Under the pieces are notes generated by a model. The model was not told where the DNA came from. It saw nothing but the letters and a program-made list of their open reading frames with translations, and searched no databases. A program made the translations under genes and the position numbers. 64,000 bases of DNA, taken from the NCBI RefSeq assembly GCF_000426825.1, contig NZ_AUGC01000004.1, positions 124,001 through 188,000 on the forward strand, written 5' to 3'. How positions within the stretch are numbered: the first letter of the stretch is position 1; every line of letters begins with the position of its first letter. Below, piece by piece: positions 1 through 64,000 of this stretch. This DNA is from Thermonema rossianum DSM 10300 (GTDB taxonomy: Bacteria; Bacteroidota; Bacteroidia; Cytophagales; Thermonemataceae).

Positions 1-1
1 A

Positions 2-298
2 ATGGCAGCGCAAATGAGCGATTACGCCATCTTTACTTCCGACAACCCCCGCTACGAACAACCTATGGACATCATCCGGGATATGCTCGAAGGAGTGGGC
101 GTGGCCGACAGAAAGAAAGTAATCGTTATAGAGGAGCGCAGGGCAGCCATTCGTGAGGCTATACAAATGGCTCAAAGAGGAGATATTGTTTTGGTGGCGG
201 GCAAAGGGCACGAACCCTATCAAGAAATAGAGGGGGTAAAGCATCCTTTCGATGACAGGCAAGAGGTGCAGGCGGCTTTTGCAATGCTTCAACAGTAG
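2..298 (+). CDS. murE: UDP-N-acetylmuramoyl-tripeptide synthetase MurE, 3' end only
   Basis: Partial gene: the frame is open to the left edge, so only the last 98 codons are present. MurE adds the third stem-peptide residue to UDP-MurNAc-dipeptide in the cytoplasm. The visible part is the C-terminal ligase domain. It has the DNPR motif (TSDNPRYE), which in the family contacts meso-diaminopimelate, and the conserved AGKGHEPYQEI stretch. DNPR points to diaminopimelate rather than lysine as substrate. Downstream lies a shared terminator and then the convergent hpf gene. In this phylum murE often sits in a cell-wall cluster, but what lies upstream is outside the window. Identification is firm; the start is unseen. 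Confidence 0.93.
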   Translation: MAAQMSDYAIFTSDNPRYEQPMDIIRDMLEGVGVADRKKVIVIEERRAAIREAIQMAQRGDIVLVAGKGHEPYQEIEGVKHPFDDRQEVQAAFAMLQQ

Positions 299-307
299 CA
301 GATACGC

Positions 308-348
308 AAAAAGGCGGGCTTATGAACCCGCCTTTGCTGTTTTTATTT
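308..348. terminator. Bidirectional intrinsic terminator between murE and hpf
   Basis: A perfect 9-bp stem, AAAGGCGGG at 310-318 and CCCGCCTTT at 327-335, with an 8-nt loop, is followed by a T-rich stretch on the plus strand and preceded by an A run. It lies between the convergent murE and hpf genes and can serve both. Confidence 0.8.
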
Positions 349-361
349 ACTTTTTGCTTCC

Positions 362-664
362 TTAATGAGTAGTCTCTTTTTCTTTTAGCTTAAGAATTTG
401 ACGCCGCAGGTTTTCTACCACTTCCACGGCAGCTGCCTCAAAGCTGGTATTGATGCTTTTAGAAAAGAGCGAATGCCCCGGAGCATTGAGTTTTATTTCT
501 ACTACTTTATTTTCCCGGCCGTGCTCGCCTTTGTCTAAGCGAAAGATCACTTCGCCATCCACAATGCGGTCGTAAAAACGGTCCAGCTTATTGAGCTTCT
601 CTTGCACAAAGTCCAACAACTTCTGGTCGGCTTTGAAGTGAACGGATTGAAAGTTGACTCTCAT
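362..664 (-). CDS. hpf: Ribosome hibernation promoting factor, short form (HPF/RaiA)
   Basis: A 100-residue protein of the HPF/YfiA family, which binds the 30S A/P-site region and silences ribosomes in stationary phase. The N-terminal part (MRVNFQSVHFKADQKLLDF) and the basic helix near the C-terminus (RRQILKLKEK) fit the beta-alpha-beta-beta-beta-alpha fold. It is short: there is no C-terminal dimerisation domain of long HPF, as is usual in Bacteroidota. It is the last gene of rpsU-xerC-hpf, 42 nt after xerC, so it probably depends on transcription from the rpsU promoter. The start codon ATG at 664 fits the family N-terminus. Confidence 0.92.
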   Translation of the reverse strand: MRVNFQSVHFKADQKLLDFVQEKLNKLDRFYDRIVDGEVIFRLDKGEHGRENKVVEIKLNAPGHSLFSKSINTSFEAAAVEVVENLRRQILKLKEKETTH

Positions 665-706
665 AGGTCTTACTGTTTAAGAGTGAAACATGGAACTGAA
701 AGAAAG

Positions 707-1591
707 TTAGGCTTTGGGATGCGCCTGCTCAAAGATATCTTTGAGGCGCTCCAAAGAATTGTGTGTGTAAATCTGGGTAGCACTTAGGCTGCTATGTCCC
801 AGAATATCTTTAATGGCATTGAGTTCGGCGCCCCGGTTCAATAGATGGGTCGCAAAAGTATGTCGTAAAACATGGGGGCTTTTTTTCTCTTTATGATTGA
901 CCATAGTCAAATACCTTTGCACGATTCTGTATAAAAGCAGTGGATAGGCTTGCTCGCCTTTATTGCTTAAGATAACATATGGGGATGAATTTTCAAACTT
1001 TTTCTTTTTAAAAACAAAGTATTGTTTGAGCAGGTGCACCAAGTGGGTACTTATGGGTATGATGCGTTCTTTGTTGCCTTTACCTTTTACCTTTATAGTA
1101 CTTTGCAGAAAGTCTATGTCCTGTTCTTTGAGTTGAATGAGTTCCGATTCGCGCATGCCGGTTTGGTAAAGAAGCTCCAACACCAGGCGATCGCGCATGC
1201 CGGCAAAAGTGTTGGGGAACTCTATTTCGTCGAGCAGTTGCTGCATAGCTCCTTCTTCCACAAAAGTGGGCGTGCGTTTGGGCGTTTTCATGGGTTTGAT
1301 GCGCAGCGCCGGATTCACCTTGATAATGCCCTGTTTTAACAGGAATTTATAAAAAGACTTCAGCGTGGCTATCTTCCTGTTGATGGAACTTGCCTTCAGT
1401 CCTTGTTCAGATAGGTGCACTACCCAAGAGCGCAGTGCATTATGGTCCACTTGGCTGAGGTCGCCGGTTTCGTATATCTCTTCTACGTAGCTTTGAAACT
1501 GCGCCAAATCGTGCGCATAAGAAGCGATGGTGTGGGGGCTTCGGCGCTTTTCGTATTCCAGATATTGTAAAAACTTATCAATCAAGTGCAT
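707..1591 (-). CDS. xerC: Tyrosine recombinase XerC/XerD family
   Basis: Site-specific recombinase of 294 residues that would resolve chromosome dimers at dif. It has an N-terminal SAM-like core-binding domain (about residues 1-100) and a catalytic domain with the full tyrosine recombinase set: R147, K171, H240, R243, H266 and nucleophile Y275. I chose ATG at 1591 (MHLIDKFLQY), which matches usual XerC/D starts; the frame is open up to 1657 but that part runs through a terminator hairpin. The gene lies between rpsU and hpf, a conserved order in Bacteroidota. An intrinsic terminator of rpsU ends right at this start codon. XerC versus XerD cannot be settled from sequence alone. Confidence 0.9.
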   Translation of the reverse strand: MHLIDKFLQYLEYEKRRSPHTIASYAHDLAQFQSYVEEIYETGDLSQVDHNALRSWVVHLSEQGLKASSINRKIATLKSFYKFLLKQGIIKVNPALRIKPMKTPKRTPTFVEEGAMQQLLDEIEFPNTFAGMRDRLVLELLYQTGMRESELIQLKEQDIDFLQSTIKVKGKGNKERIIPISTHLVHLLKQYFVFKKKKFENSSPYVILSNKGEQAYPLLLYRIVQRYLTMVNHKEKKSPHVLRHTFATHLLNRGAELNAIKDILGHSSLSATQIYTHNSLERLKDIFEQAHPKA

Positions 1592-1630
1592 AAAAAAAGG
1601 GGTTACAAGCTTTGATTGGCTTATAACCCC
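1592..1630 (-). terminator. Intrinsic terminator/attenuator between rpsU and xerC
   Basis: Two 12-nt arms, 1599-1610 and 1619-1630, pair with one mismatch around an 8-nt loop (GGGGTTATAAGC and GCTTGTAACCCC on the minus strand). The hairpin is followed by seven T that run straight into the xerC ATG at 1591. It should end most rpsU transcripts and make xerC-hpf expression depend on read-through or an unseen internal start. Confidence 0.8.
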
Positions 1631-1670
1631 AATATAGAAAATTAAAGCGAAAAGCAATAGATTGCCGGCA

Positions 1671-1868
1671 TTAGCCTTGCATTTCGCTTTGTGCTTTTTT
1701 CTGACGGTAGATGGCGCGTGCCAGCTCGCGTTTTCTCTTTACAGAAGGCTTTTCATAAAAAGTGCGGGCACGGAACTCGCGCAATACGCCTGCTTTGTCA
1801 AGCTTCTTCTTGAAGCGCTTGAGCGCCTTGTCGATAGATTCGTTTTCTTTTACGGTTACGCTGATCAT
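1671..1868 (-). CDS. rpsU: 30S ribosomal protein bS21
   Basis: A 65-residue, strongly basic protein that belongs to the small ribosomal subunit near the anti-Shine-Dalgarno end of 16S rRNA. The sequence [20 protein letters not shown] followed by [19 protein letters not shown] is typical of bS21. It has its own promoter upstream (1926-1957) and a terminator just after it, so it can be made at much higher level than xerC and hpf. In Bacteroidota bS21 is linked to the weak use of Shine-Dalgarno sites; that is background knowledge, not shown here. Confidence 0.96.
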
Positions 1869-1925
1869 ATTTGCTTAAACACCCCCTTTCTTTTTGGTTT
1901 TACATCATGGTGAATGATGCGGCTG

Positions 1926-1957
1926 CAAAGGTACGGATTGTTAAATAAAAAAACAAG
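1926..1957 (-). promoter_or_regulatory. Bacteroidota-type promoter of rpsU
   Basis: Read on the minus strand, CTTG (1957-1954) is followed after 20 nt by TACCTTTG (1933-1926), a full match to the -7 element TAnnTTTG. The start of transcription would be near 1920, about 50 nt before the rpsU ATG at 1868. Confidence 0.7.
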
Positions 1958-1973
1958 TGCATTTGCTGTGGTT

Positions 1974-2447
1974 TTATCGAAGCCGGTCAGCGGAGCGCAC
2001 CAGCTTCTCGTCGCGCCGGATGAAACGGTTGGCAAGGGTGATAAACAGCATGGCGGCAATGATTACAAAGAAGCCGTAATAATGACCACGTTGTTGGGGC
2101 AGAAACAGCTTCTCATAGTTGGTGATGACATGATACACAGACCACAGAGTAAGCACCATCAGTACCAACGAATTGATAGCATTGAGTTTGATTTGCTTGA
2201 GGCGGTTGGTATAGCTGAACAGCGAGCCGAAGGAAAGTGCTGCTGATGCCAGCGCCAAGGGTACAAAATAATAAATGATTTCGCGGCTTAGTTCTTCCCC
2301 ACCTTTTATATGCACAAACTTCCATAAATAAAGCGTTGCTTCTTGGTCACCTTGCGGGCTGGATTTGGTCCAAAGGGGAATGTAAAAAAGCAATAAGACG
2401 CTGATGCCTGCCAATGCTAAAAATACGGATTGAATGCGTTGTATCAT
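1974..2447 (-). CDS. DUF4293 family membrane protein
   Basis: A 157-residue integral membrane protein with four predicted transmembrane segments. It opens with MIQRIQSVFLALAGI and ends with the positively charged NRFIRRDEKLVRSADRLR; both ends are hallmarks of the DUF4293 family, which is confined to Bacteroidota and has no known function. I prefer ATG at 2447; the frame also has an ATG at 2468 that adds seven residues. It lies upstream of rpsU on the same strand, but the rpsU promoter lies inside or just beyond its 3' end, so the two need not be co-transcribed. Confidence 0.82.
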   Translation of the reverse strand: MIQRIQSVFLALAGISVLLLFYIPLWTKSSPQGDQEATLYLWKFVHIKGGEELSREIIYYFVPLALASAALSFGSLFSYTNRLKQIKLNAINSLVLMVLTLWSVYHVITNYEKLFLPQQRGHYYGFFVIIAAMLFITLANRFIRRDEKLVRSADRLR

Positions 2448-2524
2448 AGTTTGTGATTCATTTAACAAGTACTAAATTGATGCTGCAATATTAATACATT
2501 TTCATTAAAAGCGAGAAAAAGCCT

Positions 2525-3217
2525 ATGTTGCTTCAGATAATGGCAGACGGCGGACCGGTATACCGGGAGACCCTCATGGCTACTGCCGGTCAGTTGCCGG
2601 TAGAGCCTTGGAATGCCCTGTCTTCACTGGCTTTGTGTGTACCCGCCGTTTATTGGTTCCTGCGTATTAAAGAAAGCCTGAGAAGAACCCCTGTTTTGTT
2701 TAGTTGTTGTGTCTTGTTGTTGCTCAATGGCATAGGCAGCACCCTCTTTCATGCTTTTCGTGTGTCGGAGTGGCTGCTGTGGATGGATGTGTTGCCCGCC
2801 CTCTTGCTTACCCTTGTGTTGGCGGGCTATTTTTGGCGTGTGTATCTGCAAGACACAAAAAGATGGTGGCTTGCCATGGGGGGCTTTTTGCTGCTTATGC
2901 TGGCAAGCGGGCGGGTACTGCATGGCAGCTGGTATGTGAATATGCAATATTTGATACGGGGGCTTTTCCTGTTGTTGCCCGCTTGGGGCATACTTCAAAA
3001 AACCCGTTTTATGGCATGGCGTGCTTTGGCTATTGCCGGCTTCTTTCTATCTTTGAGTTTAGGCTTCCGTTTGCTGGATAAAATAACCGTCGAATGGCTG
3101 CCTATGGGCACCCACTTCTTGTGGCATTTGATGTCGGCAGTAGGCGCCTGGTTTTTGGGTAAGTACTTGCTGGCATTGGAGCACTATTGGCTGCATCGCC
3201 GTTTGGAATGTGGGTGA
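2525..3217 (+). CDS. Ceramidase-like (CREST superfamily) membrane hydrolase
   Basis: A 230-residue protein with about seven hydrophobic segments. The metal site of the alkaline ceramidase/CREST superfamily is complete: S72 and H76 in GSTLFHAF, D88 in LLWMDVLP, and H197 and H201 in MGTHFLWHLMSA. These spacings match the Ser/His, Asp and HxxxH positions known for zinc-dependent ceramidases. Substrate is not certain; CREST members cleave amide or ester bonds in lipids, and Bacteroidota make sphingolipids, so a ceramide-like substrate is a fair inference. It is transcribed away from the DUF4293 gene, and 28 nt separate it from the glycan cluster. Confidence 0.78.
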   Translation: MLLQIMADGGPVYRETLMATAGQLPVEPWNALSSLALCVPAVYWFLRIKESLRRTPVLFSCCVLLLLNGIGSTLFHAFRVSEWLLWMDVLPALLLTLVLAGYFWRVYLQDTKRWWLAMGGFLLLMLASGRVLHGSWYVNMQYLIRGLFLLLPAWGILQKTRFMAWRALAIAGFFLSLSLGFRLLDKITVEWLPMGTHFLWHLMSAVGAWFLGKYLLALEHYWLHRRLECG

Positions 3218-3245
3218 TTTTTAATTATTTGGTATAAATGAATAA

Positions 3246-4019
3246 ATGATGAGTATGTGGCATGATTATATCCAAAAAATAAAGTCTTTTTTAGGAAGAA
3301 GAAGTAGTAACGAAAAAAGCCAAGGGCAAGAGATTCGTTATCTTCCTGATTTTACAGATAGAGAGAAGGAAATAATCAAGAAAGCAGCGCCATATACCAT
3401 GACGAGTGAAGAAAGAATGGTCTCGCTTTGCCGTGCAATGGACTATGTGATTAAAAACAATATAGAAGGGGATTTGGTGGAATGTGGCGTGTGGCGTGGA
3501 GGTAGCTCTATGATTATGGCCATGAAGCTGCTCGAATACGGTATCCGGGACAGAAAAATTTATTTGTATGACACCTTTGAAGGAATGACACCGCCTTCTG
3601 ATGTAGATGAGAGTTTTCAGGGCGAAAAGGCTATAGAGATTCTTAAACAAAGAGTAAAAACAAAGGCCGACCCTTATTGGGCGTATGCAACTCTTGATGA
3701 TGTTAAGCTTAATTTGCAAAGGACAGGAATTCCTACGGAGCAGCTTTGTTTTGTTCAGGGCAAAGTAGAAGAAACACTCCCCGCAGTTTTGCCCGATAAA
3801 ATAGCATTACTTAGGTTAGATACAGACTGGTACGAGTCCACTTATCATGAGCTTGTACATTTGTACCCTAAGCTTGTGCGCGGTGGTATTCTTATAATTG
3901 ACGACTATGGGCATTGGAAAGGGGCAAGGCGTGCAGTTGAGCAATATTTGCAAGAAAATGGCATTAAAATCTTTCTTAGCAGGATTGATTATACAGGTAG
4001 GATAGCGGTGAAACTATAA
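3246..4019 (+). CDS. TylF/MycF-type O-methyltransferase
   Basis: A 257-residue SAM-dependent enzyme of the TylF/MycF family, which in known cases methylates sugar hydroxyls in a magnesium-dependent way. The SAM motif is DLVECGVWRGGSSM (about residues 75-90); the metal-binding acidic motifs RLDTDWYEST and IDDYGHW follow. It is the first gene of the glycan cluster and probably acts on a sugar added by a neighbouring transferase. The gene is visibly richer in A and T than the flanking genes, as are several cluster members, which fits the usual exchange of surface-glycan genes. Acceptor sugar unknown. Confidence 0.85.
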   Translation: MMSMWHDYIQKIKSFLGRRSSNEKSQGQEIRYLPDFTDREKEIIKKAAPYTMTSEERMVSLCRAMDYVIKNNIEGDLVECGVWRGGSSMIMAMKLLEYGIRDRKIYLYDTFEGMTPPSDVDESFQGEKAIEILKQRVKTKADPYWAYATLDDVKLNLQRTGIPTEQLCFVQGKVEETLPAVLPDKIALLRLDTDWYESTYHELVHLYPKLVRGGILIIDDYGHWKGARRAVEQYLQENGIKIFLSRIDYTGRIAVKL

Positions 4020-4069
4020 CAAGCGCTCAGTGGAATTTTTTACGGCATATGCTAATGTAATCTCATCTC

Positions 4070-4927
4070 ATGAAGTATCTAAACCTTGGCTGCGGATATC
4101 GTTATCATCCTGATTGGGTGAATATAGATTTCGTTTCAACGGGACCGGGTGTGCTGGCACATGATTTACGGAAAGGCATCCCCTTTCCCGATAATCATTT
4201 TGATGTAGTGTATCACTCCCATGTATTGGAGCATTTTCCTAAGGAAGAAGCTGCCGGTTTTTTGCGGGAGTGCTATCGCGTGTTGAAGCCCGGGGGTATT
4301 TTGCGTGTGGCAGTTCCCGACTTGGAGCAAATAGTGCGTGAGTATTTGCGTCATTTAGAAGCTGCATGGCAGGGAGATAGAGGGGCAATGCATAACTATG
4401 AGTGGATTATGCTGGAAATGTACGATCAAACAGTGCGCAATGAACCGGGAGGAGAAATGGCAAAGTACCTTTGTCAGGAACACTTGCCTAATGAAGAGTA
4501 TGTATATAAGCGCATAGGTGAAGAAGGGCGTGCCATCAGGCGGGCATTCTTGACACACCATAAAACAAAGGAAAGGGCGGGCAGCAAGCAAGCTGAGCAA
4601 GAGCATCCCCCCCTGTGGAGGCGTTTCTTGAGCGGAGTGAAGCGACTGATAAGGAATGCGTTCTTTAAAACGGAAAGTATCTATAGTCCCGAAAACCATG
4701 ATGCTTATCGTATCGGGAAGTTCCGTTTGAGCGGTGAAGTGCATTATTGGATGTATGACCGTTATTCTTTAAAAAAGCTATTGGAGCAGAGTGGCTTTCG
4801 TAAGGTGCAACTCAAAAGCCCCTTTGATAGCGACATACCGGGGTGGAGTACCTTTGAACTGGAGGTAAGAGATGGAATAGTTTTTAAGCCCGACTCCTTA
4901 TTTATGGAAGCATATAAGCCAAGATAA
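4070..4927 (+). CDS. Class I SAM-dependent methyltransferase
   Basis: A 285-residue cytoplasmic methyltransferase. Motif I is at the very N-terminus (YLNLGCGYRYHPDWVNID), followed by FDVVYHSHVLEHF and RVLKPGGILRVAVPD, the usual Methyltransf_11 pattern. A long insert follows (about residues 110-225) before the C-terminal part that ends with a conserved WSTFELEV-type segment. Such proteins with the N-terminal GCG motif are common in polysaccharide loci of Bacteroidota and Cyanobacteria. It is 2 nt from the next gene, so co-translated with it. Substrate is unknown. Confidence 0.8.
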   Translation: MKYLNLGCGYRYHPDWVNIDFVSTGPGVLAHDLRKGIPFPDNHFDVVYHSHVLEHFPKEEAAGFLRECYRVLKPGGILRVAVPDLEQIVREYLRHLEAAWQGDRGAMHNYEWIMLEMYDQTVRNEPGGEMAKYLCQEHLPNEEYVYKRIGEEGRAIRRAFLTHHKTKERAGSKQAEQEHPPLWRRFLSGVKRLIRNAFFKTESIYSPENHDAYRIGKFRLSGEVHYWMYDRYSLKKLLEQSGFRKVQLKSPFDSDIPGWSTFELEVRDGIVFKPDSLFMEAYKPR

Positions 4928-4929
4928 CA

Positions 4930-6207
4930 ATGAAAATTGTTCATATCAATACCTATGACCGGGGTGGCGCAGCCAATGCCTGTCTGCGCTTACACATGGG
5001 CTTGCGCAACTTGGATGTAGAGTCAAAAGCGCTTTTAAAGTACAAGACAAGACACATAGAAGATACTTACGTCTATAATCCGGATGAAGCTTCGTGGAGT
5101 GATAAAGTCAAAAATAAGCTGGTAAGAATAGGGCGGGAGTTGAAACTGCTGCCATGGATTCCGTATTATGAACGACGTGCCCTTGCCTTGCAGCAATACA
5201 GAGAAGGCCTGGAAATGATTAGCTACCCTTTTTCAGATGTAGATATTACCGCAAGTGAGCTCTATCAAGAAGCGGATATCGTCCATCTGCATTGGGTTGC
5301 CGGCTTTTTGGATTGGAAGTCTTTCTTTCAAAAGAACACTAAGCCGGTTGTGTGGACGCTTCACGATCAAAATCCTTTCTTGGGAATAGAGCATTATGCG
5401 GAGCGTTTCCGGGGTATGGACAGCAACGGTAAGCCCATCCCGCGGGTGTATGCCCCCCAAGAACAAGCAGAAGAGCAGAAAATGCGGAAATACAAGCAGC
5501 AGATGCTTGCCCGGCTAAAAGGCGAGCTGCTTGTAGCATGTCCATCTTTATGGCTGATGAAAGAGTCACAAAAAAGCGAACTATTGGGAGCATATGAGCA
5601 CAGGCATATTCCTTATGGCTTCCCTACGCATATATTCAAACCTCTTGACAAGGGCTTTTGCAGAGAGGTATTGGGTCTGCCAAAGAGCGGCAAGGTATTG
5701 CTTTTCGTTTCTGATGTCTTGGAAAACAAGAGAAAAGGGTTTGCTTTCTTGAAAGCTGCTTTGAACAATGGGCGCTACAACGGCTGGATTCTTTGTGCCG
5801 TAGGCAAGAAGACCGCCGGCGCTTCCTCGTCAGAAATTATTGAGTTGGGTGCGATTTATGACGAGCGTCTCATGGCTATGGCTTATGCGGCTGCTGATTT
5901 GTTCGTGATTCCTTCACTTGAAGATAATCTGCCCAATACTATGATTGAAGCCTTGCTCTGCGGAACCCCTGTGGTAGGCTTCCCTGTGGGAGGAATTGCG
6001 GAGGTTATACAAGACGGACACAATGGCTGGCTTTGTCCCGAAATAAGTGTGGAGGCTTTGTCTGCTACTATAGAACGAGCCATGAGGGAGGCAGACAACA
6101 TGGATAGGGCGCAAATCGCTGCAGAAGCAGCCGAAAAATACAATATGGAAAAGCAAGCCCGGGCGTATATAAAGGTCTATGAAGAGCTTTTAAACAAAAC
6201 CACATGA
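4930..6207 (+). CDS. Glycosyltransferase family 4 (GT-B)
   Basis: A 425-residue retaining-type glycosyltransferase. The N-terminus (VHINTYDRGGAANACLRL) is the acceptor domain of WcaC-like GT4 enzymes, which keep the GGAA pattern. The C-terminal donor domain has FVIPSLEDNLPNTMIEAL with the E-x7-E type signature, then GTPVVGFPVGGIAEVI. It uses a nucleotide sugar to extend a lipid-linked glycan at the cytoplasmic face. Its stop overlaps the start of the next glycosyltransferase by 4 nt (ATGA). Donor and acceptor cannot be told. Confidence 0.87.
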   Translation: MKIVHINTYDRGGAANACLRLHMGLRNLDVESKALLKYKTRHIEDTYVYNPDEASWSDKVKNKLVRIGRELKLLPWIPYYERRALALQQYREGLEMISYPFSDVDITASELYQEADIVHLHWVAGFLDWKSFFQKNTKPVVWTLHDQNPFLGIEHYAERFRGMDSNGKPIPRVYAPQEQAEEQKMRKYKQQMLARLKGELLVACPSLWLMKESQKSELLGAYEHRHIPYGFPTHIFKPLDKGFCREVLGLPKSGKVLLFVSDVLENKRKGFAFLKAALNNGRYNGWILCAVGKKTAGASSSEIIELGAIYDERLMAMAYAAADLFVIPSLEDNLPNTMIEALLCGTPVVGFPVGGIAEVIQDGHNGWLCPEISVEALSATIERAMREADNMDRAQIAAEAAEKYNMEKQARAYIKVYEELLNKTT

Positions 6208-7091
6208 GCAGACTTCCATTCATATCGGTCATTACGCCAACCTTCAATGCATCGAAGACCATACGGGCATGCTTGGAAAGCGTAGCACAGCAAAATTATC
6301 CTCATCTGGAACACTGGATAATCGACGGGCTTTCTACCGACGATACCATGAGCATCGTAGAGGAGTATGCCCGTCAATATCCGCATATCCGCTATGTGTC
6401 TGAAAAAGACAAGGGCATTTACGATGCCATGAATAAAGGCATCGATTTGGCTAAGGGAGATTTTCTTTACTTTTTGGGAGCGGATGATGTGTTGTTACCC
6501 GGTATCATCAATCAATTGACACATGAGCTTGATTGGCAACAGTATGATTTGATATATGGTAAGGTTCGCTACCCTTCTGCTATATGCGGAAGAGCTTTTA
6601 CCAAAGAAGCCTTGACCCCTGATTTGTGTATAAGCCCCTTTATCCATCTTTTTGTGCATCATCAAGGCAGTTTTATAAGAAAAAACTTGTTTGGACGATT
6701 TGGGAAGTATGAACCTCGCTATCCCATTGGTGCTGATGTTCATTTTTTTATGAAGATTATCAACCATACAGATGTGCGCTCTACTTTTGTAGATGAAGAA
6801 ATTGCATTTTTAGGTGATCAAGGGATGAGCTGTCAAAAAGAAGAAATGAATCTGCGATTTGACTTCCCTATATTGGCAAGAAAGTATTTAGGGATATCTA
6901 TCGATGAAAAGGCATATTACCGGCATTTTGCCAAGTATCCTTTTGACGCTTTGTATCGAGGCAACTGGGCAGAAGGGCTAAAATGGATACTACGTGCAGC
7001 TACAAGAACCAAAGATTGGACTTTCTATATAAAGAATTCGTTGTATTGGCTTCGTGAAAGACTCAAAAAGAAAAATGTGTACAAGACATAA
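6204..7091 (+). CDS. Glycosyltransferase family 2 (WcaA-like, GT-A)
   Basis: A 295-residue GT-A enzyme. It starts with ISVITPTFNASKTIRACLES, has the IIDGLSTDDT segment and DKGIYDAMNKGIDLAKGDF, which is typical of the GT2 subgroup of colanic-acid-type enzymes, and the metal-binding LGADDVLLPG region. Inverting sugar transfer onto a lipid-linked acceptor is expected. It overlaps the upstream GT4 gene by ATGA, and its stop is one nucleotide from the next start. Confidence 0.88.
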   Translation: MSRLPFISVITPTFNASKTIRACLESVAQQNYPHLEHWIIDGLSTDDTMSIVEEYARQYPHIRYVSEKDKGIYDAMNKGIDLAKGDFLYFLGADDVLLPGIINQLTHELDWQQYDLIYGKVRYPSAICGRAFTKEALTPDLCISPFIHLFVHHQGSFIRKNLFGRFGKYEPRYPIGADVHFFMKIINHTDVRSTFVDEEIAFLGDQGMSCQKEEMNLRFDFPILARKYLGISIDEKAYYRHFAKYPFDALYRGNWAEGLKWILRAATRTKDWTFYIKNSLYWLRERLKKKNVYKT

Positions 7092-7092
7092 A

Positions 7093-7998
7093 ATGCATAT
7101 AGCATTCGCTTTTGATAGTAATTATCTTATACCTGCTTATGCGTTGCTTGCCTCTATTTTTAAACACAATCCTGAAACCTCTTTTGCTTTTCATGCCATT
7201 TTGCAAGGGATTGATGAGCAAGAACAGGAGCAACTACGCAGCTACATTCACACACATAATGAAAGTATATTGCATTGTTATTCGTTGGATAAAAGCCTTT
7301 TAAGCGCTTTCCCCACGATGAATCACTGGAATGTAGCGCCTTATTTGAAAATTTTTTTCCCTTTGCTGCTCAAGGGAAAAGTAGATAAGTTACTTTTCTT
7401 GGATGTTGACATGCTCGTAGTTAACAGCCTTAGCTGTTTGTACAACCAGGACTTGGGAGAATACCCGGTTGGCGTAGTGAAAGACAACTACGTCTCGCAG
7501 AATGCCTTTTGGAGTCTACACCTTAGAGAGGATTACTTTAACTCCGGCATGATGTTGATAAATGTAGAATTGTGGAATAAGCTTAAAATATCGGAGCAAG
7601 CAATTGCATTTGCACGAGAAAACCCCGGTAAAATTTACTATGTAGACCAAGATGCTTTGAATGTAGCAGTAGCCGGGCGGCATCTGCTCCTGCCGGAGAA
7701 ATACAACTTGCTTCAAAGTTATATTCCTCAAGATGCATCAAGGCAATTCTATAATGAGTTTTTGAAAGAGCAAGTTGTTTTGCACTTTACTTTGCAAAAA
7801 CCGTGGCAATATCTATGTAAACACCCTTACCGGCATTTATACCGCCACTATCTTAAAATGTCCCCTAAGAAGGCAGCGCCCGTAATTACAGACTTTTCAA
7901 TATCTAAACTTCCTGCATATCTTCGTATAAGGCTTATAGAATGGTATTTAAACACTCCTTTGTTAATTAAGTTTTGGAAAGCAATTAAACAACCATGA
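7093..7998 (+). CDS. Glycosyltransferase family 8 (LPS galactosyl/glucosyltransferase type)
   Basis: A 301-residue retaining GT-A enzyme. MHIAFAFDSNYLIPAYALL is the GT8 N-terminus; LLFLDVDMLVVNSL carries the DxD metal motif; FNSGMMLINVELW, YVDQDALNVA and the final VVLHFTLQKPW complete the family pattern seen in RfaJ/GspA. The frame is open back to a GTG at 7054, but ATG at 7093 gives the right family start and sits one nucleotide after the previous stop. The C-terminus has basic and hydrophobic residues that may touch the membrane. Confidence 0.88.
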   Translation: MHIAFAFDSNYLIPAYALLASIFKHNPETSFAFHAILQGIDEQEQEQLRSYIHTHNESILHCYSLDKSLLSAFPTMNHWNVAPYLKIFFPLLLKGKVDKLLFLDVDMLVVNSLSCLYNQDLGEYPVGVVKDNYVSQNAFWSLHLREDYFNSGMMLINVELWNKLKISEQAIAFARENPGKIYYVDQDALNVAVAGRHLLLPEKYNLLQSYIPQDASRQFYNEFLKEQVVLHFTLQKPWQYLCKHPYRHLYRHYLKMSPKKAAPVITDFSISKLPAYLRIRLIEWYLNTPLLIKFWKAIKQP

Positions 7999-8900
7999 AA
8001 CACCTGAAACGTATCTATACACTTTGGCGAGTTACTACCTTGCACGAGTTTTATTTTATTCTTTTTCATCATTTCATCACGGCGTCTTTGTATAAAAAAG
8101 ATATACAGCTGCAGCGTTTGCTGATATTTGTCGTTGCTTGTGCAGATAAAGGTTATCGTTTAAAGTTGCAAGGAAAAGAGTTTATACATGTATCGGGTAT
8201 AGGAAAGAAGCGCAACTTAAATATACTTGTCCGGAAATATACACGCGACCTGTTGGTATTTGAAGGCTTTTTTGTATCAGATGATTACCAAGCATACATA
8301 GAAAAAATACAAAAAGGAAAAGAAGGGGTTAAGTACATTATAGATGCAGGTGCCAACATTGGCTGTGCGGCACTTTATCTGCACAGTTATTTTCCGGACG
8401 CCCGGATTATCTGTATAGAGCCGGAAATTTCCAATTTTAGCCTTCTGAAGCAAAATATAGCTATCAATCACTTGGAGGACTACATAAAATGTGAGCGTAA
8501 GGCTTTGTGGAATAAAATAACTGATTTGCCTCTGCGCCGTATAGATTACTCACATGATGGATTTCATGTGATGGAAGAAGGGGTAACTCATGAAGTCATT
8601 GACCAAGTGAAAACCTGTACCGTACTTGAGCTGATGGATACTTATCAAGTAGATGTTATTGGGCTGCTTAAAATTGATATAGAAGGGGCTGAGAAGGTCT
8701 TATTAACTGATGAGACGCATTTTTTGAAGCTTGCAGAAAAGACCAATTTTATTCTTTTAGAGGTGCATCAAGAGCATATAGCAGAAGACACAGCTGCTGC
8801 CTGTTTACAAAAGGCTGGTTTTTGCACTTCTATTACTTCTGTTTATGGGCAACCTTCGCTGGTATTTGCATATAAACCGGAATTGGAGCCCTCCAACTGA
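7995..8900 (+). CDS. FkbM family methyltransferase
   Basis: A 301-residue SAM-dependent O-methyltransferase of the FkbM family. Residues about 115-260 contain the fold: YIIDAGANIGCAALYL (motif I), ARIICIEPEISNFSLLKQNI, and IGLLKIDIEGAEKVLL. The first 100 residues are an extra N-terminal region with hydrophobic stretches and no clear match. FkbM enzymes in glycan clusters usually methylate sugars. The start overlaps the GT8 gene by ATGA. AT-rich like the two genes before it. Confidence 0.85.
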   Translation: MKHLKRIYTLWRVTTLHEFYFILFHHFITASLYKKDIQLQRLLIFVVACADKGYRLKLQGKEFIHVSGIGKKRNLNILVRKYTRDLLVFEGFFVSDDYQAYIEKIQKGKEGVKYIIDAGANIGCAALYLHSYFPDARIICIEPEISNFSLLKQNIAINHLEDYIKCERKALWNKITDLPLRRIDYSHDGFHVMEEGVTHEVIDQVKTCTVLELMDTYQVDVIGLLKIDIEGAEKVLLTDETHFLKLAEKTNFILLEVHQEHIAEDTAAACLQKAGFCTSITSVYGQPSLVFAYKPELEPSN

Positions 8901-8915
8901 AAAACATAAAAGATA

Positions 8916-9917
8916 ATGCAAACCTCTTTTATATACTTCTCTTCGGGACATGCAAAACTACACAACAGAACCATATTGTCGGTTCTTAGCTTGCTGGGCA
9001 ACTACGCCTTGACACCCGGCGACCGCTTGCTCATATACACAGATGAGCCGGCATATTACGAACCATTCTTGTCCGGGGTGCCTGTTGAATATAAGTTGCT
9101 GCCCGAAGCCAAGATAAAAGAGATGATGGGACCCGATGACCTGATTCACCGGGTGAAGATAGGGGTAATTGAAGACGCAGCCTGCACCTACCCTCAAAAT
9201 AACATCTTTTATATTGACTCTGATACCTTTTTCTTTGCACCCATCGGCGACTTGTTACAAAAAATAGCGCCTCACCGCTCGGTGATGCATAAGTTTGAGT
9301 ATGAGATGACTTTTTTGGGGACCTATCCCCTTCACGACAAAGACCACTTCCGGGCAGTATATGAAACCCTGCGGCACAAGACCTTCCACATAGCCGGCAA
9401 GGCAGTGCGCATCCGCCCCGAAGACTTCGCTTCGTGGAATGCCGGTATCATAGGTTTGCATCATAGCAATGCCGCTTGGCTCCGGGAAGTGTACGAGCTA
9501 ACAGACCAATTGTATGAATCTGCCCGTAATCACGCCTGCGAGCAGTATGCTTTTTCTTATGTTTTACAGAAACGCACAGAGCTGCTTTCCTGCGAGCATT
9601 GCAACCGGCACTATTGGCACCGCATTGAAAAGCAGATTGTAGATGAGTTTTTACAAAGAAAACTCACTAAAGAGTTTGAACGCCTTCCACTACCGCTTAA
9701 AATAGAACATGCCGGCAAGTGGTGCCGCTTTCTGTTGAAAAAAATACCCAAGCACCCTTATTGGTTGCGATATAGTGCTATGATTGCTTTTCAAGAAAGG
9801 CAGTTTGTCAAAGGTTATTGGTTGGCAATGAAAACCCTGGCGGCAGCGCCTCGTCAAGATGTTGCCTTTTTTAAAGATATAGCCTACCATACTAAAAGGA
9901 TGTTGTTAGGCAAATGA
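8916..9917 (+). CDS. Putative GT-A fold glycosyltransferase with DSD motif
   Basis: A 333-residue protein whose N-terminal half looks like a nucleotide-diphospho-sugar transferase: IYFSSGHAKLHNRTILSVLS at the start, then NIFYIDSDTFFFAPI, a likely DxD metal site at about residue 97, and SWNAGIIGLHHSNA, which resembles the NAG/NSG acceptor-loop motif of GT8-like enzymes. The C-terminal 100 residues are basic and unlike known families. I do not recognise a named family. It overlaps the following gene by 4 nt, so it is part of the glycan operon. Confidence 0.65.
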   Translation: MQTSFIYFSSGHAKLHNRTILSVLSLLGNYALTPGDRLLIYTDEPAYYEPFLSGVPVEYKLLPEAKIKEMMGPDDLIHRVKIGVIEDAACTYPQNNIFYIDSDTFFFAPIGDLLQKIAPHRSVMHKFEYEMTFLGTYPLHDKDHFRAVYETLRHKTFHIAGKAVRIRPEDFASWNAGIIGLHHSNAAWLREVYELTDQLYESARNHACEQYAFSYVLQKRTELLSCEHCNRHYWHRIEKQIVDEFLQRKLTKEFERLPLPLKIEHAGKWCRFLLKKIPKHPYWLRYSAMIAFQERQFVKGYWLAMKTLAAAPRQDVAFFKDIAYHTKRMLLGK

Positions 9918-10801
9918 AAGACACTCCAAAGATAAAAGTCGGTTTTTTGGTCTCGTATGACTGGCAGCTGCTGCGTCATGCACTTCCTTTGGTTTATAAT
10001 GGCGCAGACGAAATCTACCTGGCACTGGACAGAAAGCGGCTTACTTGGGCAGGGGCACCTTTCGCTTTTGACGAAGAGGCTTTTAACGACATGCTTAAAG
10101 CAATAGATGTTAATGGCAAGGTGCATCTTTATGAAGATGATTTTTTTGTGCCGGACTTAACACCCATGGAGTGCGAGGTGCGGGAGCGCAACTTACTTGC
10201 AAAAGCAATGGGAGAAGGGGGGTGGCATGTTCAGCTTGATGCAGATGAATATTTTTTGAACTTTGACGGCTTTTGCAATTTTCTGAGAAGGCAGGACCTT
10301 AACCAAAAAGAGGTAAATTACTGCGTTTCACTGGTGAACTTGTTTAAAAAACTTCCGGGGGGGTATTTGTATATCGTTACCAGGCGGCTCGACCTCATAC
10401 AAGTAGCCACCAACAAGCCTTGTTATCAGTACGGTCGAAAAAATGATTATTTTAATAAGGTAGCCCCCTTCTTTATATTGCACGACACGTGGGCAAGACC
10501 GGAGGAAGAGGTGTGGCAAAAAATCACCAACTGGGGGCATAAAGATGATTTTGATACTGCGGATTATTTTAACTTTTGGAAAGAACTGAACAGCAGCAAC
10601 TACCATACAGCAAAAGACTTCCATCCGATAGAACCTTCACTTTGGCATCGCTTGGAATTCATCGAAGCGTCCGGTATTGAGGAGCTTGCCGCACGCTTTG
10701 CTGCGCTGCCTTTTCCCTTGGATTCGTGGCAGCTGATGCTAAAAAACAACAGAAACATAGCCCGCATAAAACACCTTTGGCACAAACTGCGAAACTTATG
10801 A
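9914..10801 (+). CDS. Putative glycosyltransferase-like protein with DAD motif
   Basis: A 295-residue protein overlapping its neighbours by ATGA on both sides. The segment VGFLVSYDWQLLRHALPLVY resembles the start of GT2/GT92-like proteins, and WHVQLDADEYFLNFDGF (about residues 102-118) carries a DxDE motif as in the Glyco_tranf_2_4 group, where this string holds the metal site. The remainder, with LPGGYLYIVTRRLD, has no pattern I can name. A role in sugar transfer is inferred from the DxD-like motif and from position. Confidence 0.6.
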   Translation: MKDTPKIKVGFLVSYDWQLLRHALPLVYNGADEIYLALDRKRLTWAGAPFAFDEEAFNDMLKAIDVNGKVHLYEDDFFVPDLTPMECEVRERNLLAKAMGEGGWHVQLDADEYFLNFDGFCNFLRRQDLNQKEVNYCVSLVNLFKKLPGGYLYIVTRRLDLIQVATNKPCYQYGRKNDYFNKVAPFFILHDTWARPEEEVWQKITNWGHKDDFDTADYFNFWKELNSSNYHTAKDFHPIEPSLWHRLEFIEASGIEELAARFAALPFPLDSWQLMLKNNRNIARIKHLWHKLRNL

Positions 10802-11508
10802 AGCTCATACAGAATATCAAACAGAAAATCCATGATTGGAATGCGGCACGGGAGTTGCGTAAATATGCCCCTTTGCTTGCCAAAGATGCCGGGGGCTTAA
10901 ATGCAACACAACTTGTAGAACTTATTTACAGCCCTAAGTGGGAGCGCTTTTTTTGGACCAAGCAAGTGAAAGCAGAACTTGCGGCTTTGGTAGAAAGAGT
11001 AGAGGCACTCAAACCCCGGGTCGTTGTGGAGATAGGCACCAATATGGGAGGTTCCTTGTTTTGCTTTACCAAAGTGGCAGCCCCCGAAGCCCTGATTATC
11101 TCTATTGACTTACCCGGCGGCATGGGAGGTGGCGGCTACCCATGGTACAGAGAAGAGTTTTATTTGTCGTTTGCTTCTGCAAAACAACACATGCTCCTTT
11201 GGCGCGATGACTCTCATAATCCCCTGGTGAAAAAAAGACTCGAGGAGACCCTCCGGCAGCAACCCATAGACTTTTTGTTTTTGGATGGTGACCATTCCTA
11301 CGAAGGCATCAAACAGGACTTTGAAATGTATGCTCCTCTTGTGCGTAGCGGAGGTATCATCGCCTTTCACGACATAAAACCATCTTTACCGGATAATTGG
11401 ATACAGGTAGGGCGGTTCTGGGAGGAAATAAAAGCCGGATATAAGCATGAAGAAATCATTGATTCGTCGGTGAGTTGGGGAGGAATCGGCATACTGTATC
11501 AGAAGTAG
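10798..11508 (+). CDS. Class I SAM methyltransferase (Methyltransf_24 / cephalosporin hydroxylase-like)
   Basis: A 236-residue protein with motif I VVVEIGTNMGGSLFCF, IISIDLPGG, and DFLFLDGDHSYEGIKQDF, then GGIIAFHDI. The LDGDHSY string is the marker of the Methyltransf_24/CmcI group, which binds SAM and a divalent metal. I set the start at ATG 10798, which overlaps the previous stop by ATGA; the frame is open to 10726 but that part lies inside the upstream gene. It is the fourth methyltransferase of the cluster. Substrate unknown. Confidence 0.8.
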   Translation: MKLIQNIKQKIHDWNAARELRKYAPLLAKDAGGLNATQLVELIYSPKWERFFWTKQVKAELAALVERVEALKPRVVVEIGTNMGGSLFCFTKVAAPEALIISIDLPGGMGGGGYPWYREEFYLSFASAKQHMLLWRDDSHNPLVKKRLEETLRQQPIDFLFLDGDHSYEGIKQDFEMYAPLVRSGGIIAFHDIKPSLPDNWIQVGRFWEEIKAGYKHEEIIDSSVSWGGIGILYQK

Positions 11509-11515
11509 AAAACAT

Positions 11516-12409
11516 ATGCGCCTGTCGGTTATTATAGTCAATTACAATACCTTTGAGCTTACGTGTAAGTGCATAGAGAGTGTATTGAAACACACCTCTT
11601 TGTCCGACTATGAAATCATATTGGTAGACAATGACTCTTCTGAGTGCCCACCTCAATTGTTTCAAGAGCGTTTTCCTGAAATAGAATTGATTGTCAGCCC
11701 GGAGAATGTGGGATTTGCCAAGGGCAACAACTTAGGCATAGCCAAAGCCCGTGGAGAATACATACTGTTGTTAAATAGCGATATAGAACTTGTTGAAGAC
11801 GCCATTGTGCCTTTGCTCGACTATATGCAGCACAATCCGTCGGTGGGGGTGGTGTCGCCCATGCTTATTTACCCCGATGGGCAGCTGCAACATGTAGCCG
11901 GGCGCTTCCCCGGTTTGCGCTACGAACTCATAGAGCTGTTCCGCCTGCACAAGCTTTTGGGTGGCGGTGCCCTGCTGGGCTGGTATTTCGACCACCGGCG
12001 CCTTGTGGAAGCCGACTGGGTATGGGGTGCTTTCTTCTTGATGCGCCGGCAAGTACTCGAGTCTTTTCCCCGGCGCCGCCTCCCCGATGATTTTTTTATG
12101 TACTTCGAAGATGTACAGTGGTGTTATCATATTAAAAAAGCAGGCTACAAGGTAGTTTACAACCCTATAGTGAAGGCTGTGCACCATGTGTCGGCAAGCA
12201 GCAAAGAGCACGGAGTATCCATGCACAAATTGCAGTTAAGTTTAAACAACGAATACATTTTTTGGAAAAAAGAGCGGGGAGAGTGGTATGCCCGTCTTTT
12301 GATGGGAGTGCGTGCATTGAAATACCTTAGCCTCCGGCAGCCTCATTTCTTGGCGTTAGCCCGCGTGTACGGGCGCGTCTTTTGGCAGGGCTTGCCCCAC
12401 GACGAATGA
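11516..12409 (+). CDS. Glycosyltransferase family 2 (rhamnosyltransferase-like)
   Basis: A 297-residue GT2 enzyme. It has LSVIIVNYNTFELTCKCIES, IILVDNDSSE, ENVGFAKGNNLGIAKARG, LLLNSDIELVE (metal site) and DDFFMYFEDVQWCYHIKKAG, the last being the conserved ED motif of dTDP-rhamnosyltransferase-type enzymes. A basic, hydrophobic C-terminal helix (LLMGVRALKYLSL) may associate with the inner membrane. It is the last gene of the cluster; no flippase, polymerase or initiating transferase is present in the window. Confidence 0.88.
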   Translation: MRLSVIIVNYNTFELTCKCIESVLKHTSLSDYEIILVDNDSSECPPQLFQERFPEIELIVSPENVGFAKGNNLGIAKARGEYILLLNSDIELVEDAIVPLLDYMQHNPSVGVVSPMLIYPDGQLQHVAGRFPGLRYELIELFRLHKLLGGGALLGWYFDHRRLVEADWVWGAFFLMRRQVLESFPRRRLPDDFFMYFEDVQWCYHIKKAGYKVVYNPIVKAVHHVSASSKEHGVSMHKLQLSLNNEYIFWKKERGEWYARLLMGVRALKYLSLRQPHFLALARVYGRVFWQGLPHDE

Positions 12410-12476
12410 GCACCGTTTTTTTGAAATCTTACATAAATAAAGCCATATAGGCGTGCTGTTATGCTACCTTAAACAA

Positions 12477-12508
12477 ATTGTTTTCTGTATATTATTGCTC
12501 TATTTTAC
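12477..12508 (+). promoter_or_regulatory. Possible promoter of the SNF2 helicase gene
   Basis: ATTG (12477-12480) is followed after 20 nt by TATTTTAC (12501-12508), which matches TAnnTTTG at six of eight positions with consistent spacing. It lies 26 nt before the ATG. Weak, given the mismatches. Confidence 0.35.
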
Positions 12509-12534
12509 TCAATTTGCTTTAAGCTTCACGCTCT

Positions 12535-15456
12535 ATGAAGGTAGCTACTACACAACCTTTCCGCATAGTGTACTCTCTTTTTGCTCATGAGTACTTGGGA
12601 TACCTCCTGGAATCCTTTGCTATACAACTCAACTCCAAAGGCGAGCTCACGCTTCGGTACCAAAACATATCTGCCAAAAATATCCATGAATTTGCCAAAG
12701 AAGCCTCAGAAGTAGATTACGAGCTGACCCGCCTCATGGATAGCATACAGCCGGAGCAGATTGTGCGTAAGTTTTACAATAAAAAAATTTCGCAGGCTGA
12801 CTTCTTTTTGAAGATATACCATCCTGAAAAAGGCGATAAAATATTACAAGAAAGCATTGCACGCTACATAGAAGAACGCCGGGCTAAAATCCTTGCCCTG
12901 CTGCGTGATCATGACCGCCCGCTCTATATCATGGGCAACGACGGCAATCCGGCATGGCAACAGGTCGAAATAATGAAAGAGGCTGCCACCGTGCTTTTTC
13001 ATTTCCGCAGGCACGAACACGAAACCCATTACTTCCCGACCATCAAGCATGCCGGGCAAAAAGTGCATTTTCATAAAAAAGAAAGTATTCTCATATGCCA
13101 TCAGCCGGCATGGCTTTTAATAGAAAATAAACTATACCATTTCGCCGATGAGGTGGAAGGGCAGAAGCTAAGCCCGTTTTTAAAACGCCCATTTATTGCC
13201 ATTAAAAGAGAGCTGGAAGAGACCTATTATCGAAAGTTTGTTGCCCCCCTTATTGCACGTTATCAAGTCTTTGCCAAGGGCTTCGATATTATCAAAGAAA
13301 AACCCGCGCCGCGCCCCCTTTTATGGTTTAGCAGCGTGGCAGCGCAGCAAAAGCTGGTGCCGGCAGGTGAAGACGCCGCCGTGGAGCAAGGCGGACAGAT
13401 ACTTTTTCAACTGCAATTCGACTACGGCAGGCATCGTTGTGCGCCCCACGACGAAGGCACGGCGCTTGTTTCCGTGGAGCACGACAACGACCACTATACT
13501 TTCTACAAAACCATTCGCTCTTTGTCCAAAGAACAAGCCATCATTCAAAGCCTGCAAGAGAAAGGCTTAATCCTTAAAAAAGGAAGGGCTGTTTGGGATG
13601 CGGGCGCTGCCCTCACCTGGATAGATACCCACCGGGAAGCCTTGACGGCAGAAGGCTTTGTATTGGAGCAGAAAGTGGGTGAGGGAAAGGCCTATTTCGT
13701 TGGAAAGCCCTCTATTTCCATTGCTATAGAGGAAGTGCACGATTGGTTCGATATCAAGGCGAAGGTGTTCTTTGGTGAATACGAAATCCCATTTCTCAAA
13801 CTACGGGAATACATCCTCAGTGGCAAGCGCGAGTTTCTGTTACCCAATGGGCAAATAGCCGTCATCCCCGAAGAGTGGTTTGAGCGCTATTATGACCTCT
13901 TCCATTATGCACAACCCAACGGGCAAACAGCTACTTTACGCCCTCATCATGTGCAACTGGTAGAGCATCTGCATAAGCACCGCTTGACAGAAGTGCGGCT
14001 GTCGGAGCGTTTGCAGCGGCTTCGTTCTTTTGAAAAAATAGAGGACTACCCCTTGCCCGAGGGCTTCCGCGGCGAGCTGCGCCCTTATCAGAAGGCCGGT
14101 TATAATTGGTTGCGTTTCTTGAACGAATATCAGTTGGGCGGCTGTTTGGCAGACCATATGGGCTTGGGCAAGACCATACAGACGTTGGCTCTGTTGCAAG
14201 CCGAGAAAGAAAAGGGCGCATCCACACCTTCGTTAGTCGTGGTGCCCACTTCATTGGTTTACAACTGGCAGCTGGAAGCCGAGAAATTTACTCCCGGTTT
14301 GAAGATTTTTGTTTACACAGGTACTTACAGAAACAAAGACATCAGCCAATTCCAAGGTTACGACATAGTGCTTACCTCTTATGGAATTGTGCGTTTGGAT
14401 ATCGACCTTTTGAAAGACTTTCCTTTTCATTATGTCATCTTGGATGAAGCACAGGCTATTAAAAACCCTTCATCCAACATATCAAAAGCAGTCAACAGGC
14501 TAAAATCCAAGCACAGGCTTATCTTAACCGGCACGCCCATAGAAAACTCCACGCTCGACCTCTGGTCCCAAATGAATTTTGTGAATCCCGGTCTGCTGGG
14601 CAGCCAGGCTTATTTCAAGCGGCATTTCCTTTACCCCATTGAAAGAGATGGCGACGAAGCCAAAAAAGAAAAGCTCTATTATTTGATTAAGCCGTTTGTA
14701 TTGCGGCGAAACAAAGCACAGGTAGCCAAAGACCTGCCCGAGAAAATAGAGCAGACCATTTACTGCGATATGAGCGAGCTGCAGGCAAAGGTATATGAAG
14801 AAGAAAAATCGAAATACAGAAACGAAATACTGCAGCGTCTTGAAAAAGACGGCTTAGGAAAAACACAGTTTCTGCTTTTGCAAGGGCTGACCCGGCTACG
14901 CCAAATAGCCAACCATCCGCGTTTGGCTTTCCCCGATTATGAGGGCAATTCCGGCAAACTGGAAGAAGTGCTCGATAAGCTGGCCATGATTGTGCAAGAA
15001 GGTGCCAAGGTGTTGGTGTTCAGCCAGTTCGTTAGCCATTTGAAGATAGTAAAAGACTACCTCGACTTGGTAGAATGGAACTACGCTTATTTGGATGGCG
15101 CTACCAAAGACCGTCAAGCAGAAGTAGAGCGTTTTCAAAATGATGAAAACGTAAAGGTGTTTCTTATCTCTTTGAAAGCCGGCGGCTTGGGACTGAACTT
15201 GACAGCAGCCGAATACGTCCTGCTGTTGGACCCCTGGTGGAATCCCGCAGTAGAGGCACAGGCCATAGACAGAGCCCATCGTATCGGTCAGAAAAACACC
15301 GTTATTACTTACCGCTTTATCTCTAAAAATACCGTAGAAGAAAAGATACTGGCGCTTCAACGCTCGAAACGGCAGCTTGCCGAAGAATTGATTACCGTGG
15401 AAGAAGGTTTTATGAAGTCGCTCTCTTCCGAAGATATTATGATGTTGCTTAATTGA
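12535..15456 (+). CDS. SNF2/SWI2-family DEAD-like helicase
   Basis: A 973-residue protein. The first 500 residues are a family-specific region without a named domain; residues about 530-960 are the two-lobed SNF2 ATPase with CLADHMGLGKTIQTLALL (Walker A), LDEAQAIKNPSSN (DEAQ box), LTGTPIENS, VLVFSQFVSHL, KAGGLGLNLTAAEYV, and DPWWNPAVEAQAIDRAHRIG. Bacterial SNF2 proteins of this type translocate on duplex DNA and may act on RNA polymerase or in repair; function in Bacteroidota is not known. The 3' end overlaps the convergent PD40 gene by 8 bp. It is a single gene with no linked defence genes, so housekeeping use is more likely than a DISARM- or Dnd-type role. Confidence 0.9.
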   Translation: MKVATTQPFRIVYSLFAHEYLGYLLESFAIQLNSKGELTLRYQNISAKNIHEFAKEASEVDYELTRLMDSIQPEQIVRKFYNKKISQADFFLKIYHPEKGDKILQESIARYIEERRAKILALLRDHDRPLYIMGNDGNPAWQQVEIMKEAATVLFHFRRHEHETHYFPTIKHAGQKVHFHKKESILICHQPAWLLIENKLYHFADEVEGQKLSPFLKRPFIAIKRELEETYYRKFVAPLIARYQVFAKGFDIIKEKPAPRPLLWFSSVAAQQKLVPAGEDAAVEQGGQILFQLQFDYGRHRCAPHDEGTALVSVEHDNDHYTFYKTIRSLSKEQAIIQSLQEKGLILKKGRAVWDAGAALTWIDTHREALTAEGFVLEQKVGEGKAYFVGKPSISIAIEEVHDWFDIKAKVFFGEYEIPFLKLREYILSGKREFLLPNGQIAVIPEEWFERYYDLFHYAQPNGQTATLRPHHVQLVEHLHKHRLTEVRLSERLQRLRSFEKIEDYPLPEGFRGELRPYQKAGYNWLRFLNEYQLGGCLADHMGLGKTIQTLALLQAEKEKGASTPSLVVVPTSLVYNWQLEAEKFTPGLKIFVYTGTYRNKDISQFQGYDIVLTSYGIVRLDIDLLKDFPFHYVILDEAQAIKNPSSNISKAVNRLKSKHRLILTGTPIENSTLDLWSQMNFVNPGLLGSQAYFKRHFLYPIERDGDEAKKEKLYYLIKPFVLRRNKAQVAKDLPEKIEQTIYCDMSELQAKVYEEEKSKYRNEILQRLEKDGLGKTQFLLLQGLTRLRQIANHPRLAFPDYEGNSGKLEEVLDKLAMIVQEGAKVLVFSQFVSHLKIVKDYLDLVEWNYAYLDGATKDRQAEVERFQNDENVKVFLISLKAGGLGLNLTAAEYVLLLDPWWNPAVEAQAIDRAHRIGQKNTVITYRFISKNTVEEKILALQRSKRQLAEELITVEEGFMKSLSSEDIMMLLN

Positions 15457-16825
15457 TGCGTTCAAGTGCCATGATACCGGTGGTAGCCGCTGCCTGGGCT
15501 TCCCGGTACATATTCCAAAGACGCAGGCGCTCTTGTTCTTCTTCGGCACGGCGGCGTTCCTCTTCGGCACGGCGCTTCTCTTCTTCTATGCGAGCAAGCT
15601 CTGCTTTCGAAGTCAGAGGAACCACTACGTTCAAGCGAACGGTTTCGGTGATTGCGCCTACCTGCAGGCGTACCGTGTTGGGCTGGTAATTCGTTGCTGC
15701 ACCGGATACAAAATACCGGCCGGACAGGTCGTTCAGCGCTAAGCTGAATTCCCCTTTGGCAGAGGAGCGCCCCCGGGCAACCACCTTCCCCTCGGCATTG
15801 ACCACAACCACACTGCCCTCGAGCGGGGCTTGTGTCTTGGCATCTATGATTTTTCCGGCAAGCAGCACGGTTACTTGAGGCTTCAAGGCCGGATTGGCAT
15901 TTTCTACTTTGGCGTAATACAAATCGCCGTCACGTGTAAAGTAAGCTTCCGAGCCGTCGGCCGTGATGATAAAACACTCATCATCGGTTGCTGTATTAAA
16001 GGGACTGCCTATGTTGATCACTTCCCCAAAACTGCCATCTTCATGAAGTACCACCTTGAAAATATCAAGTCCGCCAAAGCCGTTGTAACCATCCGAAGCA
16101 AAAAATAGGGTTTTTCCGTCACCGGCCAGAAAAGGGTGGCGGTCATTGCCCGGCGTGCTGATGGGCAATTTGCGCAGATAAGACCACTTGCCATCAGCCC
16201 CCCGGCGGCTATAATACAGGTCCATGTTGCCGTAATAAGGACCCGTAGCTACAATGAACAAATTACCGTCGGGCGATATGGTCATGCCGTCGGTGGCTAA
16301 CTCTTTGCCCATGGCTTCCTGGTCTAAAAAGTACTGAGTGATGCCGCCATTAAGCCCGCGCGGACTGACCCACTTGCCGCCTATAATTTGGGCTTTGTAG
16401 TAGGGTCCCCGCCGGAAGTTCCATCGCTCCCAGCTTTGAAAATAAACACTGTTGCCGTCCGGAGTTACTACCGGCTCGTCCTCGCCATTCCATGTGTTGA
16501 TAGGGGGGGGTAGACAGACAGGCTCGCTCCACCGGCCGTTTTCTTTGTAGGCATAATAAATATCGCCATCGTACTCATGGGTTCCATCCGGGCGGTAACG
16601 ACGTTCCGACCACTCTTTGCCCCCGCGGGTGGACATAAAAAACAAGTAGCGCCCATCCGGGGTAATGCTTGGATTGGTTTCTCTAAAAGGTGAGTTCAGG
16701 CGGTAGAGCCGCTCTATGCGCACTTGGTACGGGTGTTTGAGTATGCGCACGGGCTTTTGGGCTTGTATGCCGGTAGAAATCAAGCAGAACAGTAAAAGTT
16801 GAAATAGGTATGACAGACGTCTCAT
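15449..16825 (-). CDS. Secreted PD40 beta-propeller protein with carboxypeptidase-regulatory-like domain and coiled-coil tail
   Basis: A 458-residue exported protein. A signal peptide (residues 1-22, ending GIQAQ) is followed by several PD40 propeller blades (SITPDGRYLFF, PVVTPDGNSVYF, TISPDGNLFIV, FLAGDGKTLFFASDGYNGFG), a CarboxypepD_reg-like beta-sandwich (VLLAGKIIDAKTQAPLEGSV), and a charged coiled coil rich in E, R and A. This resembles PD40-CRD-OmpA proteins of Bacteroidota, but the usual peptidoglycan-binding OmpA domain is missing: the protein stops soon after the coiled coil. It may be a truncated member or an adaptor. It converges on and overlaps the SNF2 gene by 8 bp. Confidence 0.8.
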   Translation of the reverse strand: MRRLSYLFQLLLFCLISTGIQAQKPVRILKHPYQVRIERLYRLNSPFRETNPSITPDGRYLFFMSTRGGKEWSERRYRPDGTHEYDGDIYYAYKENGRWSEPVCLPPPINTWNGEDEPVVTPDGNSVYFQSWERWNFRRGPYYKAQIIGGKWVSPRGLNGGITQYFLDQEAMGKELATDGMTISPDGNLFIVATGPYYGNMDLYYSRRGADGKWSYLRKLPISTPGNDRHPFLAGDGKTLFFASDGYNGFGGLDIFKVVLHEDGSFGEVINIGSPFNTATDDECFIITADGSEAYFTRDGDLYYAKVENANPALKPQVTVLLAGKIIDAKTQAPLEGSVVVVNAEGKVVARGRSSAKGEFSLALNDLSGRYFVSGAATNYQPNTVRLQVGAITETVRLNVVVPLTSKAELARIEEEKRRAEEERRRAEEEQERLRLWNMYREAQAAATTGIMALERIN

Positions 16826-16916
16826 CGCAACAGCAAAATTGGTATAAAATCTATTATTGATAAAAGCTAAGAAAAAAAGATGGTTTCAACAATCAAAGGA
16901 GCTGTAATATCGCCGC

Positions 16917-17618
16917 TTAACTGATTTTTTGGAATAGTTCCCCCCAGTTGCCCGTGATGGAAGGCATCGCCAGGGCTGTCTGCAACTCTTCTATGAACTG
17001 CCGGCGTGGAATAAGCTCTGCCCCCAAGCTTTCTAAATACTGCGTATATACTTGACAATCGATAAGGTGAAAGCCTTCGGCTTCCAATGTCCGGCACAAT
17101 GTGATGAACCCTACTTTAGAAGCATTGCTCACAAGGGAAAACATCGACTCACCAAAGAACACACGCCCCATCGACAAACCATATAAACCGCCTACCAGCT
17201 GCCCTGCCTGCCATACTTCCACCGAATGGGCATACCCCAGCCGATGCATATGGATATACGCCTGCTTCATTTCTTCGGTAATCCAGGTGCCGTGCTGTCC
17301 CTTGCGCGGTACTTGCTGGCAGTGGGTGATGACCGAAACGAAATCTTTATCGTAAGTAACTTCAAAGATTCTTTTTTTCAGTATTTGGCGGCTGCTTTTC
17401 GATACCTTCAGCTTGGCAGGATACAATACAAAGCGCGGGTCCGGTGACCACCAAATAATAGGCTCGCCCGGGTTATACCAAGGAAAAATGCCGCTACGAT
17501 AGGCTAAAAGCAGTCGCTCGTGCGATAAATCACCGCCTATTGCCACAATGCCTTCCTCGCTTGCTTCTTCTACGGGGGGGAAATAAAGGGCTTTGCCCAA
17601 AAAATGAATGCCTGCCAT
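16917..17618 (-). CDS. aat: Leucyl/phenylalanyl-tRNA--protein transferase
   Basis: A 233-residue cytoplasmic enzyme of the N-degron pathway: it adds Leu or Phe from aminoacyl-tRNA to proteins with an N-terminal basic residue so that ClpS-ClpAP degrades them. The family pattern is plain: FPPVEEASEEGIVAIGGDLS, YRSGIFPWYNPGEPIIWWSP, AHSVEVW, LVGGLYGLSMGRVFFGESMF, and IDCQVYTQYLESLGAELIPR. Length is normal. It lies 91 nt upstream of the PD40 gene on the same strand and is divergent from the PorE-like gene. Confidence 0.96.
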   Translation of the reverse strand: MAGIHFLGKALYFPPVEEASEEGIVAIGGDLSHERLLLAYRSGIFPWYNPGEPIIWWSPDPRFVLYPAKLKVSKSSRQILKKRIFEVTYDKDFVSVITHCQQVPRKGQHGTWITEEMKQAYIHMHRLGYAHSVEVWQAGQLVGGLYGLSMGRVFFGESMFSLVSNASKVGFITLCRTLEAEGFHLIDCQVYTQYLESLGAELIPRRQFIEELQTALAMPSITGNWGELFQKIS

Positions 17619-17707
17619 CTTCTTTGTCCTGCTTTATTGTTACCTTCTTTTACAATAAGTGGTTTTTTTCCTTGAAAATACTAAATTCGCTATACAAAGG
17701 AAAACAT

Positions 17708-19837
17708 ATGATGAAACACTTCATAGCCCTGTGTCTGCTGGCTTCGTTTTTGATGACAGCCTGCAACTCATTAAAAAAAGCCGAAAACCTTTATTTGAAG
17801 GGGCAATATCAGCTGGCAATAGAGCAGTTGCAAAAAACCAAAGCAGCAGCCGGTAAAAAAGCCGTTTTGCGCAACTTTTATATGGCGCAATCCTACCGTA
17901 AGTCCAACCGCCTGCACGAAGCTTTGCCTTACTATGAAAAAATATATAACAAGCCTATACCGAAGCTTATTGACCCGGACGACCACCCCGACGACGCTAT
18001 TTTTTATTATGCCCTGGCTCTGAAAAACGCCGGTAAGTACGACCAGGCAAAACGGCAGTTCGAAAGCTATGTGCGCCAAGGCAAAAAGGTGGAGTATGTG
18101 AAGCGGGCACAAACAGAAATTGAAAACATAGAGCGCCTGCAGCGGCTCATAAAAGAAAAGTCTTATTATGAAGTGGAAAACTGTAGCGGACTGAATTCGC
18201 CAGCCGCCGAGTTTTCTGTTTTGCCGCTCTCCGCGCGCGAATTGTTGGTAAGTGCGGCACGCAAGGAAAATATTTACGCTGCCAATGGGCAGCCCTTCAC
18301 CGGCCTGTATAAAGTGGTGCTTACCGACACCTGCGAAGGCACTTATCAGGTGTTTAGCCCCAATCTGTTTACCGACGGCATCAATGAAGCTACGGCTACT
18401 CTTTCGCCTGATGGCAAAACACTTATTTTTGCCCGGGGCAATCCGCAGCAAAAGAAAAATGCCAAGGGGCAAAAAAATGTAAAGCTTTTCATTTCGGAAA
18501 AAGTGAACGGAGAATGGACGCCGCCGCGCCTGCTGGAAGGGGTCAGTAGCAACGATGAAGAGCGGTATTACGGAAAACAACTGCCCGGCTCCAAGCCCAA
18601 AGCTTATGCATGGGATTCATCGCCCGCCTTTTCGCCCGATGGCGAGCGCCTTTATTTTGCATCTACACGTGAATACGACGACTTTGGTAACCGCAACTTG
18701 GGCGGAAGCGACCTGTTTTATGCCATACGCTTGCCCGATGGCAGCTGGGGCAAAGTGCGCCACTTAGGCGACGAAATCAATACGCCGGGCAATGAAATGT
18801 TTCCCGTGGTTTCTTCCGACGGTAAACTTTATTTTGCCTCAGACGGGCAGCCCGGCTTCGGGCAACTGGATATATTTGTTGCCACGCGTTCAAAAGGAAA
18901 AATTACCATCCGCAATTTGGGCGCGCCTGTCAACTCGCCTTATGACGACTTTGCCATGACCTTCGATTCCGATACCACAGGCTACTTCAGTTCCAACCGC
19001 CCGCAGGGCAAAGGCAGCGACGACATCTACCGCTTTATTGACCGCACGCCCAAAACCAAAATCGTGCGTTATTATTTAGCCATCCGCACCTTGGGCATAG
19101 AACTGAATGGCACCGAACAACCGTTGCCCAACACGCGCGTACGCCTGCTCGACAAAAACGAACAACTCATTCAAGAACTGTATAGCAACAACCGCGGATG
19201 GACCGACACCCTTCCTGTTCCCGAAAATGCCGAGTTTATAGTGCTGGCAGACTTGCCCGAAGGCAAAAAGCAATACCTGGCCGCACGCGAGTTCTTCACC
19301 ATGGCGGGGCGAAAAATACCACAAGAGCTGCTCGAAAAGCCGGAGACTGATACCGTTCTGGTGTTTGAAGTGAAGCTGAAAGCCTTTGAGGTAAATAAAA
19401 CCCGTTTTGTGTACAACATCCTTTACGACTACAACAAATGGAATATACGCCCCGATGCAGCGGCTGTGCTCGACCGTATCGTTACTTTCTTGCGCGACAA
19501 CCCCAACGTAACCGTAGAGTTGCGCTCACATACCGACTCACGCGGCACTTATGCCGATAATGAAATACTGGCGCAAAACCGTGCACAGGCGGCCGTCGAT
19601 TACATCGTATCGAAAGGCATAGACCGTGAGCGCCTCAAGCCCAGTGGCTACGGCGAGCGGGAGCCGCGTGTGGTAGATGCCGACTTGGCGGCACGCTATC
19701 CCTTCCTGAAAGAAGGCGATGTGTTGAATGATGAGTTTATTTACAGCTTTCCCGATGAAGCCACACGGGAACTACTGCACCAGTTGAATCGCCGCACCGA
19801 AATTATTATCACCGGCGTTATCAATACCGGCCGGTAG
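17708..19837 (+). CDS. PorE-like OmpA family lipoprotein (TPR, PD40 propeller, CRD, OmpA_C)
   Basis: A 709-residue outer-membrane lipoprotein. Signal peptide and lipobox end at LMTAC; then TPR-like helices (about residues 20-140, SLKKAENLYLKGQYQLAIEQ), a PD40 propeller (about 170-440, with ATLSPDGKTLIFA and PAFSPDGERLYFAS), a beta domain (about 460-560), and an OmpA_C domain with VELRSHTDSRG and NEILAQNRAQAAVDYI that binds peptidoglycan. This order equals that of PorE, the T9SS component. Other OmpA proteins in this phylum share parts of it, so PorE is a good guess and not proven. The next gene encodes a T9SS substrate, which agrees. I chose ATG 17708 for the signal peptide. Confidence 0.82.
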   Translation: MMKHFIALCLLASFLMTACNSLKKAENLYLKGQYQLAIEQLQKTKAAAGKKAVLRNFYMAQSYRKSNRLHEALPYYEKIYNKPIPKLIDPDDHPDDAIFYYALALKNAGKYDQAKRQFESYVRQGKKVEYVKRAQTEIENIERLQRLIKEKSYYEVENCSGLNSPAAEFSVLPLSARELLVSAARKENIYAANGQPFTGLYKVVLTDTCEGTYQVFSPNLFTDGINEATATLSPDGKTLIFARGNPQQKKNAKGQKNVKLFISEKVNGEWTPPRLLEGVSSNDEERYYGKQLPGSKPKAYAWDSSPAFSPDGERLYFASTREYDDFGNRNLGGSDLFYAIRLPDGSWGKVRHLGDEINTPGNEMFPVVSSDGKLYFASDGQPGFGQLDIFVATRSKGKITIRNLGAPVNSPYDDFAMTFDSDTTGYFSSNRPQGKGSDDIYRFIDRTPKTKIVRYYLAIRTLGIELNGTEQPLPNTRVRLLDKNEQLIQELYSNNRGWTDTLPVPENAEFIVLADLPEGKKQYLAAREFFTMAGRKIPQELLEKPETDTVLVFEVKLKAFEVNKTRFVYNILYDYNKWNIRPDAAAVLDRIVTFLRDNPNVTVELRSHTDSRGTYADNEILAQNRAQAAVDYIVSKGIDRERLKPSGYGEREPRVVDADLAARYPFLKEGDVLNDEFIYSFPDEATRELLHQLNRRTEIIITGVINTGR

Positions 19838-19893
19838 GCGGTATTATTTTTGAGGGATTAAAATATGGTAATTGAAAAGAAGCAAATAAACTT

Positions 19894-22095
19894 ATGAAAG
19901 CAATCGTAAAAATTCTTTTTTGGGCAATGGGGCTCATGAGCAGCGCCGTGTATGCACAGCAAAGCGCCTATTGGCAAGCGGTGCAGGCCAGAGACGTGCA
20001 GCTGCCTTCTTCTGCGCAACGCGTGTTGTTCCCCGAAGAGTATGCCCTTTTCAGGCTAAATGCCTCTTTGTTCATGAACGAGATGCAAAAAGCACCCCAA
20101 GAAGCAGCACGCGCTGCATCCAAAGGGGTTGTGATGGAGCTGCCCTTGCCGGATGGCAGTGTGCAGCGCTTCCGGGTGTATGAGTCGCCGGTAATGGCGC
20201 CCGCTTTAGCTGCCAAGTATCCGGCTATTAAAACCTATGTGGCACAAGGTATAGACGACCCCACCGCCACTGCCCGTTTAGGTTGGACACCCACCAAAGG
20301 CTTCCATGCCATCATTCGTTCAAAAGAAGGAACCGTTTACATTGACCCTTATGCCAAAGGGCAGAAGGAGTATTACATGAGCTACTTTCGAAGCAAGCTC
20401 TTGATTACCAAAAACTTCTTTTGTGAAGTAGATGGTGCCGTGAAAGCTACGCAAGAGTCTGTCTTGGCGCGTGCCGCTCAGCTGGTCGAAGGCAATGAGT
20501 TGCGCGTGTACCGGCTGGCACTGGCAGCCACAGGCGAATACACTCAATACCATGGAGGTACCGTGGCGGCAGCACTGGATGCCATGGTGACGACCATCAA
20601 CCGCGTCAACGAAATTTACGAACAAGATTTGGCCGTGCGATTGGTCTTGATAGACAATACTGATTTGCTTATTTACACCGACCCCACCACAGACCCTTAC
20701 TCCAACAACGATGGCTATGCCATGTTGAGCGAAAACCAAAGTAATGTGGACGCTGTCATCGGTAGTGCCAATTACGACATCGGGCATGTCTTTAGCACGG
20801 GGGGAGGCGGCATTGCAGGCTTGGGCGTTATTTGTTCATCGGGGCAGAAGGCACGCGGCGTAACCGGTAGCACTGCCCCCGAAGGCGACGCCTTTGATGT
20901 GGACTATGTGTGCCACGAAATAGGGCATCAGTTCGGGGCAAATCATACATTCAATGCAGAAGTAGGGGCTTGTGCGGGAAATAAAGCGCCTTCGGCTGCC
21001 TTTGAGCCTTGGAGTGGTTCTACTATTATGGCTTATGCCGGAATTTGCGCCCCCTTCAACCTGCAAAACCATTCCGACCCGTACTTCCATATACATAGCA
21101 TACAGGAGATTCAGACAACCATTGCAAGCTCTTCTTGTGCCTCTGTTGAAGCCGTCAACAATACAGCGCCTGCTGTGAGTGTAAGCACTGTTTCTTATAC
21201 CATCCCGCATTCCACGCCTTTCTTTTTGGCAGGCACTGCTACCGACAGCGAAGACGAAGGGCTTACTTACTGCTGGGAAGAATACGACCTCGAGCAGGAT
21301 GGGCTGCCGCCTTTGTTTCGAAGCTACCTGCCCACAACGAGTGGCATACGTGTGTTTCCCTCTTGGGACCGCATTTTAAGCAACACCAATGAAGAACCGG
21401 AACTGCTGCCTTCAACCAACCGCAGCATGAACTTCCGCCTGACCGTACGCGACAACCATGCCGGTGGGGGTGGGGTGAGCTACGAGTCAGCGAGTTTGAA
21501 TGTAACCACGGCGGCCGGTCCATTTCGTGTGACTTATCCCAACTCTTCTTTTGTAACGTGGTATGAAGGCGATGAAGTTACCATCAATTGGGATGTGGCC
21601 AATACCGACCTTTTCCCTGTAAACTGCCAAAGCGTCGATATCTATTTGTCGAAGGATGGAGGTGCTACCTTTCCCGCCGGTTTAAAGCTGGCATCGGGCG
21701 TGCCCAACACCGGTAGCTATACACTCACCTGCCCGGCTGTCACCACCACGCAAGCCCGCATCATGATAGTGGCTGCCGACAATGTGTTTTTCGACGTCAG
21801 TGATAACAACTTTACCATCTTTTCAAATGTGGTAACAGCACCGGACGAGGAATTATCGGAAAAAGTAGCCGTTTATCCGAATCCAAGTCATGGGGTTTAT
21901 GTTATTAAAGTACCGGCTGAATTGAAGGGGGCACGGGCCTTGGTGTTCAATACCTTAGGCGAGCAAGTAGCAGCCCAAATCATAGGACAAGAGCGCTTGG
22001 AGCTCGACCTGCAGTCGCTGCCGGCAGGGGTGTATGTGCTAACTATTCGCACAGAGCGTGCACAAATACAAAAACGCTTGATTAAAGAACGGTAA
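19894..22095 (+). CDS. Reprolysin-like (M12B) metalloprotease with T9SS type A sorting domain
   Basis: A 733-residue secreted zinc protease. Residues 1-21 form a signal peptide (ending VYAQ). A prodomain-like region is followed by the catalytic domain with HEIGHQFGANH (zinc ligands H341, H345, H351 and general base E342) and the Met-turn STIMAYAGIC (M379). Beta-sandwich modules follow (about residues 430-640), and the C-terminus is a T9SS type A sorting domain (VAVYPNPSHGVYVIKV from about 658, then SLPAGVYVLTIRTE, KRLIKE). The protein should cross the outer membrane by T9SS and be released or attached to A-LPS. Co-directional with the PorE-like gene, 56 nt downstream. Confidence 0.9.
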   Translation: MKAIVKILFWAMGLMSSAVYAQQSAYWQAVQARDVQLPSSAQRVLFPEEYALFRLNASLFMNEMQKAPQEAARAASKGVVMELPLPDGSVQRFRVYESPVMAPALAAKYPAIKTYVAQGIDDPTATARLGWTPTKGFHAIIRSKEGTVYIDPYAKGQKEYYMSYFRSKLLITKNFFCEVDGAVKATQESVLARAAQLVEGNELRVYRLALAATGEYTQYHGGTVAAALDAMVTTINRVNEIYEQDLAVRLVLIDNTDLLIYTDPTTDPYSNNDGYAMLSENQSNVDAVIGSANYDIGHVFSTGGGGIAGLGVICSSGQKARGVTGSTAPEGDAFDVDYVCHEIGHQFGANHTFNAEVGACAGNKAPSAAFEPWSGSTIMAYAGICAPFNLQNHSDPYFHIHSIQEIQTTIASSSCASVEAVNNTAPAVSVSTVSYTIPHSTPFFLAGTATDSEDEGLTYCWEEYDLEQDGLPPLFRSYLPTTSGIRVFPSWDRILSNTNEEPELLPSTNRSMNFRLTVRDNHAGGGGVSYESASLNVTTAAGPFRVTYPNSSFVTWYEGDEVTINWDVANTDLFPVNCQSVDIYLSKDGGATFPAGLKLASGVPNTGSYTLTCPAVTTTQARIMIVAADNVFFDVSDNNFTIFSNVVTAPDEELSEKVAVYPNPSHGVYVIKVPAELKGARALVFNTLGEQVAAQIIGQERLELDLQSLPAGVYVLTIRTERAQIQKRLIKER

Positions 22096-22110
22096 AATAA
22101 AAGTAAAGCC

Positions 22111-22614
22111 ATGGCAAGTTGGATAGAAAAAACGGAGCATTTCTTTCAAAAGGTAAGGGCGCTTTCACCCGAAACCAAGTACGAAATAGGCAATGCCGTT
22201 GTGGTTGCCGGGGTCTGCAGCATTTTTTTGTTCCCCGGCTACCCGGGACTGTGGATGTCGATGCTGATTGTGGGAAGTATCATTAAGAAGCGCTTCCGTT
22301 GGGTTAAGAAGAAAGGCTACCGCTTTGGGCACCGGAAGGATAAAAGAAGAGGGCAAACCGTAAAAAAAGGTCCCCTCACCGATGAACAAATTGTGCGTTT
22401 TGCTCGTATAAAAGGCGGCGTGATTACCCCGGCAGAGTTGGCTTTGGAGACTTCGTTGAGTGTGGAGGAAGCCGAAGAGCGGCTGATAAAGCTGCATAGT
22501 AAAGGGTTCAATGAAATAAAAGTGAGTGACAAAGGCTTTGTTGTATATGATTTCCACTGCGTTTTACCTTCCTTAGATGACAAAATCAATGCAAAAAAAC
22601 TGGATTCATTTTGA
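22111..22614 (+). CDS. Small membrane protein with winged-helix-like C-terminal half, unknown function
   Basis: A 167-residue protein I do not recognise. It has a hydrophobic hairpin at about residues 27-58 (NAVVVAGVCSIFLFPGYPGLW), a strongly basic linker (KKRFRWVKKKGYRFGHRKDK), then about 70 residues whose pattern (DEQIVRFARIKGGVITPAELALETSLSVEEAEERL) resembles a winged-helix DNA-binding fold as in small helix-turn-helix proteins. A membrane-anchored regulator is possible but unproven. It is 15 nt after the protease gene and abuts the MATE gene, so it is probably co-transcribed with them. Confidence 0.6.
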   Translation: MASWIEKTEHFFQKVRALSPETKYEIGNAVVVAGVCSIFLFPGYPGLWMSMLIVGSIIKKRFRWVKKKGYRFGHRKDKRRGQTVKKGPLTDEQIVRFARIKGGVITPAELALETSLSVEEAEERLIKLHSKGFNEIKVSDKGFVVYDFHCVLPSLDDKINAKKLDSF

Positions 22615-22622
22615 ACCGTACC

Positions 22623-24044
22623 ATGTGGCAGGAGCTGTTTGCTGAGCTTCGAAAAATGATTTCTTTAAGCATGCCCATTATCATTGCCCAAATAGGCAGT
22701 GTGTTTATGGGCATCATTGATAATATGATGGTTGGTGACTTGGGTGAGGTGCCTTTGGCAGCTGCCGGTGTCGCCAACCCTATTTTCTTTTTGCTTGCCA
22801 GTATTGGCATCGGTATTTTTTCCGCTATCTCGCCCTTGGTAGCCAAGCAATACAGTGAAACAGCCGGCAAAAAAGAATGCGGTTACATTCTATTTGCCGG
22901 CATGAAGTTGTCCATTGGTGTGGGCTTGCTCATTACGGCCGCTTTGTTGCTGATAGCTGCCAACTTCGATATTTTCCGCCAAAGCAAGGAAGTAGAAATA
23001 GAGGCGCGCCCTTATCTGCAGGTAATTGCCACCTCGGCAGTGCCTATGATGTTTTTTCTGGCAGTCAAGCATTTTAGCGATGGGCTCTCTATTGTATGGC
23101 CTGCTATGATTATTACTATTGTGGGCTTGGTGGTGAATGTTTTCGGCAACTGGGTGTTGATTTATGGACATCTGGGCTTTTCGCCTATGGGCTTGTATGG
23201 CTCAGGCTTATCCACGCTTATTGCGCGGGTGCTGATGGCTTGCTTGATGATTGTGTATGTTCTTGAGTCGAAGTATTTCCGGGACTATATCCCCAACATA
23301 TTAAAACCGATTCCTACACGCGTGTGGAGCCGGCGCATCTTGCGCTTGGGACTGCCCAGTGGCATGCAGTATTTCTTTGAACTGGGGGCTTTCACCGGGG
23401 CTGCCATCCTTGCAGGTTGGATTGGTGTGACGGCACTGGCAGCTCATAATGTGATTTTTAGTATCGCTACCTTCACTTACATGGTGGCGGCAGGGGTTTC
23501 TTTTGCCGGTGCCATACGCGTGGGTATTCAAGCAGGCAAACAGTCTTACCACAAGGTGCGTATTGCCGGCTTTGCCAGCATATTGCTGGTAAGCGTGCTG
23601 ATGTTGTTCAGTGCTACTTTGCTGGTAGTATTTGCCGAGCCGGTCATTCGCCTCTACACGCATGACTATGAAGTGGTGCTGTTTGCTTCTTCCGTAATTT
23701 TTGTTTTCATGTTTTATCAGCTGTTTGACGGCATACAGGCGGTAGGGGTAGGTATTTTGCGGGGGGTTTTTGACGTAAATGTGCCTACGTTGATTACCAT
23801 CTTTGCTTATTGGGTGGTTTGTTTGCCGATTGCCTACTTGCTGGCCAATAAAGTAGATTGGATGACGGTAGCTTCGTGGTGGGGCGAAAGTGTGCCACCG
23901 GCCGAAGTGAACAAATACCGTTTGATGGGCCTATGGATTGGTCTTACTGCCGGTTTGGGGGTCTCTGCCACCTTGTTGACGGCGCGTTTTTATCTACTTA
24001 CGCGTGAGGGACACCTGCCGGTGATAGAAAAAAAAGCAGCCTGA
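22623..24044 (+). CDS. MATE family multidrug/sodium antiporter (NorM-like)
   Basis: A 473-residue integral membrane transporter with about twelve transmembrane helices. The start (LSMPIIIAQIGSVFMGIIDNMMVG) and GVANPIFFLLASIGIGI fit NorM-type MATE exporters, which expel cationic drugs in exchange for sodium or protons. ATG 22623 is the preferred start; a TTG at 22611 overlaps the previous stop. A terminator follows at 24110. No linked regulator is seen besides the winged-helix-like gene upstream. Confidence 0.9.
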   Translation: MWQELFAELRKMISLSMPIIIAQIGSVFMGIIDNMMVGDLGEVPLAAAGVANPIFFLLASIGIGIFSAISPLVAKQYSETAGKKECGYILFAGMKLSIGVGLLITAALLLIAANFDIFRQSKEVEIEARPYLQVIATSAVPMMFFLAVKHFSDGLSIVWPAMIITIVGLVVNVFGNWVLIYGHLGFSPMGLYGSGLSTLIARVLMACLMIVYVLESKYFRDYIPNILKPIPTRVWSRRILRLGLPSGMQYFFELGAFTGAAILAGWIGVTALAAHNVIFSIATFTYMVAAGVSFAGAIRVGIQAGKQSYHKVRIAGFASILLVSVLMLFSATLLVVFAEPVIRLYTHDYEVVLFASSVIFVFMFYQLFDGIQAVGVGILRGVFDVNVPTLITIFAYWVVCLPIAYLLANKVDWMTVASWWGESVPPAEVNKYRLMGLWIGLTAGLGVSATLLTARFYLLTREGHLPVIEKKAA

Positions 24045-24109
24045 GTGCCCGGATGGTAAGCAATGCAAATACCATACACTTTCCTATTGTGTGAAAACTT
24101 ACATAGTCC

Positions 24110-24144
24110 TTCGATAGTTCCGGTTGACGGCTATCGAATTTTTT
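24110..24144 (+). terminator. Intrinsic terminator after the MATE gene
   Basis: TTCGATAG (24110-24117) pairs with CTATCGAA (24131-24138); an inner CCG/CGG extends the stem. Six T follow at 24139-24144. Confidence 0.75.
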
Positions 24145-24184
24145 ATAAAATTAATGCTTAAACAAACAACCAAGCAACAGGCTT

Positions 24185-25855
24185 ATGAGACAACTTTTAC
24201 TTGCCGTATCACTGCTTCTACTTTCCCCGCTTATGTGGTCTTGTGAAAAAAAGCATCAAGATACACGCCGCGAAAAGATAGACTTGCTTGTAGTAAATGC
24301 CTCTATTTACACTGTGGACTCTTCGTTCACCGTAGCCGAAGCCATGGCCATTAAAAATGGCCTGATAGTAGCCACGGGTGAGCGAAAAGAGCTGGAGCAA
24401 CGCTATGATGCCCAAAATATCTACGATGCGGGGGGGCATTTTGTCTTTCCGGGTTTCTATGATGCCCACTGCCACTTCATAGGTTATGCCCAAACTCTTG
24501 CCCAGGCCGACTTGGTGGGGGCTGCTTCGCCGCAAGAAGTCATAGAGCGCTTGAAAGCCTTTCGAAAGCAAAATCCCGACCTGCCTTGGTTGTTGGGAAG
24601 AGGCTGGGACCAAAACGACTGGAGCGACAAGTCTTTCCCCGACCGCCGCTTGCTGGATGAAGCCTTTCCCGACATACCAGTATTTCTGACCCGTATCGAT
24701 GGACATGCCGCTTGGGTAAATACCAAAGCGCTGCAAGAAGCGGCTTTGCTGCAGGCAAGAAAAGTAGAAGGCGGAAGCATACGGTTGCGCCCCGATGGCA
24801 GCCCCTCCGGCATCTTGATAGACAATGCCGTGGACTTGGTGGAACGCCACATTCCACCTATGAGCCGGGAAATGCTAAGTAAACTGCTTTTAAAAGCCCA
24901 GCAAAATTGTTTTGCCGTAGGGCTTACCACCTTGAGCGATGCAGGCTTGCCCTTAGAGCATATTCGCTTGCTCGATAGCCTGCAACAAAGCGGAAGCTTG
25001 CGCATGCGTCTTTATGTGATGGCAAGTGCAACCCCCGAAAATATAGCATTCTTCCGGAAGAATGGACGCATTAAAACCGATCGTCTCAATGTCCGCAGCT
25101 TCAAAATATATGCAGATGGCGCTTTGGGCTCGCGGGGGGCTTTCTTGCTGGCGCCTTACCACGATGCACCCGGCGAACGGGGCTTTTTACTGCAAAGCGA
25201 GGCAGCACTCGACAAGCTGTACAGTCAAATAGCCGGTATGGGCTTTCAAGCCAATACACACTGCATTGGCGATGCCGCCAATCGTACGGTATTGCGCTTA
25301 TATGCTAAATATTTGAAAGGAAATGAACGCTGGCGCATAGAGCACGCGCAAGTGGTGCAGCCCGAAGACCTGACTTATTTCCGCAAATATGGCATCATTC
25401 CGTCTGTACAGCCTACCCACGCTACTTCCGATATGTATTGGGCAGAGAGTCGTTTGGGAAAAGAGCGCTTGGCTTTTGCTTATGCCTATAAAAGCCTGCT
25501 TGATGCAGCCGGCTTGTTGGCGCTGGGTACCGACTTCCCCGTAGAGCGCATCAGTCCTTTTCTTACCTTTTATGCGGCATTGAGCCGGAAAGACCTGAAC
25601 GGTTTCCCGCCCGAAGGCTTTTTGCCGGAACAGGCACTGAGCCGCCGCGATATCCTGAAAGGCATGACCATTTGGGCGGCCTATGCCAATTTTGAGGAAA
25701 ATGAAAGAGGGAGCCTTGAAGCCGGAAAGCAAGCAGATTTTATTGTGATTGACCGCGATTTGATGAAAGTAGAAGCGGCCGATATTCCGGAGGCCAAGGT
25801 ACTGGCAACTTTCATAGGGGGCGAGCAGGTATATAGCGCCGAAAATGAAAAGTAA
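24185..25855 (+). CDS. Lipoprotein amidohydrolase (YtcJ/Amidohydrolase_3 family)
   Basis: A 556-residue metal-dependent hydrolase with a lipoprotein signal (LSPLMWSC, Cys20), so it is tethered to the envelope. Family motifs are in order: FPGFYDAHCHFIG (HxH metal site), GRGWDQNDW, FKIYADGALGSRGAFL, NTHCIGDAANR, WRIEHAQVV, and LALGTDFPVE with the metal-binding Asp. Amidohydrolase_3 proteins act on N-acylated amino acids, formamides or related compounds; the substrate here is not known. It stands alone with its own 140-nt upstream region. Confidence 0.87.
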   Translation: MRQLLLAVSLLLLSPLMWSCEKKHQDTRREKIDLLVVNASIYTVDSSFTVAEAMAIKNGLIVATGERKELEQRYDAQNIYDAGGHFVFPGFYDAHCHFIGYAQTLAQADLVGAASPQEVIERLKAFRKQNPDLPWLLGRGWDQNDWSDKSFPDRRLLDEAFPDIPVFLTRIDGHAAWVNTKALQEAALLQARKVEGGSIRLRPDGSPSGILIDNAVDLVERHIPPMSREMLSKLLLKAQQNCFAVGLTTLSDAGLPLEHIRLLDSLQQSGSLRMRLYVMASATPENIAFFRKNGRIKTDRLNVRSFKIYADGALGSRGAFLLAPYHDAPGERGFLLQSEAALDKLYSQIAGMGFQANTHCIGDAANRTVLRLYAKYLKGNERWRIEHAQVVQPEDLTYFRKYGIIPSVQPTHATSDMYWAESRLGKERLAFAYAYKSLLDAAGLLALGTDFPVERISPFLTFYAALSRKDLNGFPPEGFLPEQALSRRDILKGMTIWAAYANFEENERGSLEAGKQADFIVIDRDLMKVEAADIPEAKVLATFIGGEQVYSAENEK

Positions 25856-25864
25856 GAGGCGCTT

Positions 25865-26203
25865 CTAAGAAAGCCAATGGAGGAGGCGCGCCCACCACTT
25901 TTTAATGGGGGAAGTGGGGGCGGATGGGTTCTCTGCCGTCTTTTGAGATGCAAGCTGCCGTAGATGCTCTACTTCTTGCAGCAATAACTGATGCTGTTCT
26001 TTGAGCTTTTGGTGCCGGGTTTTGAGGCGCTTATACTTGGCTTCGCTTCGGCGGTACAAAGCTTCCCACTCGTGCGCCCCGGTGGCTTCTTTGACGGCTG
26101 CCACAAACGCACTGTGTGGATAGTAGCGCTCTTCGTTGCATACAATACAACGGTGGTCATTGTCAAAATTATGTGTTTCGCAATGAATGCAAATCCATCC
26201 CAT
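25865..26203 (-). CDS. Mini-protein with RanBP2-type zinc finger, coiled coil and C-terminal amphipathic helix
   Basis: A 112-residue protein of unknown function. The N-terminus GWICIHCETHNFDNDHRCIV fits the RanBP2-type zinc finger signature W-x-C-x2-C-x3-N-x6-C-x2-C exactly (W3, C5, C8, N12, C19, C22). In eukaryotes this finger binds single-stranded RNA or ubiquitin. It is followed by a basic coiled coil (about residues 50-85, KYKRLKTRHQKLKEQHQLLL) and ends with a Trp-rich amphipathic helix (IKKWWARLLHWLS) that could bind membrane. It is convergent with the amidohydrolase gene (9 nt apart). The translation has strong domain logic, so it is a real gene in my view. Confidence 0.7.
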   Translation of the reverse strand: MGWICIHCETHNFDNDHRCIVCNEERYYPHSAFVAAVKEATGAHEWEALYRRSEAKYKRLKTRHQKLKEQHQLLLQEVEHLRQLASQKTAENPSAPTSPIKKWWARLLHWLS

Positions 26204-26356
26204 GATCGCAGTAGCCTGATGCCCAAAAATACAATAAATCTTATCTTTTGAAAGTGGCCATAGATATGCGCTTTATCCTTCGAAAAAATAGCATACTTGT
26301 GACATACAATAAGAATACAAGTCCCCGTTTAGGTTTCAACAAAAATAAAATTTGAT

Positions 26357-26806
26357 ATGAATAGCACTGTAGAAGTACTGCATGAAGATGACTTCATGAA
26401 AATGTATTTTGACCCTTCCATTCAATGTATAGTGAAGGAGTGGAAGCAAAATCCTTCCGAGGATAAATTTAAGTTGTTGATATTGAATCTTGTACATAAA
26501 ATCATCCTGACACGCAGAAAATACGAAATAGACATTAACCTGCTGGCCGATTGCCGGAAACTGACAGGCGAACTGTTTTCAGAGCAGGTGATTGATTGGT
26601 TGAATGAGAAGATTCATAAAATGTATGTAGCCAATAATATCCGCAAAAAGGCATTCGTGGCTTCTTCTGAAATAGCTTGCAACCGTTCGTTGATAGATTA
26701 CATCGAGCAAAGTGGCGGTGCCTTGACCGGTTTGGAAATGCGCCTGTTTGACAACATAGAGCAGGCCAAGGCCTGGTTGGCTTCCTCAAAGGTAAATACC
26801 CGCTAA
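26357..26806 (+). CDS. STAS/SpoIIAA-like domain protein
   Basis: A 149-residue cytoplasmic protein. The alternating pattern (QCIVKEWKQNPSEDKFKLLI, DINLLADCRKLTGELFSEQV, KKAFVASSEIACNRSLIDYI, RLFDNIEQAKAWLAS) agrees with the STAS-like fold of proteins often found in Cytophagales next to signalling genes. The final segment with FDNIEQAKAWL is a common ending of this family. Function is not known; such domains often bind partner kinases or nucleotides. It stands alone between the zinc finger gene and the nucleotidase-domain gene. The 153-nt region upstream shows no promoter that I can define. Confidence 0.6.
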   Translation: MNSTVEVLHEDDFMKMYFDPSIQCIVKEWKQNPSEDKFKLLILNLVHKIILTRRKYEIDINLLADCRKLTGELFSEQVIDWLNEKIHKMYVANNIRKKAFVASSEIACNRSLIDYIEQSGGALTGLEMRLFDNIEQAKAWLASSKVNTR

Positions 26807-26883
26807 GCAAGCACATGACGGCAGAGCGTCCGCAATTGTAGAAAAGTTCGTATTTTTGCCCCCTACAAAACAAGCTTTACTCA

Positions 26884-27645
26884 ATGTTCACAAAGTTTCA
26901 ATCCATACGTCGCCACATGTTTTACGCTGTGGCACTGTCTCTTTTGCTGGGGGCTTGTCAAAAGCGCTTGCAATACCAAAGCACGGTCGAGTCACTGCCC
27001 ATCAACAGCGAAATATCGGCCGATGCACGGATAGATAGCATGATTGCCCCATATAAGCAGCGCCTAACGGCAGAAATCAGCCGGGTGCTGGCTTATTCTG
27101 ACACGGCCGTAGAGCGTCCCAAGAATGTGTATGAACATCCGTTGGGCAATTTTACTGCCGATTTGATGCTGCAAAAAGCGCAAGCCCTGCAGCCGCAAAC
27201 GTCGTTGAGTGTGATTACCTTTGGGGGATTGCGTACCGGTTTCCCGGCCGGCGCCGTTACCGTGGGGCATATGTTTGAATTGATGCCCTTCGAGAACGAA
27301 TTGGTAATCTTGACCGTGGAAGGTAAAACCTTGGAAGAGCTGTTTGAATACATGCTTCGCAAAAAAAATACTGCCTTGGGCGGGGTACGTTTGGAAGTGG
27401 CCGCCGGTAAAGTACGCAACGCATGGATTGGAGGCAAACCGTGGGATCCGAATCAAACATACCGGGTAGCCATTTCCGACTATCTGGCCAATGGTGGTGA
27501 TGATATGAGTTTTTGGAAAGAAGCCAAACAACGGGAAGAAACCGGGGTGAAGATTAGAGACATATTCATAGAAGGGGTAGAAGCAGCCGGTAAGAAAGGG
27601 ACCATCCATCTGCAACTGGATGGCAGGGTAAAGGTGGTAGAATAA
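26884..27645 (+). CDS. Stand-alone 5'-nucleotidase C-terminal domain lipoprotein
   Basis: A 253-residue envelope protein with a lipobox (LLLGAC, Cys25). The body is the 5_nucleotid_C domain, the substrate-recognition half of UshA-like enzymes: EHPLGNFTADLM, ITFGGLRTGFPAGAVTVGHM, MPFENELVILTVEGKTLEEL and RVAISDYLANGGDDM. The N-terminal metallophosphatase half is absent. In many Bacteroidota the two halves are separate, adjacent genes; here the next gene is the unrelated, convergent yceI, so the catalytic partner is missing from this locus. It may pair with a phosphatase encoded elsewhere or work as a binding protein. Confidence 0.83.
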   Translation: MFTKFQSIRRHMFYAVALSLLLGACQKRLQYQSTVESLPINSEISADARIDSMIAPYKQRLTAEISRVLAYSDTAVERPKNVYEHPLGNFTADLMLQKAQALQPQTSLSVITFGGLRTGFPAGAVTVGHMFELMPFENELVILTVEGKTLEELFEYMLRKKNTALGGVRLEVAAGKVRNAWIGGKPWDPNQTYRVAISDYLANGGDDMSFWKEAKQREETGVKIRDIFIEGVEAAGKKGTIHLQLDGRVKVVE

Positions 27646-27679
27646 ATCATGCAGCCGGTTGCATTGTGCATAAACTCAA

Positions 27680-27708
27680 AAAAGGCTATCCAAGACGGAT
27701 AGCCTTTT
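27680..27708. terminator. Bidirectional intrinsic terminator
   Basis: A perfect 12-bp stem: AAAAGGCTATCC (27680-27691) and GGATAGCCTTTT (27697-27708) with a 5-nt loop. It lies between the convergent nucleotidase-domain gene and the yceI-like gene, with A/T runs at both ends. Confidence 0.88.
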
Positions 27709-27739
27709 GTCTTGTATTTGATAGGCCTTGAAAAGGTGC

Positions 27740-28396
27740 TTATTGGCAATCTTTGTTTACTGCCGCTTCGGCATACAGCTTTACTTCGGGCCACAATACC
27801 GACTTGCCATCAGGACCGGTGTGCAGGTCTTTACATACTTCATTCAGGGCTTTGATACCACTGCCGGCATTCCATTCTTCTACGTTGATGGTGGTGCTGA
27901 TGCTTACTTTTTCTTCGCTTAGGGTGAGTTCTACCGGCACTTGCTTGTTGATGCCGTTCATTTCTATGCTTAAAAGTGCTTGCGTATCGCTAATGACAGA
28001 ATCCAAGCGGGCTTTTAAAAGCACTTCTTCGCCTTCTTTTTGGGCAAAAGAACCAAAAAAGTATTTGGCTATTTTAGCGTCCCGGTCGGGGTTTTGGGTA
28101 TCCACACTGCCTGTTTTGATGGTGATGCTCGCACCTTTGATGAGCTCTTGCAAAGAAGTGGCTTCTTGCAGGGGGCTTTCCACTTGGTATTCTTTAAAGC
28201 TGCCGCTTACGCCTGCCTTTTCGGTGAACTTGTAGGCAGTCCAGGTAAGGGTGGTTTCCCCCAAGCGGTAGCGGCACTCTGTGCTTGCTTGTGTGGTTTG
28301 GGTGCTGTCGGTATTTGTTTTTTCTTGTTTGGTTTCTTGTGAACCACAGCTCCATAATAGAGCGGCTAATCCGAAAGATAAGATGATTTTTTTCAT
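27740..28396 (-). CDS. YceI-like lipoprotein
   Basis: A 218-residue lipoprotein (lipobox LLWSC, Cys17) with a Thr/Gln-rich spacer and a YceI-type beta-barrel. Family features are TLTWTAYKFTEKAGVSGSF near the start, ASITIKTGSVDTQNPDRDAK, FFGSFA and the final half-barrel strands. YceI proteins bind isoprenoid-type lipids in the periplasm. The insert before the C-terminus (NEVCKDLHTGPDGKSVLWPE) carries the pattern of the Bacteroidota subgroup. It lies 35 nt upstream of no other same-strand gene except ftsW, which ends 36 nt before its start, so it may be in one transcript with ftsW. Confidence 0.85.
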   Translation of the reverse strand: MKKIILSFGLAALLWSCGSQETKQEKTNTDSTQTTQASTECRYRLGETTLTWTAYKFTEKAGVSGSFKEYQVESPLQEATSLQELIKGASITIKTGSVDTQNPDRDAKIAKYFFGSFAQKEGEEVLLKARLDSVISDTQALLSIEMNGINKQVPVELTLSEEKVSISTTINVEEWNAGSGIKALNEVCKDLHTGPDGKSVLWPEVKLYAEAAVNKDCQ

Positions 28397-28431
28397 GGCT
28401 TGCTTTGATTTTTTATTATTGAAACGGTTAT

Positions 28432-29577
28432 CTAATTGCTTTGTTCTACAATATCGCCCCGGCTGACGCTCAGTATAATACCTATTGCCAAGCCGGTAAA
28501 GAGCAGGGAGGTGCCTCCCATACTGACCAGTGGCAGCGGCAAACCTGTGATAGGCACCAAGCCTACGGCAACGGCCATGTTTGCCATGGCTTGCACAACC
28601 AGGCTGAATGAAAGCCCTGCTGCCAGTAGTCCCCCGAAAGCCCGGTGGCTGCGCGAAAGAATCATCATGCCGCGGTACAAAAGCCCCAAGTATAAAAAGA
28701 CCACAAAAGCGCCGCCTATCAGGCCATATTCTTCCACAATGATGGCAAAGATGAAGTCAGAGAAGGGGTTGGGTAAAATATTGCGTTGTGTGCTGTTGCC
28801 CGGTCCTTTGCCGGTCAGTCCCCCGGTGGCAATGGCTATATAAGACTGCTCAGCTTGAAAGGGTATATTTTCTTTATCCAAGTAGCTTTCTATCCGGCTT
28901 TTTACTGTAGCCGCCCGTTCACCAAACGATAAAGCCACAAAGAGAGCCACTGCCCCCATCAGCAGTATGACAAAGAAATAGCGAAGTGGCACCCGGCCAA
29001 TAAACATAATCAAGAGGCTGGTCATGAACAAAATCAGGGCATTGGAGAAGTTACTCAGCCCAATTAAGCCGCATACCAGACCAATCCAAAAAAGCATGGG
29101 CAACAGGCCTTCTTTGACGTCCTCGATGCGGTGTTGACGCTTGGAGAGCATGGCTGCCAGGTGTGAAATAAGGGCGAGTTTTGCCAAGTCAGAAGGTTGA
29201 AACGATTGATTGATGAAAGGAATGGTAATCCAGCGGCTGGCTTCGTTGATGGTCGTGCCGTATAACTGCGCTACGATGAGCAGAGGAACCGAGACCCACA
29301 AGGCAAACAACGACAGGCGGGCATAATAGCGGTAATCGATACGGTGGGCTATCCACATGACGATTAACGCCAGCAGCACCAGGCGAACATGCTTAAACAA
29401 GTAATATTCGGTGTTTCCTTCCAAGTACTTGAAAGCCAATGACTGTGTGGCGCTATATACCACCAAAATACTCATGAGAGAGAGTGCCGCAACAATGTAC
29501 CAAATCACCGGGTCCCCTTTGAAGATGGGATGCTCTTTCTTTTTTGTTATATCCGCTTGGTAATCCAAAAAACTCAT
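28432..29577 (-). CDS. ftsW: SEDS family peptidoglycan polymerase/lipid II protein FtsW (or RodA)
   Basis: A 381-residue integral membrane protein with about ten transmembrane helices. SEDS motifs: SRWITIPFINQSFQPSDLAKLALI, GLTGKGPGNSTQRNILPNPFSDFIFAIIVEEYGLIG, LVPITGLPLPLVSMGGTSLL. The last one (SMGGTS) and the DFIFAIIVEE segment favour FtsW over RodA. It polymerises glycan strands for septal wall with a class B PBP. ATG at 29577 (MSFLDYQ) or 29586 is preferred over an upstream extension. It is outside the usual dcw cluster. Divergent from the fumarylacetoacetase gene. Confidence 0.85.
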   Translation of the reverse strand: MSFLDYQADITKKKEHPIFKGDPVIWYIVAALSLMSILVVYSATQSLAFKYLEGNTEYYLFKHVRLVLLALIVMWIAHRIDYRYYARLSLFALWVSVPLLIVAQLYGTTINEASRWITIPFINQSFQPSDLAKLALISHLAAMLSKRQHRIEDVKEGLLPMLFWIGLVCGLIGLSNFSNALILFMTSLLIMFIGRVPLRYFFVILLMGAVALFVALSFGERAATVKSRIESYLDKENIPFQAEQSYIAIATGGLTGKGPGNSTQRNILPNPFSDFIFAIIVEEYGLIGGAFVVFLYLGLLYRGMMILSRSHRAFGGLLAAGLSFSLVVQAMANMAVAVGLVPITGLPLPLVSMGGTSLLFTGLAIGIILSVSRGDIVEQSN

Positions 29578-29595
29578 AATGCTCATTCTTTGTAT

Positions 29596-29629
29596 CAAAG
29601 ATAAAAAAACCTTTGGGCATAGAAGCAAG
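29596..29629 (-). promoter_or_regulatory. Possible promoter of ftsW
   Basis: Read on the minus strand, CTTG (29629-29626) precedes TATCTTTG (29603-29596), a full TAnnTTTG match, with a 22-nt spacer that is one longer than usual. Transcription would start about 10 nt before the ftsW ATG. Confidence 0.45.
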
Positions 29630-29723
29630 AAAGTGAATATGGCACCCTTTTGCTTTGTTGAATGCTTGTGTTTTTGGAAATATCCTATAATTTCGTGGCA
29701 GGAACCAAAAAAAATTGACAACA

Positions 29724-30998
29724 ATGATACAAGCCAATGACCCTAAGCTCCGTTCGTGGATAGAAGTAGCACCCGATAGTGATTTCCCCATTCAAAATAT
29801 ACCTTTTGGCATCTTTTCTCATGATGGGCGCACCAAGCGCGCAGCCAGCCGTATAGGTGATGTTGTCATAGACTTGAGCGCTTTGGCAGAATTGGGCTAC
29901 TTCGATGATTTGCAAATTCCTGACTTGTCTGTTTTTTATAATGACACCTTGAATGACTTCATTCGTCTGGGCAAGGAAACCACCCGCCGGGTGCGTAACC
30001 GGATTGCCGAGCTTTTCGCCGCCGATAATCCTGCCTTGCGGGAGCAGGCAGAGCATAAGGAACAGGTGCTTTTCGATGCCCGCCAAGTGCACATGCACAT
30101 GCCGGTAGAGGTGGGGGACTACACTGACTTTTATTCCAGCTTGGAACATGCCACCAATGTAGGCAAGATGTTTCGCCCCGACAACCCCCTGTTGCCCAAC
30201 TGGAAACACCTGCCCGTAGGCTATCATGGACGCTCGTCTTCCATCGTGGTTTCGGGGCACCCGGTCATTCGTCCCAAAGGGCAAGTTTTGCCTGCGGGCG
30301 CCGATAAGCCGGTGTTTTCTGCCACTCAGCGCCTTGACTTCGAGCTGGAAGTGGCTTTTGTTGTGGGCAAAGACACGCAAATGGGCGACAGCATCACCAC
30401 TGCCGAAGCCGAAGACTATATTTTTGGTTTGGTGCTTTTCAACGACTGGTCAGCCCGTGACATTCAAAAATGGGAATATGTGCCCTTGGGGCCTTTCTTA
30501 GGGAAAAACTTTGCTTCTACCATTTCACCATGGATAGTTACCTTGGATGCCTTGGAGCCCTTCCGCGTGGAGTCGCCCAAGCAAGACCCCGAAGTGCTGG
30601 ATTATCTTAAGTTCGAAGGCAAGAAGAGCTTCGATATCCACCTGGAAGTATACATTCAGCCCAAAGACAGTGCGCCTTCGTTGGTATGCCGCAGCAACTT
30701 TAAGTATATGTACTGGAACATGAGCCAGCAGCTGGCACACCACACGGTGAATGGGTGTCCCATGCGGGTGGGTGATATGTGTGCGTCGGGAACCATCAGC
30801 GGGCCTACTCCCGATAGCTTTGGTTCTATGCTGGAACTTAGCTGGGGCGGAAAAAATGTAGTAAAGCTCCGGGATGGCATTGAGCGCAAGTTCATCGAAG
30901 ACTACGACACCGTCATTATGCGCGGGTATGCGCAAGGCGATGGTTACCGCGTGGGCTTTGGTGAGTGTGCCGGACAAGTGTTGCCGGCAAAGAAATAA
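29724..30998 (+). CDS. fahA: Fumarylacetoacetase
   Basis: A 424-residue enzyme that hydrolyses fumarylacetoacetate to fumarate and acetoacetate in the last step of tyrosine degradation. The N-terminal domain begins SWIEVAPDSDFPIQNIPFG; the catalytic domain has DYTDFYSSLEHATNVGKMFR, LPVGYHGRSSSIVVSG, DFELEVAFVVGK, FNDWSARDIQKWEYVPLGPF and MCASGTISGP, all standard for the eukaryote-like FAH family with its Ca/Mg site. ATG 29724 gives the family start. No other tyrosine-catabolic gene (hmgA, hppD) is in the window. Confidence 0.95.
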   Translation: MIQANDPKLRSWIEVAPDSDFPIQNIPFGIFSHDGRTKRAASRIGDVVIDLSALAELGYFDDLQIPDLSVFYNDTLNDFIRLGKETTRRVRNRIAELFAADNPALREQAEHKEQVLFDARQVHMHMPVEVGDYTDFYSSLEHATNVGKMFRPDNPLLPNWKHLPVGYHGRSSSIVVSGHPVIRPKGQVLPAGADKPVFSATQRLDFELEVAFVVGKDTQMGDSITTAEAEDYIFGLVLFNDWSARDIQKWEYVPLGPFLGKNFASTISPWIVTLDALEPFRVESPKQDPEVLDYLKFEGKKSFDIHLEVYIQPKDSAPSLVCRSNFKYMYWNMSQQLAHHTVNGCPMRVGDMCASGTISGPTPDSFGSMLELSWGGKNVVKLRDGIERKFIEDYDTVIMRGYAQGDGYRVGFGECAGQVLPAKK

Positions 30999-31021
30999 GG
31001 GGGAGCAGAAGGAAGCATGCC

Positions 31022-31060
31022 ACAGGCGGCGAGGCAGTTGTGTGCTTCGCCGCCTGTTTG
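31022..31060 (+). terminator. Intrinsic terminator after fahA
   Basis: Fourteen-nt arms at 31022-31035 (ACAGGCGGCGAGGC) and 31044-31057 (GCTTCGCCGCCTGT) pair with one G-T wobble around an 8-nt loop; a weak T stretch follows. It lies between convergent fahA and tamB and may serve both. Confidence 0.65.
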
Positions 31061-31133
31061 CTTTAGGAATTGGTTGCTTGATATTTTTTAAGTGGATTTG
31101 AAGTGAAGGGGACACACCGGGGCACGGCAACCT

Positions 31134-34100
31134 CTACTGCACCTCTTCACCGGTGGTTTCTTGCTTTTCAGAAGGTTCTTCTTCTTTCAGCAATCCATCG
31201 GGGCGGGGCAATATTTTTTGATTTGATTTGTCTTTTTTCTTGCGTGAGAACAACTCCCATATAGAGTTGAAGTCGCGTGTGTAAAGAATACTGAAACCGG
31301 CAGCTGTGTTGGTACTGTTGCTGATGGAAGTAACCACGCCGTTGCTCAAGTTCTTGTTGTACATTTTCAAACGATAGCGTCCGTCGGGGGTGAGCATGTA
31401 TTCCACCGTCCATTCGCCTACAATGTTGGCAGTAGCACTTTGATTTTGGGTGTCTATCAAGCCATCGCGGGTGATACGCAAGCGCCCGTCCATGAAGGTA
31501 TAACTCAAGCGCACATGAAAGACATTATTGCTTTGCTTGTCCCAGCCTGACAGGTCCACATCTATTTGCAGGTTTTCGTCCACTTGCGACATCCAATGGC
31601 TCAGTTGGTTGGAAAGCAGCTCACTCACGGTATTGCCCCCGGCTCCACTGATGCCACTAAAGGAGTTCTCTCCGGAAAACTTTTTAAACAAAATCAAACT
31701 GAACACTTGGCGGTTACGCTCTTGCTCGTCGCCTTCTATGCGCCCTTTGAAACTGTAAAGCGCCGAGCGAAGGGCGGGATTGGTGATGCTGCGCTCTACT
31801 TCGCTAAAATCGATGTCGAAGCGTATATCGGGGGCAAGCATCGGACCGGTAAGGTGCAACAGCACCTGCACGGGATAACGTCTTGTGTATTCCGGCGAGT
31901 TCAGCTCTGTATTGCTGCTGTTGACCAGCGGAAGCAGGGAAGTGATGGTTTCGTAATAGGCTTTAATATCCAGCTCGGCACTGTACACATCGCCAATGAA
32001 GTAGATGGCACTGCCTTCCCGCACTTTAAACTGTTTGTTTACCAGATTAAGCATGGTGAAGTTATAGCTGCCTTCTTTGATGTAGAAGTCGCCCCACATG
32101 GTGAACTCACCGCGGGAGTCAATACTCATTTGTATTCTGCCCTGCCCGTTGCCGCGCATGATGTCGCCCGCCCGCGGGTCAAAGATGATTTCGAAGTAAG
32201 CATCGGGTGTTACATCCAGATTAAAGTCCATGCGCAGGTTTTGCAGCTTTACTTCTTTGGTCTCGCTTTGGTTGTTTTTGTCTTTCTCAAAGTCTTTGAA
32301 AACAATGTAGTCTTTTTGAGAGACTTTTTCGCTGCCGTAAAGCGGGATATATAGCTTGGTGCCGTATTCGGTACGGGCGTTGGCTTGCAAATACAGGTTG
32401 TCAGGCGTGCCGCTAATTTGTGCATCGCCACTGACAAGGGCATCGCCATAGTAGAGCTCGCCTTCGCGGGGTGGGGTGTTCAGCACCAAGAACTTTTTAA
32501 ATTCTCCCCGTATATCCAAATAGAAGTCTTGAAAGTAGTGGTGGTAAATATCACCGGTGAAGACGGCATTGCCTTGGCGGTTGTCCATGATGCGCAAGCG
32601 TCGCATGCGGATGGCATCCGGGGTAATATACAACTTGTCGCTGAAGCTGTAAGTAGTGCCCAAGTAGTTGACTTTGAATGTTGCTTGTTTGAAATCAAGG
32701 ATGCCCGCAAGTAAGGGCTTGTCGAGGCTGCCGCGCAGCGCCAATTTGCCCGAAACCGTACCGCCAATTTCCGACAGATAGTCCTTCAAAAAAGGATTGA
32801 GCACTTTTAGCTCTGTTTCCTTCATCTCCGCTATCACCTGCATTTGCCCGGAACTGTGCCGGTAGTGACCGCTCATAAAGAAAACATAATCTACACGATT
32901 ATAGAGGTCGGCATTGAAAATAATACTGCCGGTTTGGGCATCCCATCCCACAACACTGCTGAGGTAGCCCACATAAATATTTTGAAAAGTGAGGTCTTCC
33001 ACTTCGGCTTCGCCTTCAATAATGGGCGTGGAGGTGTATAAGTTGCGCAGCGTGAAAGAACCCAAGAGCGTGCCATCCACGGGAATGCTCGCCAAAGCAC
33101 TGAAAGGACGCAGGTTCACCATGTTGAAATCTACCTGCAACTGATGCGGGAAAGAGGCTTCGGCAATGTTACCGTGGAGCACGATGGATTGCCCTTGGTG
33201 CGAAAGCGTAAAGCGGTCAAAAGTTACTTGGCGGCTGCTGTCTGTGCTGAATTGAATATTCCGGAAGGACTCAATATCCCACTGTGCGCCTCCCAGCGTA
33301 AGATGGGAGTCATAGAAGTAGAGCGTTTGTTGGCTTTCGCCCAACTCCAAGGCGCCTTGGAGTTTTAGCTCTGACAGAAGTGTATCGTTGTCCACTCGTA
33401 TATATTGCCGGAATTCAATGGCGTCGTTGTACCAGGAAGCATTCAATAGCAATTGGCGCGTGCGGATGCCGCCTATTTCCTGCCGGGCCGAGAGCAGGTC
33501 GAGCTGTGCCAACACATCGGCGCCATAACGGGGCTTATACATTTCTACATCTAAGGCAGATTCGTAAAAACGTTCGGCGCCCCATTGCAGGGTGTCTATG
33601 GGGGTTTGAGTTGCTATTCTCAATATAGAAGAGTCGGCCGATTGGATAAACTCGCCACTCAAACGGCTGTTGTGGCTAAGGTAGGCATTGGGGGCAAAGA
33701 GCTGCAAGACAGGGTTCAGATTGGTGCATATCACTTCCATTTGAATGTGAAGGCTGTCGTCATGCGCACCACTTGCAGATGCTTTTTGGGCATAGTAGTC
33801 TTTTTGCACTTGCTGCTGCTTGCTTACGGCGAGCCATAGCTCATAGGGAACTTCTTGCAAATAACGAATGAGCTGCCCGTTGTCGTAGTGCCCTTCAAGA
33901 CTTACAGTTACATAATCAGATAAAAGCTGTAGTTTTTCTTCTGCTTGCGATGCACGCCGGTAATAAGTGAGCGTGAGTTGGTGGGGGGTAAGTGTATGGT
34001 TGCCATAAAGAAACTGCACATTTTGAAAATGCAGGCGGGCATCTACACTTTTAAACTCACTGTACTCGCCTTGTATTTGAGTTGAAATCCGCGCCGTTGT

Positions 34101-35783
34101 GTCTAACCAATGGGTTGCTTGCAGGTCGAGATAGTCTATGCCACCTTGCAATTTGGCAAAGCGTAAACTATCTTTCAGAAAAGCCCCTTTCAACAATAGA
34201 TGCAGGCGGGCGTTGGGGTCTTCCGAATGAAGTGTTCCATTTAAAAGTGCATTGCTTGAATTGCCCGATAACTGTAATTGCCGGTAGGCATAGCCGTTTA
34301 CAACAAATTCATCTATGGTGGCAGACAGATTAAAATCATGCCGGTGCAGGTCGGTCCCGTAACCGGCCAGTTCCATGTGTGCCGTGAGTGTGCCCAGCAT
34401 GCTTTGGTCTATGAGGTAGCCTAAACGAAAGTCCGTTAAGTCAAGCCTTATATTGTAATGGGGCAGGGCGGGCGCCTCTTCTTTGTAAAAGACTTCGCCT
34501 TCACTGCTTATTTCACCCAAGGCGGTATAAAGTTGTGTGGTGTAGTTGAAATCTTTGGCATAGCCGTCAAGGCGCAGCTCACCGTCTATGAAATCTATCT
34601 TTTGCAGCCAAGGATGCAGAGAAGCAGGCAGGTATTGTTTGAGGTCTTCCATTTTAAGAGACAGAGAGGGAATATCGGCTTCTATGACCGCGGCTTCAAT
34701 ATCAGGAAGCCCCTGCGTGCTGATGATGCCCTGCAGGTAACTGTCGTTACCAAAACGCAGGTAGGCATCTTCCCACACAAACTCCCGTATGGTACCATTG
34801 ACCTGCCCATTGATTTGCCATTCATCTTGCCATTGGGCAAACACCTCATGAAACGGCGCCAGATCTGCGGGGTGAATGCGGCTTCCTTCGAAATGGATGT
34901 CAAGCAGAACCGAGTCCACAAAAGCCCCCATGGCAGACATGCTTTCATAAGAGAAGCGCACCTTGTCGCCCAGGTAGGAGTTGTTTAAATAAAGATGCAG
35001 CCTGTCGAAATACATGTGTTGTGCATCCATATGAAAGTCTGTGTCAAGACTTTTGACGTAGAGAGAACTTTGGGGCTCATGGAGTTGAAGCTGCCGCGTG
35101 CTGAGCGCTATGGTGTCGCCAAAGGCCTTGAAGTCCAATACCGTACCATAAATATTATTCAGGCTGAAGTGTGCGTAGTCGAAGAAGCCCCCGGGCAGGC
35201 TGTCTTGCCTTCCGTCATGATAACGAAACTGCATGTTGTTCAGATAGGCTTTTTCGATGATAAAAGGCGCCGGTTGACTGCTGCTGCTTTGGCTTCCGAA
35301 ACGTTCATTCAGTTCTTCGATAAACAAATTGATATTGAAGCCTTGATGCTGTATATCATAGTGCATGTTGAAGAGTCCGTTTTCCAAACGGGCTTCTTTG
35401 ATGCGTACTCTGCCTATGAGCAGTTGAGTCAAGCTAAAGGTGACGCGTATTTCCTCTATATCCACCAAATCCACAAAATGCTCATCGTATATGTGAACAT
35501 TGCGTAAGTGTATGCTCCGGTTGGGCAGGTTGACGAGCAAGCGTTCGATGTCGGCATTGTAATGGCTGTTTTTGAAAACATAGTCCACAGCCTGCCGGGC
35601 CAGGAAGCTTTGCACCGCAGGCAGCGCCAACAAGGCGGCAAGAGTCAAAAACAAAAGCAAAACGAAAAAAACAGGGCGGGTTACCCACCTGTGCAGCAGC
35701 CTTTTGAAAATCTTCAAAAAAGGCGTACTTTCGTTGCCTAAAATATCTTCTTTTTTATCCTCTTCTTTCCTTTCTAATGCCAA
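31134..35783 (-). CDS. tamB: Translocation/assembly module TamB (DUF490) homologue
   Basis: A 1549-residue AsmA/TamB-type protein: a charged cytoplasmic N-terminus, one transmembrane segment (about residues 38-58), a very long beta-rich periplasmic region, and the C-terminal DUF490 domain (about 1050-1500, with FTMWGDFYIKEGSYNF and RYPVQVLLHLTGPMLAPDIR). TamB bridges inner and outer membrane and carries lipids or aids OMP assembly with TamA. No ATG or GTG exists before the transmembrane segment. A stop precedes TTG 35783, so TTG there, or TTG at 35717, must be the start. Its 5' end overlaps that of tsaD. It ends with a low-complexity acidic tail. Confidence 0.88.
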   Translation of the reverse strand: MALERKEEDKKEDILGNESTPFLKIFKRLLHRWVTRPVFFVLLLFLTLAALLALPAVQSFLARQAVDYVFKNSHYNADIERLLVNLPNRSIHLRNVHIYDEHFVDLVDIEEIRVTFSLTQLLIGRVRIKEARLENGLFNMHYDIQHQGFNINLFIEELNERFGSQSSSSQPAPFIIEKAYLNNMQFRYHDGRQDSLPGGFFDYAHFSLNNIYGTVLDFKAFGDTIALSTRQLQLHEPQSSLYVKSLDTDFHMDAQHMYFDRLHLYLNNSYLGDKVRFSYESMSAMGAFVDSVLLDIHFEGSRIHPADLAPFHEVFAQWQDEWQINGQVNGTIREFVWEDAYLRFGNDSYLQGIISTQGLPDIEAAVIEADIPSLSLKMEDLKQYLPASLHPWLQKIDFIDGELRLDGYAKDFNYTTQLYTALGEISSEGEVFYKEEAPALPHYNIRLDLTDFRLGYLIDQSMLGTLTAHMELAGYGTDLHRHDFNLSATIDEFVVNGYAYRQLQLSGNSSNALLNGTLHSEDPNARLHLLLKGAFLKDSLRFAKLQGGIDYLDLQATHWLDTTARISTQIQGEYSEFKSVDARLHFQNVQFLYGNHTLTPHQLTLTYYRRASQAEEKLQLLSDYVTVSLEGHYDNGQLIRYLQEVPYELWLAVSKQQQVQKDYYAQKASASGAHDDSLHIQMEVICTNLNPVLQLFAPNAYLSHNSRLSGEFIQSADSSILRIATQTPIDTLQWGAERFYESALDVEMYKPRYGADVLAQLDLLSARQEIGGIRTRQLLLNASWYNDAIEFRQYIRVDNDTLLSELKLQGALELGESQQTLYFYDSHLTLGGAQWDIESFRNIQFSTDSSRQVTFDRFTLSHQGQSIVLHGNIAEASFPHQLQVDFNMVNLRPFSALASIPVDGTLLGSFTLRNLYTSTPIIEGEAEVEDLTFQNIYVGYLSSVVGWDAQTGSIIFNADLYNRVDYVFFMSGHYRHSSGQMQVIAEMKETELKVLNPFLKDYLSEIGGTVSGKLALRGSLDKPLLAGILDFKQATFKVNYLGTTYSFSDKLYITPDAIRMRRLRIMDNRQGNAVFTGDIYHHYFQDFYLDIRGEFKKFLVLNTPPREGELYYGDALVSGDAQISGTPDNLYLQANARTEYGTKLYIPLYGSEKVSQKDYIVFKDFEKDKNNQSETKEVKLQNLRMDFNLDVTPDAYFEIIFDPRAGDIMRGNGQGRIQMSIDSRGEFTMWGDFYIKEGSYNFTMLNLVNKQFKVREGSAIYFIGDVYSAELDIKAYYETITSLLPLVNSSNTELNSPEYTRRYPVQVLLHLTGPMLAPDIRFDIDFSEVERSITNPALRSALYSFKGRIEGDEQERNRQVFSLILFKKFSGENSFSGISGAGGNTVSELLSNQLSHWMSQVDENLQIDVDLSGWDKQSNNVFHVRLSYTFMDGRLRITRDGLIDTQNQSATANIVGEWTVEYMLTPDGRYRLKMYNKNLSNGVVTSISNSTNTAAGFSILYTRDFNSIWELFSRKKKDKSNQKILPRPDGLLKEEEPSEKQETTGEEVQ

Positions 35784-36796
35784 GGCGTATGCAGGTTACG
35801 ATTTTAGCCATTGAGTCTTCTTGCGACGATACATCGGCAGCCGTGATTCAAGATAGCAAAATTCGTTCAAATATAGTTGCCAATCAAGAGGTTCATAAAG
35901 AATATGGGGGCGTGGTGCCCGAGCTGGCTTCGCGTGCCCATCAGCAGCATATTATACCGGTGGTGGACAAGGCGCTGAAAGTAGCCGGCGTGCGTCCCGA
36001 AGAGCTGACAGCCATTGCCTGTACGCGTGGACCGGGCTTGCTGGGCTCTTTGTTGGTGGGCGTTTCTTTTGCCAAAGCCATGGCTTTGGCGCTGAACATA
36101 CCGCTGATAGACGTGCACCACATGAAAGCCCATATTTTGGCACATTTTATTGAACCACCGGTCCCTTCTTTCCCTTTTTTGTGTTTGACGGTAAGCGGTG
36201 GGCACACACAGCTGGTGCGTGTAGATGCCCCCTTGCAGATGACCGTTTTGGGCGAAACGCTCGATGATGCGGTGGGTGAGGCCTTCGACAAAACAGCCAA
36301 GCTGCTGGGCTTGCCCTATCCGGGTGGTCCTTTGATTGACCGTTATGCCAAAGAAGGCAATCCGCATGCTTTCACCTTTCCAATGCCACAGGTGGAAGGG
36401 CTGCATTTCTCTTTTAGCGGATTGAAGACTTCTATTCTCAACTTTCTTCAAAAGCACACGCGTGCAGACAAGCATTTTGTAGAAAAGCACCTGCCTGACA
36501 TCTGCGCCAGTGTGCAGCATACTTTCGTGCAAGTGTTGCTTCAGAAGTTGGAGCAGGCAGTCGTGCAAACCGGTATTACGGAGGTGGCTATTGCCGGCGG
36601 TGTGTCTGCCAACAGCGCTTTGCGGGCTGCTTTGCAACAAAAAGCAGAGCAGGCAGGATGGCGCGTGTTTATTCCGGCCATGCAGTATTGTACCGACAAC
36701 GCCGCCATGATTGCCATGGCTGCTCATTTCCAATATTTGGAAGGTGACTTTGCTTCTTTGCAAATGCATGCCACGGCGCGCTGGAGCATTTCTTAA
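35777..36796 (+). CDS. tsaD: tRNA N6-threonylcarbamoyladenosine transferase TsaD
   Basis: A 339-residue enzyme (335 if ATG 35789 is used) that moves threonylcarbamoyl from TC-AMP to A37 of ANN-decoding tRNAs with TsaB and TsaE. Family motifs are ILAIESSCDDTSAAVI, HHMKAHILAHF (metal-binding histidines), LTVSGGHTQLV, FSGLKTSIL, IAGGVSANSALR and CTDNAAMIA. The start is head to head with tamB: the two reading frames overlap by 7 bp, or are 5 bp apart if the second ATG is used. So each promoter must lie in the other gene. Confidence 0.96.
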   Translation: MPRRMQVTILAIESSCDDTSAAVIQDSKIRSNIVANQEVHKEYGGVVPELASRAHQQHIIPVVDKALKVAGVRPEELTAIACTRGPGLLGSLLVGVSFAKAMALALNIPLIDVHHMKAHILAHFIEPPVPSFPFLCLTVSGGHTQLVRVDAPLQMTVLGETLDDAVGEAFDKTAKLLGLPYPGGPLIDRYAKEGNPHAFTFPMPQVEGLHFSFSGLKTSILNFLQKHTRADKHFVEKHLPDICASVQHTFVQVLLQKLEQAVVQTGITEVAIAGGVSANSALRAALQQKAEQAGWRVFIPAMQYCTDNAAMIAMAAHFQYLEGDFASLQMHATARWSIS

Positions 36797-36826
36797 AGAC
36801 AGTACGAACGCCTAAGAAACATCCAT

Positions 36827-37789
36827 ATGAACCCGGAGGAGTATTACGAAAAGATAGATCAGCTGTACGAAGAAGTGGGAAAGGTAATCGTAGGGCAGCG
36901 TTTGCTGATTAACCGTTTGTTGATTGGTATTTTTACCGGTGGGCACATTTTGCTGGAGGGAAGTCCCGGGCTTGCCAAAACCAAAACGGTCAGTGTGCTG
37001 GCAGCCACTTTGCGCTTACGTTTTCAGCGTATTCAGTTTACGCCCGACCTGCTGCCGGCTGATATCATCGGCACGATGGTGTACAACCAAAAAGAAGCAC
37101 AATTTTTTGTGCGCAAAGGTCCCATTTTTGCCAATGTGATTCTGGCTGATGAAATCAACCGTGCACCGGCAAAGGTGCAGTCGGCTCTGCTCGAAGCCAT
37201 GCAAGAGAAGCAAGTGACCATTGGCGAAGAGTCTTTCCCTTTGGAGCGCCCTTTCTTTGTGTTGGCTACACAAAACCCCATAGAGCACGAAGGAACTTAT
37301 CCCTTGCCCGAAGCGCAGCTTGACCGCTTCATGATGCGTGTGCAGGTAGGCTATTTGTCGAAGGAAGAAGAGTTGGAAGTGATGCGCCGCATGGCCTCTT
37401 TCCGCCGCTTGCCTGAGCCGCAAAGTATTTTAACTCCCGGCGATATTTTTACCATCCGCGAGTTATTGAATGAAGTGACACTCTCCGAAAGCCTGGAGCG
37501 TTATATTGTTGAGCTCGTTTTTGCCACGCGCTATCCCAAAGATTACAAGATAGAAGAGGGGCGCTATATAGAATACGGCGCATCGCCACGCGCTACCATT
37601 GCACTCAATATGGCGGCACGTGCCTATGCTTTTTTGCAAAAGCGTAATTTTGTGCTGCCCGATGACATTAAGGCGGTGGCACCCGACGTGCTGAATCACC
37701 GTTTGATTTTGAACTATGAAGCGGAGGCCGACCGTGTGTCCGCTTATGATGTCATCCGGGCTATCTTAAGCCATGTGCCTATTTCATAA
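36827..37789 (+). CDS. MoxR family AAA+ ATPase
   Basis: A 320-residue MoxR ATPase. Walker A is in ILLEGSPGLAKTKTVSVLA, Walker B and the MoxR signature in VILADEINRAPAKVQSALLEAMQEKQ, then ATQNPIEHEGTYPLPEAQLDRFMM (sensor 1 and arginine region) and the C-terminal lid with GASPRATIALNMAARAYA. MoxR proteins act as chaperones together with VWA and DUF58 proteins. Those partners (BatA/B/D) are not adjacent here, which is unusual for Bacteroidota. It lies 30 nt after tsaD and 23 nt before the metallo-hydrolase gene, so the three may share a transcript. Confidence 0.9.
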   Translation: MNPEEYYEKIDQLYEEVGKVIVGQRLLINRLLIGIFTGGHILLEGSPGLAKTKTVSVLAATLRLRFQRIQFTPDLLPADIIGTMVYNQKEAQFFVRKGPIFANVILADEINRAPAKVQSALLEAMQEKQVTIGEESFPLERPFFVLATQNPIEHEGTYPLPEAQLDRFMMRVQVGYLSKEEELEVMRRMASFRRLPEPQSILTPGDIFTIRELLNEVTLSESLERYIVELVFATRYPKDYKIEEGRYIEYGASPRATIALNMAARAYAFLQKRNFVLPDDIKAVAPDVLNHRLILNYEAEADRVSAYDVIRAILSHVPIS

Positions 37790-37812
37790 CATAAAGAGTA
37801 AAGAGGGAAAAT

Positions 37813-38679
37813 ATGAGTGTTCTATCGTTGGTTGGGAAGCAGTTTGTAAAGAAGAAAGCACACGAAGAAGTAGCTATCTATGAGTTCGGATTCAGCCTCA
37901 TTGGACCGCCTTTTCTGACGGTCCATCTGTTTTATGTCGATGGCGTGCTCATAGACACAGCGCAAAGCAACGCAGAGCGTCTGGTATTGCGCACTTTGCG
38001 CCCTTACCATATAGAACAAGTATTGCTGACCCATTGGCACGAAGACCACACGGGCAATTTGGTAGCCATTTATAAGCAGCATCGTCCGCAGGCGATATAT
38101 GCCCATCCGCTCACTGCCCGTATCGTGCGCAAAGGCTTTTCCATTTTGCCTTACGAATATTTGATGCTGGGCAATACCACGCCCTTTAAAAAAGAAATAT
38201 TGCCCTTGCCTGATAAGATACAATCGCGCCGCCTGACTTTTGTGCCGGTTTATACGCCCGGCCACAGCGAGGACCATACGGCTTACTATGTGCCGGAGCG
38301 GGGATGGCTGTTCTCAGGTGACCTGTTTGTGGCGGAACAAATTAAATTTTTTAGACATAGCGAAGACATTGCCCTGCAGATAGAATCTTTACGGAAAGTC
38401 GCCCGCCTGGACTTCGATACTTTGTTCTGTGCGCACAACCCCCGCCTCACAGACGGAAAAGAAGCTGTTTTGCACAAGCTGCAATACCTGGAAGATTTTT
38501 ACGGAAAAGTGGCCGCTTGGTATCATCAGGGGTTGGACGAAAAAGAAATCATGAGACGGTTGCCGCTCGAAGAAAGCACTTTTATCCGCCTCATGACTTT
38601 TGGTGATGTAGGGCTGGTTTATATGATTCGTTCGGTGATCCGGAACGAACGACAAAAAAAGAACAGAATTAGCGTGTAG
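37813..38679 (+). CDS. Metallo-beta-lactamase fold hydrolase
   Basis: A 288-residue cytoplasmic hydrolase. The binuclear zinc site is visible: THWHEDHTGN (HxHxDH), YTPGHSEDHTAYY, FSGDLFV and CAHNPR. The C-terminal 80 residues form a helical region (EKEIMRRLPLEESTFIRLM) like the winged helix of LACTB2-type proteins, which are single-strand RNA nucleases or related thioester hydrolases. Substrate is not predictable. Its last 11 bp overlap the 3' end of the convergent siaC-like gene. Confidence 0.82.
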   Translation: MSVLSLVGKQFVKKKAHEEVAIYEFGFSLIGPPFLTVHLFYVDGVLIDTAQSNAERLVLRTLRPYHIEQVLLTHWHEDHTGNLVAIYKQHRPQAIYAHPLTARIVRKGFSILPYEYLMLGNTTPFKKEILPLPDKIQSRRLTFVPVYTPGHSEDHTAYYVPERGWLFSGDLFVAEQIKFFRHSEDIALQIESLRKVARLDFDTLFCAHNPRLTDGKEAVLHKLQYLEDFYGKVAAWYHQGLDEKEIMRRLPLEESTFIRLMTFGDVGLVYMIRSVIRNERQKKNRISV

Positions 38680-39061
38680 AGAGCTGTGTAGGTATTAGTT
38701 CAAAGTCAAGGTTGATAATGTCGCGAAAGTCGTGCCCTGCCTCTTCCATGTCTTCATCTTTTTCATCGTAATACCATTTTACGAAAACTGCTTTGCCGGT
38801 ATCTTTGTGGATTTTTTCCAGTTTCTTTAAAATATCGAGGATGAACTTGGAAGAACTGGTGTTGAAGTACTCAAGCTTGAGTACCATGTTGAATGTCAGT
38901 ATTTCAGATTGGGCAGCTTCATCCAGCCAATCCAAAATAGGCTGGTAAAAGTCGGCAGAGTTTTCAGGGATGGAACGTCCGGCTATTTCCAAAACGCCGG
39001 TGCGCGCATCGAAATAAACTTTAGGAGTGCGGTTGGTAGGTTCAATATTCAGGTTTTCCAT
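38669..39061 (-). CDS. SiaC family regulatory phosphoprotein (DUF1987)
   Basis: A 130-residue protein of the DUF1987/SiaC family. In Pseudomonas SiaC, SiaB phosphorylates Thr68 and unphosphorylated SiaC activates the diguanylate cyclase SiaD. Here the matching residue is T68 in EYFNTSSSKFI, and the start (LNIEPTNRTPKVYFDARTG) and the acidic end are those of the family. I use ATG 39061. The siaB-like gene lies 43 nt upstream. No siaD-type cyclase or siaA phosphatase is near, so the target in this organism must be different or encoded elsewhere. Confidence 0.87.
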   Translation of the reverse strand: MENLNIEPTNRTPKVYFDARTGVLEIAGRSIPENSADFYQPILDWLDEAAQSEILTFNMVLKLEYFNTSSSKFILDILKKLEKIHKDTGKAVFVKWYYDEKDEDMEEAGHDFRDIINLDFELIPTQLSTR

Positions 39062-39104
39062 AGGTTGTTTCCATAAATAGGGTTTTGAAACAAGAACAGC
39101 AAAA

Positions 39105-39638
39105 TTAGGCAACTTGCTCCAAAACTTTCACTTTTAATGTAAAAAAAACACTTTTCCCGTTTAAAGGTTCAAAGTTGCATTCCAGCTTAGAGCCCGAACG
39201 ACGCACAATGTCTATAAAGCCTAAGCCTGCCCCTTTGTCGGGCATGAAGCGGGCACGCTGCCACGCCTGCAAATATAGTGCATCCAGGTCATTTTTCGAC
39301 AAGCTGTTGATTCTTTCTATCTGATCTTTGATGCGCGCTATTTTCATACGGCTGACGGGGTTGGCCGTCTCAATCAAATAACCGTCATCGGTGCGTGACA
39401 GGCTGATTTTATGATGGACTACTTTGCCCCCCTCAAGATGATGCAGACTGTTGCGGTAGGCATGCAAATAAACATTTTGCAAACACTCGACAAAAATAGA
39501 AAAGGTGCGTTTCCGTATTTTCTTATTGGGTTCAATTTCTAAAAGCTTGTTTTCAACCGCTTCCAGTATTTGATCGATGGTTTCTTCATTGATTTGTCCC
39601 TCAAAATAAAGTAGAGACTGATGGTTCGTAGCTGTCAT
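39105..39638 (-). CDS. SiaB family protein kinase (DUF6272)
   Basis: A 177-residue anti-sigma-factor-like (GHKL) kinase. Residues about 40-60 (TFSIFVECLQNVYLHAYR) hold the N-box helix with Glu/Asn that binds Mg-ATP, and about 140-160 (MPDKGAGLGFIDIVRRSG) hold the GxGLG ATP-lid motif. In the known system SiaB phosphorylates SiaC on Thr. The two genes here are in the same order and direction, and are likely co-transcribed. ATG 39638 is preferred; another at 39653 adds five residues. No promoter was found in the 108-nt upstream gap. Confidence 0.84.
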   Translation of the reverse strand: MTATNHQSLLYFEGQINEETIDQILEAVENKLLEIEPNKKIRKRTFSIFVECLQNVYLHAYRNSLHHLEGGKVVHHKISLSRTDDGYLIETANPVSRMKIARIKDQIERINSLSKNDLDALYLQAWQRARFMPDKGAGLGFIDIVRRSGSKLECNFEPLNGKSVFFTLKVKVLEQVA

Positions 39639-39761
39639 GGATGCGCCCTTCATAATTCCTGATTCAAAATATTTATGCTGTTTTTTTTACGTAACAGCTT
39701 GTTTGGTGGTTGATTGTTTGTAAGCAATTTAAAAAAAAATCTAAAATTCCAAATAAAACTG

Positions 39762-40091
39762 CTATTTCGGTAGGGAGTAGTGTACATGAGGAAGCCGGCA
39801 CTCTTTAGGAACGCGCACCTTCAAGCAGCCGTCAAGTAGCCTGCTTTGGCAGGCAAGCCTTTCTTGTGGACGCAGGCGCCCCTGTTCCATAAAACGCAGC
39901 TCTTGTGGGCTCGGGGGGGTGAGGTGTTCGCCACCTTCCACTACCTGCATCTTGCAGCCCGTACAGCGTCCTTTGCCGCCGCAAGGGTGCATCCAGTCGA
40001 TGAAGGCTGCTTGTATGTTTTGCAACAGCGTGCGCTCTTTTTGCGTTTCTATGCTTAAATCATGTAAGTTTTCAATCACCAACTTTGGCAT
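39762..40091 (-). CDS. [2Fe-2S] ferredoxin
   Basis: A 109-residue ferredoxin of the plant/adrenodoxin fold. The iron-sulfur ligands are C37, C43, C46 and C81 in HPCGGKGRCTGCKM and RLACQSRL. The spacing C-x5-C-x2-C-x34-C is that of the family. The C-terminus carries His residues (RLPHVHYS) not seen in most members. A redox partner is not encoded next to it. It is divergent from the acidic protein at 40141, with 49 nt between the starts. Confidence 0.9.
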   Translation of the reverse strand: MPKLVIENLHDLSIETQKERTLLQNIQAAFIDWMHPCGGKGRCTGCKMQVVEGGEHLTPPSPQELRFMEQGRLRPQERLACQSRLLDGCLKVRVPKECRLPHVHYSLPK

Positions 40092-40140
40092 GAAATTGCT
40101 ATCTTTAAAAAGAACTTTATTTTAGAACCTGAACAAAGTT

Positions 40141-41277
40141 ATGAGTGAGGAGCGTGTAAAACAACTACAGCCCTATTGGGAAGCATGGGCAACGTCTTTC
40201 ATACAAAACGTTTATAGTCAAAAAGAGTATGTGCGGGGTGAGGACCTGCTGCATCTTACGCCCATAGAAGGGCTCAACAAGCTGCTCATTAAGCAGTTGT
40301 TCGACGAATGGCGCCAAGCCATAGAGCAGAGCAAGAGTCCCTATTTTGATTACGAGCATCCGAAAGTAAAAGCTGCGTTGCAAGAATATGCCAACGTTTT
40401 GTCTTACCACATAAAGATAGACGCCGAAGCCATGCGGCAGTTGCTGGGGCGCACCTTGAAACTGTATGCCATGCTTCTGTTTTCGCCCTATCATTTTTTT
40501 GTACATTTCTTTGAGCACAACCCCATGCCCATATTGGGCATAGAAGAGCTGAAAAAGCAGCTGAAGTATATTAAACATTATGATTTTTTGCTGCGCACAC
40601 TCATTGAACGCATGGAGCAACAACGCATGCAGGCACTGCCGCCTATTGCGCTTTTAGGTTTGTTTAAAGTCGTTTACGAGCAGCTGGGCAGCCAGTTGAG
40701 TTTGGACAATGAAGCCATAGAAGCTTTCTTGGCTCTGATTGGCTATGCGGCTGAGCAGCATAGCCGGGAAGGGAAAGAAAAAGCAATGGATTTGCCGGCG
40801 GAGGAGATGCAGGCGCCCCCCGTTTCCACAGAAACCAATGGGCGCCCGCTTGAAGCTGCCACGAAGGTACAGCCGGAAGAAGAAAAGAATGGCACCAAAG
40901 AGGAAGTATTACTTCCGGAGACAAACCGGCCTGTGGAACAGGCAGAAGACATAGCGGATGATGATGAGGAGGAATATTATGGGGGCTTGAACGAGCGTTT
41001 CAAACAGGCAGTACCGCGTAATATCAGTCTGAAGTTGCCCCAAACAGAAAGCCGCAGCCTGCGCGATGCCATCAGCTTGCACGAGCGTTTTATGTTTGTT
41101 GAGCAGCTGTTTGCCGGCAGTCATCATGCTTATCATCAGTTTATTCAAGAGATGGAAAAAGTACACGGTTTGGAGCAGGCCATGCAGGTCTTTCAACGCT
41201 ATTGTAGGGAGCAAAATTGGAAACCATCAGAAGCACTGGATGCCCTCGAAGCGGCAATCAAACGGGTCTTTGGGTGA
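40141..41277 (+). CDS. Unknown cytoplasmic protein with acidic linker
   Basis: A 378-residue protein without signal peptide. Residues 1-215 are mainly helical (LKLYAMLLFSPYHFFVHFFE) and unlike any domain I know. A low-complexity acidic linker (about 216-285, with DIADDDEEEYY) connects to a C-terminal domain (about 295-378) with RSLRDAISLHERFMFVEQLF and YHQFIQEMEKVHGLEQAMQV. This second segment is a short domain conserved at the end of many Bacteroidota hypothetical proteins. It is opposite a ferredoxin. Function unknown. Confidence 0.65.
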   Translation: MSEERVKQLQPYWEAWATSFIQNVYSQKEYVRGEDLLHLTPIEGLNKLLIKQLFDEWRQAIEQSKSPYFDYEHPKVKAALQEYANVLSYHIKIDAEAMRQLLGRTLKLYAMLLFSPYHFFVHFFEHNPMPILGIEELKKQLKYIKHYDFLLRTLIERMEQQRMQALPPIALLGLFKVVYEQLGSQLSLDNEAIEAFLALIGYAAEQHSREGKEKAMDLPAEEMQAPPVSTETNGRPLEAATKVQPEEEKNGTKEEVLLPETNRPVEQAEDIADDDEEEYYGGLNERFKQAVPRNISLKLPQTESRSLRDAISLHERFMFVEQLFAGSHHAYHQFIQEMEKVHGLEQAMQVFQRYCREQNWKPSEALDALEAAIKRVFG

Positions 41278-41316
41278 GCACTGTCCTTGGCAAGTTGTGT
41301 TCCTCAAATAAAACAA

Positions 41317-41349
41317 AAAGACGGACAAAGGAAACCCCTGTCCGTCTTT
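41317..41349. terminator. Bidirectional intrinsic terminator
   Basis: A perfect 11-bp stem: AAAGACGGACA (41317-41327) and TGTCCGTCTTT (41339-41349). It separates the convergent acidic-protein gene and the DUF6607 gene. Confidence 0.85.
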
Positions 41350-41388
41350 GCTATTTAAGAATGAACGTTGGCAGAGTTCATCAAGTGT

Positions 41389-42306
41389 TTAGAGCGGTTT
41401 TACAACTGCAAGAATGAGGTTGTTCACACGCTGACGGGCAGTGTCAAAGTCTATTTCACCGACAGTGTATGCTTTCTCTATCTCGAAAAAGTGTTTATAT
41501 AAGGGCTCTTCTTGATAGGTGGTCGCGATTTCGAAAGCCGTTTGTCCAGCCAGGTATTTATGCCAGCTCTGACGCACCATCTTCCAGTAGTCTTCGTGCT
41601 TTTGCCACCACTCTTGCGCAAGGCGGCAGCGCTCATCTGCTACTTTTTTGTATTCGTTCCACCCTTTTTCTTGGGCAATGAGGCGGTCACCGGCTTCGGT
41701 GCGCAAAATTTTGTCATTGTCTTGTTCGTGCACCCAGCCGTAGGGGGTGATTTCGTGGCGGTTGCGCCGCAACATGATGTTGTAATCCTTGCGTTTGGTG
41801 AACTCGCGGCGTGGAAGGGGTGAGTAAGCGCTGCTTTCCCAATAGTGGCGCCCGTCGGCGTGCACCCAGCTGGCAATGCCTGCGTAGCGGGGGCTGTCAT
41901 CTACTTGTGCCACCAGCTGCACCCATTGTCCTTTGAGTGGTTTTATGTTTTGCTTGCGGAATCGCCGTGCCCCCTCATAGGCGATGAGTGAGGAAGGCTC
42001 GTAGAGCCAGTCTTGCCGCCAATGCTTGACAATGATGCTGTCGTTGACAATAAGTAGATGCTGAAGTACTACCTTGCCTTTGCTCTCTTCTATGACCTGC
42101 ACCCATTCCAACCCGCCACTCTGATAGTTGTCGTGGAAGCGGTAGTCTTTGTCGGGCGAGAAGGTCTCGGCAAAGTTGAAACTTACTTCATAACAACCAC
42201 ACATGCTTTTGATGGCTTCGATGTCTTTCTTTGCTTGTGCGTGCACGTGGCTGCCATACAGTATGCCGGCAGCTATCAAGGATGTTTGTAGCCATGATTT
42301 TAACAT
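41389..42306 (-). CDS. DUF6607-type exported protein of the heme/iron locus
   Basis: A 305-residue exported protein. A signal peptide (about residues 1-24, ending HVHAQ) is followed by IKSMCGCYEVSFNFAETFSP, a start pattern I associate with the DUF6607 family of Bacteroidota, and by several Trp/Tyr-rich segments (HYWESSAYSPLPRREF and WVHEQDNDKIL). It is divergent from a TonB receptor gene, and the shared upstream region holds two operator-like repeats with a promoter for each side. So a role in iron or heme handling is likely, and the mechanism is unknown. Confidence 0.72.
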   Translation of the reverse strand: MLKSWLQTSLIAAGILYGSHVHAQAKKDIEAIKSMCGCYEVSFNFAETFSPDKDYRFHDNYQSGGLEWVQVIEESKGKVVLQHLLIVNDSIIVKHWRQDWLYEPSSLIAYEGARRFRKQNIKPLKGQWVQLVAQVDDSPRYAGIASWVHADGRHYWESSAYSPLPRREFTKRKDYNIMLRRNRHEITPYGWVHEQDNDKILRTEAGDRLIAQEKGWNEYKKVADERCRLAQEWWQKHEDYWKMVRQSWHKYLAGQTAFEIATTYQEEPLYKHFFEIEKAYTVGEIDFDTARQRVNNLILAVVKPL

Positions 42307-42338
42307 ACGCTTTCCGTTTTTTGGTTGGTTTACATCGG

Positions 42339-42369
42339 CAAATTTATATTTATTTAGACTTAATACAAA
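42339..42369 (-). promoter_or_regulatory. Promoter of the DUF6607 gene
   Basis: Read on the minus strand: TTTG (42369-42366), 19 nt, then TAAATTTG (42346-42339), both perfect to the Bacteroidota model. Transcription would start near 42333, about 27 nt before the ATG at 42306. The upstream element lies in operator repeat 1. Confidence 0.75.
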
Positions 42370-42372
42370 TAA
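42349..42372. promoter_or_regulatory. Operator-like repeat 1 (Fur-type candidate)
   Basis: A 24-bp AT-rich element, TTTATTTAGACT at 42349-42360 then TAATACAAATAA. The outer parts TTATTT and AAATAA are inverted repeats. It covers the -33 element and spacer of the minus-strand promoter. It differs from repeat 2 at only three positions. Confidence 0.65.
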
Positions 42373-42381
42373 TTTTTAAAT

Positions 42382-42405
42382 TTTATTTGGACTGAATAAA
42401 AATAA
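42382..42405. promoter_or_regulatory. Operator-like repeat 2 (Fur-type candidate)
   Basis: The same 24-bp element: TTTATTTGGACT then GAATAAAAATAA, direct repeat of the first, 33 bp away start to start (about three helical turns). It covers the -33 element and spacer of the plus-strand promoter. Confidence 0.65.
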
Positions 42406-42417
42406 GATTTATGTTTG
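42386..42417 (+). promoter_or_regulatory. Promoter of the TonB receptor-DoxX-HmuY operon
   Basis: TTTG (42386-42389), 20 nt, then TATGTTTG (42410-42417): a full match to TTTG-N19-21-TAnnTTTG. Transcription would start near 42423, about 42 nt before the ATG at 42465. Confidence 0.75.
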
Positions 42418-42464
42418 CAACATCAATCACGACACAAACATCACTCAATTGACTGTATTGCAAG

Positions 42465-44543
42465 ATGAAAGAAAGATTGTTACTATGGATATCGGGCGTG
42501 GCAGTAGTCGCGCATGTTACGCAAGCGCAGCAGCTCGATTCCCTCATGCAAGAATATGAGCTGCAAGAAGTGGTGGTTTCTGCCAGTCGCTTGCAGCGGG
42601 AACTGCACACCGTATCGGTACCCATACATACTATAGATGCAGAAGACATCCGCCGTGCGGGCTATTTGCGCTTGCAAGATGCCCTGCAAGAGCAAACCGG
42701 CTTGCAGCTTGTTTATGACCACGGCACGGGGCTGCAAATGCAAGGCTTGGATGCCGACTATACGCTGATTATGATAGACGGCGAGCCTTTGATTGGGCGT
42801 ACTGCCGGCACCTTTGACCTCTCGCGCTTGAATATCACGGATATCAAACGCATAGAAATCATGCGTGGACCTTCATCGGCGATTTATGGTTCTGAGGCAC
42901 TGGCGGGTGTCATTAACATTATCACGGAAGAAGATGAAGAGCAGCCTTGGCGACTATCGGGCATGGCTCGTTACGGCAGTCGAAATACAAGCAATTTTCA
43001 GCTGAAAGCTACCACTACATCCGGCAAGCTGCACACTTCATGGTCTGCCAACTACTATGGAAGCCAAGGTTACGACTACACGCCGGATACTTATGGGCAA
43101 ACTGCTTCGCCTTTTGTGAACTACACCCTCAGGGGGGGAGTGGCTTATGACCCTTCGCCGGCATGGCGTGTGCACGCGCGGGCACGTCTTTACGAAGATT
43201 TTGTAAAAGACGCTTACGAGTCCGCCGGAGAGCGGTTCGATGGCAAAGGATATGTGGCAGATAAAAATGTATATGCAGCCATAGAGTGGATGCCTACCGG
43301 GCGTGCCTTCTGGCAATTAAGAAATTATTTTACTACTTACCACACAGCCGCCTCTTACTGGCAGAAAGACAGCGGGGAGGAGATAGACCATTCCTTCTTC
43401 CGGCAGTTGTACTGGCGTCCCGAATTGTTTACCGAACACGACTTAGGGCAAGGGCACACTCTTTCGGGTGGTGTGGGCACCAACCGTGAGCTGGTAAGTG
43501 CCACGCGTTATGAGGGAACCCGCCGCATGCATAACCTCTACGCCTATGTACAACACGAGTGGAGCCGGGCAGAGCGTTGGCATATGCATACCGGCGCCCG
43601 CTTTGACCAACACAGCATTTACGGTGCGCAGCTGTCGCCCAAGTGGGGGATTCGCTACAACCAAGACCGCTGGAGCCTGCGCATGTCTGTAGGGCGGGGC
43701 TACAAGGCACCGGACTTCCGGCAATTGTATTTGAACTTTACGAATAATGCCGCGGGCTATACGGTGCTGGGCACCGAAGAGGTGCGCCAAGGAATGGAGC
43801 AACTATTGACACAAGGTCTGATTGCTGAAATACTGATACCACCCGCAGAGGTCGCAAGCCTGAAGCCCGAGCGCTCTTGGGCATTGAATATAGGAGGCGA
43901 ATGGAGACCCCTGCAAAATATGAAAGTGGATGTGAACCTCTTCCGGAACATCCTGCAAGACATGATAGACACGCAGCCTGTGGCAAGAAAAAACAATGGG
44001 CAGTTTGTGTACAGCTACCGCAATTTGCACGAGGTAATTACACAAGGCGTGGAACTCAATGTTGAGTATAAACCAAGCCCTTATTGGCGCCTGAGTGCGG
44101 GTTATCAATATCTCGATGCCTTTGAGCCTTCGGTAAAGGAGCGTATTCGTGCCGGCGAGATATATAAGCGTGATGCCCAAACGCTGGCTTCACGGCGGGT
44201 AAAACTTGAAGAGTATGGTGGTTTATTCAATCGTTCGCGACATAGTGCCAACTTCAAAGCGTTCTACACCCATTCCAAGTGGGAGGCTACCATGCGTTTG
44301 ATTTACCGCGGGCGCTACGGATGGGGCGATGCCAACGGAAATTTGATTTTAGATGACGCATCGGAGTATGTAGATGGCTACTTATTGTGCAATGTAAGCG
44401 CCGCCTGCCACCTGCGACACTACACCCTGCAAGCCGGCGTGGACAATCTTACAGATTTTCGCAACGAAACTTTTATTCCGGCTCTCCCCCCGCGTACCTT
44501 GTGGCTTAGCTTTCAATTCAATTTTTCCACCAATAAAAAGTAG
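42465..44543 (+). CDS. TonB-dependent outer-membrane receptor (HmuR-like)
   Basis: A 692-residue receptor. The signal peptide ends near THVTQAQ. A plug domain follows (about residues 45-160, with EVVVSASRLQRELHTVSV, DALQEQTGLQL, and RIEIMRGPSSAIYGSEALAG) and then a 22-strand barrel that ends with an aromatic strand (LWLSFQFNFS). The TonB box is probably LQEVVVSASR. It lacks the SusC-type carboxypeptidase domain. The HmuY gene in the same operon indicates heme as the ligand. No HmuR NPDL motif was looked at in detail; ligand choice is based on context. Strong promoter and two operators lie upstream. Confidence 0.9.
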   Translation: MKERLLLWISGVAVVAHVTQAQQLDSLMQEYELQEVVVSASRLQRELHTVSVPIHTIDAEDIRRAGYLRLQDALQEQTGLQLVYDHGTGLQMQGLDADYTLIMIDGEPLIGRTAGTFDLSRLNITDIKRIEIMRGPSSAIYGSEALAGVINIITEEDEEQPWRLSGMARYGSRNTSNFQLKATTTSGKLHTSWSANYYGSQGYDYTPDTYGQTASPFVNYTLRGGVAYDPSPAWRVHARARLYEDFVKDAYESAGERFDGKGYVADKNVYAAIEWMPTGRAFWQLRNYFTTYHTAASYWQKDSGEEIDHSFFRQLYWRPELFTEHDLGQGHTLSGGVGTNRELVSATRYEGTRRMHNLYAYVQHEWSRAERWHMHTGARFDQHSIYGAQLSPKWGIRYNQDRWSLRMSVGRGYKAPDFRQLYLNFTNNAAGYTVLGTEEVRQGMEQLLTQGLIAEILIPPAEVASLKPERSWALNIGGEWRPLQNMKVDVNLFRNILQDMIDTQPVARKNNGQFVYSYRNLHEVITQGVELNVEYKPSPYWRLSAGYQYLDAFEPSVKERIRAGEIYKRDAQTLASRRVKLEEYGGLFNRSRHSANFKAFYTHSKWEATMRLIYRGRYGWGDANGNLILDDASEYVDGYLLCNVSAACHLRHYTLQAGVDNLTDFRNETFIPALPPRTLWLSFQFNFSTNKK

Positions 44544-44549
44544 TTCACT

Positions 44550-45038
44550 ATGTTGAAACAACGTTTCGATTTGCCCACACTCTTACTGTGGGGCGTGCGG
44601 TTTGCCCTCGGTGCCCTGATGATTTGGGGCGGGCTACATAAGTTTGAAGCTCAACCCGCTGCGCACGAGGCTTTGCAACGCATCATAGAAGTAAGCCAAA
44701 AGCATCCGGAGAAAACTTCTTTGATGTTGTATATCTACGGCATGAAGTCAAGCGGCTTTGCCTGGCAGCTCTTGGGGCTGGCTGAACTAATAGGAGGTAT
44801 CCTGCTTTGTTTGCAAGGTACCGCTTTGCTGGGGGCTGCCGTGCTCTTACCCGTTACCTTGCACATCTTTTTGTTTCACCTGTTCCTGGAGGCAGACGAG
44901 CCGGGCGAAGTGGTGATGTCCGGGCTTTATTTCTTGGCAAACTTGCTGCTCATAGGGGTGCATTACAAGCAGTGGAAACACTTGCTCTGGATAAAGCCTT
45001 GGAAATCAATAGATGAAAAGCAGGAGGTGCAGCTTTAA
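44550..45038 (+). CDS. DoxX-like membrane protein
   Basis: A 162-residue protein with four transmembrane helices. WGVRFALGALMIWGGLHKF and LLGLAELIGGILLCLQG are the DoxX fold pattern. It begins 6 nt after the TonB receptor gene, so it is in the same operon, between the receptor and HmuY. Family members have been tied to redox balance and thiosulfate or thiol oxidation, but the role in a heme operon is not known. Iron-regulated DoxX relatives occur in other Bacteroidota heme loci. Confidence 0.8.
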   Translation: MLKQRFDLPTLLLWGVRFALGALMIWGGLHKFEAQPAAHEALQRIIEVSQKHPEKTSLMLYIYGMKSSGFAWQLLGLAELIGGILLCLQGTALLGAAVLLPVTLHIFLFHLFLEADEPGEVVMSGLYFLANLLLIGVHYKQWKHLLWIKPWKSIDEKQEVQL

Positions 45039-45087
45039 GGTTTTCAATTTCAACAAAAAAATAAACGTAAAAAAAAACGTAAGCACT

Positions 45088-45726
45088 ATGATTAAAAACA
45101 TCACCAAAATTGTATGGATTGTGGCAGTTGTCGCAGTACTAACTGCGTGTAAAAAAGACGATGACCCGGCACCCGTGAGCAAGCCGGAGGCGAAAACCAT
45201 CACCAATTTGCATGCCCCCAACGACGTGATAGATTATCAAACAGGGCAGGTGGTAGAGGAGAAGCCCTTTGTGAAGTTCTCTTTTGCCAAAGGGCAAGCC
45301 GTTGCCGACGGTGAAGCATGGGACATCGCTTTCAAGGGAACTACCATTATCGTGAATGGTGGCAGCACCACCTTGGACGAAGTGGCAAGAGACGGTCAAG
45401 CGGCTGCCGCTGTATTGACCGCCGTCTTTGATGAGGTGGGCACAGTGCCCGCTTCCACAGAATGGAAGCAGGACAGCGACGAAGGCTATGCCATCCCTAA
45501 AGGAAGCGGCAATGGCTGGTACAACTACAACCCCCAAACCCATGTGATTAGTCCCATTCCCGGGCGTGTGTTGTTGTTCCGGGATGCCGCAGGTAAAGGA
45601 TATGCCAAAGTAGAGATTTTGAGCTACTACAAAGACGCACCTGCCAGCCCGGACCCTTATCAAAACGAATCGGCTTACTACACGTTCAGATATGTGTATC
45701 AGCCTGAAGGGTTACAGTTTGAATAA
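45088..45726 (+). CDS. hmuY: HmuY family heme-binding lipoprotein
   Basis: A 212-residue hemophore-like lipoprotein. The lipobox is VLTACKK (cysteine at about residue 20). The body shows the HmuY pattern: [55 protein letters not shown] and [12 protein letters not shown]. HmuY captures heme at the cell surface and passes it to its TonB receptor, the gene 550 nt upstream. I use ATG 45088, which gives the lipoprotein signal. A strong terminator lies 30 nt after it, closing the operon. Confidence 0.9.
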
Positions 45727-45756
45727 GGCTTAATGATGAAGAAGTAAATACAAAAG

Positions 45757-45783
45757 GGGCAGCTCTTTGGGCTGCTCTTTTTT
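45757..45783 (+). terminator. Intrinsic terminator of the heme operon
   Basis: GGGCAGC (45757-45763) and GCTGCTC (45771-45777) form a 7-bp stem with one G-T wobble; six T follow at 45778-45783. Confidence 0.8.
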
Positions 45784-45956
45784 GTTTTGTTGTTGCTTAT
45801 ACTTTCTGCCGGGTGTTGTTGGTTTCGCTTCCCCGCTTATGTCGTTTATACCACACGAATTCTGAAATATGCGTCTTGTTTGCCATTTTTTTGGAAAGAA
45901 TATGCAATGTATATTCAACGTTTGATGTTTCCCTTCAAACAAGCAACTTAATAATT

Positions 45957-46196
45957 ATGCGCACACTGTTAATAGGAGTAGTCCGTTTCTATCAAGTGGC
46001 TATTTCGCCTTGGTTCCCGGCGGCATGCCGCTACACCCCCACCTGCTCACAGTATATGATAGAGGCAATTCAAAAGCACGGCGCATGGCGTGGCATGTGG
46101 CTTGGTTTGAAGCGCATCGGGCGCTGCCATCCTTGGGGCGGACACGGCTACGACCCTGTGCCCGAAAAAGAAGAGCTTGAAAAGCCAAAGCCTTAA
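45957..46196 (+). CDS. yidD: Membrane protein insertion efficiency factor YidD
   Basis: A 79-residue membrane-associated protein. It has the YidD family pattern: [30 protein letters not shown] with the paired cysteines, and [18 protein letters not shown]. It helps YidC insert membrane proteins. ATG 45957 gives the correct start; the frame is open upstream but has no family similarity. In most bacteria it is beside rnpA and yidC; here it stands alone, as is usual in Bacteroidota. Its stop codon shares TTAA with the convergent gene's stop. Confidence 0.93.
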
Positions 46197-46768
46197 AAAT
46201 TTTGAATAGAGCGCCGGCTGTTGTCATCGATATAAAAGAGGATATCGGCGGTAGTGCTGTCGTGCTGACCATTGCCCAGCAAATCCCGGCGCATGGCTAC
46301 GGTGAGTTTTGCCAATTCGCTGGATAGCTTGTCTGCTTCCGGCGCATCAATATTCCGGTCTGCGAAAACAGAGGCTACATTGCGCAAAAAGTCATTGTAG
46401 GCTTTAAGCACCGGCAGCGAAGCCACAATGGCCAGCTTGTGCGTGATAAACTCCAGGTGCTTGAGGTCCTGCGTGGAAAGCTCGGCTTTGGTGGAATAGC
46501 TTTCCAGTGTATGGATAATGTCTTTATAGACTTCCGACTTCAAGTCGAGATATTTTGCCTGCTGCTCTTTGGACAACTCCAGTTCGGTTTGCTTGTTGAG
46601 AAGCAAGGCGGTGATGGCAACCGTCGCCAAGGTGCCTAATACGATGAGTATAAATTCTTTTAAAAAATCACTCTGCAGCTGTTCATAACCATAGCGCAGA
46701 AACAAATATCCTGAAACAAAGATGGCAAGGTTCAGCAGGTAGTACCGTACGGAAGAGCCCATAAACAA
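46193..46768 (-). CDS. Two-TM membrane protein of unknown function
   Basis: A 191-residue protein I do not recognise. Residues 1-60 hold two hydrophobic helices ([20 protein letters not shown] and [19 protein letters not shown]); the rest is a helical soluble part ([20 protein letters not shown]). This layout looks like the small membrane-anchored helical proteins seen in various accessory loci. The stop TAA shares its two central bases with that of yidD. Upstream there is a TATTTTTG (46806-46799, minus) but no -33 element at the right distance. Confidence 0.6.
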
Positions 46769-46924
46769 TTTTTTTTTAACAGTAGGACGATGCGGCTACA
46801 AAAATAAAAAATGAGAGGCGAGACAGCACACTGCCCGGCGGCTTTGCGCTATGAGGTACATAAGCAAAATGCGCCGGCTGCTGTTGTTCCGACGCATATG
46901 AATGAACTTATTATTGAGCATGGC

Positions 46925-49900
46925 TTAGAAATCATAGCCAAGTGTGAAGTAGTAGCGTGGCTTTTCCGATACAATGAAGTCTTCTACGCTCCAGGCAGCA
47001 TCTACCTTCAGATAATAGCCCAACAGATAGGTACGCACACCCCATCCAAAGCCCATGAGGTAGGGGTTTTTGTAATTGCGTACAATGACTTCAAATGTCT
47101 GCCCGTCGCGGACAACATAGGTGTTGATGTCGTTGTTGCGTTCCCATGGTCCCTTGTCGTTCCATGTGGCGCCGGCGTCGTAGAAGCCTACAAACTGCAG
47201 GTTACGGAAGAACTTGGACTTGACCGTTTCGCGGAATATGTATTTTACCAGCGGCAAGCGCAGCTCGGCATTGAATACGAAGAACTGCCTGCCGGAAGCG
47301 GCATTATAATCGAAGCCGCGCAGGTTGGTGGCAAACTCATGAAACAGCAAATCGGAATTGCCTATGCCAGGCTCCACACTCAGCGGGTTATCGCCCAAGC
47401 TGCCCCCGCCGGTTTGTGCGCCCATCCAGTTATCCATGCCGCCCAGCATGAAACGCTTGGGCGACTTCCCACCAAAACGCCCGTAGGCAAAGCGGGTAGC
47501 CAGCACAATCTCACGGTCAAGCGACTGATAATGCCGCAGGTCAACAAACAGCTTGTCGAAGCTCTTGTCTATGTTGCCCCCCATGCCCAGGTTTTGCTCA
47601 TAGCTAACAATGGCCCGGCTGCCTTGCAGCATGTTCATGCCGGAGGAAACGGTGTTGTCCAGCACGAGCTGCCCCTTCCAGTGCACATACTCATCGCGTA
47701 TATCCGGATTAGACAACACACCTATGTCGGTGAAGCGGGTATCCATGTAGCCGGCAAATCCTTCAATGCGCAGGGCATTGGTGAAAGGCAGCGCTATACG
47801 CCCTACAATTCTGTTGGAAGAATAACGGTGAATTAAATCACTGTTCGATATAAAAATGCTTTTGCGGTCGTAGCGGGCGCCTACATCGATGCGCTTGGCT
47901 AAGTAGTTATATTCGGCAAAGTAGTTGCTGCTTTTCAGGTCGGTGATGCCCAATATACCTGCGTGAAAGTTGTGGTTTTCGAGCATGTCGGCGAGGCGCA
48001 CTTCAAACAACAATCCAAATCCACGCAAGGGGTCTATGAGGGGGGCCGTTACGGTTTGCTCTGCCGTGAAGCGTGGTTCATAAGGAAACACCCCTTTGAT
48101 GCTAATGTCTTTTTTGGAAGTTTGCGCCTTTTTTATCAGGCGGCTGATTTGGTTTTGATTGTTTTGCCGGTTATTCTGCTTGAACTCTTTGACAATGTCA
48201 GGATCGAACACATAGTTGTCGAATGACCAGTTTTCAGGATCGTAGGGCGGGAGCACTTCTTCTGCCTGCCGGCTGCTGTCGGCTGCTTCCGGTTCTGCCG
48301 GCGGCAAAGGACGCTCTTCGGCACGGTACCCCTTGCTGCGCAACAATTGCAGACGATAAGTGTCGGGACCAACTTGTTTGGGGGTGAGTTCCGCATTGCG
48401 GTCCAATACCAGGCGTTCTTTAAGCTTGCGGCTGCCGAAATAGCGGATGGCAAGGTCGCCTTGAGCTACGCTGAAAGCCCGCAGGTCGTGCAGGCTGTTG
48501 GTCAATACTTCCTGCTTGCCGTTCTGCAGATTGAGGCGATACAGGTTGTTGATGCCGTTTTCGTTGCTCAGATAATAGACCCACTGCAAGTCGTGGCATT
48601 CGGGCTGCGTTTCCTGTGCATTGGAAAAGGTGAGTTGGGTGAGCAGTTCTTCCGATATTTTGGGGTTGTAGAGATACAGGTTGTAGTCGTCGTGAAGGTC
48701 TTTGTAGGTGGCGGGGGGCAGATTCAGTGTGTCGTTGGGGCGGTTCGATGAAAAAATAATGATGTCGTTGGAATTGCCCACAAATACCGGGTCCTTGTCG
48801 TCGTAGAGGTCACTGGGCGTTACTTTTTTCAAAAATTGCTCTTGGGTGTCATAAATATAAACGTCATTGACCCCCGACTCGATGTTGGCCACCCCGCGCC
48901 GGTCTGCACTGATGGCAAAGTGGGTGGCATCGGCAGAAATATCGAAACCCACAATTTGATTGAAAAACTCGAACGTTTGTGCATATACCGGCTTCTTTTT
49001 TCGGCGCTTGTCCAGATGAAACACTTCCACGCGCGATTTGCCTTTTTTCATGAAGGCAACGCCCAGCTTGTGGTTGTCGGACCAGGCAATGAGCGGTATT
49101 TGCTTGTTGAATCGTTGGGTATAGACTTGAAAGCCCCCCCGCATGATGACTTTTTTTCGTTTGCGGCGCAGGTCGCGTACTACTACCTTGTAGCACCCCC
49201 GTTTGTTGAGTGTATAGGCTATGTAGCGCCCGTCGGGGCTGATTTTCACTTGGTGGAAGGTGAATTGGTTATTACGGTTGCCATGAAGCACTTTGTCGTA
49301 CTTCACGGCTTCGTAGTTCTGTTGCGCTTCCCGGCTGATTTCGGTGTAAAAATCACGCCACTCTTTCACCAGTTGGCGGAAAGGTTTACCCAGCGTATTT
49401 TGAAATGCCAGCTCTTCGTCGCGGGTGATGCGTGTCAGGTTCAGGATGCTGGCTATATGGTGGGTACCATATTTCTGTGCCACAAAATTCCAAAACGACT
49501 GCCCCACCAAAGTAGCATCTTCACCGATGGTACGATTGGGATGCCGTATTTTGTTACTTCGGATGGCCGTGCGCATGTAATCGTCCATCTCTTGGCTCCA
49601 GCCGTAGGCTGCGTAAGCGCTCATGCCACTCAGATACCATTCGGGCAGGTTGAATATTTGAGCTGCCTGCAGCATTTCGCGGAAGCCGGTGCCGTACATC
49701 ATCTCGTTGAGCAGCACGTGAGCAATGCCTTTCGATATTTCCAGTTTGAAGTCGTAGAGGCTGCCGGTAAAAGGCACTTCCACTATGGGGCGAATGAAGT
49801 TGGTTTGGCCGCCTACTGCCAGCAGTTCGGTGTTGAGCCCTACGTTGCTCTGCATGAGGTCGGTTACCGAGTTGTAGATGAAGAGGCGTATCTTTTGCGA

Positions 49901-50176
49901 GGGGCTGTAGCCAATGAGGTCGGCAATGCGGTTGAATTCTTCTTCCGCATAGAGGATGGCGAAGTCCGAAAGACGGCTACCGTATTCATAGTAATAAAAC
50001 TCGAGATTGGGCGAGGTTTTGAAGCGCCATTCGTAGTCTTTGAACTGCACACGGTTTTTGCCAAAAGGGCGCTGTGTCATGCCCTCAATGAACTGTGCCC
50101 GGCCAAGCCGTGGTTGGCACAGCAAGAAAAAAGTAAATAAAGTCAATAGTAAATACAGGAGGTTTGTGCGCTTCAT
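46925..50176 (-). CDS. Pseudo-peptidase/TolB-like propeller/Omp85-type barrel fusion protein
   Basis: A 1083-residue outer-membrane protein: signal peptide (1-27, ending GRAQ), a peptidase-MA-like domain (about 30-270) whose zinc motif is degenerate (KGIAHVLLNEMMYG in place of HExxH, and WYLSGMSAYAAYG in place of W-x2-EG-x-A-x-Y), a TolB-like propeller (about 270-640, DGRYIAYTLNKRG, DADATHF-like blades), a linker rich in E, P and Q, and a C-terminal BamA/TamA-type barrel (about 700-1083, ending RYYFTLGYDF, with the GMDNWMG and LRGFDYNAASG motifs). Related proteins exist in Bacteroidota, function unknown. Its start overlaps the FAD gene's stop by ATGA. Confidence 0.8.
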   Translation of the reverse strand: MKRTNLLYLLLTLFTFFLLCQPRLGRAQFIEGMTQRPFGKNRVQFKDYEWRFKTSPNLEFYYYEYGSRLSDFAILYAEEEFNRIADLIGYSPSQKIRLFIYNSVTDLMQSNVGLNTELLAVGGQTNFIRPIVEVPFTGSLYDFKLEISKGIAHVLLNEMMYGTGFREMLQAAQIFNLPEWYLSGMSAYAAYGWSQEMDDYMRTAIRSNKIRHPNRTIGEDATLVGQSFWNFVAQKYGTHHIASILNLTRITRDEELAFQNTLGKPFRQLVKEWRDFYTEISREAQQNYEAVKYDKVLHGNRNNQFTFHQVKISPDGRYIAYTLNKRGCYKVVVRDLRRKRKKVIMRGGFQVYTQRFNKQIPLIAWSDNHKLGVAFMKKGKSRVEVFHLDKRRKKKPVYAQTFEFFNQIVGFDISADATHFAISADRRGVANIESGVNDVYIYDTQEQFLKKVTPSDLYDDKDPVFVGNSNDIIIFSSNRPNDTLNLPPATYKDLHDDYNLYLYNPKISEELLTQLTFSNAQETQPECHDLQWVYYLSNENGINNLYRLNLQNGKQEVLTNSLHDLRAFSVAQGDLAIRYFGSRKLKERLVLDRNAELTPKQVGPDTYRLQLLRSKGYRAEERPLPPAEPEAADSSRQAEEVLPPYDPENWSFDNYVFDPDIVKEFKQNNRQNNQNQISRLIKKAQTSKKDISIKGVFPYEPRFTAEQTVTAPLIDPLRGFGLLFEVRLADMLENHNFHAGILGITDLKSSNYFAEYNYLAKRIDVGARYDRKSIFISNSDLIHRYSSNRIVGRIALPFTNALRIEGFAGYMDTRFTDIGVLSNPDIRDEYVHWKGQLVLDNTVSSGMNMLQGSRAIVSYEQNLGMGGNIDKSFDKLFVDLRHYQSLDREIVLATRFAYGRFGGKSPKRFMLGGMDNWMGAQTGGGSLGDNPLSVEPGIGNSDLLFHEFATNLRGFDYNAASGRQFFVFNAELRLPLVKYIFRETVKSKFFRNLQFVGFYDAGATWNDKGPWERNNDINTYVVRDGQTFEVIVRNYKNPYLMGFGWGVRTYLLGYYLKVDAAWSVEDFIVSEKPRYYFTLGYDF

Positions 50177-51234
50177 TGTTTTTTGAAATATTTAGCTATA
50201 TCTACTTCTTCGTGCAAAGGTTTTCGATTTTCAATATACTCATAAAATTGTTGAGCAAAAAAGGGCGTAAGCGAAATTCCTTTGCTGCCCATGCCATTGA
50301 AGATGCCCAAAGCCGGATACTGCGGATGCAAGCCTACAAAAGGGCGGCGGGGGCGTGTGGCCGGGCGTATGCCTGCTTTTTGCCCTTTTACTTGAAACGG
50401 AATACTCAATAAATCTCGTGTTTTTTCAATCAGCTCTTGGCGTGCTTGTTGGGTGGGCACTTCATCGAGGGGCTTCCACTGATAAGTAGCAGCCACTTTG
50501 GCACGTGCTTCCCCGCGGAAAGGAATGACCGACACCCCTTGATTGACAATGAACGGCAGGGCTTCGGGCAATTCTATATCCAATATTTCACCCTTTACGC
50601 AGTTGAACGGCAGGTCTTTGAAAAAAGGATTGAAGCGCCCGTGTGCCCCTTCGCAAAAGATAAGATAGCGTGCCCGGTATGCTCCGTAGCGCACCCCCTT
50701 TTTATCGGGTAGTATTTCCACGCGGTCATAATCAAACACCTCTTCGCGCAGGGCTTTCCTTTGGTGGAGATAGGCGGCATAGCGGTCGAGCAGCAGGTTG
50801 GTGTCTATATAGCCGGCATGCAGCGTTTCCAACCCACCATAGGGGGCGGGTGTAAAACGCCGGTAGTGGGCATCGTCGGTGTCGGTACGAAGCCACTCTT
50901 TCAACTCACTGCTGCGCGCCATCCAATCGTTTTGTTCCTGCACACTGCGATAAGGGCGGTAAATGACCGTAGGATAGAAGAAGCGTATGCCCAAGGTTTT
51001 TTCCATTTCCGGATAAAAGCGGTGCAAAAAAGGAAACAGCTCTTGTGCCAACCATGTTTTTTTGAGCTGTTTGCCGGTGACCGGATTGAACAGCCCCGCT
51101 GCCACGCGCGTGGCAGCGCTGTGGTGTGGACTGCTGATGACCAACACACTTTTGCCTTTCCGGAGCAGCGTGTAAGAAAGCACCGTGCCGGCAATGCCCT
51201 GACCTACAATCAAAAAATCATATGTATCCTTCAT
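50173..51234 (-). CDS. FAD-dependent oxidoreductase, DAO family
   Basis: A 353-residue flavoprotein. FLIVGQGIAGTVLSYTLLRKG is the N-terminal Rossmann GxGxxG; AATRVAAGLFNPVTGKQLKK and AGYIDTNLLLDRYAAYL fit the glycine/D-amino-acid oxidase group; KAGIRPATRPRRPFVGLH and NGMGSKGISLTP finish the FAD site. Substrate unknown. A -7-like TAAATTTG lies at 51268-51261 on the minus strand, without a clear -33. It is translationally coupled (ATGA) to the large fusion gene downstream, an odd pairing that occurs for this gene in other Bacteroidota to my knowledge only by chance. Confidence 0.83.
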   Translation of the reverse strand: MKDTYDFLIVGQGIAGTVLSYTLLRKGKSVLVISSPHHSAATRVAAGLFNPVTGKQLKKTWLAQELFPFLHRFYPEMEKTLGIRFFYPTVIYRPYRSVQEQNDWMARSSELKEWLRTDTDDAHYRRFTPAPYGGLETLHAGYIDTNLLLDRYAAYLHQRKALREEVFDYDRVEILPDKKGVRYGAYRARYLIFCEGAHGRFNPFFKDLPFNCVKGEILDIELPEALPFIVNQGVSVIPFRGEARAKVAATYQWKPLDEVPTQQARQELIEKTRDLLSIPFQVKGQKAGIRPATRPRRPFVGLHPQYPALGIFNGMGSKGISLTPFFAQQFYEYIENRKPLHEEVDIAKYFKKQ

Positions 51235-51326
51235 GGCTTCCGTTTTGATTGGTGAAATTACAAATTTATTGTTCGTCTTTTAGTCACTTATTGCTATATT
51301 CAAAAACAAAACAAAGTGCATTTGCC

Positions 51327-54300
51327 ATGACTACTACTTCATCTGTTCTAAAAGAAACGTTTATTCACAAGCTTTTGGAGGCAGGGGGAGCCCATGCCGG
51401 GCGTGAAGTGGTTTTTCTTTTACCTACCAAACGTGCCGCAAAAGAAATCAAACGCCTGGGAGGCGAAGCCATACAAGCCCACGCATGGGAAGACTTCATG
51501 CTGAAAATAGCCGCCCGGCAGTTGGGCATTCAGACAGGGCATCAATTCAGCACGCCGGAGCCCCAATTGCTCATTTGCCTGTATGAATGCTTGCATAAAG
51601 AGCTGAAAGAAAAGGTCACCGAGCTTTGGCATGAAGATGATGCCCAAGAGGTGGACGAAGAGGCAATGGAAGGCGAGGTGCAGCGCATTTTGAATGAGCG
51701 CATTGCCTCTTTTCTTGCTCGCCTGTTGCAAGACTTTATTGCTCTTGACGAAGCCCTGGTCGATGTTAGAGACATACTGCGTAATTTGAAAGAGCTTAAA
51801 GACCTTGAATATTTATCTGTCGCCTGGCAAGACGACGAGCAATTGAGAAAGGCGCCCCCTTCGGTGCGGCGGCAGGTGTTGCTTTATCGCAGCTTGCCGG
51901 AAGTGTACGAGCGCTTTCAAGAGATGTGTCAAAAGAAACGCATGGCGCACAAAGGGCAGCTGTGGCGCGCATGGGCAAAGCATGCGCCGGAGTGGTTCGA
52001 AAAAGCACCCGGCGACTTGTGGGTTGTAGCCGGCTTGAATCAGCTGAGCCAAGCAGAAATAGAGGTGCTCAAGAAGCTGCAAAAAGCGCAAAAAGTGCAG
52101 CTCTATTGGGAGTCAGACGACTATTATCATGAAGGTTATCAAAAAAACGGCACAGAAGAACAGAAGCTGCCGGGCGGTAAAGATTGGCACCCCGTAGGCA
52201 GGCGCCTTAAGCAATTTTGTGAAAAGACGGGCGCCGGACCTGCCGCTTTGATAAAAAGCAACCATTTGGCGCAGGGAAGCAAGGAATGCTATTTTGTATC
52301 TGTGCCCATGGCTTCCATGCAAACCCACGTGGTGCGCGACATCGTGAAGGGCAAGGGCGCATTGGCTGGCAAGCTGAACTTTGAGCCCGGCAGTTCGATA
52401 GGCATTGTTTTGGTCGATACTTTTTTACTGCCTGCCTTCATACGCGCCTTGAAAGAAAGCAAAGAAGATGAGTTGGCTGTTTCCATGGGCGTGGCGCTCA
52501 CCGCTACCCCTGCTTATCAGCTCATGCAGTCTATTTTTCAGTTGCACTTCGACGAGCAATGGCGCGTGCGCGAAAGCAGCTTACAGGAAGAAGAAAGCGA
52601 CACAGACGCGGAGCAGGTGGCAGAAGAGCCGGAAGAAAGAGTGGATGCGTCTGCTGCGAAAAAAGAGACCAAAGAAAGCCGCGTGCTGTGCTACTATCAT
52701 GCCCATATCAATGCGGTGCTGACACACCCTTACATATACGTTTTGCTGGGTAGAAGACTCAGATCGCAAGGCTTGGGCGAGTACGCATTGGCGCAGGCGC
52801 TTATTCAATCTTTTTTGAAGGAGATGACTGCCCGCCGCCATGCTTATGTCAGCAAAAAAGAACTGGTGGACTACATAGCAAAGGCAGCGGTGGAAAAAGC
52901 AGGTGCATCTGTTGCGGAGGCAGCGCGCGAAGCCTTGATGCAGCTGTTTCAGTCTTTTATTCAAGAGCTGTTCACTTATTGGAAGCAGGGAAAAGACGTA
53001 TCGACTTCGGCAGTCAGAGCATTGAAAGGCCTCACGCAGGAACTAAAGGAGGCCATGGAAGAGAAAGCCGCCGAAAAAGAGGACGCAGACGGACAAAACG
53101 AAGCAGCCCAAAGAGAGAGCGAAGCCAAAAAAGCCATTGCCCGGCTGGACGTGACCTACCTGGAAGAAATGCAGAACCTGTTTGCTGAAATAGAACAGCT
53201 GCTTGCCGACGCACAGCGCAATTCAGTCGCTACCACTTTGGGGTTTTTGCGCGGTTTGTTTCAGCAGATGACCCACGACCGTTTCGTTTATCCCGACACT
53301 TCTTCCGGAAACAGCCGCATCCATCTGTTGGGCTTGTCGGAATCGCGCCTGCTTGACTTTGACAATCTGATATTTGTAACCGCCAACGAAGGATACCTGC
53401 CTGCCGAGGTGGAGTTCCGCTCGCTTTTGCCCTATGCCTTCCATAAAGAGCTGGGCTTGCCTTTGCCCGAAGAGCAAATGATGAAAACCACGCAAGATGT
53501 GTATCGTTTGCTGCATCATGCACGCAAAATAGTGATGATGCAGGTAGAAAACGACGACTACGAACCCAGCCGCTATCTTTATCAAATAGAAGATGAGCTA
53601 TGTGTCTATAACCGGAACATAAGCCTTCAAAAAATACAGCTGCGTTTGCCACAGGCTAAATCCAAAGCCGAAGAGACGTTTGCAATTAAAAAAGACGGGG
53701 AAGTTATCGGTAAAATACGAGAATACCTTGAAAAAAATGGGCTTTCGCCTTCGGCACTCGATAGCTATCTTTCTTGTCCCTTGCGCTTTTATTTTTCGTA
53801 TGTGTTGAAATTTAAAAAAGAAGATGAGATAAGCGAAGAGTTGGAAAACAACGAATTCGGAACAGTGTTGCATGCCGTACTTGAAAAACTGTTCAAAAAC
53901 TATGAAGGCAAAGAAATTACACAAGAAGAACTGGACAAATGGTTGAGCGATGCGGTCTGCGACCAAGCAAGCGGTGTGCCCAAAGGAAAGCCCGTGATAA
54001 AACAAATGATAGAGCAGGAGCTCACCAAAAGAGGGCAAACCAACGAAGGTAGCGGTTTGTTGGCAAAGGTGGCACTCGAGACCATAATAGAACGCTTCTT
54101 GCACCTGCAAAAAAAAGAAATGGGCAACCAAAAGTGGAGCATCGAAGGGCTTGAGTTGCGCATGGAAGAAGAAAAAAGGATTGTGCTGCCCGTAGAGGTA
54201 GAGGGCTTAGGACGCGTGGAAGCGCGCCTGAAGGGAATTATTGACCGCGCCGACAAACGCATGGACCCCCAAACAGGGCAAGAAGTCTATTATGTGATTG

Positions 54301-54731
54301 ACTATAAGTCGGGGAGAGTAAGACCTAAAGACCTGCAATTGAGTTTGGATGATTTGGATGCCCTCTTTTCCCATGATCCAAAAAGCAACGGTTTGAAAAG
54401 CAGGCATGCAGACTATTCCAAGGTGCGTCAGTTGTTGATTTACACCTTCCTTTATCTGGAATACCTGCGTAGCCGGCAGCAACAAAAACCACCCCGGTTG
54501 TATGCAGGCATTTACTCATTCCGCAACTTGGCAGATGAACTGATGTTGTTAGAGGAAGAAAAAGGGGAAGCGTGGGATATTCGCCAAAAAGAAGAAGAAC
54601 TGAAAGAAGCCATTCGAAAGGTAATTGCCGAAATGTTGGATAAAGAAAAGGAAATCAGGAAGGTAGAAGATGTGCAACGCTGTACATATTGCGACTACAA
54701 AGTGATATGCCAACGGAAGCACGCTTCATAA
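51327..54731 (+). CDS. AddB-like PD-(D/E)xK nuclease with iron-sulfur cluster
   Basis: A 1134-residue protein like AddB of the AddAB recombination nuclease. The N-terminus (REVVFLLPTKRAAKEIKRL) is the non-Walker SF1-like start of AddB. The C-terminal nuclease has SALDSYLSCPLRFYFSYV, EFGTVLHAVLEKLF, VIDYKSGRV (catalytic D-x-K) and the four cluster ligands C817, C1119, C1122, C1128 in RCTYCDYKVICQRK. Two charged low-complexity inserts (about residues 430-460 and 570-610) are unusual. No addA-type helicase is adjacent. It would act in double-strand-break end resection. I use ATG 51327. Confidence 0.83.
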   Translation: MTTTSSVLKETFIHKLLEAGGAHAGREVVFLLPTKRAAKEIKRLGGEAIQAHAWEDFMLKIAARQLGIQTGHQFSTPEPQLLICLYECLHKELKEKVTELWHEDDAQEVDEEAMEGEVQRILNERIASFLARLLQDFIALDEALVDVRDILRNLKELKDLEYLSVAWQDDEQLRKAPPSVRRQVLLYRSLPEVYERFQEMCQKKRMAHKGQLWRAWAKHAPEWFEKAPGDLWVVAGLNQLSQAEIEVLKKLQKAQKVQLYWESDDYYHEGYQKNGTEEQKLPGGKDWHPVGRRLKQFCEKTGAGPAALIKSNHLAQGSKECYFVSVPMASMQTHVVRDIVKGKGALAGKLNFEPGSSIGIVLVDTFLLPAFIRALKESKEDELAVSMGVALTATPAYQLMQSIFQLHFDEQWRVRESSLQEEESDTDAEQVAEEPEERVDASAAKKETKESRVLCYYHAHINAVLTHPYIYVLLGRRLRSQGLGEYALAQALIQSFLKEMTARRHAYVSKKELVDYIAKAAVEKAGASVAEAAREALMQLFQSFIQELFTYWKQGKDVSTSAVRALKGLTQELKEAMEEKAAEKEDADGQNEAAQRESEAKKAIARLDVTYLEEMQNLFAEIEQLLADAQRNSVATTLGFLRGLFQQMTHDRFVYPDTSSGNSRIHLLGLSESRLLDFDNLIFVTANEGYLPAEVEFRSLLPYAFHKELGLPLPEEQMMKTTQDVYRLLHHARKIVMMQVENDDYEPSRYLYQIEDELCVYNRNISLQKIQLRLPQAKSKAEETFAIKKDGEVIGKIREYLEKNGLSPSALDSYLSCPLRFYFSYVLKFKKEDEISEELENNEFGTVLHAVLEKLFKNYEGKEITQEELDKWLSDAVCDQASGVPKGKPVIKQMIEQELTKRGQTNEGSGLLAKVALETIIERFLHLQKKEMGNQKWSIEGLELRMEEEKRIVLPVEVEGLGRVEARLKGIIDRADKRMDPQTGQEVYYVIDYKSGRVRPKDLQLSLDDLDALFSHDPKSNGLKSRHADYSKVRQLLIYTFLYLEYLRSRQQQKPPRLYAGIYSFRNLADELMLLEEEKGEAWDIRQKEEELKEAIRKVIAEMLDKEKEIRKVEDVQRCTYCDYKVICQRKHAS

Positions 54732-54796
54732 AACTTACGGTTTTGCGCAATGCTTATATTTTTGTATAAATTACCTTGCCCATAGAGTGGACGGAT

Positions 54797-56794
54797 ATGA
54801 AAGAAGAAGAAGAAAAGTTGCCTTTTGAAGACGCCCCCGCAAGTGAGGCTTTCGTGGAGGGAAGCAACGAGCCCATAGATTTGCCCGGCGAAGAGGCGAG
54901 CCCGGCAGATGATGACCCTTGGCTGGAAAAAGAAGATCTAAGTGCCAATGGACCGGACGGCGAAGAGCAGCCCGCAGACGAACTACCCGCAACGGGGCTG
55001 CCCCCCATGGATGTGGTGGCGCAGTCGCCCTTGCCCGATACGGAAGAATACAAACAAGGCTTCTGGATAGGTTATCTGCGGCTCGACCGCCGCAACTATG
55101 AAGGCTGGTTTGCCGAGCAAACACACATCGCGGCATTGGAAAAAGAACAACAGGCGCTCGAGCAGCGTTTGCAAAGCCTGCAGCAGCTTTTACCCGAAAC
55201 CAAAGCGGCCTGCTTGCAATTGCAAAATGAAATCAATGCCATCAAGCACCGCCTTGACTATGAACAAAAGCAGTTCGAGCGACGCAAGCAAGAATATGAC
55301 CGTGTGTGTGAAGAAGAAAACAGCTATTTGGAAGAACGCGCCGGCTTGCGTCATAAATACTCTTTGCTTGCCGGCATACTTTTCTTTGTGGCGGGCTTTG
55401 TATTTATTGCCGGTGACCTTATCATTTCGCACGAAATTGTAGCCTATGCGCTCAATATCAAGAACAACATAGAAGCATGGAGCTTTGCCGTGGGGCTGGC
55501 CATGGTGTCGGTTTTGCTCAAACCGGCTTATGACCGCCTGATTGAAATCCCCTACAACCAAAGCAAGAGCCGGCGTGCCAAAGCCATTTATGTGGTGTTT
55601 AAGATGCTTATGGTTGGTTTTACCATAGCCACCCTGCTGGTGTTGGGCTTTTTCCGTTATGAAGCGTATAAAACCGACCGCCTTAAACAGAGTCTGGCTC
55701 AGCGTATCTTGCAACTGCAGGCATCCGATGAGCTCTCAGGGCAACAACTACAGGAGCTTGAAAGCCTTTCGGCACAGGCCGGCGCACTCGACAACCAACT
55801 GGTAGGCAGCCGGATGGGCTTGTTGTCTTTTGTGCTGTCCGGTGTGCTTTTTGCCGTAGCCGGCGCGGTGTGTTTGGGCATTAGCTTTCCCGTGCTGGTA
55901 GCCTACACACGCCTGTGGTTTCAAATACCTTGGCGCCTGAAAAAACTGCAAAAGATAAAACAAGAAAAGCAGGCAGTAGTGGAGCAGCTGGAGCAGACTG
56001 TCAGCCAAACCCGCTCGCAGCTGGATGCCCTGCAGCAGCAATTACAAATGACCGAGCGCCCCGAACAGTTGATACGGGAAATAAAAGACATAGAAGGGCG
56101 CTTGGCACTCATAGAAGAAGAGCTGCATCGTCACCGCCTCGAAGAACGCATCTACCGTCTGAACCATGGCTATGAGCAAGGGCAGGTATCGTTGCAGCAT
56201 GAACAGGCACGTGTACGGCAGCAGGTCGAGCACCTGCACCACCGCATAGCCGAACTGGAAGAAAAACTAAATCAACGTGAGGAACACCTGCAGCAAAGCA
56301 AAGAGCTGCTGCGCCAATGGGAACAAAAAGAGAAAGTGTGGCAAGAAACAGCCCGGCAACATGAAGAAGCAACCCAGGCGCTCAAAGAACGCATTGAGCA
56401 TTTGGAAGCGGCGATAAATAAAATGGAAGAAGAAAAACATGTACTGGAAGCCTCTTTGAAGGTGCGCGAGCAAACACTTGCCGACCTGAAGAAGCAGCTG
56501 GAAAACAAGGAAAGAGAGCTACGCTATGCCCATGCTGCTGCCGAGCAGGCAAGAGAAGATGCCGAAAAATTGCGTGCCGGTGAGGAAGCAGAAACACCCG
56601 TGAAAACAACCAAGCGTGGGCGCAAACCCAAAGTGCAAAAGCAAGCAGGCACCGAAGAGACCGCCGCCCCGCAAGAGGAATCGAAAGAAAAAGAAACAGC
56701 ACAAAAGAAAACGACCCGCAAGCGCCGGACAACCAAAAAGACTGAAACAAACAGTGCGCCGGAGCAAGACAGTGATACAAAAAAGGAAGAATAG
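54797..56794 (+). CDS. Four-TM coiled-coil protein with basic AT-hook-like tail
   Basis: A 665-residue protein I cannot name. Order: acidic disordered N-terminus (1-85), coiled coil (about 110-180), two helices (about 190-245, AGILFFVAGFVFIAGDLIIS), a cytoplasmic loop, two more helices (about 262-285 and 338-365), a long coiled coil (370-590, EQLEQTVSQTRSQLDALQQQ), and a Lys/Arg-rich tail (595-665) with TKRGRKPKVQ, which resembles an AT-hook (RGR/KP core), plus TTRKRRTTKK. Membrane-bound scaffolding with nucleic-acid contact is possible. The downstream VWA lipoprotein gene starts 36 nt after its stop, so they form a unit. Confidence 0.65.
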   Translation: MKEEEEKLPFEDAPASEAFVEGSNEPIDLPGEEASPADDDPWLEKEDLSANGPDGEEQPADELPATGLPPMDVVAQSPLPDTEEYKQGFWIGYLRLDRRNYEGWFAEQTHIAALEKEQQALEQRLQSLQQLLPETKAACLQLQNEINAIKHRLDYEQKQFERRKQEYDRVCEEENSYLEERAGLRHKYSLLAGILFFVAGFVFIAGDLIISHEIVAYALNIKNNIEAWSFAVGLAMVSVLLKPAYDRLIEIPYNQSKSRRAKAIYVVFKMLMVGFTIATLLVLGFFRYEAYKTDRLKQSLAQRILQLQASDELSGQQLQELESLSAQAGALDNQLVGSRMGLLSFVLSGVLFAVAGAVCLGISFPVLVAYTRLWFQIPWRLKKLQKIKQEKQAVVEQLEQTVSQTRSQLDALQQQLQMTERPEQLIREIKDIEGRLALIEEELHRHRLEERIYRLNHGYEQGQVSLQHEQARVRQQVEHLHHRIAELEEKLNQREEHLQQSKELLRQWEQKEKVWQETARQHEEATQALKERIEHLEAAINKMEEEKHVLEASLKVREQTLADLKKQLENKERELRYAHAAAEQAREDAEKLRAGEEAETPVKTTKRGRKPKVQKQAGTEETAAPQEESKEKETAQKKTTRKRRTTKKTETNSAPEQDSDTKKEE

Positions 56795-56830
56795 TTGAGC
56801 GACAGTGCTTTAAAAAAAGAACCTTCATTT

Positions 56831-57643
56831 ATGAAACGACAGTTTTATGCTTATTGCTTGTTTATCTTGGTGCCGTGGCTGATTGCGTCATGCGGCAGCG
56901 AACAGCCCCCGCAGATGCCACCGGCGCCACCGCCCGTGAACTACACCTTGATATTTATAGATAAAACCGTGTCGGTAAATACAGACGATGACTTCGTGCG
57001 AAACAAGTATGAGAAGGCACTGGAAATGCTTGTGCAGCATGGTATTCAAAAAAAAGGAGACAAAGTAGAAGTTTACTTCCTGCACGAAAATACCGCCCGG
57101 GGAAAAGTATTTTCTTACACCTGCCGTGCTGCCATGCCCGACACTACCGCCATGAATCCTACCGATGTAGCCATGGCAAAAAGCAATTACGGTTTGATGC
57201 TGCGAAAAGAGCAGCGTAAAGTATTGGAGCGCTGCCTGAAAGCGCTTGATATGCCCAATGAAAACTACAGCAAGCTGTACACCGACCTGTGGGCAAGCTT
57301 GCACATCATAGACAAGCGGCGTGCACGTCTGCCGTTCGATGCACACGTGCGTGTGTGTTATCTGAGCGACATGGTGGAAAGCATGCCGGGCAGCGGGCGC
57401 CGCGACTTCTTCAAGAAACCGCCTTATTCGCAAAAACAAGCGGTGCAATATGCCGAAGAAGACTTGCAGCAGTTTGCCGACCTGGAACTTGCCGGTGTAG
57501 AAGTGTTCTATGTGCTGCCTTTTTCGCCTACTACCCCCGCTTCGCAAAACAACCCATGGATCATCACCTACTGGGAAACCATCTTTCAGAACTTGGATGT
57601 GGCCGACTTTGCCGAACTTGAAGAAGAAAGTCTGCTTCAATAG
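56831..57643 (+). CDS. VWA-type lipoprotein with a complete MIDAS
   Basis: A 270-residue lipoprotein: lipobox LIASC (Cys21), a Pro-rich spacer (PPQMPPAPPPVN), then a fold like von Willebrand A. Its metal-ion site shows D44-x-T46-x-S48 (LIFIDKTVSVN), T151 (LYTDLWASLHII) and D180 (VCYLSDMVESMPG), the three MIDAS parts in order. It is a secreted/envelope protein with a predicted ligand-binding role. It sits 36 nt after the coiled-coil gene; a TTG at 56795 would make a longer frame but lacks a signal. Function not known. Confidence 0.7.
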   Translation: MKRQFYAYCLFILVPWLIASCGSEQPPQMPPAPPPVNYTLIFIDKTVSVNTDDDFVRNKYEKALEMLVQHGIQKKGDKVEVYFLHENTARGKVFSYTCRAAMPDTTAMNPTDVAMAKSNYGLMLRKEQRKVLERCLKALDMPNENYSKLYTDLWASLHIIDKRRARLPFDAHVRVCYLSDMVESMPGSGRRDFFKKPPYSQKQAVQYAEEDLQQFADLELAGVEVFYVLPFSPTTPASQNNPWIITYWETIFQNLDVADFAELEEESLLQ

Positions 57644-57714
57644 AACCAAGCCGCCTTTTCCTGAAAAAACTTGCGCCCGGAATGAGACGAAGCGGAGCGG
57701 CACGAATAAAATGC

Positions 57715-58524
57715 CTATTCCCACAACGGATAAAGCGTCAGCTTGGCATGTTCGCCAAAGAAGAGCCCGGTCATCTCTTCAAAAGCGGGCGTATAGTCCG
57801 ATACAAAAAACTGCGCATTGCCCTGCCTGTTGTCTTCCCGCTTAAGCTCGAACCGGCATAGTTTGCTTTCTACCGCTTGGGCCACTATCTCAGACGAATC
57901 GAGGATATCCACCTTACCCCCAAAATAATCATCCACCATGTCTTTGATAAGCGGATAATGCGTGCAGCCCAATATCAGCGCCTGTATGTCATCGAAGGCG
58001 GCTTTGTTCAGATAATCGCGAATCACCTGCGCCATGATGGGATGCCCGGCATAGCCTTCTTCAATCATGGGCGCCAACAGGGGCGTGGCCATCGCTTGTA
58101 ACTGAATGCCCTGGCGCATGTCGTCTATTTTTTTCTTATACACATTTGAGCGCACCGTCTGCTTGGTGCCTATCAGTCCTATTTTTTTTCCTGCATAATG
58201 CTCAGCCACATGCTCTACCATGGGGTCAATCACGTTGACCACCAACGCACGGTTGCCTACATACTCGCGAATGAGCTTATAGGCCGCCGACGAAGCCGAA
58301 TTGCATGCAATAACAATGGCCTTGCACTGCTGGCTCAGCAGAAAATTCACAATTTTGATGGAGTAAGCCTGTATTGCCTCTGTCGATTTGTCGCCATAGG
58401 GCATATGGGCGGTGTCGCCAAAGTAAATGATGTCTTCTTGGGGCAGCAGCCGGCGGATGGCACGCGTTACCGTCAGGCCGCCGATGCCGCTGTCAAAAAT
58501 GCCGATAGGTGTGTTTGTTTGCAT
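57715..58524 (-). CDS. murI: Glutamate racemase
   Basis: A 269-residue cofactor-independent racemase that supplies D-glutamate for peptidoglycan. Both catalytic cysteines are present (VIACNSASSAA and LILGCTHYPL), as are FDSGIGGLTVTRAI and IIYFGDTAHMPYG. ATG 58524 (MQTNTPIGIFDSG) gives the normal start; the frame is open further up but has no similarity. It is divergent from the OMP gene with 49 nt between starts, so the promoters are packed. Confidence 0.96.
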   Translation of the reverse strand: MQTNTPIGIFDSGIGGLTVTRAIRRLLPQEDIIYFGDTAHMPYGDKSTEAIQAYSIKIVNFLLSQQCKAIVIACNSASSAAYKLIREYVGNRALVVNVIDPMVEHVAEHYAGKKIGLIGTKQTVRSNVYKKKIDDMRQGIQLQAMATPLLAPMIEEGYAGHPIMAQVIRDYLNKAAFDDIQALILGCTHYPLIKDMVDDYFGGKVDILDSSEIVAQAVESKLCRFELKREDNRQGNAQFFVSDYTPAFEEMTGLFFGEHAKLTLYPLWE

Positions 58525-58573
58525 ATAACTAATGCTTACCTTTATGGAAAACCATGCGCAAACTAACAAAAAT

Positions 58574-59347
58574 ATGATGAGAACAGCAGTTTGTTTTTTA
58601 CTATTGACAGTGGGGGTATGTGCCGGGCAAGTGGCTGCCCAAAAAGTGCCCGCCGATACCGTATGGAAAAAACACAGCAAAGACAGCCTAAGTTATGAGC
58701 TGTATGCCGGCGAGGCTTTTCGTATTCCGGCACAAGAGTTCTATATGACTTTTGAAGTGGGCGCAACAAGCTGGACGGGCGCTCTGCCCGCCGACTTTGC
58801 CATCAAACCTTTCAATTCGGGCTTCTATGCTTTGGCATGGCACAGCCGCTGGCGTCTTGGCGGCGAAGACTCGCACCATATGTTTTCGCTGGGCGTCGAA
58901 GCCGCCTGGTACAACCATGTGTTTGAAAAAGACTCGCGTTTGGAAGTGCAAAACGAAACCTTAACGATGCAACCGCTGGGGCTGCCGCTCAAGCGAAGCA
59001 AATTTACTATGTTTCAGGGAAGCCTGCCTTTTAGCTACCAATGGCACGGTATAGACAGCGACAACAACCGCCGTGGTTGGACCGTGGTGCTGGGGGGCTT
59101 CGTGGGCTATGGCTTGGCCGATTATACCAAGGTGGTATATGAAGATGCCAATGGCTATAAGCGCAAAGAAAAGCGCACGGGCGAGTATTTCACCGAGCCT
59201 TTCCGCTATGGTGTAACCGCTGCCTTGGGCAAAGGCGATTGGCTGCTGTTTGCACGCTATCATTTGCAGCCTGTGTTTGAGGCAAACCACGGCGCGCCCG
59301 AAGTGCAAACGCTGGTGCTTGGTTTGCGTCTGCAGGCACAGCGCTAA
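58574..59347 (+). CDS. Outer-membrane beta-barrel protein, unknown
   Basis: A 257-residue exported protein. The signal peptide (MMRTAVCFLLLTVGVCAG, then QVAAQ) is followed by an amphipathic beta pattern with many aromatic residues (EFYMTFEVGATSW, WHSRWRLGG, GFVGYGLADYTKVV, DWLLFARYHLQPVF) that indicates a small barrel of eight to ten strands, ending with a strand of VLGLRLQAQR. I do not recognise a family. ATG 58574 is the start that gives the signal peptide. Confidence 0.7.
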   Translation: MMRTAVCFLLLTVGVCAGQVAAQKVPADTVWKKHSKDSLSYELYAGEAFRIPAQEFYMTFEVGATSWTGALPADFAIKPFNSGFYALAWHSRWRLGGEDSHHMFSLGVEAAWYNHVFEKDSRLEVQNETLTMQPLGLPLKRSKFTMFQGSLPFSYQWHGIDSDNNRRGWTVVLGGFVGYGLADYTKVVYEDANGYKRKEKRTGEYFTEPFRYGVTAALGKGDWLLFARYHLQPVFEANHGAPEVQTLVLGLRLQAQR

Positions 59348-59397
59348 AAAGCTGGTTTAAATGTGTTGAAAAGAGTATTTAAAAAACTTTTAAAAGC

Positions 59398-60156
59398 ATG
59401 CTCAATATTGATCTCTCGGGACAAACTGTCTTGGTTACGGGAAGCAGCCGCGGTATTGGCAAGGCAATTGTCGAAGCTTTGCTTGAAGCCGGTGCTTGGG
59501 TTATTGCCCACAGAAACCGCACGCCCTTGACAATAGAACATCCGCGCCTGCAAAGCATAGCTTTCGACCTGAACCGCCCGGAAGCCATCCCTTCTTTCTG
59601 GCAGGACTGCCTGCACCTGCTTCGGCAGCAGACAATGCCCCCGCTCAAAGGCGTGGTGCTGAACGCTGCCGTTGCATTGCGTGCACCACTCGATATGCCC
59701 TTTGAAGACTGGTTCAATGCATGGGAGCAAAGCATGCGGGTGAATGTGGGGGCGGCAGCGGCGTTGGCAAAAGAAGTGCTGCCTTACTTCCGCGCGCAGC
59801 AAGAAGGGCGTTTCGTGTGGATAGCCTCGCGCGCCGCCTTCCGGGGCGACACGCCCGAATATTGGGTCTATGCGGCATCGAAGAGTGCCATGTTGGGCGT
59901 GAGCCGTTCTATTGCCCGCTTTCACGGAAAAGAGGGCATCCGTTCGTTTGCGTTGGCGCCCGGCTTTACCATGACCGACATGGCAAAGGACTTCATCGAT
60001 GCCTATGGCGAAGAGTATGTGAAAAACGACATAGCTCTGGAACGCATCACGCAACCACGCGACGTGGCGCTATGGGTGCCGTGGCTGCTCAGCGGCTATG
60101 CTGACCACGCCACCGGAGCCACCTTCGATGTAAATGCAGGCAGCTATGTGCGTTGA
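59398..60156 (+). CDS. Short-chain dehydrogenase/reductase (FabG-like)
   Basis: A 252-residue NAD(P)-dependent oxidoreductase. TVLVTGSSRGIGKAIVEALL is the cofactor TGxxxGIG motif; VVLNAAVA (NAG-like), WIASRAAF (catalytic Ser) and YAASKSAMLGVSRS (catalytic YxxxK) follow, then PGFTMTDMAKDF. It resembles FabG-type 3-oxoacyl reductases, but the substrate is open: SDR enzymes of this length act on many alcohols and ketones. It stands 50 nt after the OMP gene and ends 46 nt before the restriction-modification gene. Confidence 0.88.
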   Translation: MLNIDLSGQTVLVTGSSRGIGKAIVEALLEAGAWVIAHRNRTPLTIEHPRLQSIAFDLNRPEAIPSFWQDCLHLLRQQTMPPLKGVVLNAAVALRAPLDMPFEDWFNAWEQSMRVNVGAAAALAKEVLPYFRAQQEGRFVWIASRAAFRGDTPEYWVYAASKSAMLGVSRSIARFHGKEGIRSFALAPGFTMTDMAKDFIDAYGEEYVKNDIALERITQPRDVALWVPWLLSGYADHATGATFDVNAGSYVR

Positions 60157-60202
60157 GAGAGAGGGGACAGTAATTTTATTGTACCACAAAAAACATGAGA
60201 AA

Positions 60203-62632
60203 ATGAAATATCCGAACATACTGGAAGAAGAGTTAAAAAATAAGGTAGCACAGGACTATTTCTGGTTGTATGACTGCACCAAAATTATTGGTAAAATAGA
60301 CTTTTGTGTGTGTATGCACCAAAGCCAAACAACAGACGAGGTGGAGTCTCTGTTATGGGCAGAAGCCAAAAGGGGGAGTTCGGAGGTCCATAAATCTTTT
60401 GTTCAGTTGATTCTTACTATTGGTAAAGAAAGAACTTTTGACAAGTATCTTCCGCCAGCTTTCCTGGGGGCTTTTGATGCCGAGAAAATAGCCTTTCTTC
60501 CCTATAGCGACATTCAAGAATTTTTTTACTTAAATGACTTCAATTGGAATGTTGCCCCGTCTGATCACACTACTAAGGAGTTTCAACTTATTTATGACAC
60601 AGTAAAAAACATTCTTGACAGCAAGACGCTTCTGTTTTATTTTGACAGAGACGATAGAGACCTTCAACGCTTTATTAGGCTCAACTTTCAAGAAAGCAAA
60701 CGCGGGCTAACTAAAATTAGAATAGACAAAAACAACTTCATTTCTGTATACAACAAATGGTTGGAAGTAGTAAAACCAACCATTGCCGTTGATTGGGAAA
60801 AAGCAAAAGCACGTGGCATCATTGATGGTGATTTTTATCTTGCAGACTTGCTTTCTGCAAATAACGTTACACTCAAAGATAAGCTGTTTGTTTTGCTAAA
60901 AAGCGACCATTACGAGCTCGATAGAGAAATTGACGAAAGTGGATTCTTTAAAAAGAAAGAGGCTGATTTTCAAGACAAGCAGCAGGCTCATACTCAATTT
61001 TGGAACAGATATGAGCGCCCTCCAAAAGAAGAGTATTGGGACTATATTGTAGAGCGCAGAGACTTGCTCGTGCCACAAGATATCCGTGAACGAAAGGGTA
61101 GTTTTTTCACACCACGCAACTGGGTGGCACTCTCGCAGCAATATCTTACCAATGTGCTGGGTGAAGACTGGCAAGACGAATACTTTGTATGGGATTGTGC
61201 GGCAGGTACCGGTAACTTGCTCACGGGACTGACCAACAAATACAATATCTATGCCTCTACACTGGATCGTCAAGATGTGGAGGTCATGCACGACCGCATT
61301 AGCAATGGTGCGAACTTGCTGCCCGATCACGTCTTTCAGTTTGACTTTCTGAATGACGAGTGGAAGCCCGTTTCTTCAGGTGGCAAAATCCCCGACAGCT
61401 TATTTAAAATAATTTCGGATGCCGAAAAACGTAAAAAGTTGATTGTTTACATTAATCCGCCTTATGCCGAAGCTACCACAGCCAGAACCGTAACACGAAC
61501 AGGTAAAAACAAGGCAGGTGTATCCACAGAACAAAAGGCGAACCACTATTTTAAATCTAAAATTGGCAGTGCAGCCAACGAGCTTTTTGCACTTTTTATG
61601 GCACAGGTTTATGAAAAAATGCCGGGCTGTATCTTGGCACAGTTCTCAACGCTTAAGTTTGTACAAGGCAGCAACTTTGATAAGTTTAAGCAGTATTTTA
61701 GAGCAAAATATTTGGGGGGCTTTGTAGTGCCTTCAAATACATTTGACAACGTCAGAGGCCAGTTTCCTATTGGGTTTACTATTTGGGATTTGGGCACCAA
61801 AGAAGAAATAAAAAATATCATTTGCCAAGTATATAATGAGAATGAAGAGAAAGTAGGTGTGAAAACTTTCTATGGAGATTTGCCTAAAAGATTGAACGAT
61901 TGGTTTGTGCAGTTCGAAGATAAAAACGGAGAAGAAATAGGGTTGTTGTCGTTTTATCCGCCTGATTTCCAAAATAATAACAAGTTCTCCATTTTGTCGA
62001 AACCACAGGCACGCTATTGCAAGAAAGTTACACCAGGAAATATTATTCAGGTGGCTATTTACTTTGCCGTTCGCCATTGTTTGAAAGCCACTTGGCTGAA
62101 CGATCGAGATCAATTTTTATATCCGAACGATGGCTGGAAGCACGACAAAGAATTTCAGACCGATTGTTTGATATTTACGCTTTTTCATGACCAGAACCGT
62201 ATTTCAAGCAAGTATGGTACTAATCACTGGATACCATTCACCGAGCAAGAAGTAGGAGCCCGTGATAGATTTGATAGTCATTTTATGAACGATTATATAA
62301 ATGGGAAAATAAAAATAGAACAAGCTACTGATCTGTTCCAACAAGAAGGCAATGTACCTATAAAACTGCAGTTTTCTGCTCAGGCAAAGGAAGTTTTTGA
62401 AGCAGGCAAAGCCCTTTGGAAATACTATCATCAACAACCACACAATAATATCAATGCTTCTTTTTACGATATTAAAGAGTATTTTCAAGGACGCAACGAA
62501 AAAGGCAAGTTAAACAAAAAAAGCAATGATAAAACTTATATGAAGCTCATTACGCAATTGCGTGAAAAGCTTGAAAAATTGGCTGAGAAAATACAGCCTA
62601 AGGTGTATTTATATGGGTTTCTAAGGCCTTGA
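60203..62632 (+). CDS. Type IIG-like restriction-modification enzyme (nuclease + N6-adenine methylase)
   Basis: An 809-residue protein. The N-terminus has D33 (GKIDFCV) and E54-x-K56 (LLWAEAKRG), the order and spacing of a PD-(D/E)xK nuclease. Then a gamma-class methylase: VWDCAAGTGNLL (motif I, about residue 331) and INPPYAEA (motif IV, N418-P-P-Y421). The C-terminal third is the likely target recognition part. Such one-chain enzymes cut and methylate using SAM. The gene is AT-rich compared to its neighbours and is flanked by a hairpin-bearing non-coding tract, signs of transfer. ATG 60203 is preferred; no separate R or S gene is near. Confidence 0.82.
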   Translation: MKYPNILEEELKNKVAQDYFWLYDCTKIIGKIDFCVCMHQSQTTDEVESLLWAEAKRGSSEVHKSFVQLILTIGKERTFDKYLPPAFLGAFDAEKIAFLPYSDIQEFFYLNDFNWNVAPSDHTTKEFQLIYDTVKNILDSKTLLFYFDRDDRDLQRFIRLNFQESKRGLTKIRIDKNNFISVYNKWLEVVKPTIAVDWEKAKARGIIDGDFYLADLLSANNVTLKDKLFVLLKSDHYELDREIDESGFFKKKEADFQDKQQAHTQFWNRYERPPKEEYWDYIVERRDLLVPQDIRERKGSFFTPRNWVALSQQYLTNVLGEDWQDEYFVWDCAAGTGNLLTGLTNKYNIYASTLDRQDVEVMHDRISNGANLLPDHVFQFDFLNDEWKPVSSGGKIPDSLFKIISDAEKRKKLIVYINPPYAEATTARTVTRTGKNKAGVSTEQKANHYFKSKIGSAANELFALFMAQVYEKMPGCILAQFSTLKFVQGSNFDKFKQYFRAKYLGGFVVPSNTFDNVRGQFPIGFTIWDLGTKEEIKNIICQVYNENEEKVGVKTFYGDLPKRLNDWFVQFEDKNGEEIGLLSFYPPDFQNNNKFSILSKPQARYCKKVTPGNIIQVAIYFAVRHCLKATWLNDRDQFLYPNDGWKHDKEFQTDCLIFTLFHDQNRISSKYGTNHWIPFTEQEVGARDRFDSHFMNDYINGKIKIEQATDLFQQEGNVPIKLQFSAQAKEVFEAGKALWKYYHQQPHNNINASFYDIKEYFQGRNEKGKLNKKSNDKTYMKLITQLREKLEKLAEKIQPKVYLYGFLRP

Positions 62633-62646
62633 GAATAAACTAAAGC

Positions 62647-62687
62647 CTTCCCTTTCTCACGAAGCTCGGCTTCGTGAGAAAGGGAAG
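62647..62687. repeat. Perfect 18-bp inverted repeat with 5-nt loop
   Basis: Left arm 62647-62664 (CTTCCCTTTCTCACGAAG), loop CTCGG, right arm 62670-62687. It forms a long hairpin 15 nt after the restriction-modification gene. No T run follows on either strand, so it is not a plain intrinsic terminator. Confidence 0.85.
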
Positions 62688-62757
62688 AAAAGCAGCTCCT
62701 TTATCATGCTAGGTGAAACGAGGCATATCGTCAAGCCAAGCTTCTCTTTTGCAAAAA

Positions 62758-62792
62758 ATAGATTTCTCGCTTGCGCTCGAAATGACAAGGAA
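62758..62792. repeat. Dispersed-repeat-like segment
   Basis: ATAGATTTCTCGCTTGCGCT then CGAAATGACAAGGAAGG resembles short intergenic repeats that are often seen in Bacteroidota and other genomes (typical core TTCTCGCTTCGCTCGAAATG). Only one copy is visible in the window, so its repeat nature is inferred from recalled similarity. Confidence 0.4.
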
Positions 62793-62974
62793 GGAGACGA
62801 AACAAACGGGGGCGCATAAGCAAGAGCTTTCAACAAAAAAGAGCATCAGCCATAAAAAGAAGGCGAAAAGCATGAAAGGGAAGGTGCATAAAAAAGACAG
62901 AAGTCGGGTTGTGTTTTTAGCATAAATGAGCGTACATTGTTATTGCTGCTCATGAATTTTAAACTATACAGCCT

Positions 62975-63421
62975 ATGCATGCTTTCCTGATTTACAAATA
63001 CCTGCATTTTATAGCGGTTTTTGCCATAGTGGCTGCTTTGAGCATCGAAGCCTTTGCCATATCGTCATCCATGACACGTGCCCGCCTGCGCCGTTTGGCA
63101 CGCATCGATGCTCTGTATGGAGCCGGCGCCGTTTTGTTGCTTTTTGCCGGCATGATGCTTTGGTGGAAGGTAGGCAAGCCGGCAGCCTACTACAGCAACA
63201 ACCATCTCTTTCTTGCCAAGATAGCCCTGTTTGCCTTGATGGGCGTGCTTTCTATTTATCCGACGGTCTTTTTTCTGAAACAGAGCAAGGGGAAGCAAGA
63301 GGAGGTAGTACAGGTGCCGGTGGCAGTGCGCCGCTGTATTTATCTGGAGCTGCTCTTGCTGCTTGCCATCCCGCTGCTTGCCGTATTGATGGCACAGGGG
63401 ATTGGCTACGTTAGCCCGTAA
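62975..63421 (+). CDS. DUF2214 family membrane protein
   Basis: A 148-residue integral membrane protein with four helices. KYLHFIAVFAIVAALSIEAF, RIDALYGAGAVLLLFAGMML and YYSNNHLFLAKIALFALMGV fit DUF2214, a family with conserved His residues in the helices and no known function. It ends at a terminator shared with tRNA-Asp. Confidence 0.82.
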   Translation: MHAFLIYKYLHFIAVFAIVAALSIEAFAISSSMTRARLRRLARIDALYGAGAVLLLFAGMMLWWKVGKPAAYYSNNHLFLAKIALFALMGVLSIYPTVFFLKQSKGKQEEVVQVPVAVRRCIYLELLLLLAIPLLAVLMAQGIGYVSP

Positions 63422-63430
63422 AAAAACGAA

Positions 63431-63456
63431 AAAGCCGGACATTTTTGCCCGGCTTT
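63431..63456. terminator. Bidirectional terminator of DUF2214 and tRNA-Asp
   Basis: AAAGCCGG (63431-63438) pairs with CCGGCTTT (63449-63456). On the minus strand the hairpin is followed by TTTTTCGTTTTTTT, a strong end for the tRNA transcript. Confidence 0.8.
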
Positions 63457-63468
63457 GCTTAGGATGCT

Positions 63469-63545
<77 letters not shown>

Positions 63546-63561
63546 TCTGTTTTTGGTGATG

Positions 63562-63594
63562 CAAATATAATGGCTTTTGAATAAAACCGCCAAA
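63562..63594 (-). promoter_or_regulatory. Promoter of tRNA-Asp
   Basis: Read on the minus strand, TTTG (63594-63591), 21 nt, then TATATTTG (63569-63562), a full match to the Bacteroidota promoter. The start would be near 63556, about ten nt before the tRNA. Confidence 0.75.
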
Positions 63595-63688
63595 TGTTTG
63601 ATGATGTTTTTTTGTTTTTGTTTTTTTAAAATATTGATTATGAGCGGGCTTGTTCCTCGAACAGCCCGCCCCATTCAGTATCAAAAGC

Positions 63689-64000
63689 CTATCCGCGCAG
63701 GCGCTCGCTAAGTTCCGGATAGCGGATGAAAGCCGTTATCCAGACATATACCAATACCGCAGCCGGTACCAAAAAGGACTCACCGTGAATCATATGCACC
63801 ATGATGGCGCCGCCGAAATAAGAGCTTAACAACAAAGTGCCCACAATGCCCGTGCGTGGAATCAGAAAGAGCAGTACAGACACTATCTCACCGGCAGCAA
63901 TGATGATACGCCAGTCGCCCAGTCCCCATTTTTGAAAATTTTCAGCCATGGCGGGCATGGTCAGCTTGCCCAAGGCAGTGAATAAGAGGAAAGCGGTAAG
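63689..64000 (-). CDS. DoxX-like membrane protein, partial
   Basis: Partial gene: the frame stays open to the right edge, so its 5' end is outside the window. The visible 103 codons give at least three transmembrane helices, with AFLLFTALGKL (helix 1 end), MPAMAENFQKWGLGDWRIII, and GIVGTLLLSSYFGGAIMVHM, the DoxX-like family pattern. Possibly a quinone- or thiol-linked membrane protein; function unknown. Confidence 0.75.
   Translation of the reverse strand, partial: LTAFLLFTALGKLTMPAMAENFQKWGLGDWRIIIAAGEIVSVLLFLIPRTGIVGTLLLSSYFGGAIMVHMIHGESFLVPAAVLVYVWITAFIRYPELSERLRG

Follow-up and report, generated by a model that had tools for sequence, protein, structure and literature searches.

The window analysed here, a stretch of 64,000 nucleotides from Thermonema rossianum DSM 10300 (contig NZ_AUGC01000004.1), carries on its plus strand two neighbouring genes, A1 (P0001; 665 aa, positions 54797..56794) and A3 (P0002; 270 aa, positions 56831..57643), whose products, joined in many carriers by a third protein A2, might form one envelope-spanning relay complex that is sometimes recruited to type III CRISPR, a reading to which we give somewhat less than an even chance. 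A2 designates a third-partner gene that has no counterpart in the window's family. The co-occurrence of A1 and A3, the gene order A2-A1-A3, a near-invariant A1 core, the fixed-length stalks of A1 with their tips, and a C-terminal A1 peptide linked to A2 are the observations that point to a single complex. The module is found in most of the 150 sampled genomes of family f11, which we take to be the Spirosomataceae, and is not matched by any passing Pfam or NCBIfam model. It bears the marks of a real machine in its co-retained partners, its fixed-length arms and the peptide tied to the partner A2. Moreover, a recurrent type III placement would open the connection of RNA-triggered immunity with the envelope to a direct test.

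The sequence-only reading knew of no described system with this layout, and this is supported in that neither P0001 nor P0002 is matched over cut-off by any model of Pfam or NCBIfam and the PADLOC matches of P0001 are coiled-coil-like only (among them DruC, E 3.7e-6). The matches of P0001, among them SMC of NCBIfam (E 1.3e-6), fall mainly on its coiled-coil parts and lie far under the cut-offs where cut-offs exist. A search for related loci with P0002 alone as query gave no match.

A1 is predicted to consist of a four-TM hub with two cytoplasmic stalks. The four membrane helices and long coiled coils recognised by the sequence-only reading are recovered as four hydrophobic regions (residues about 184-221, 223-245, 260-290 and 334-377) within long predicted helices, in a predicted structure of moderate confidence (pLDDT 69.6, pTM 0.39). 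The 50 Foldseek rows listed for this model consist for the most part of proteins with coiled coils or long helices, SMC/MukB and a chemoreceptor being the first and third, and a known fold was therefore rejected for A1. In an alignment of 104 A1 rows, 97 of them distinct by their last 300 residues, ten positions are invariant throughout, namely G88, G92, D207, E226, W228, G233, K242, R247, E250 and R287. The first two glycines form the N-terminal tip motif G88xxxG92 (residues 84-92, positions 55046..55072), which is followed by the N stalk with a predicted helix of residues 103-187 (55103..55357). D207, E226, K242, R247 and E250 lie in TM1-TM2 (residues 190-256, 55364..55564), and R287 belongs to the TM3 region (residues 259-293, 55571..55675). 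A predicted periplasmic loop of variable length (residues 294-341, 55676..55819; 40 to 70 residues across rows between R287 and F345) leads to TM4 (residues 342-376, 55820..55924), the C stalk (residues 377-457, 55925..56167) and the C-terminal tip motif G458xxxG462 (56168..56182), in which G458 is kept in 103 and G462 in 100 of the 104 rows. The N stalk measures 112 residues from G92 to F203 in 97 of the 104 rows (108-114 in the rest), and the C stalk 107 residues from F352 to G458 in all rows except one, which has 114. Among the 23 rows below 60% identity these lengths still hold in 17 (N stalk) and 22 (C stalk), whereas mean identity there is only 16.5% in the N and 21% in the C stalk versus 60% in TM1-TM2 and 56% in TM4, so that the length of the stalks is kept and their sequence is not. 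An alignment-free motif count likewise gave, for the N as for the C stalk, a single length in 96 of 100 rows, with four more rows unscored. With Lys and Arg at 37.5% of the residues after TM4 and 23% before TM1, but 7% in the loop between TM1 and TM2, a cytoplasmic position of both stalks is likely.

A3 is a lipoprotein with a confidently predicted VWA fold and a conserved MIDAS. Its hydrophobicity peaks in the signal region near residues 3-25, to which the lipobox Cys21 (56891..56893) belongs, and this cysteine is present in all 24 aligned relatives. The canonical MIDAS motif reads DxSxS...T...D. In A3 it corresponds to D44-x-T46-x-S48 (56960..56974), T151 (57281..57283) and D180 (57368..57370), of which both aspartates occur in 24 of 24 relatives, while the other positions show T (15 relatives) or S (9) at 46, S (23) or T (1) at 48, and T (23) or S (1) at 151. 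The AlphaFold2 model has a Rossmann-like VWA fold (pLDDT 91.6); 126 PDB rows reached E<=0.001, the 50 listed including several named VWA domains, and many VWA and I domains are among the structural neighbours (best Z 12.3). Thus, the lipoprotein and the five MIDAS residues named by the sequence-only reading are confirmed, with T/S exchange among relatives, and its layout of a transmembrane hub beside a VWA lipoprotein was the right anatomy. None of the curated VWA profiles passes its cut-off for P0002, and VWA_2 was found in 2 of the 24 relatives (best E 0.032). A match to Cas_APE2256 in one of the 24 (E 0.018) was taken as noise.

Far from being rarely together, the point on which the sequence-only reading had let the grouping of the two genes depend, A1 and A3 share all 29 carriers among 194 genomes of the order. 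A3 relatives were found in 29 of these genomes, and A1 matched the same 29 with E 3.1e-49 or better plus three more (32 of 194), in which only the C-terminal coiled coil was matched (E 4.1e-4 to 9.4e-4). Both genes are adjacent in 13 of the 29 carriers and unlinked in 15, comprising 14 of f11 and G008, where they lie on other contigs or megabases apart on single contigs; the assembly of G111 has them on two short contigs. In a phylum draw of 395 genomes, which overlaps the order draw, the A1 and A3 profiles match 12 genomes each, and nine are shared, four of these being already in the order draw. The three genomes with A3 only hold distant relatives, and the three with A1 only gave weak matches (E 1.3e-4 to 6.8e-4). 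Of the 148 A1 relatives that were confirmed in a scan across the genomes of 84,980 species, the best 80 were kept. In Raineya, a BatD-like gene adjoins the A1/A3 pair.

The third partner A2 is a membrane coiled-coil protein that is encoded upstream of A1 in f11 and in G017. Within the fetched stretches it was found in 68 of the 79 scored loci taken from the best 80 of the 148 A1 relatives, mostly directly upstream of A1, and five Arcicella-like loci have an extra called ORF in between. A3 is also present in two of these best 80 loci (L179, L180) and in the f1 loci L165-L167. Among the 29 carriers of the order, which were searched genome-wide, A2 occurs in 16, at a separate site in G008, and in none of the eight of the window's family (f1) or the five of f5. 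The order A2-A1-A3 is found in G017, G201, G250, G196, G491 and G286, and the trio is therefore probably the older state, from which the window's family would have lost A2. That A1 and A2 are paralogues is unsupported (hhalign probability 11%).

A1 rows that are accompanied by A2 end in an RP-x-x-x-IR-type peptide, and rows lacking A2 generally end otherwise. Using a pattern that was devised after viewing the sequences and scored on the same 104 rows, peptide and A2 are both present in 82 and both absent in 20, with one discordant row in either direction; absence of A2 is here genome-wide for the 29 carriers of the order and refers to the fetched locus elsewhere. On a tree of the A1 core, from which the peptide end was left out, peptide and A2 change six times each, five of these on the same branch, and two of the five shared changes are a deep loss with regain, for which separate losses fit equally well. 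In the window's A1 the place of this peptide is occupied by a Lys/Arg-rich tail with a GRKP core (56594..56791).

A housekeeping envelope complex of Bacteroidota, acting in tethering, envelope stress or cell shape without any role in defence, whose CRISPR neighbours are accidents of accessory islands, is a serious possibility, although we hold it to be doubtful. In agreement with it, A1 is near-core in the Spirosomataceae, where it occurs in 127 of 150 genomes, and at least 14 of the 23 A1-negative ones (14 of the 20 misses listed) belong to one small-genome genus; Cas10 was detected in none of the 14 Spirosomataceae carriers of the order draw, and neither P0001 nor P0002 had a match in 50,697 phage records. 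However, A3 is patchy in other classes: a profile that includes members of both classes found it in 8 of 195 genomes in the class of G491 and in 4 of 98, one of them weak, in that of G485, which we tentatively take to be the Chlorobia. Furthermore, three lineages with differing gene orders have the module, or in one case a distant counterpart, within type III loci or close to them. In Rhodothermus marinus, two plasmids from two strains of one lineage (including pRMAR01 of DSM 4252, G201), both of which were also found by a plasmid search with P0002, carry the trio between csm/ring-nuclease genes and csx2, with csx2 starting 4 bp after A3, and G196 has a similar chromosomal trio locus with Cas10 nearby. 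In G491 a Cas10 gene, over cut-off for PF22335 and under the cut-offs of the NCBIfam Cas10 models, lies 193 bp after A3 of the trio, and of the RAMP genes beyond the trio one is over the Csx7 cut-off. The third lineage is G485, in which a distant A3 relative (hhalign probability 97%) and an upstream four-TM protein have RT-Cas1, Csx15 and a Csx3-like gene in their neighbourhood and Cas10 at a distance of about 10 kb. For this four-TM protein a detectable relationship to A1 was rejected (hhalign probability 0.1-0.4%), so that only layout and place are alike, and it has no match in the plasmid records. The same pair is carried by G372 and G428, in which a search for Cas10 detected none. In G588 and G511, as judged by eye, the gene directly upstream of the VWA relative again encodes a multi-TM coiled-coil protein. 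The CRISPR-linked lineages are thus three of about seven outside the order, which by our own arithmetic would be very rare by chance at a background of 0.6% per locus and would have a chance of a few per cent at a background of 10%, the accessory-island case.

A dedicated ancillary effector of type III CRISPR, orphaned in most genomes, would account for the trio on the Rhodothermus plasmids within a type III locus, for Cas10 and the Csx7-type RAMP gene beside the trio of G491 and for the neighbours of the VWA relative in G485, but we consider it quite unlikely. No CARF, SAVED or other cyclic-nucleotide-binding family over cut-off is among the family matches of the module proteins and their neighbours, and in 24 of the 29 carriers of the order Cas10 was not detected. 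Cas10 is present in 27 of the 194 genomes, five of which carry the A1/A3 pair, where about four would be expected by chance (29 and 27 of 194, own arithmetic). In the window's genome Cas10 lies on a different contig from the pair. Of 35 Cas10 stretches, the order's 27 Cas10 genomes contributed 31, and G485, G250, G201 and G196 the other four; several were short because contigs ended there. These stretches contain no match to A1 or A3 and one weak A2-like match (L268, E 0.0075). Dependence on Cas10 as a general rule for the module was therefore rejected. Outside the order, no Cas10 was detected in G286, Cas10 of G250 is on a separate contig from the module, and no cas genes were recognised by eye in G652, G668, G588 and G511, the first three of which are of the same family as the type III-linked G491. 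Neither A2 nor the distant type III linkage was visible from the window itself.

An ion-driven motor of the Zorya or Tol type, in which A1, with its long cytoplasmic helices, would be the stator and A3 the periplasmic arm, is very improbable. It would fit the invariant charged residues that A1 has within or close to its membrane helices and the combination of long cytoplasmic helices with a periplasmic partner, but MotA and TolQ are unnamed among the 50 Foldseek rows listed for A1, ZorA is missing from the PADLOC matches of P0001, and the partner is a VWA protein and not a peptidoglycan-binding domain.

The sequence-only reading had described the pair as a trans-envelope device that senses a ligand outside and contacts DNA or RNA inside through an AT-hook-like tail, and of this the pairing and the anatomy stand, while the contact with nucleic acid does not. 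The hallmark of an AT-hook is a conserved GRP core in a basic context. The basic tail does contain a GRKP core, but in the window's protein alone, since the residues aligned with it are SRKN in G041, the sister species, and the remaining aligned relatives have divergent tails with no counterpart; an AT-hook or other DNA-binding element was hence rejected, contact with DNA is unsupported, and a device with an external ligand and a tail binding DNA or RNA is scarcely credible. Sensing of an external ligand by A1 and A3 would be a matter of inference.

Returning to the relay complex that we favour, A3 would be anchored by its lipid on the periplasmic side, where an acidic residue of the periplasmic face of A1, with E226 or D294 as the best candidates, would hold the metal of its MIDAS. 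A change at this contact could then pass through the transmembrane core of A1 to the paired stalk tips, which would sit in the cytoplasm a rigid length away from the membrane. The partner engaged there might be A2, docked on A1 through the C-terminal peptide, or a different one in the window's lineage. Type III CRISPR loci would have acquired the trio in Rhodothermus and in a second lineage of the same class, and a distant VWA relative together with a different four-TM protein in a third lineage; at these loci the module would probably serve as envelope-side effector or guard of the response. A more specific version, in which the VWA lipoprotein gates the four-helix hub via its MIDAS, the twin arms act as a molecular ruler and the whole has repeatedly been recruited as a membrane arm of type III CRISPR, is unlikely, though conceivable. 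In such a ruler the arms would keep the paired glycine tips, and the end on which A2 is docked, at a constant distance from the membrane.

Among known systems, the ZorA-ZorB complex of Zorya (PMC11890865) resembles A1 and A3 in having an inner-membrane hub, long cytoplasmic helices and a periplasmic partner. However, neither PADLOC nor the 50 listed Foldseek rows yielded a ZorA, MotA or TolQ match for P0001, two stalks with GxxxG tips are present, and instead of a peptidoglycan-binding domain of the ZorB type A3 has a VWA domain, while none is in the Pfam families listed for A2. The type III membrane effectors Cam1, Csx23 and CorA (PMC11229360) are membrane proteins encoded beside type III genes, as is the case here; the module differs from them in that no nucleotide-sensing domain was found and most carriers of the order have no detected Cas10. 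Systems related to vWA, with transmembrane proteins, are reported near CRISPR (Altae-Tran et al., 2023; PMC10910872), and the CRISPR link of the module may be partly known already. In the titles and abstract openings listed from the literature on VWA or von Willebrand and CRISPR, the trio is undescribed. With SMC/MukB and chemoreceptor coiled coils A1 has long helices in common, which is coiled-coil similarity only: no stretch of an ABC ATPase head was matched in P0001, and only middle parts of SMC-type models match, far below cut-off. The VWA proteins BatA and BatB are anchored through membrane helices. In this A3 differs from these aerotolerance proteins, as it has no second strongly hydrophobic stretch after residue 25 (best 19-residue mean 1.04). 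Finally, fold and MIDAS are common to A3 and the VWA and integrin I domains, such as BatB of Bacteroides (3ibs), CLCA1 (6pyo) and integrin alpha2 (1dzi), from which A3 stands apart as a lipid-anchored single domain under the curated VWA cut-offs that is always accompanied by A1 in the order.

In the window, A1, which encodes the four-TM hub protein, begins 65 bp past the end of a forward-strand ORF (51249-54731), whose product appears, from inspection of the sequence, to be a putative AddB-like helicase/nuclease. This gene order is common to the window and the sister species (G041, locus L063), and the AddB-like ORF was not found before A1 in the remaining inspected loci of the window's family f1. 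In one Raineya-group genome, A1 and A3, the gene of the VWA lipoprotein, are located directly downstream of a gene for a BatD-like protein (PF13584; L065:5811-7205). The window also contains an 832 aa ORF (60134-62632, forward strand) resembling a restriction-modification-type methyltransferase, in a stretch with a reduced G+C content of 41%, and a reverse-strand tRNA-Asp gene (63469-63545).

Among the more distant relatives, one VWA protein gene and that of a multi-TM coiled-coil protein (L296:9004-11523), both labeled by eye like the surrounding Rhs-like ORFs, have a low third-position G+C.

The Cas10 gene of the window's genome (C1:481779-482150) and the A1-A3 pair lie on separate contigs. 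In the Rhodothermus type III loci, the trio, which includes the membrane coiled-coil protein A2, is preceded by a small DUF4236 gene (L245:8840-9016). Another distant VWA pair is surrounded (L131:835-10000) by an RT-Cas1 fusion, a repeat array recognized in translation, a Csx15 that carries a hydrophobic segment at its N-terminus, and a Csx3-like protein whose N-terminal region is P-loop-like.
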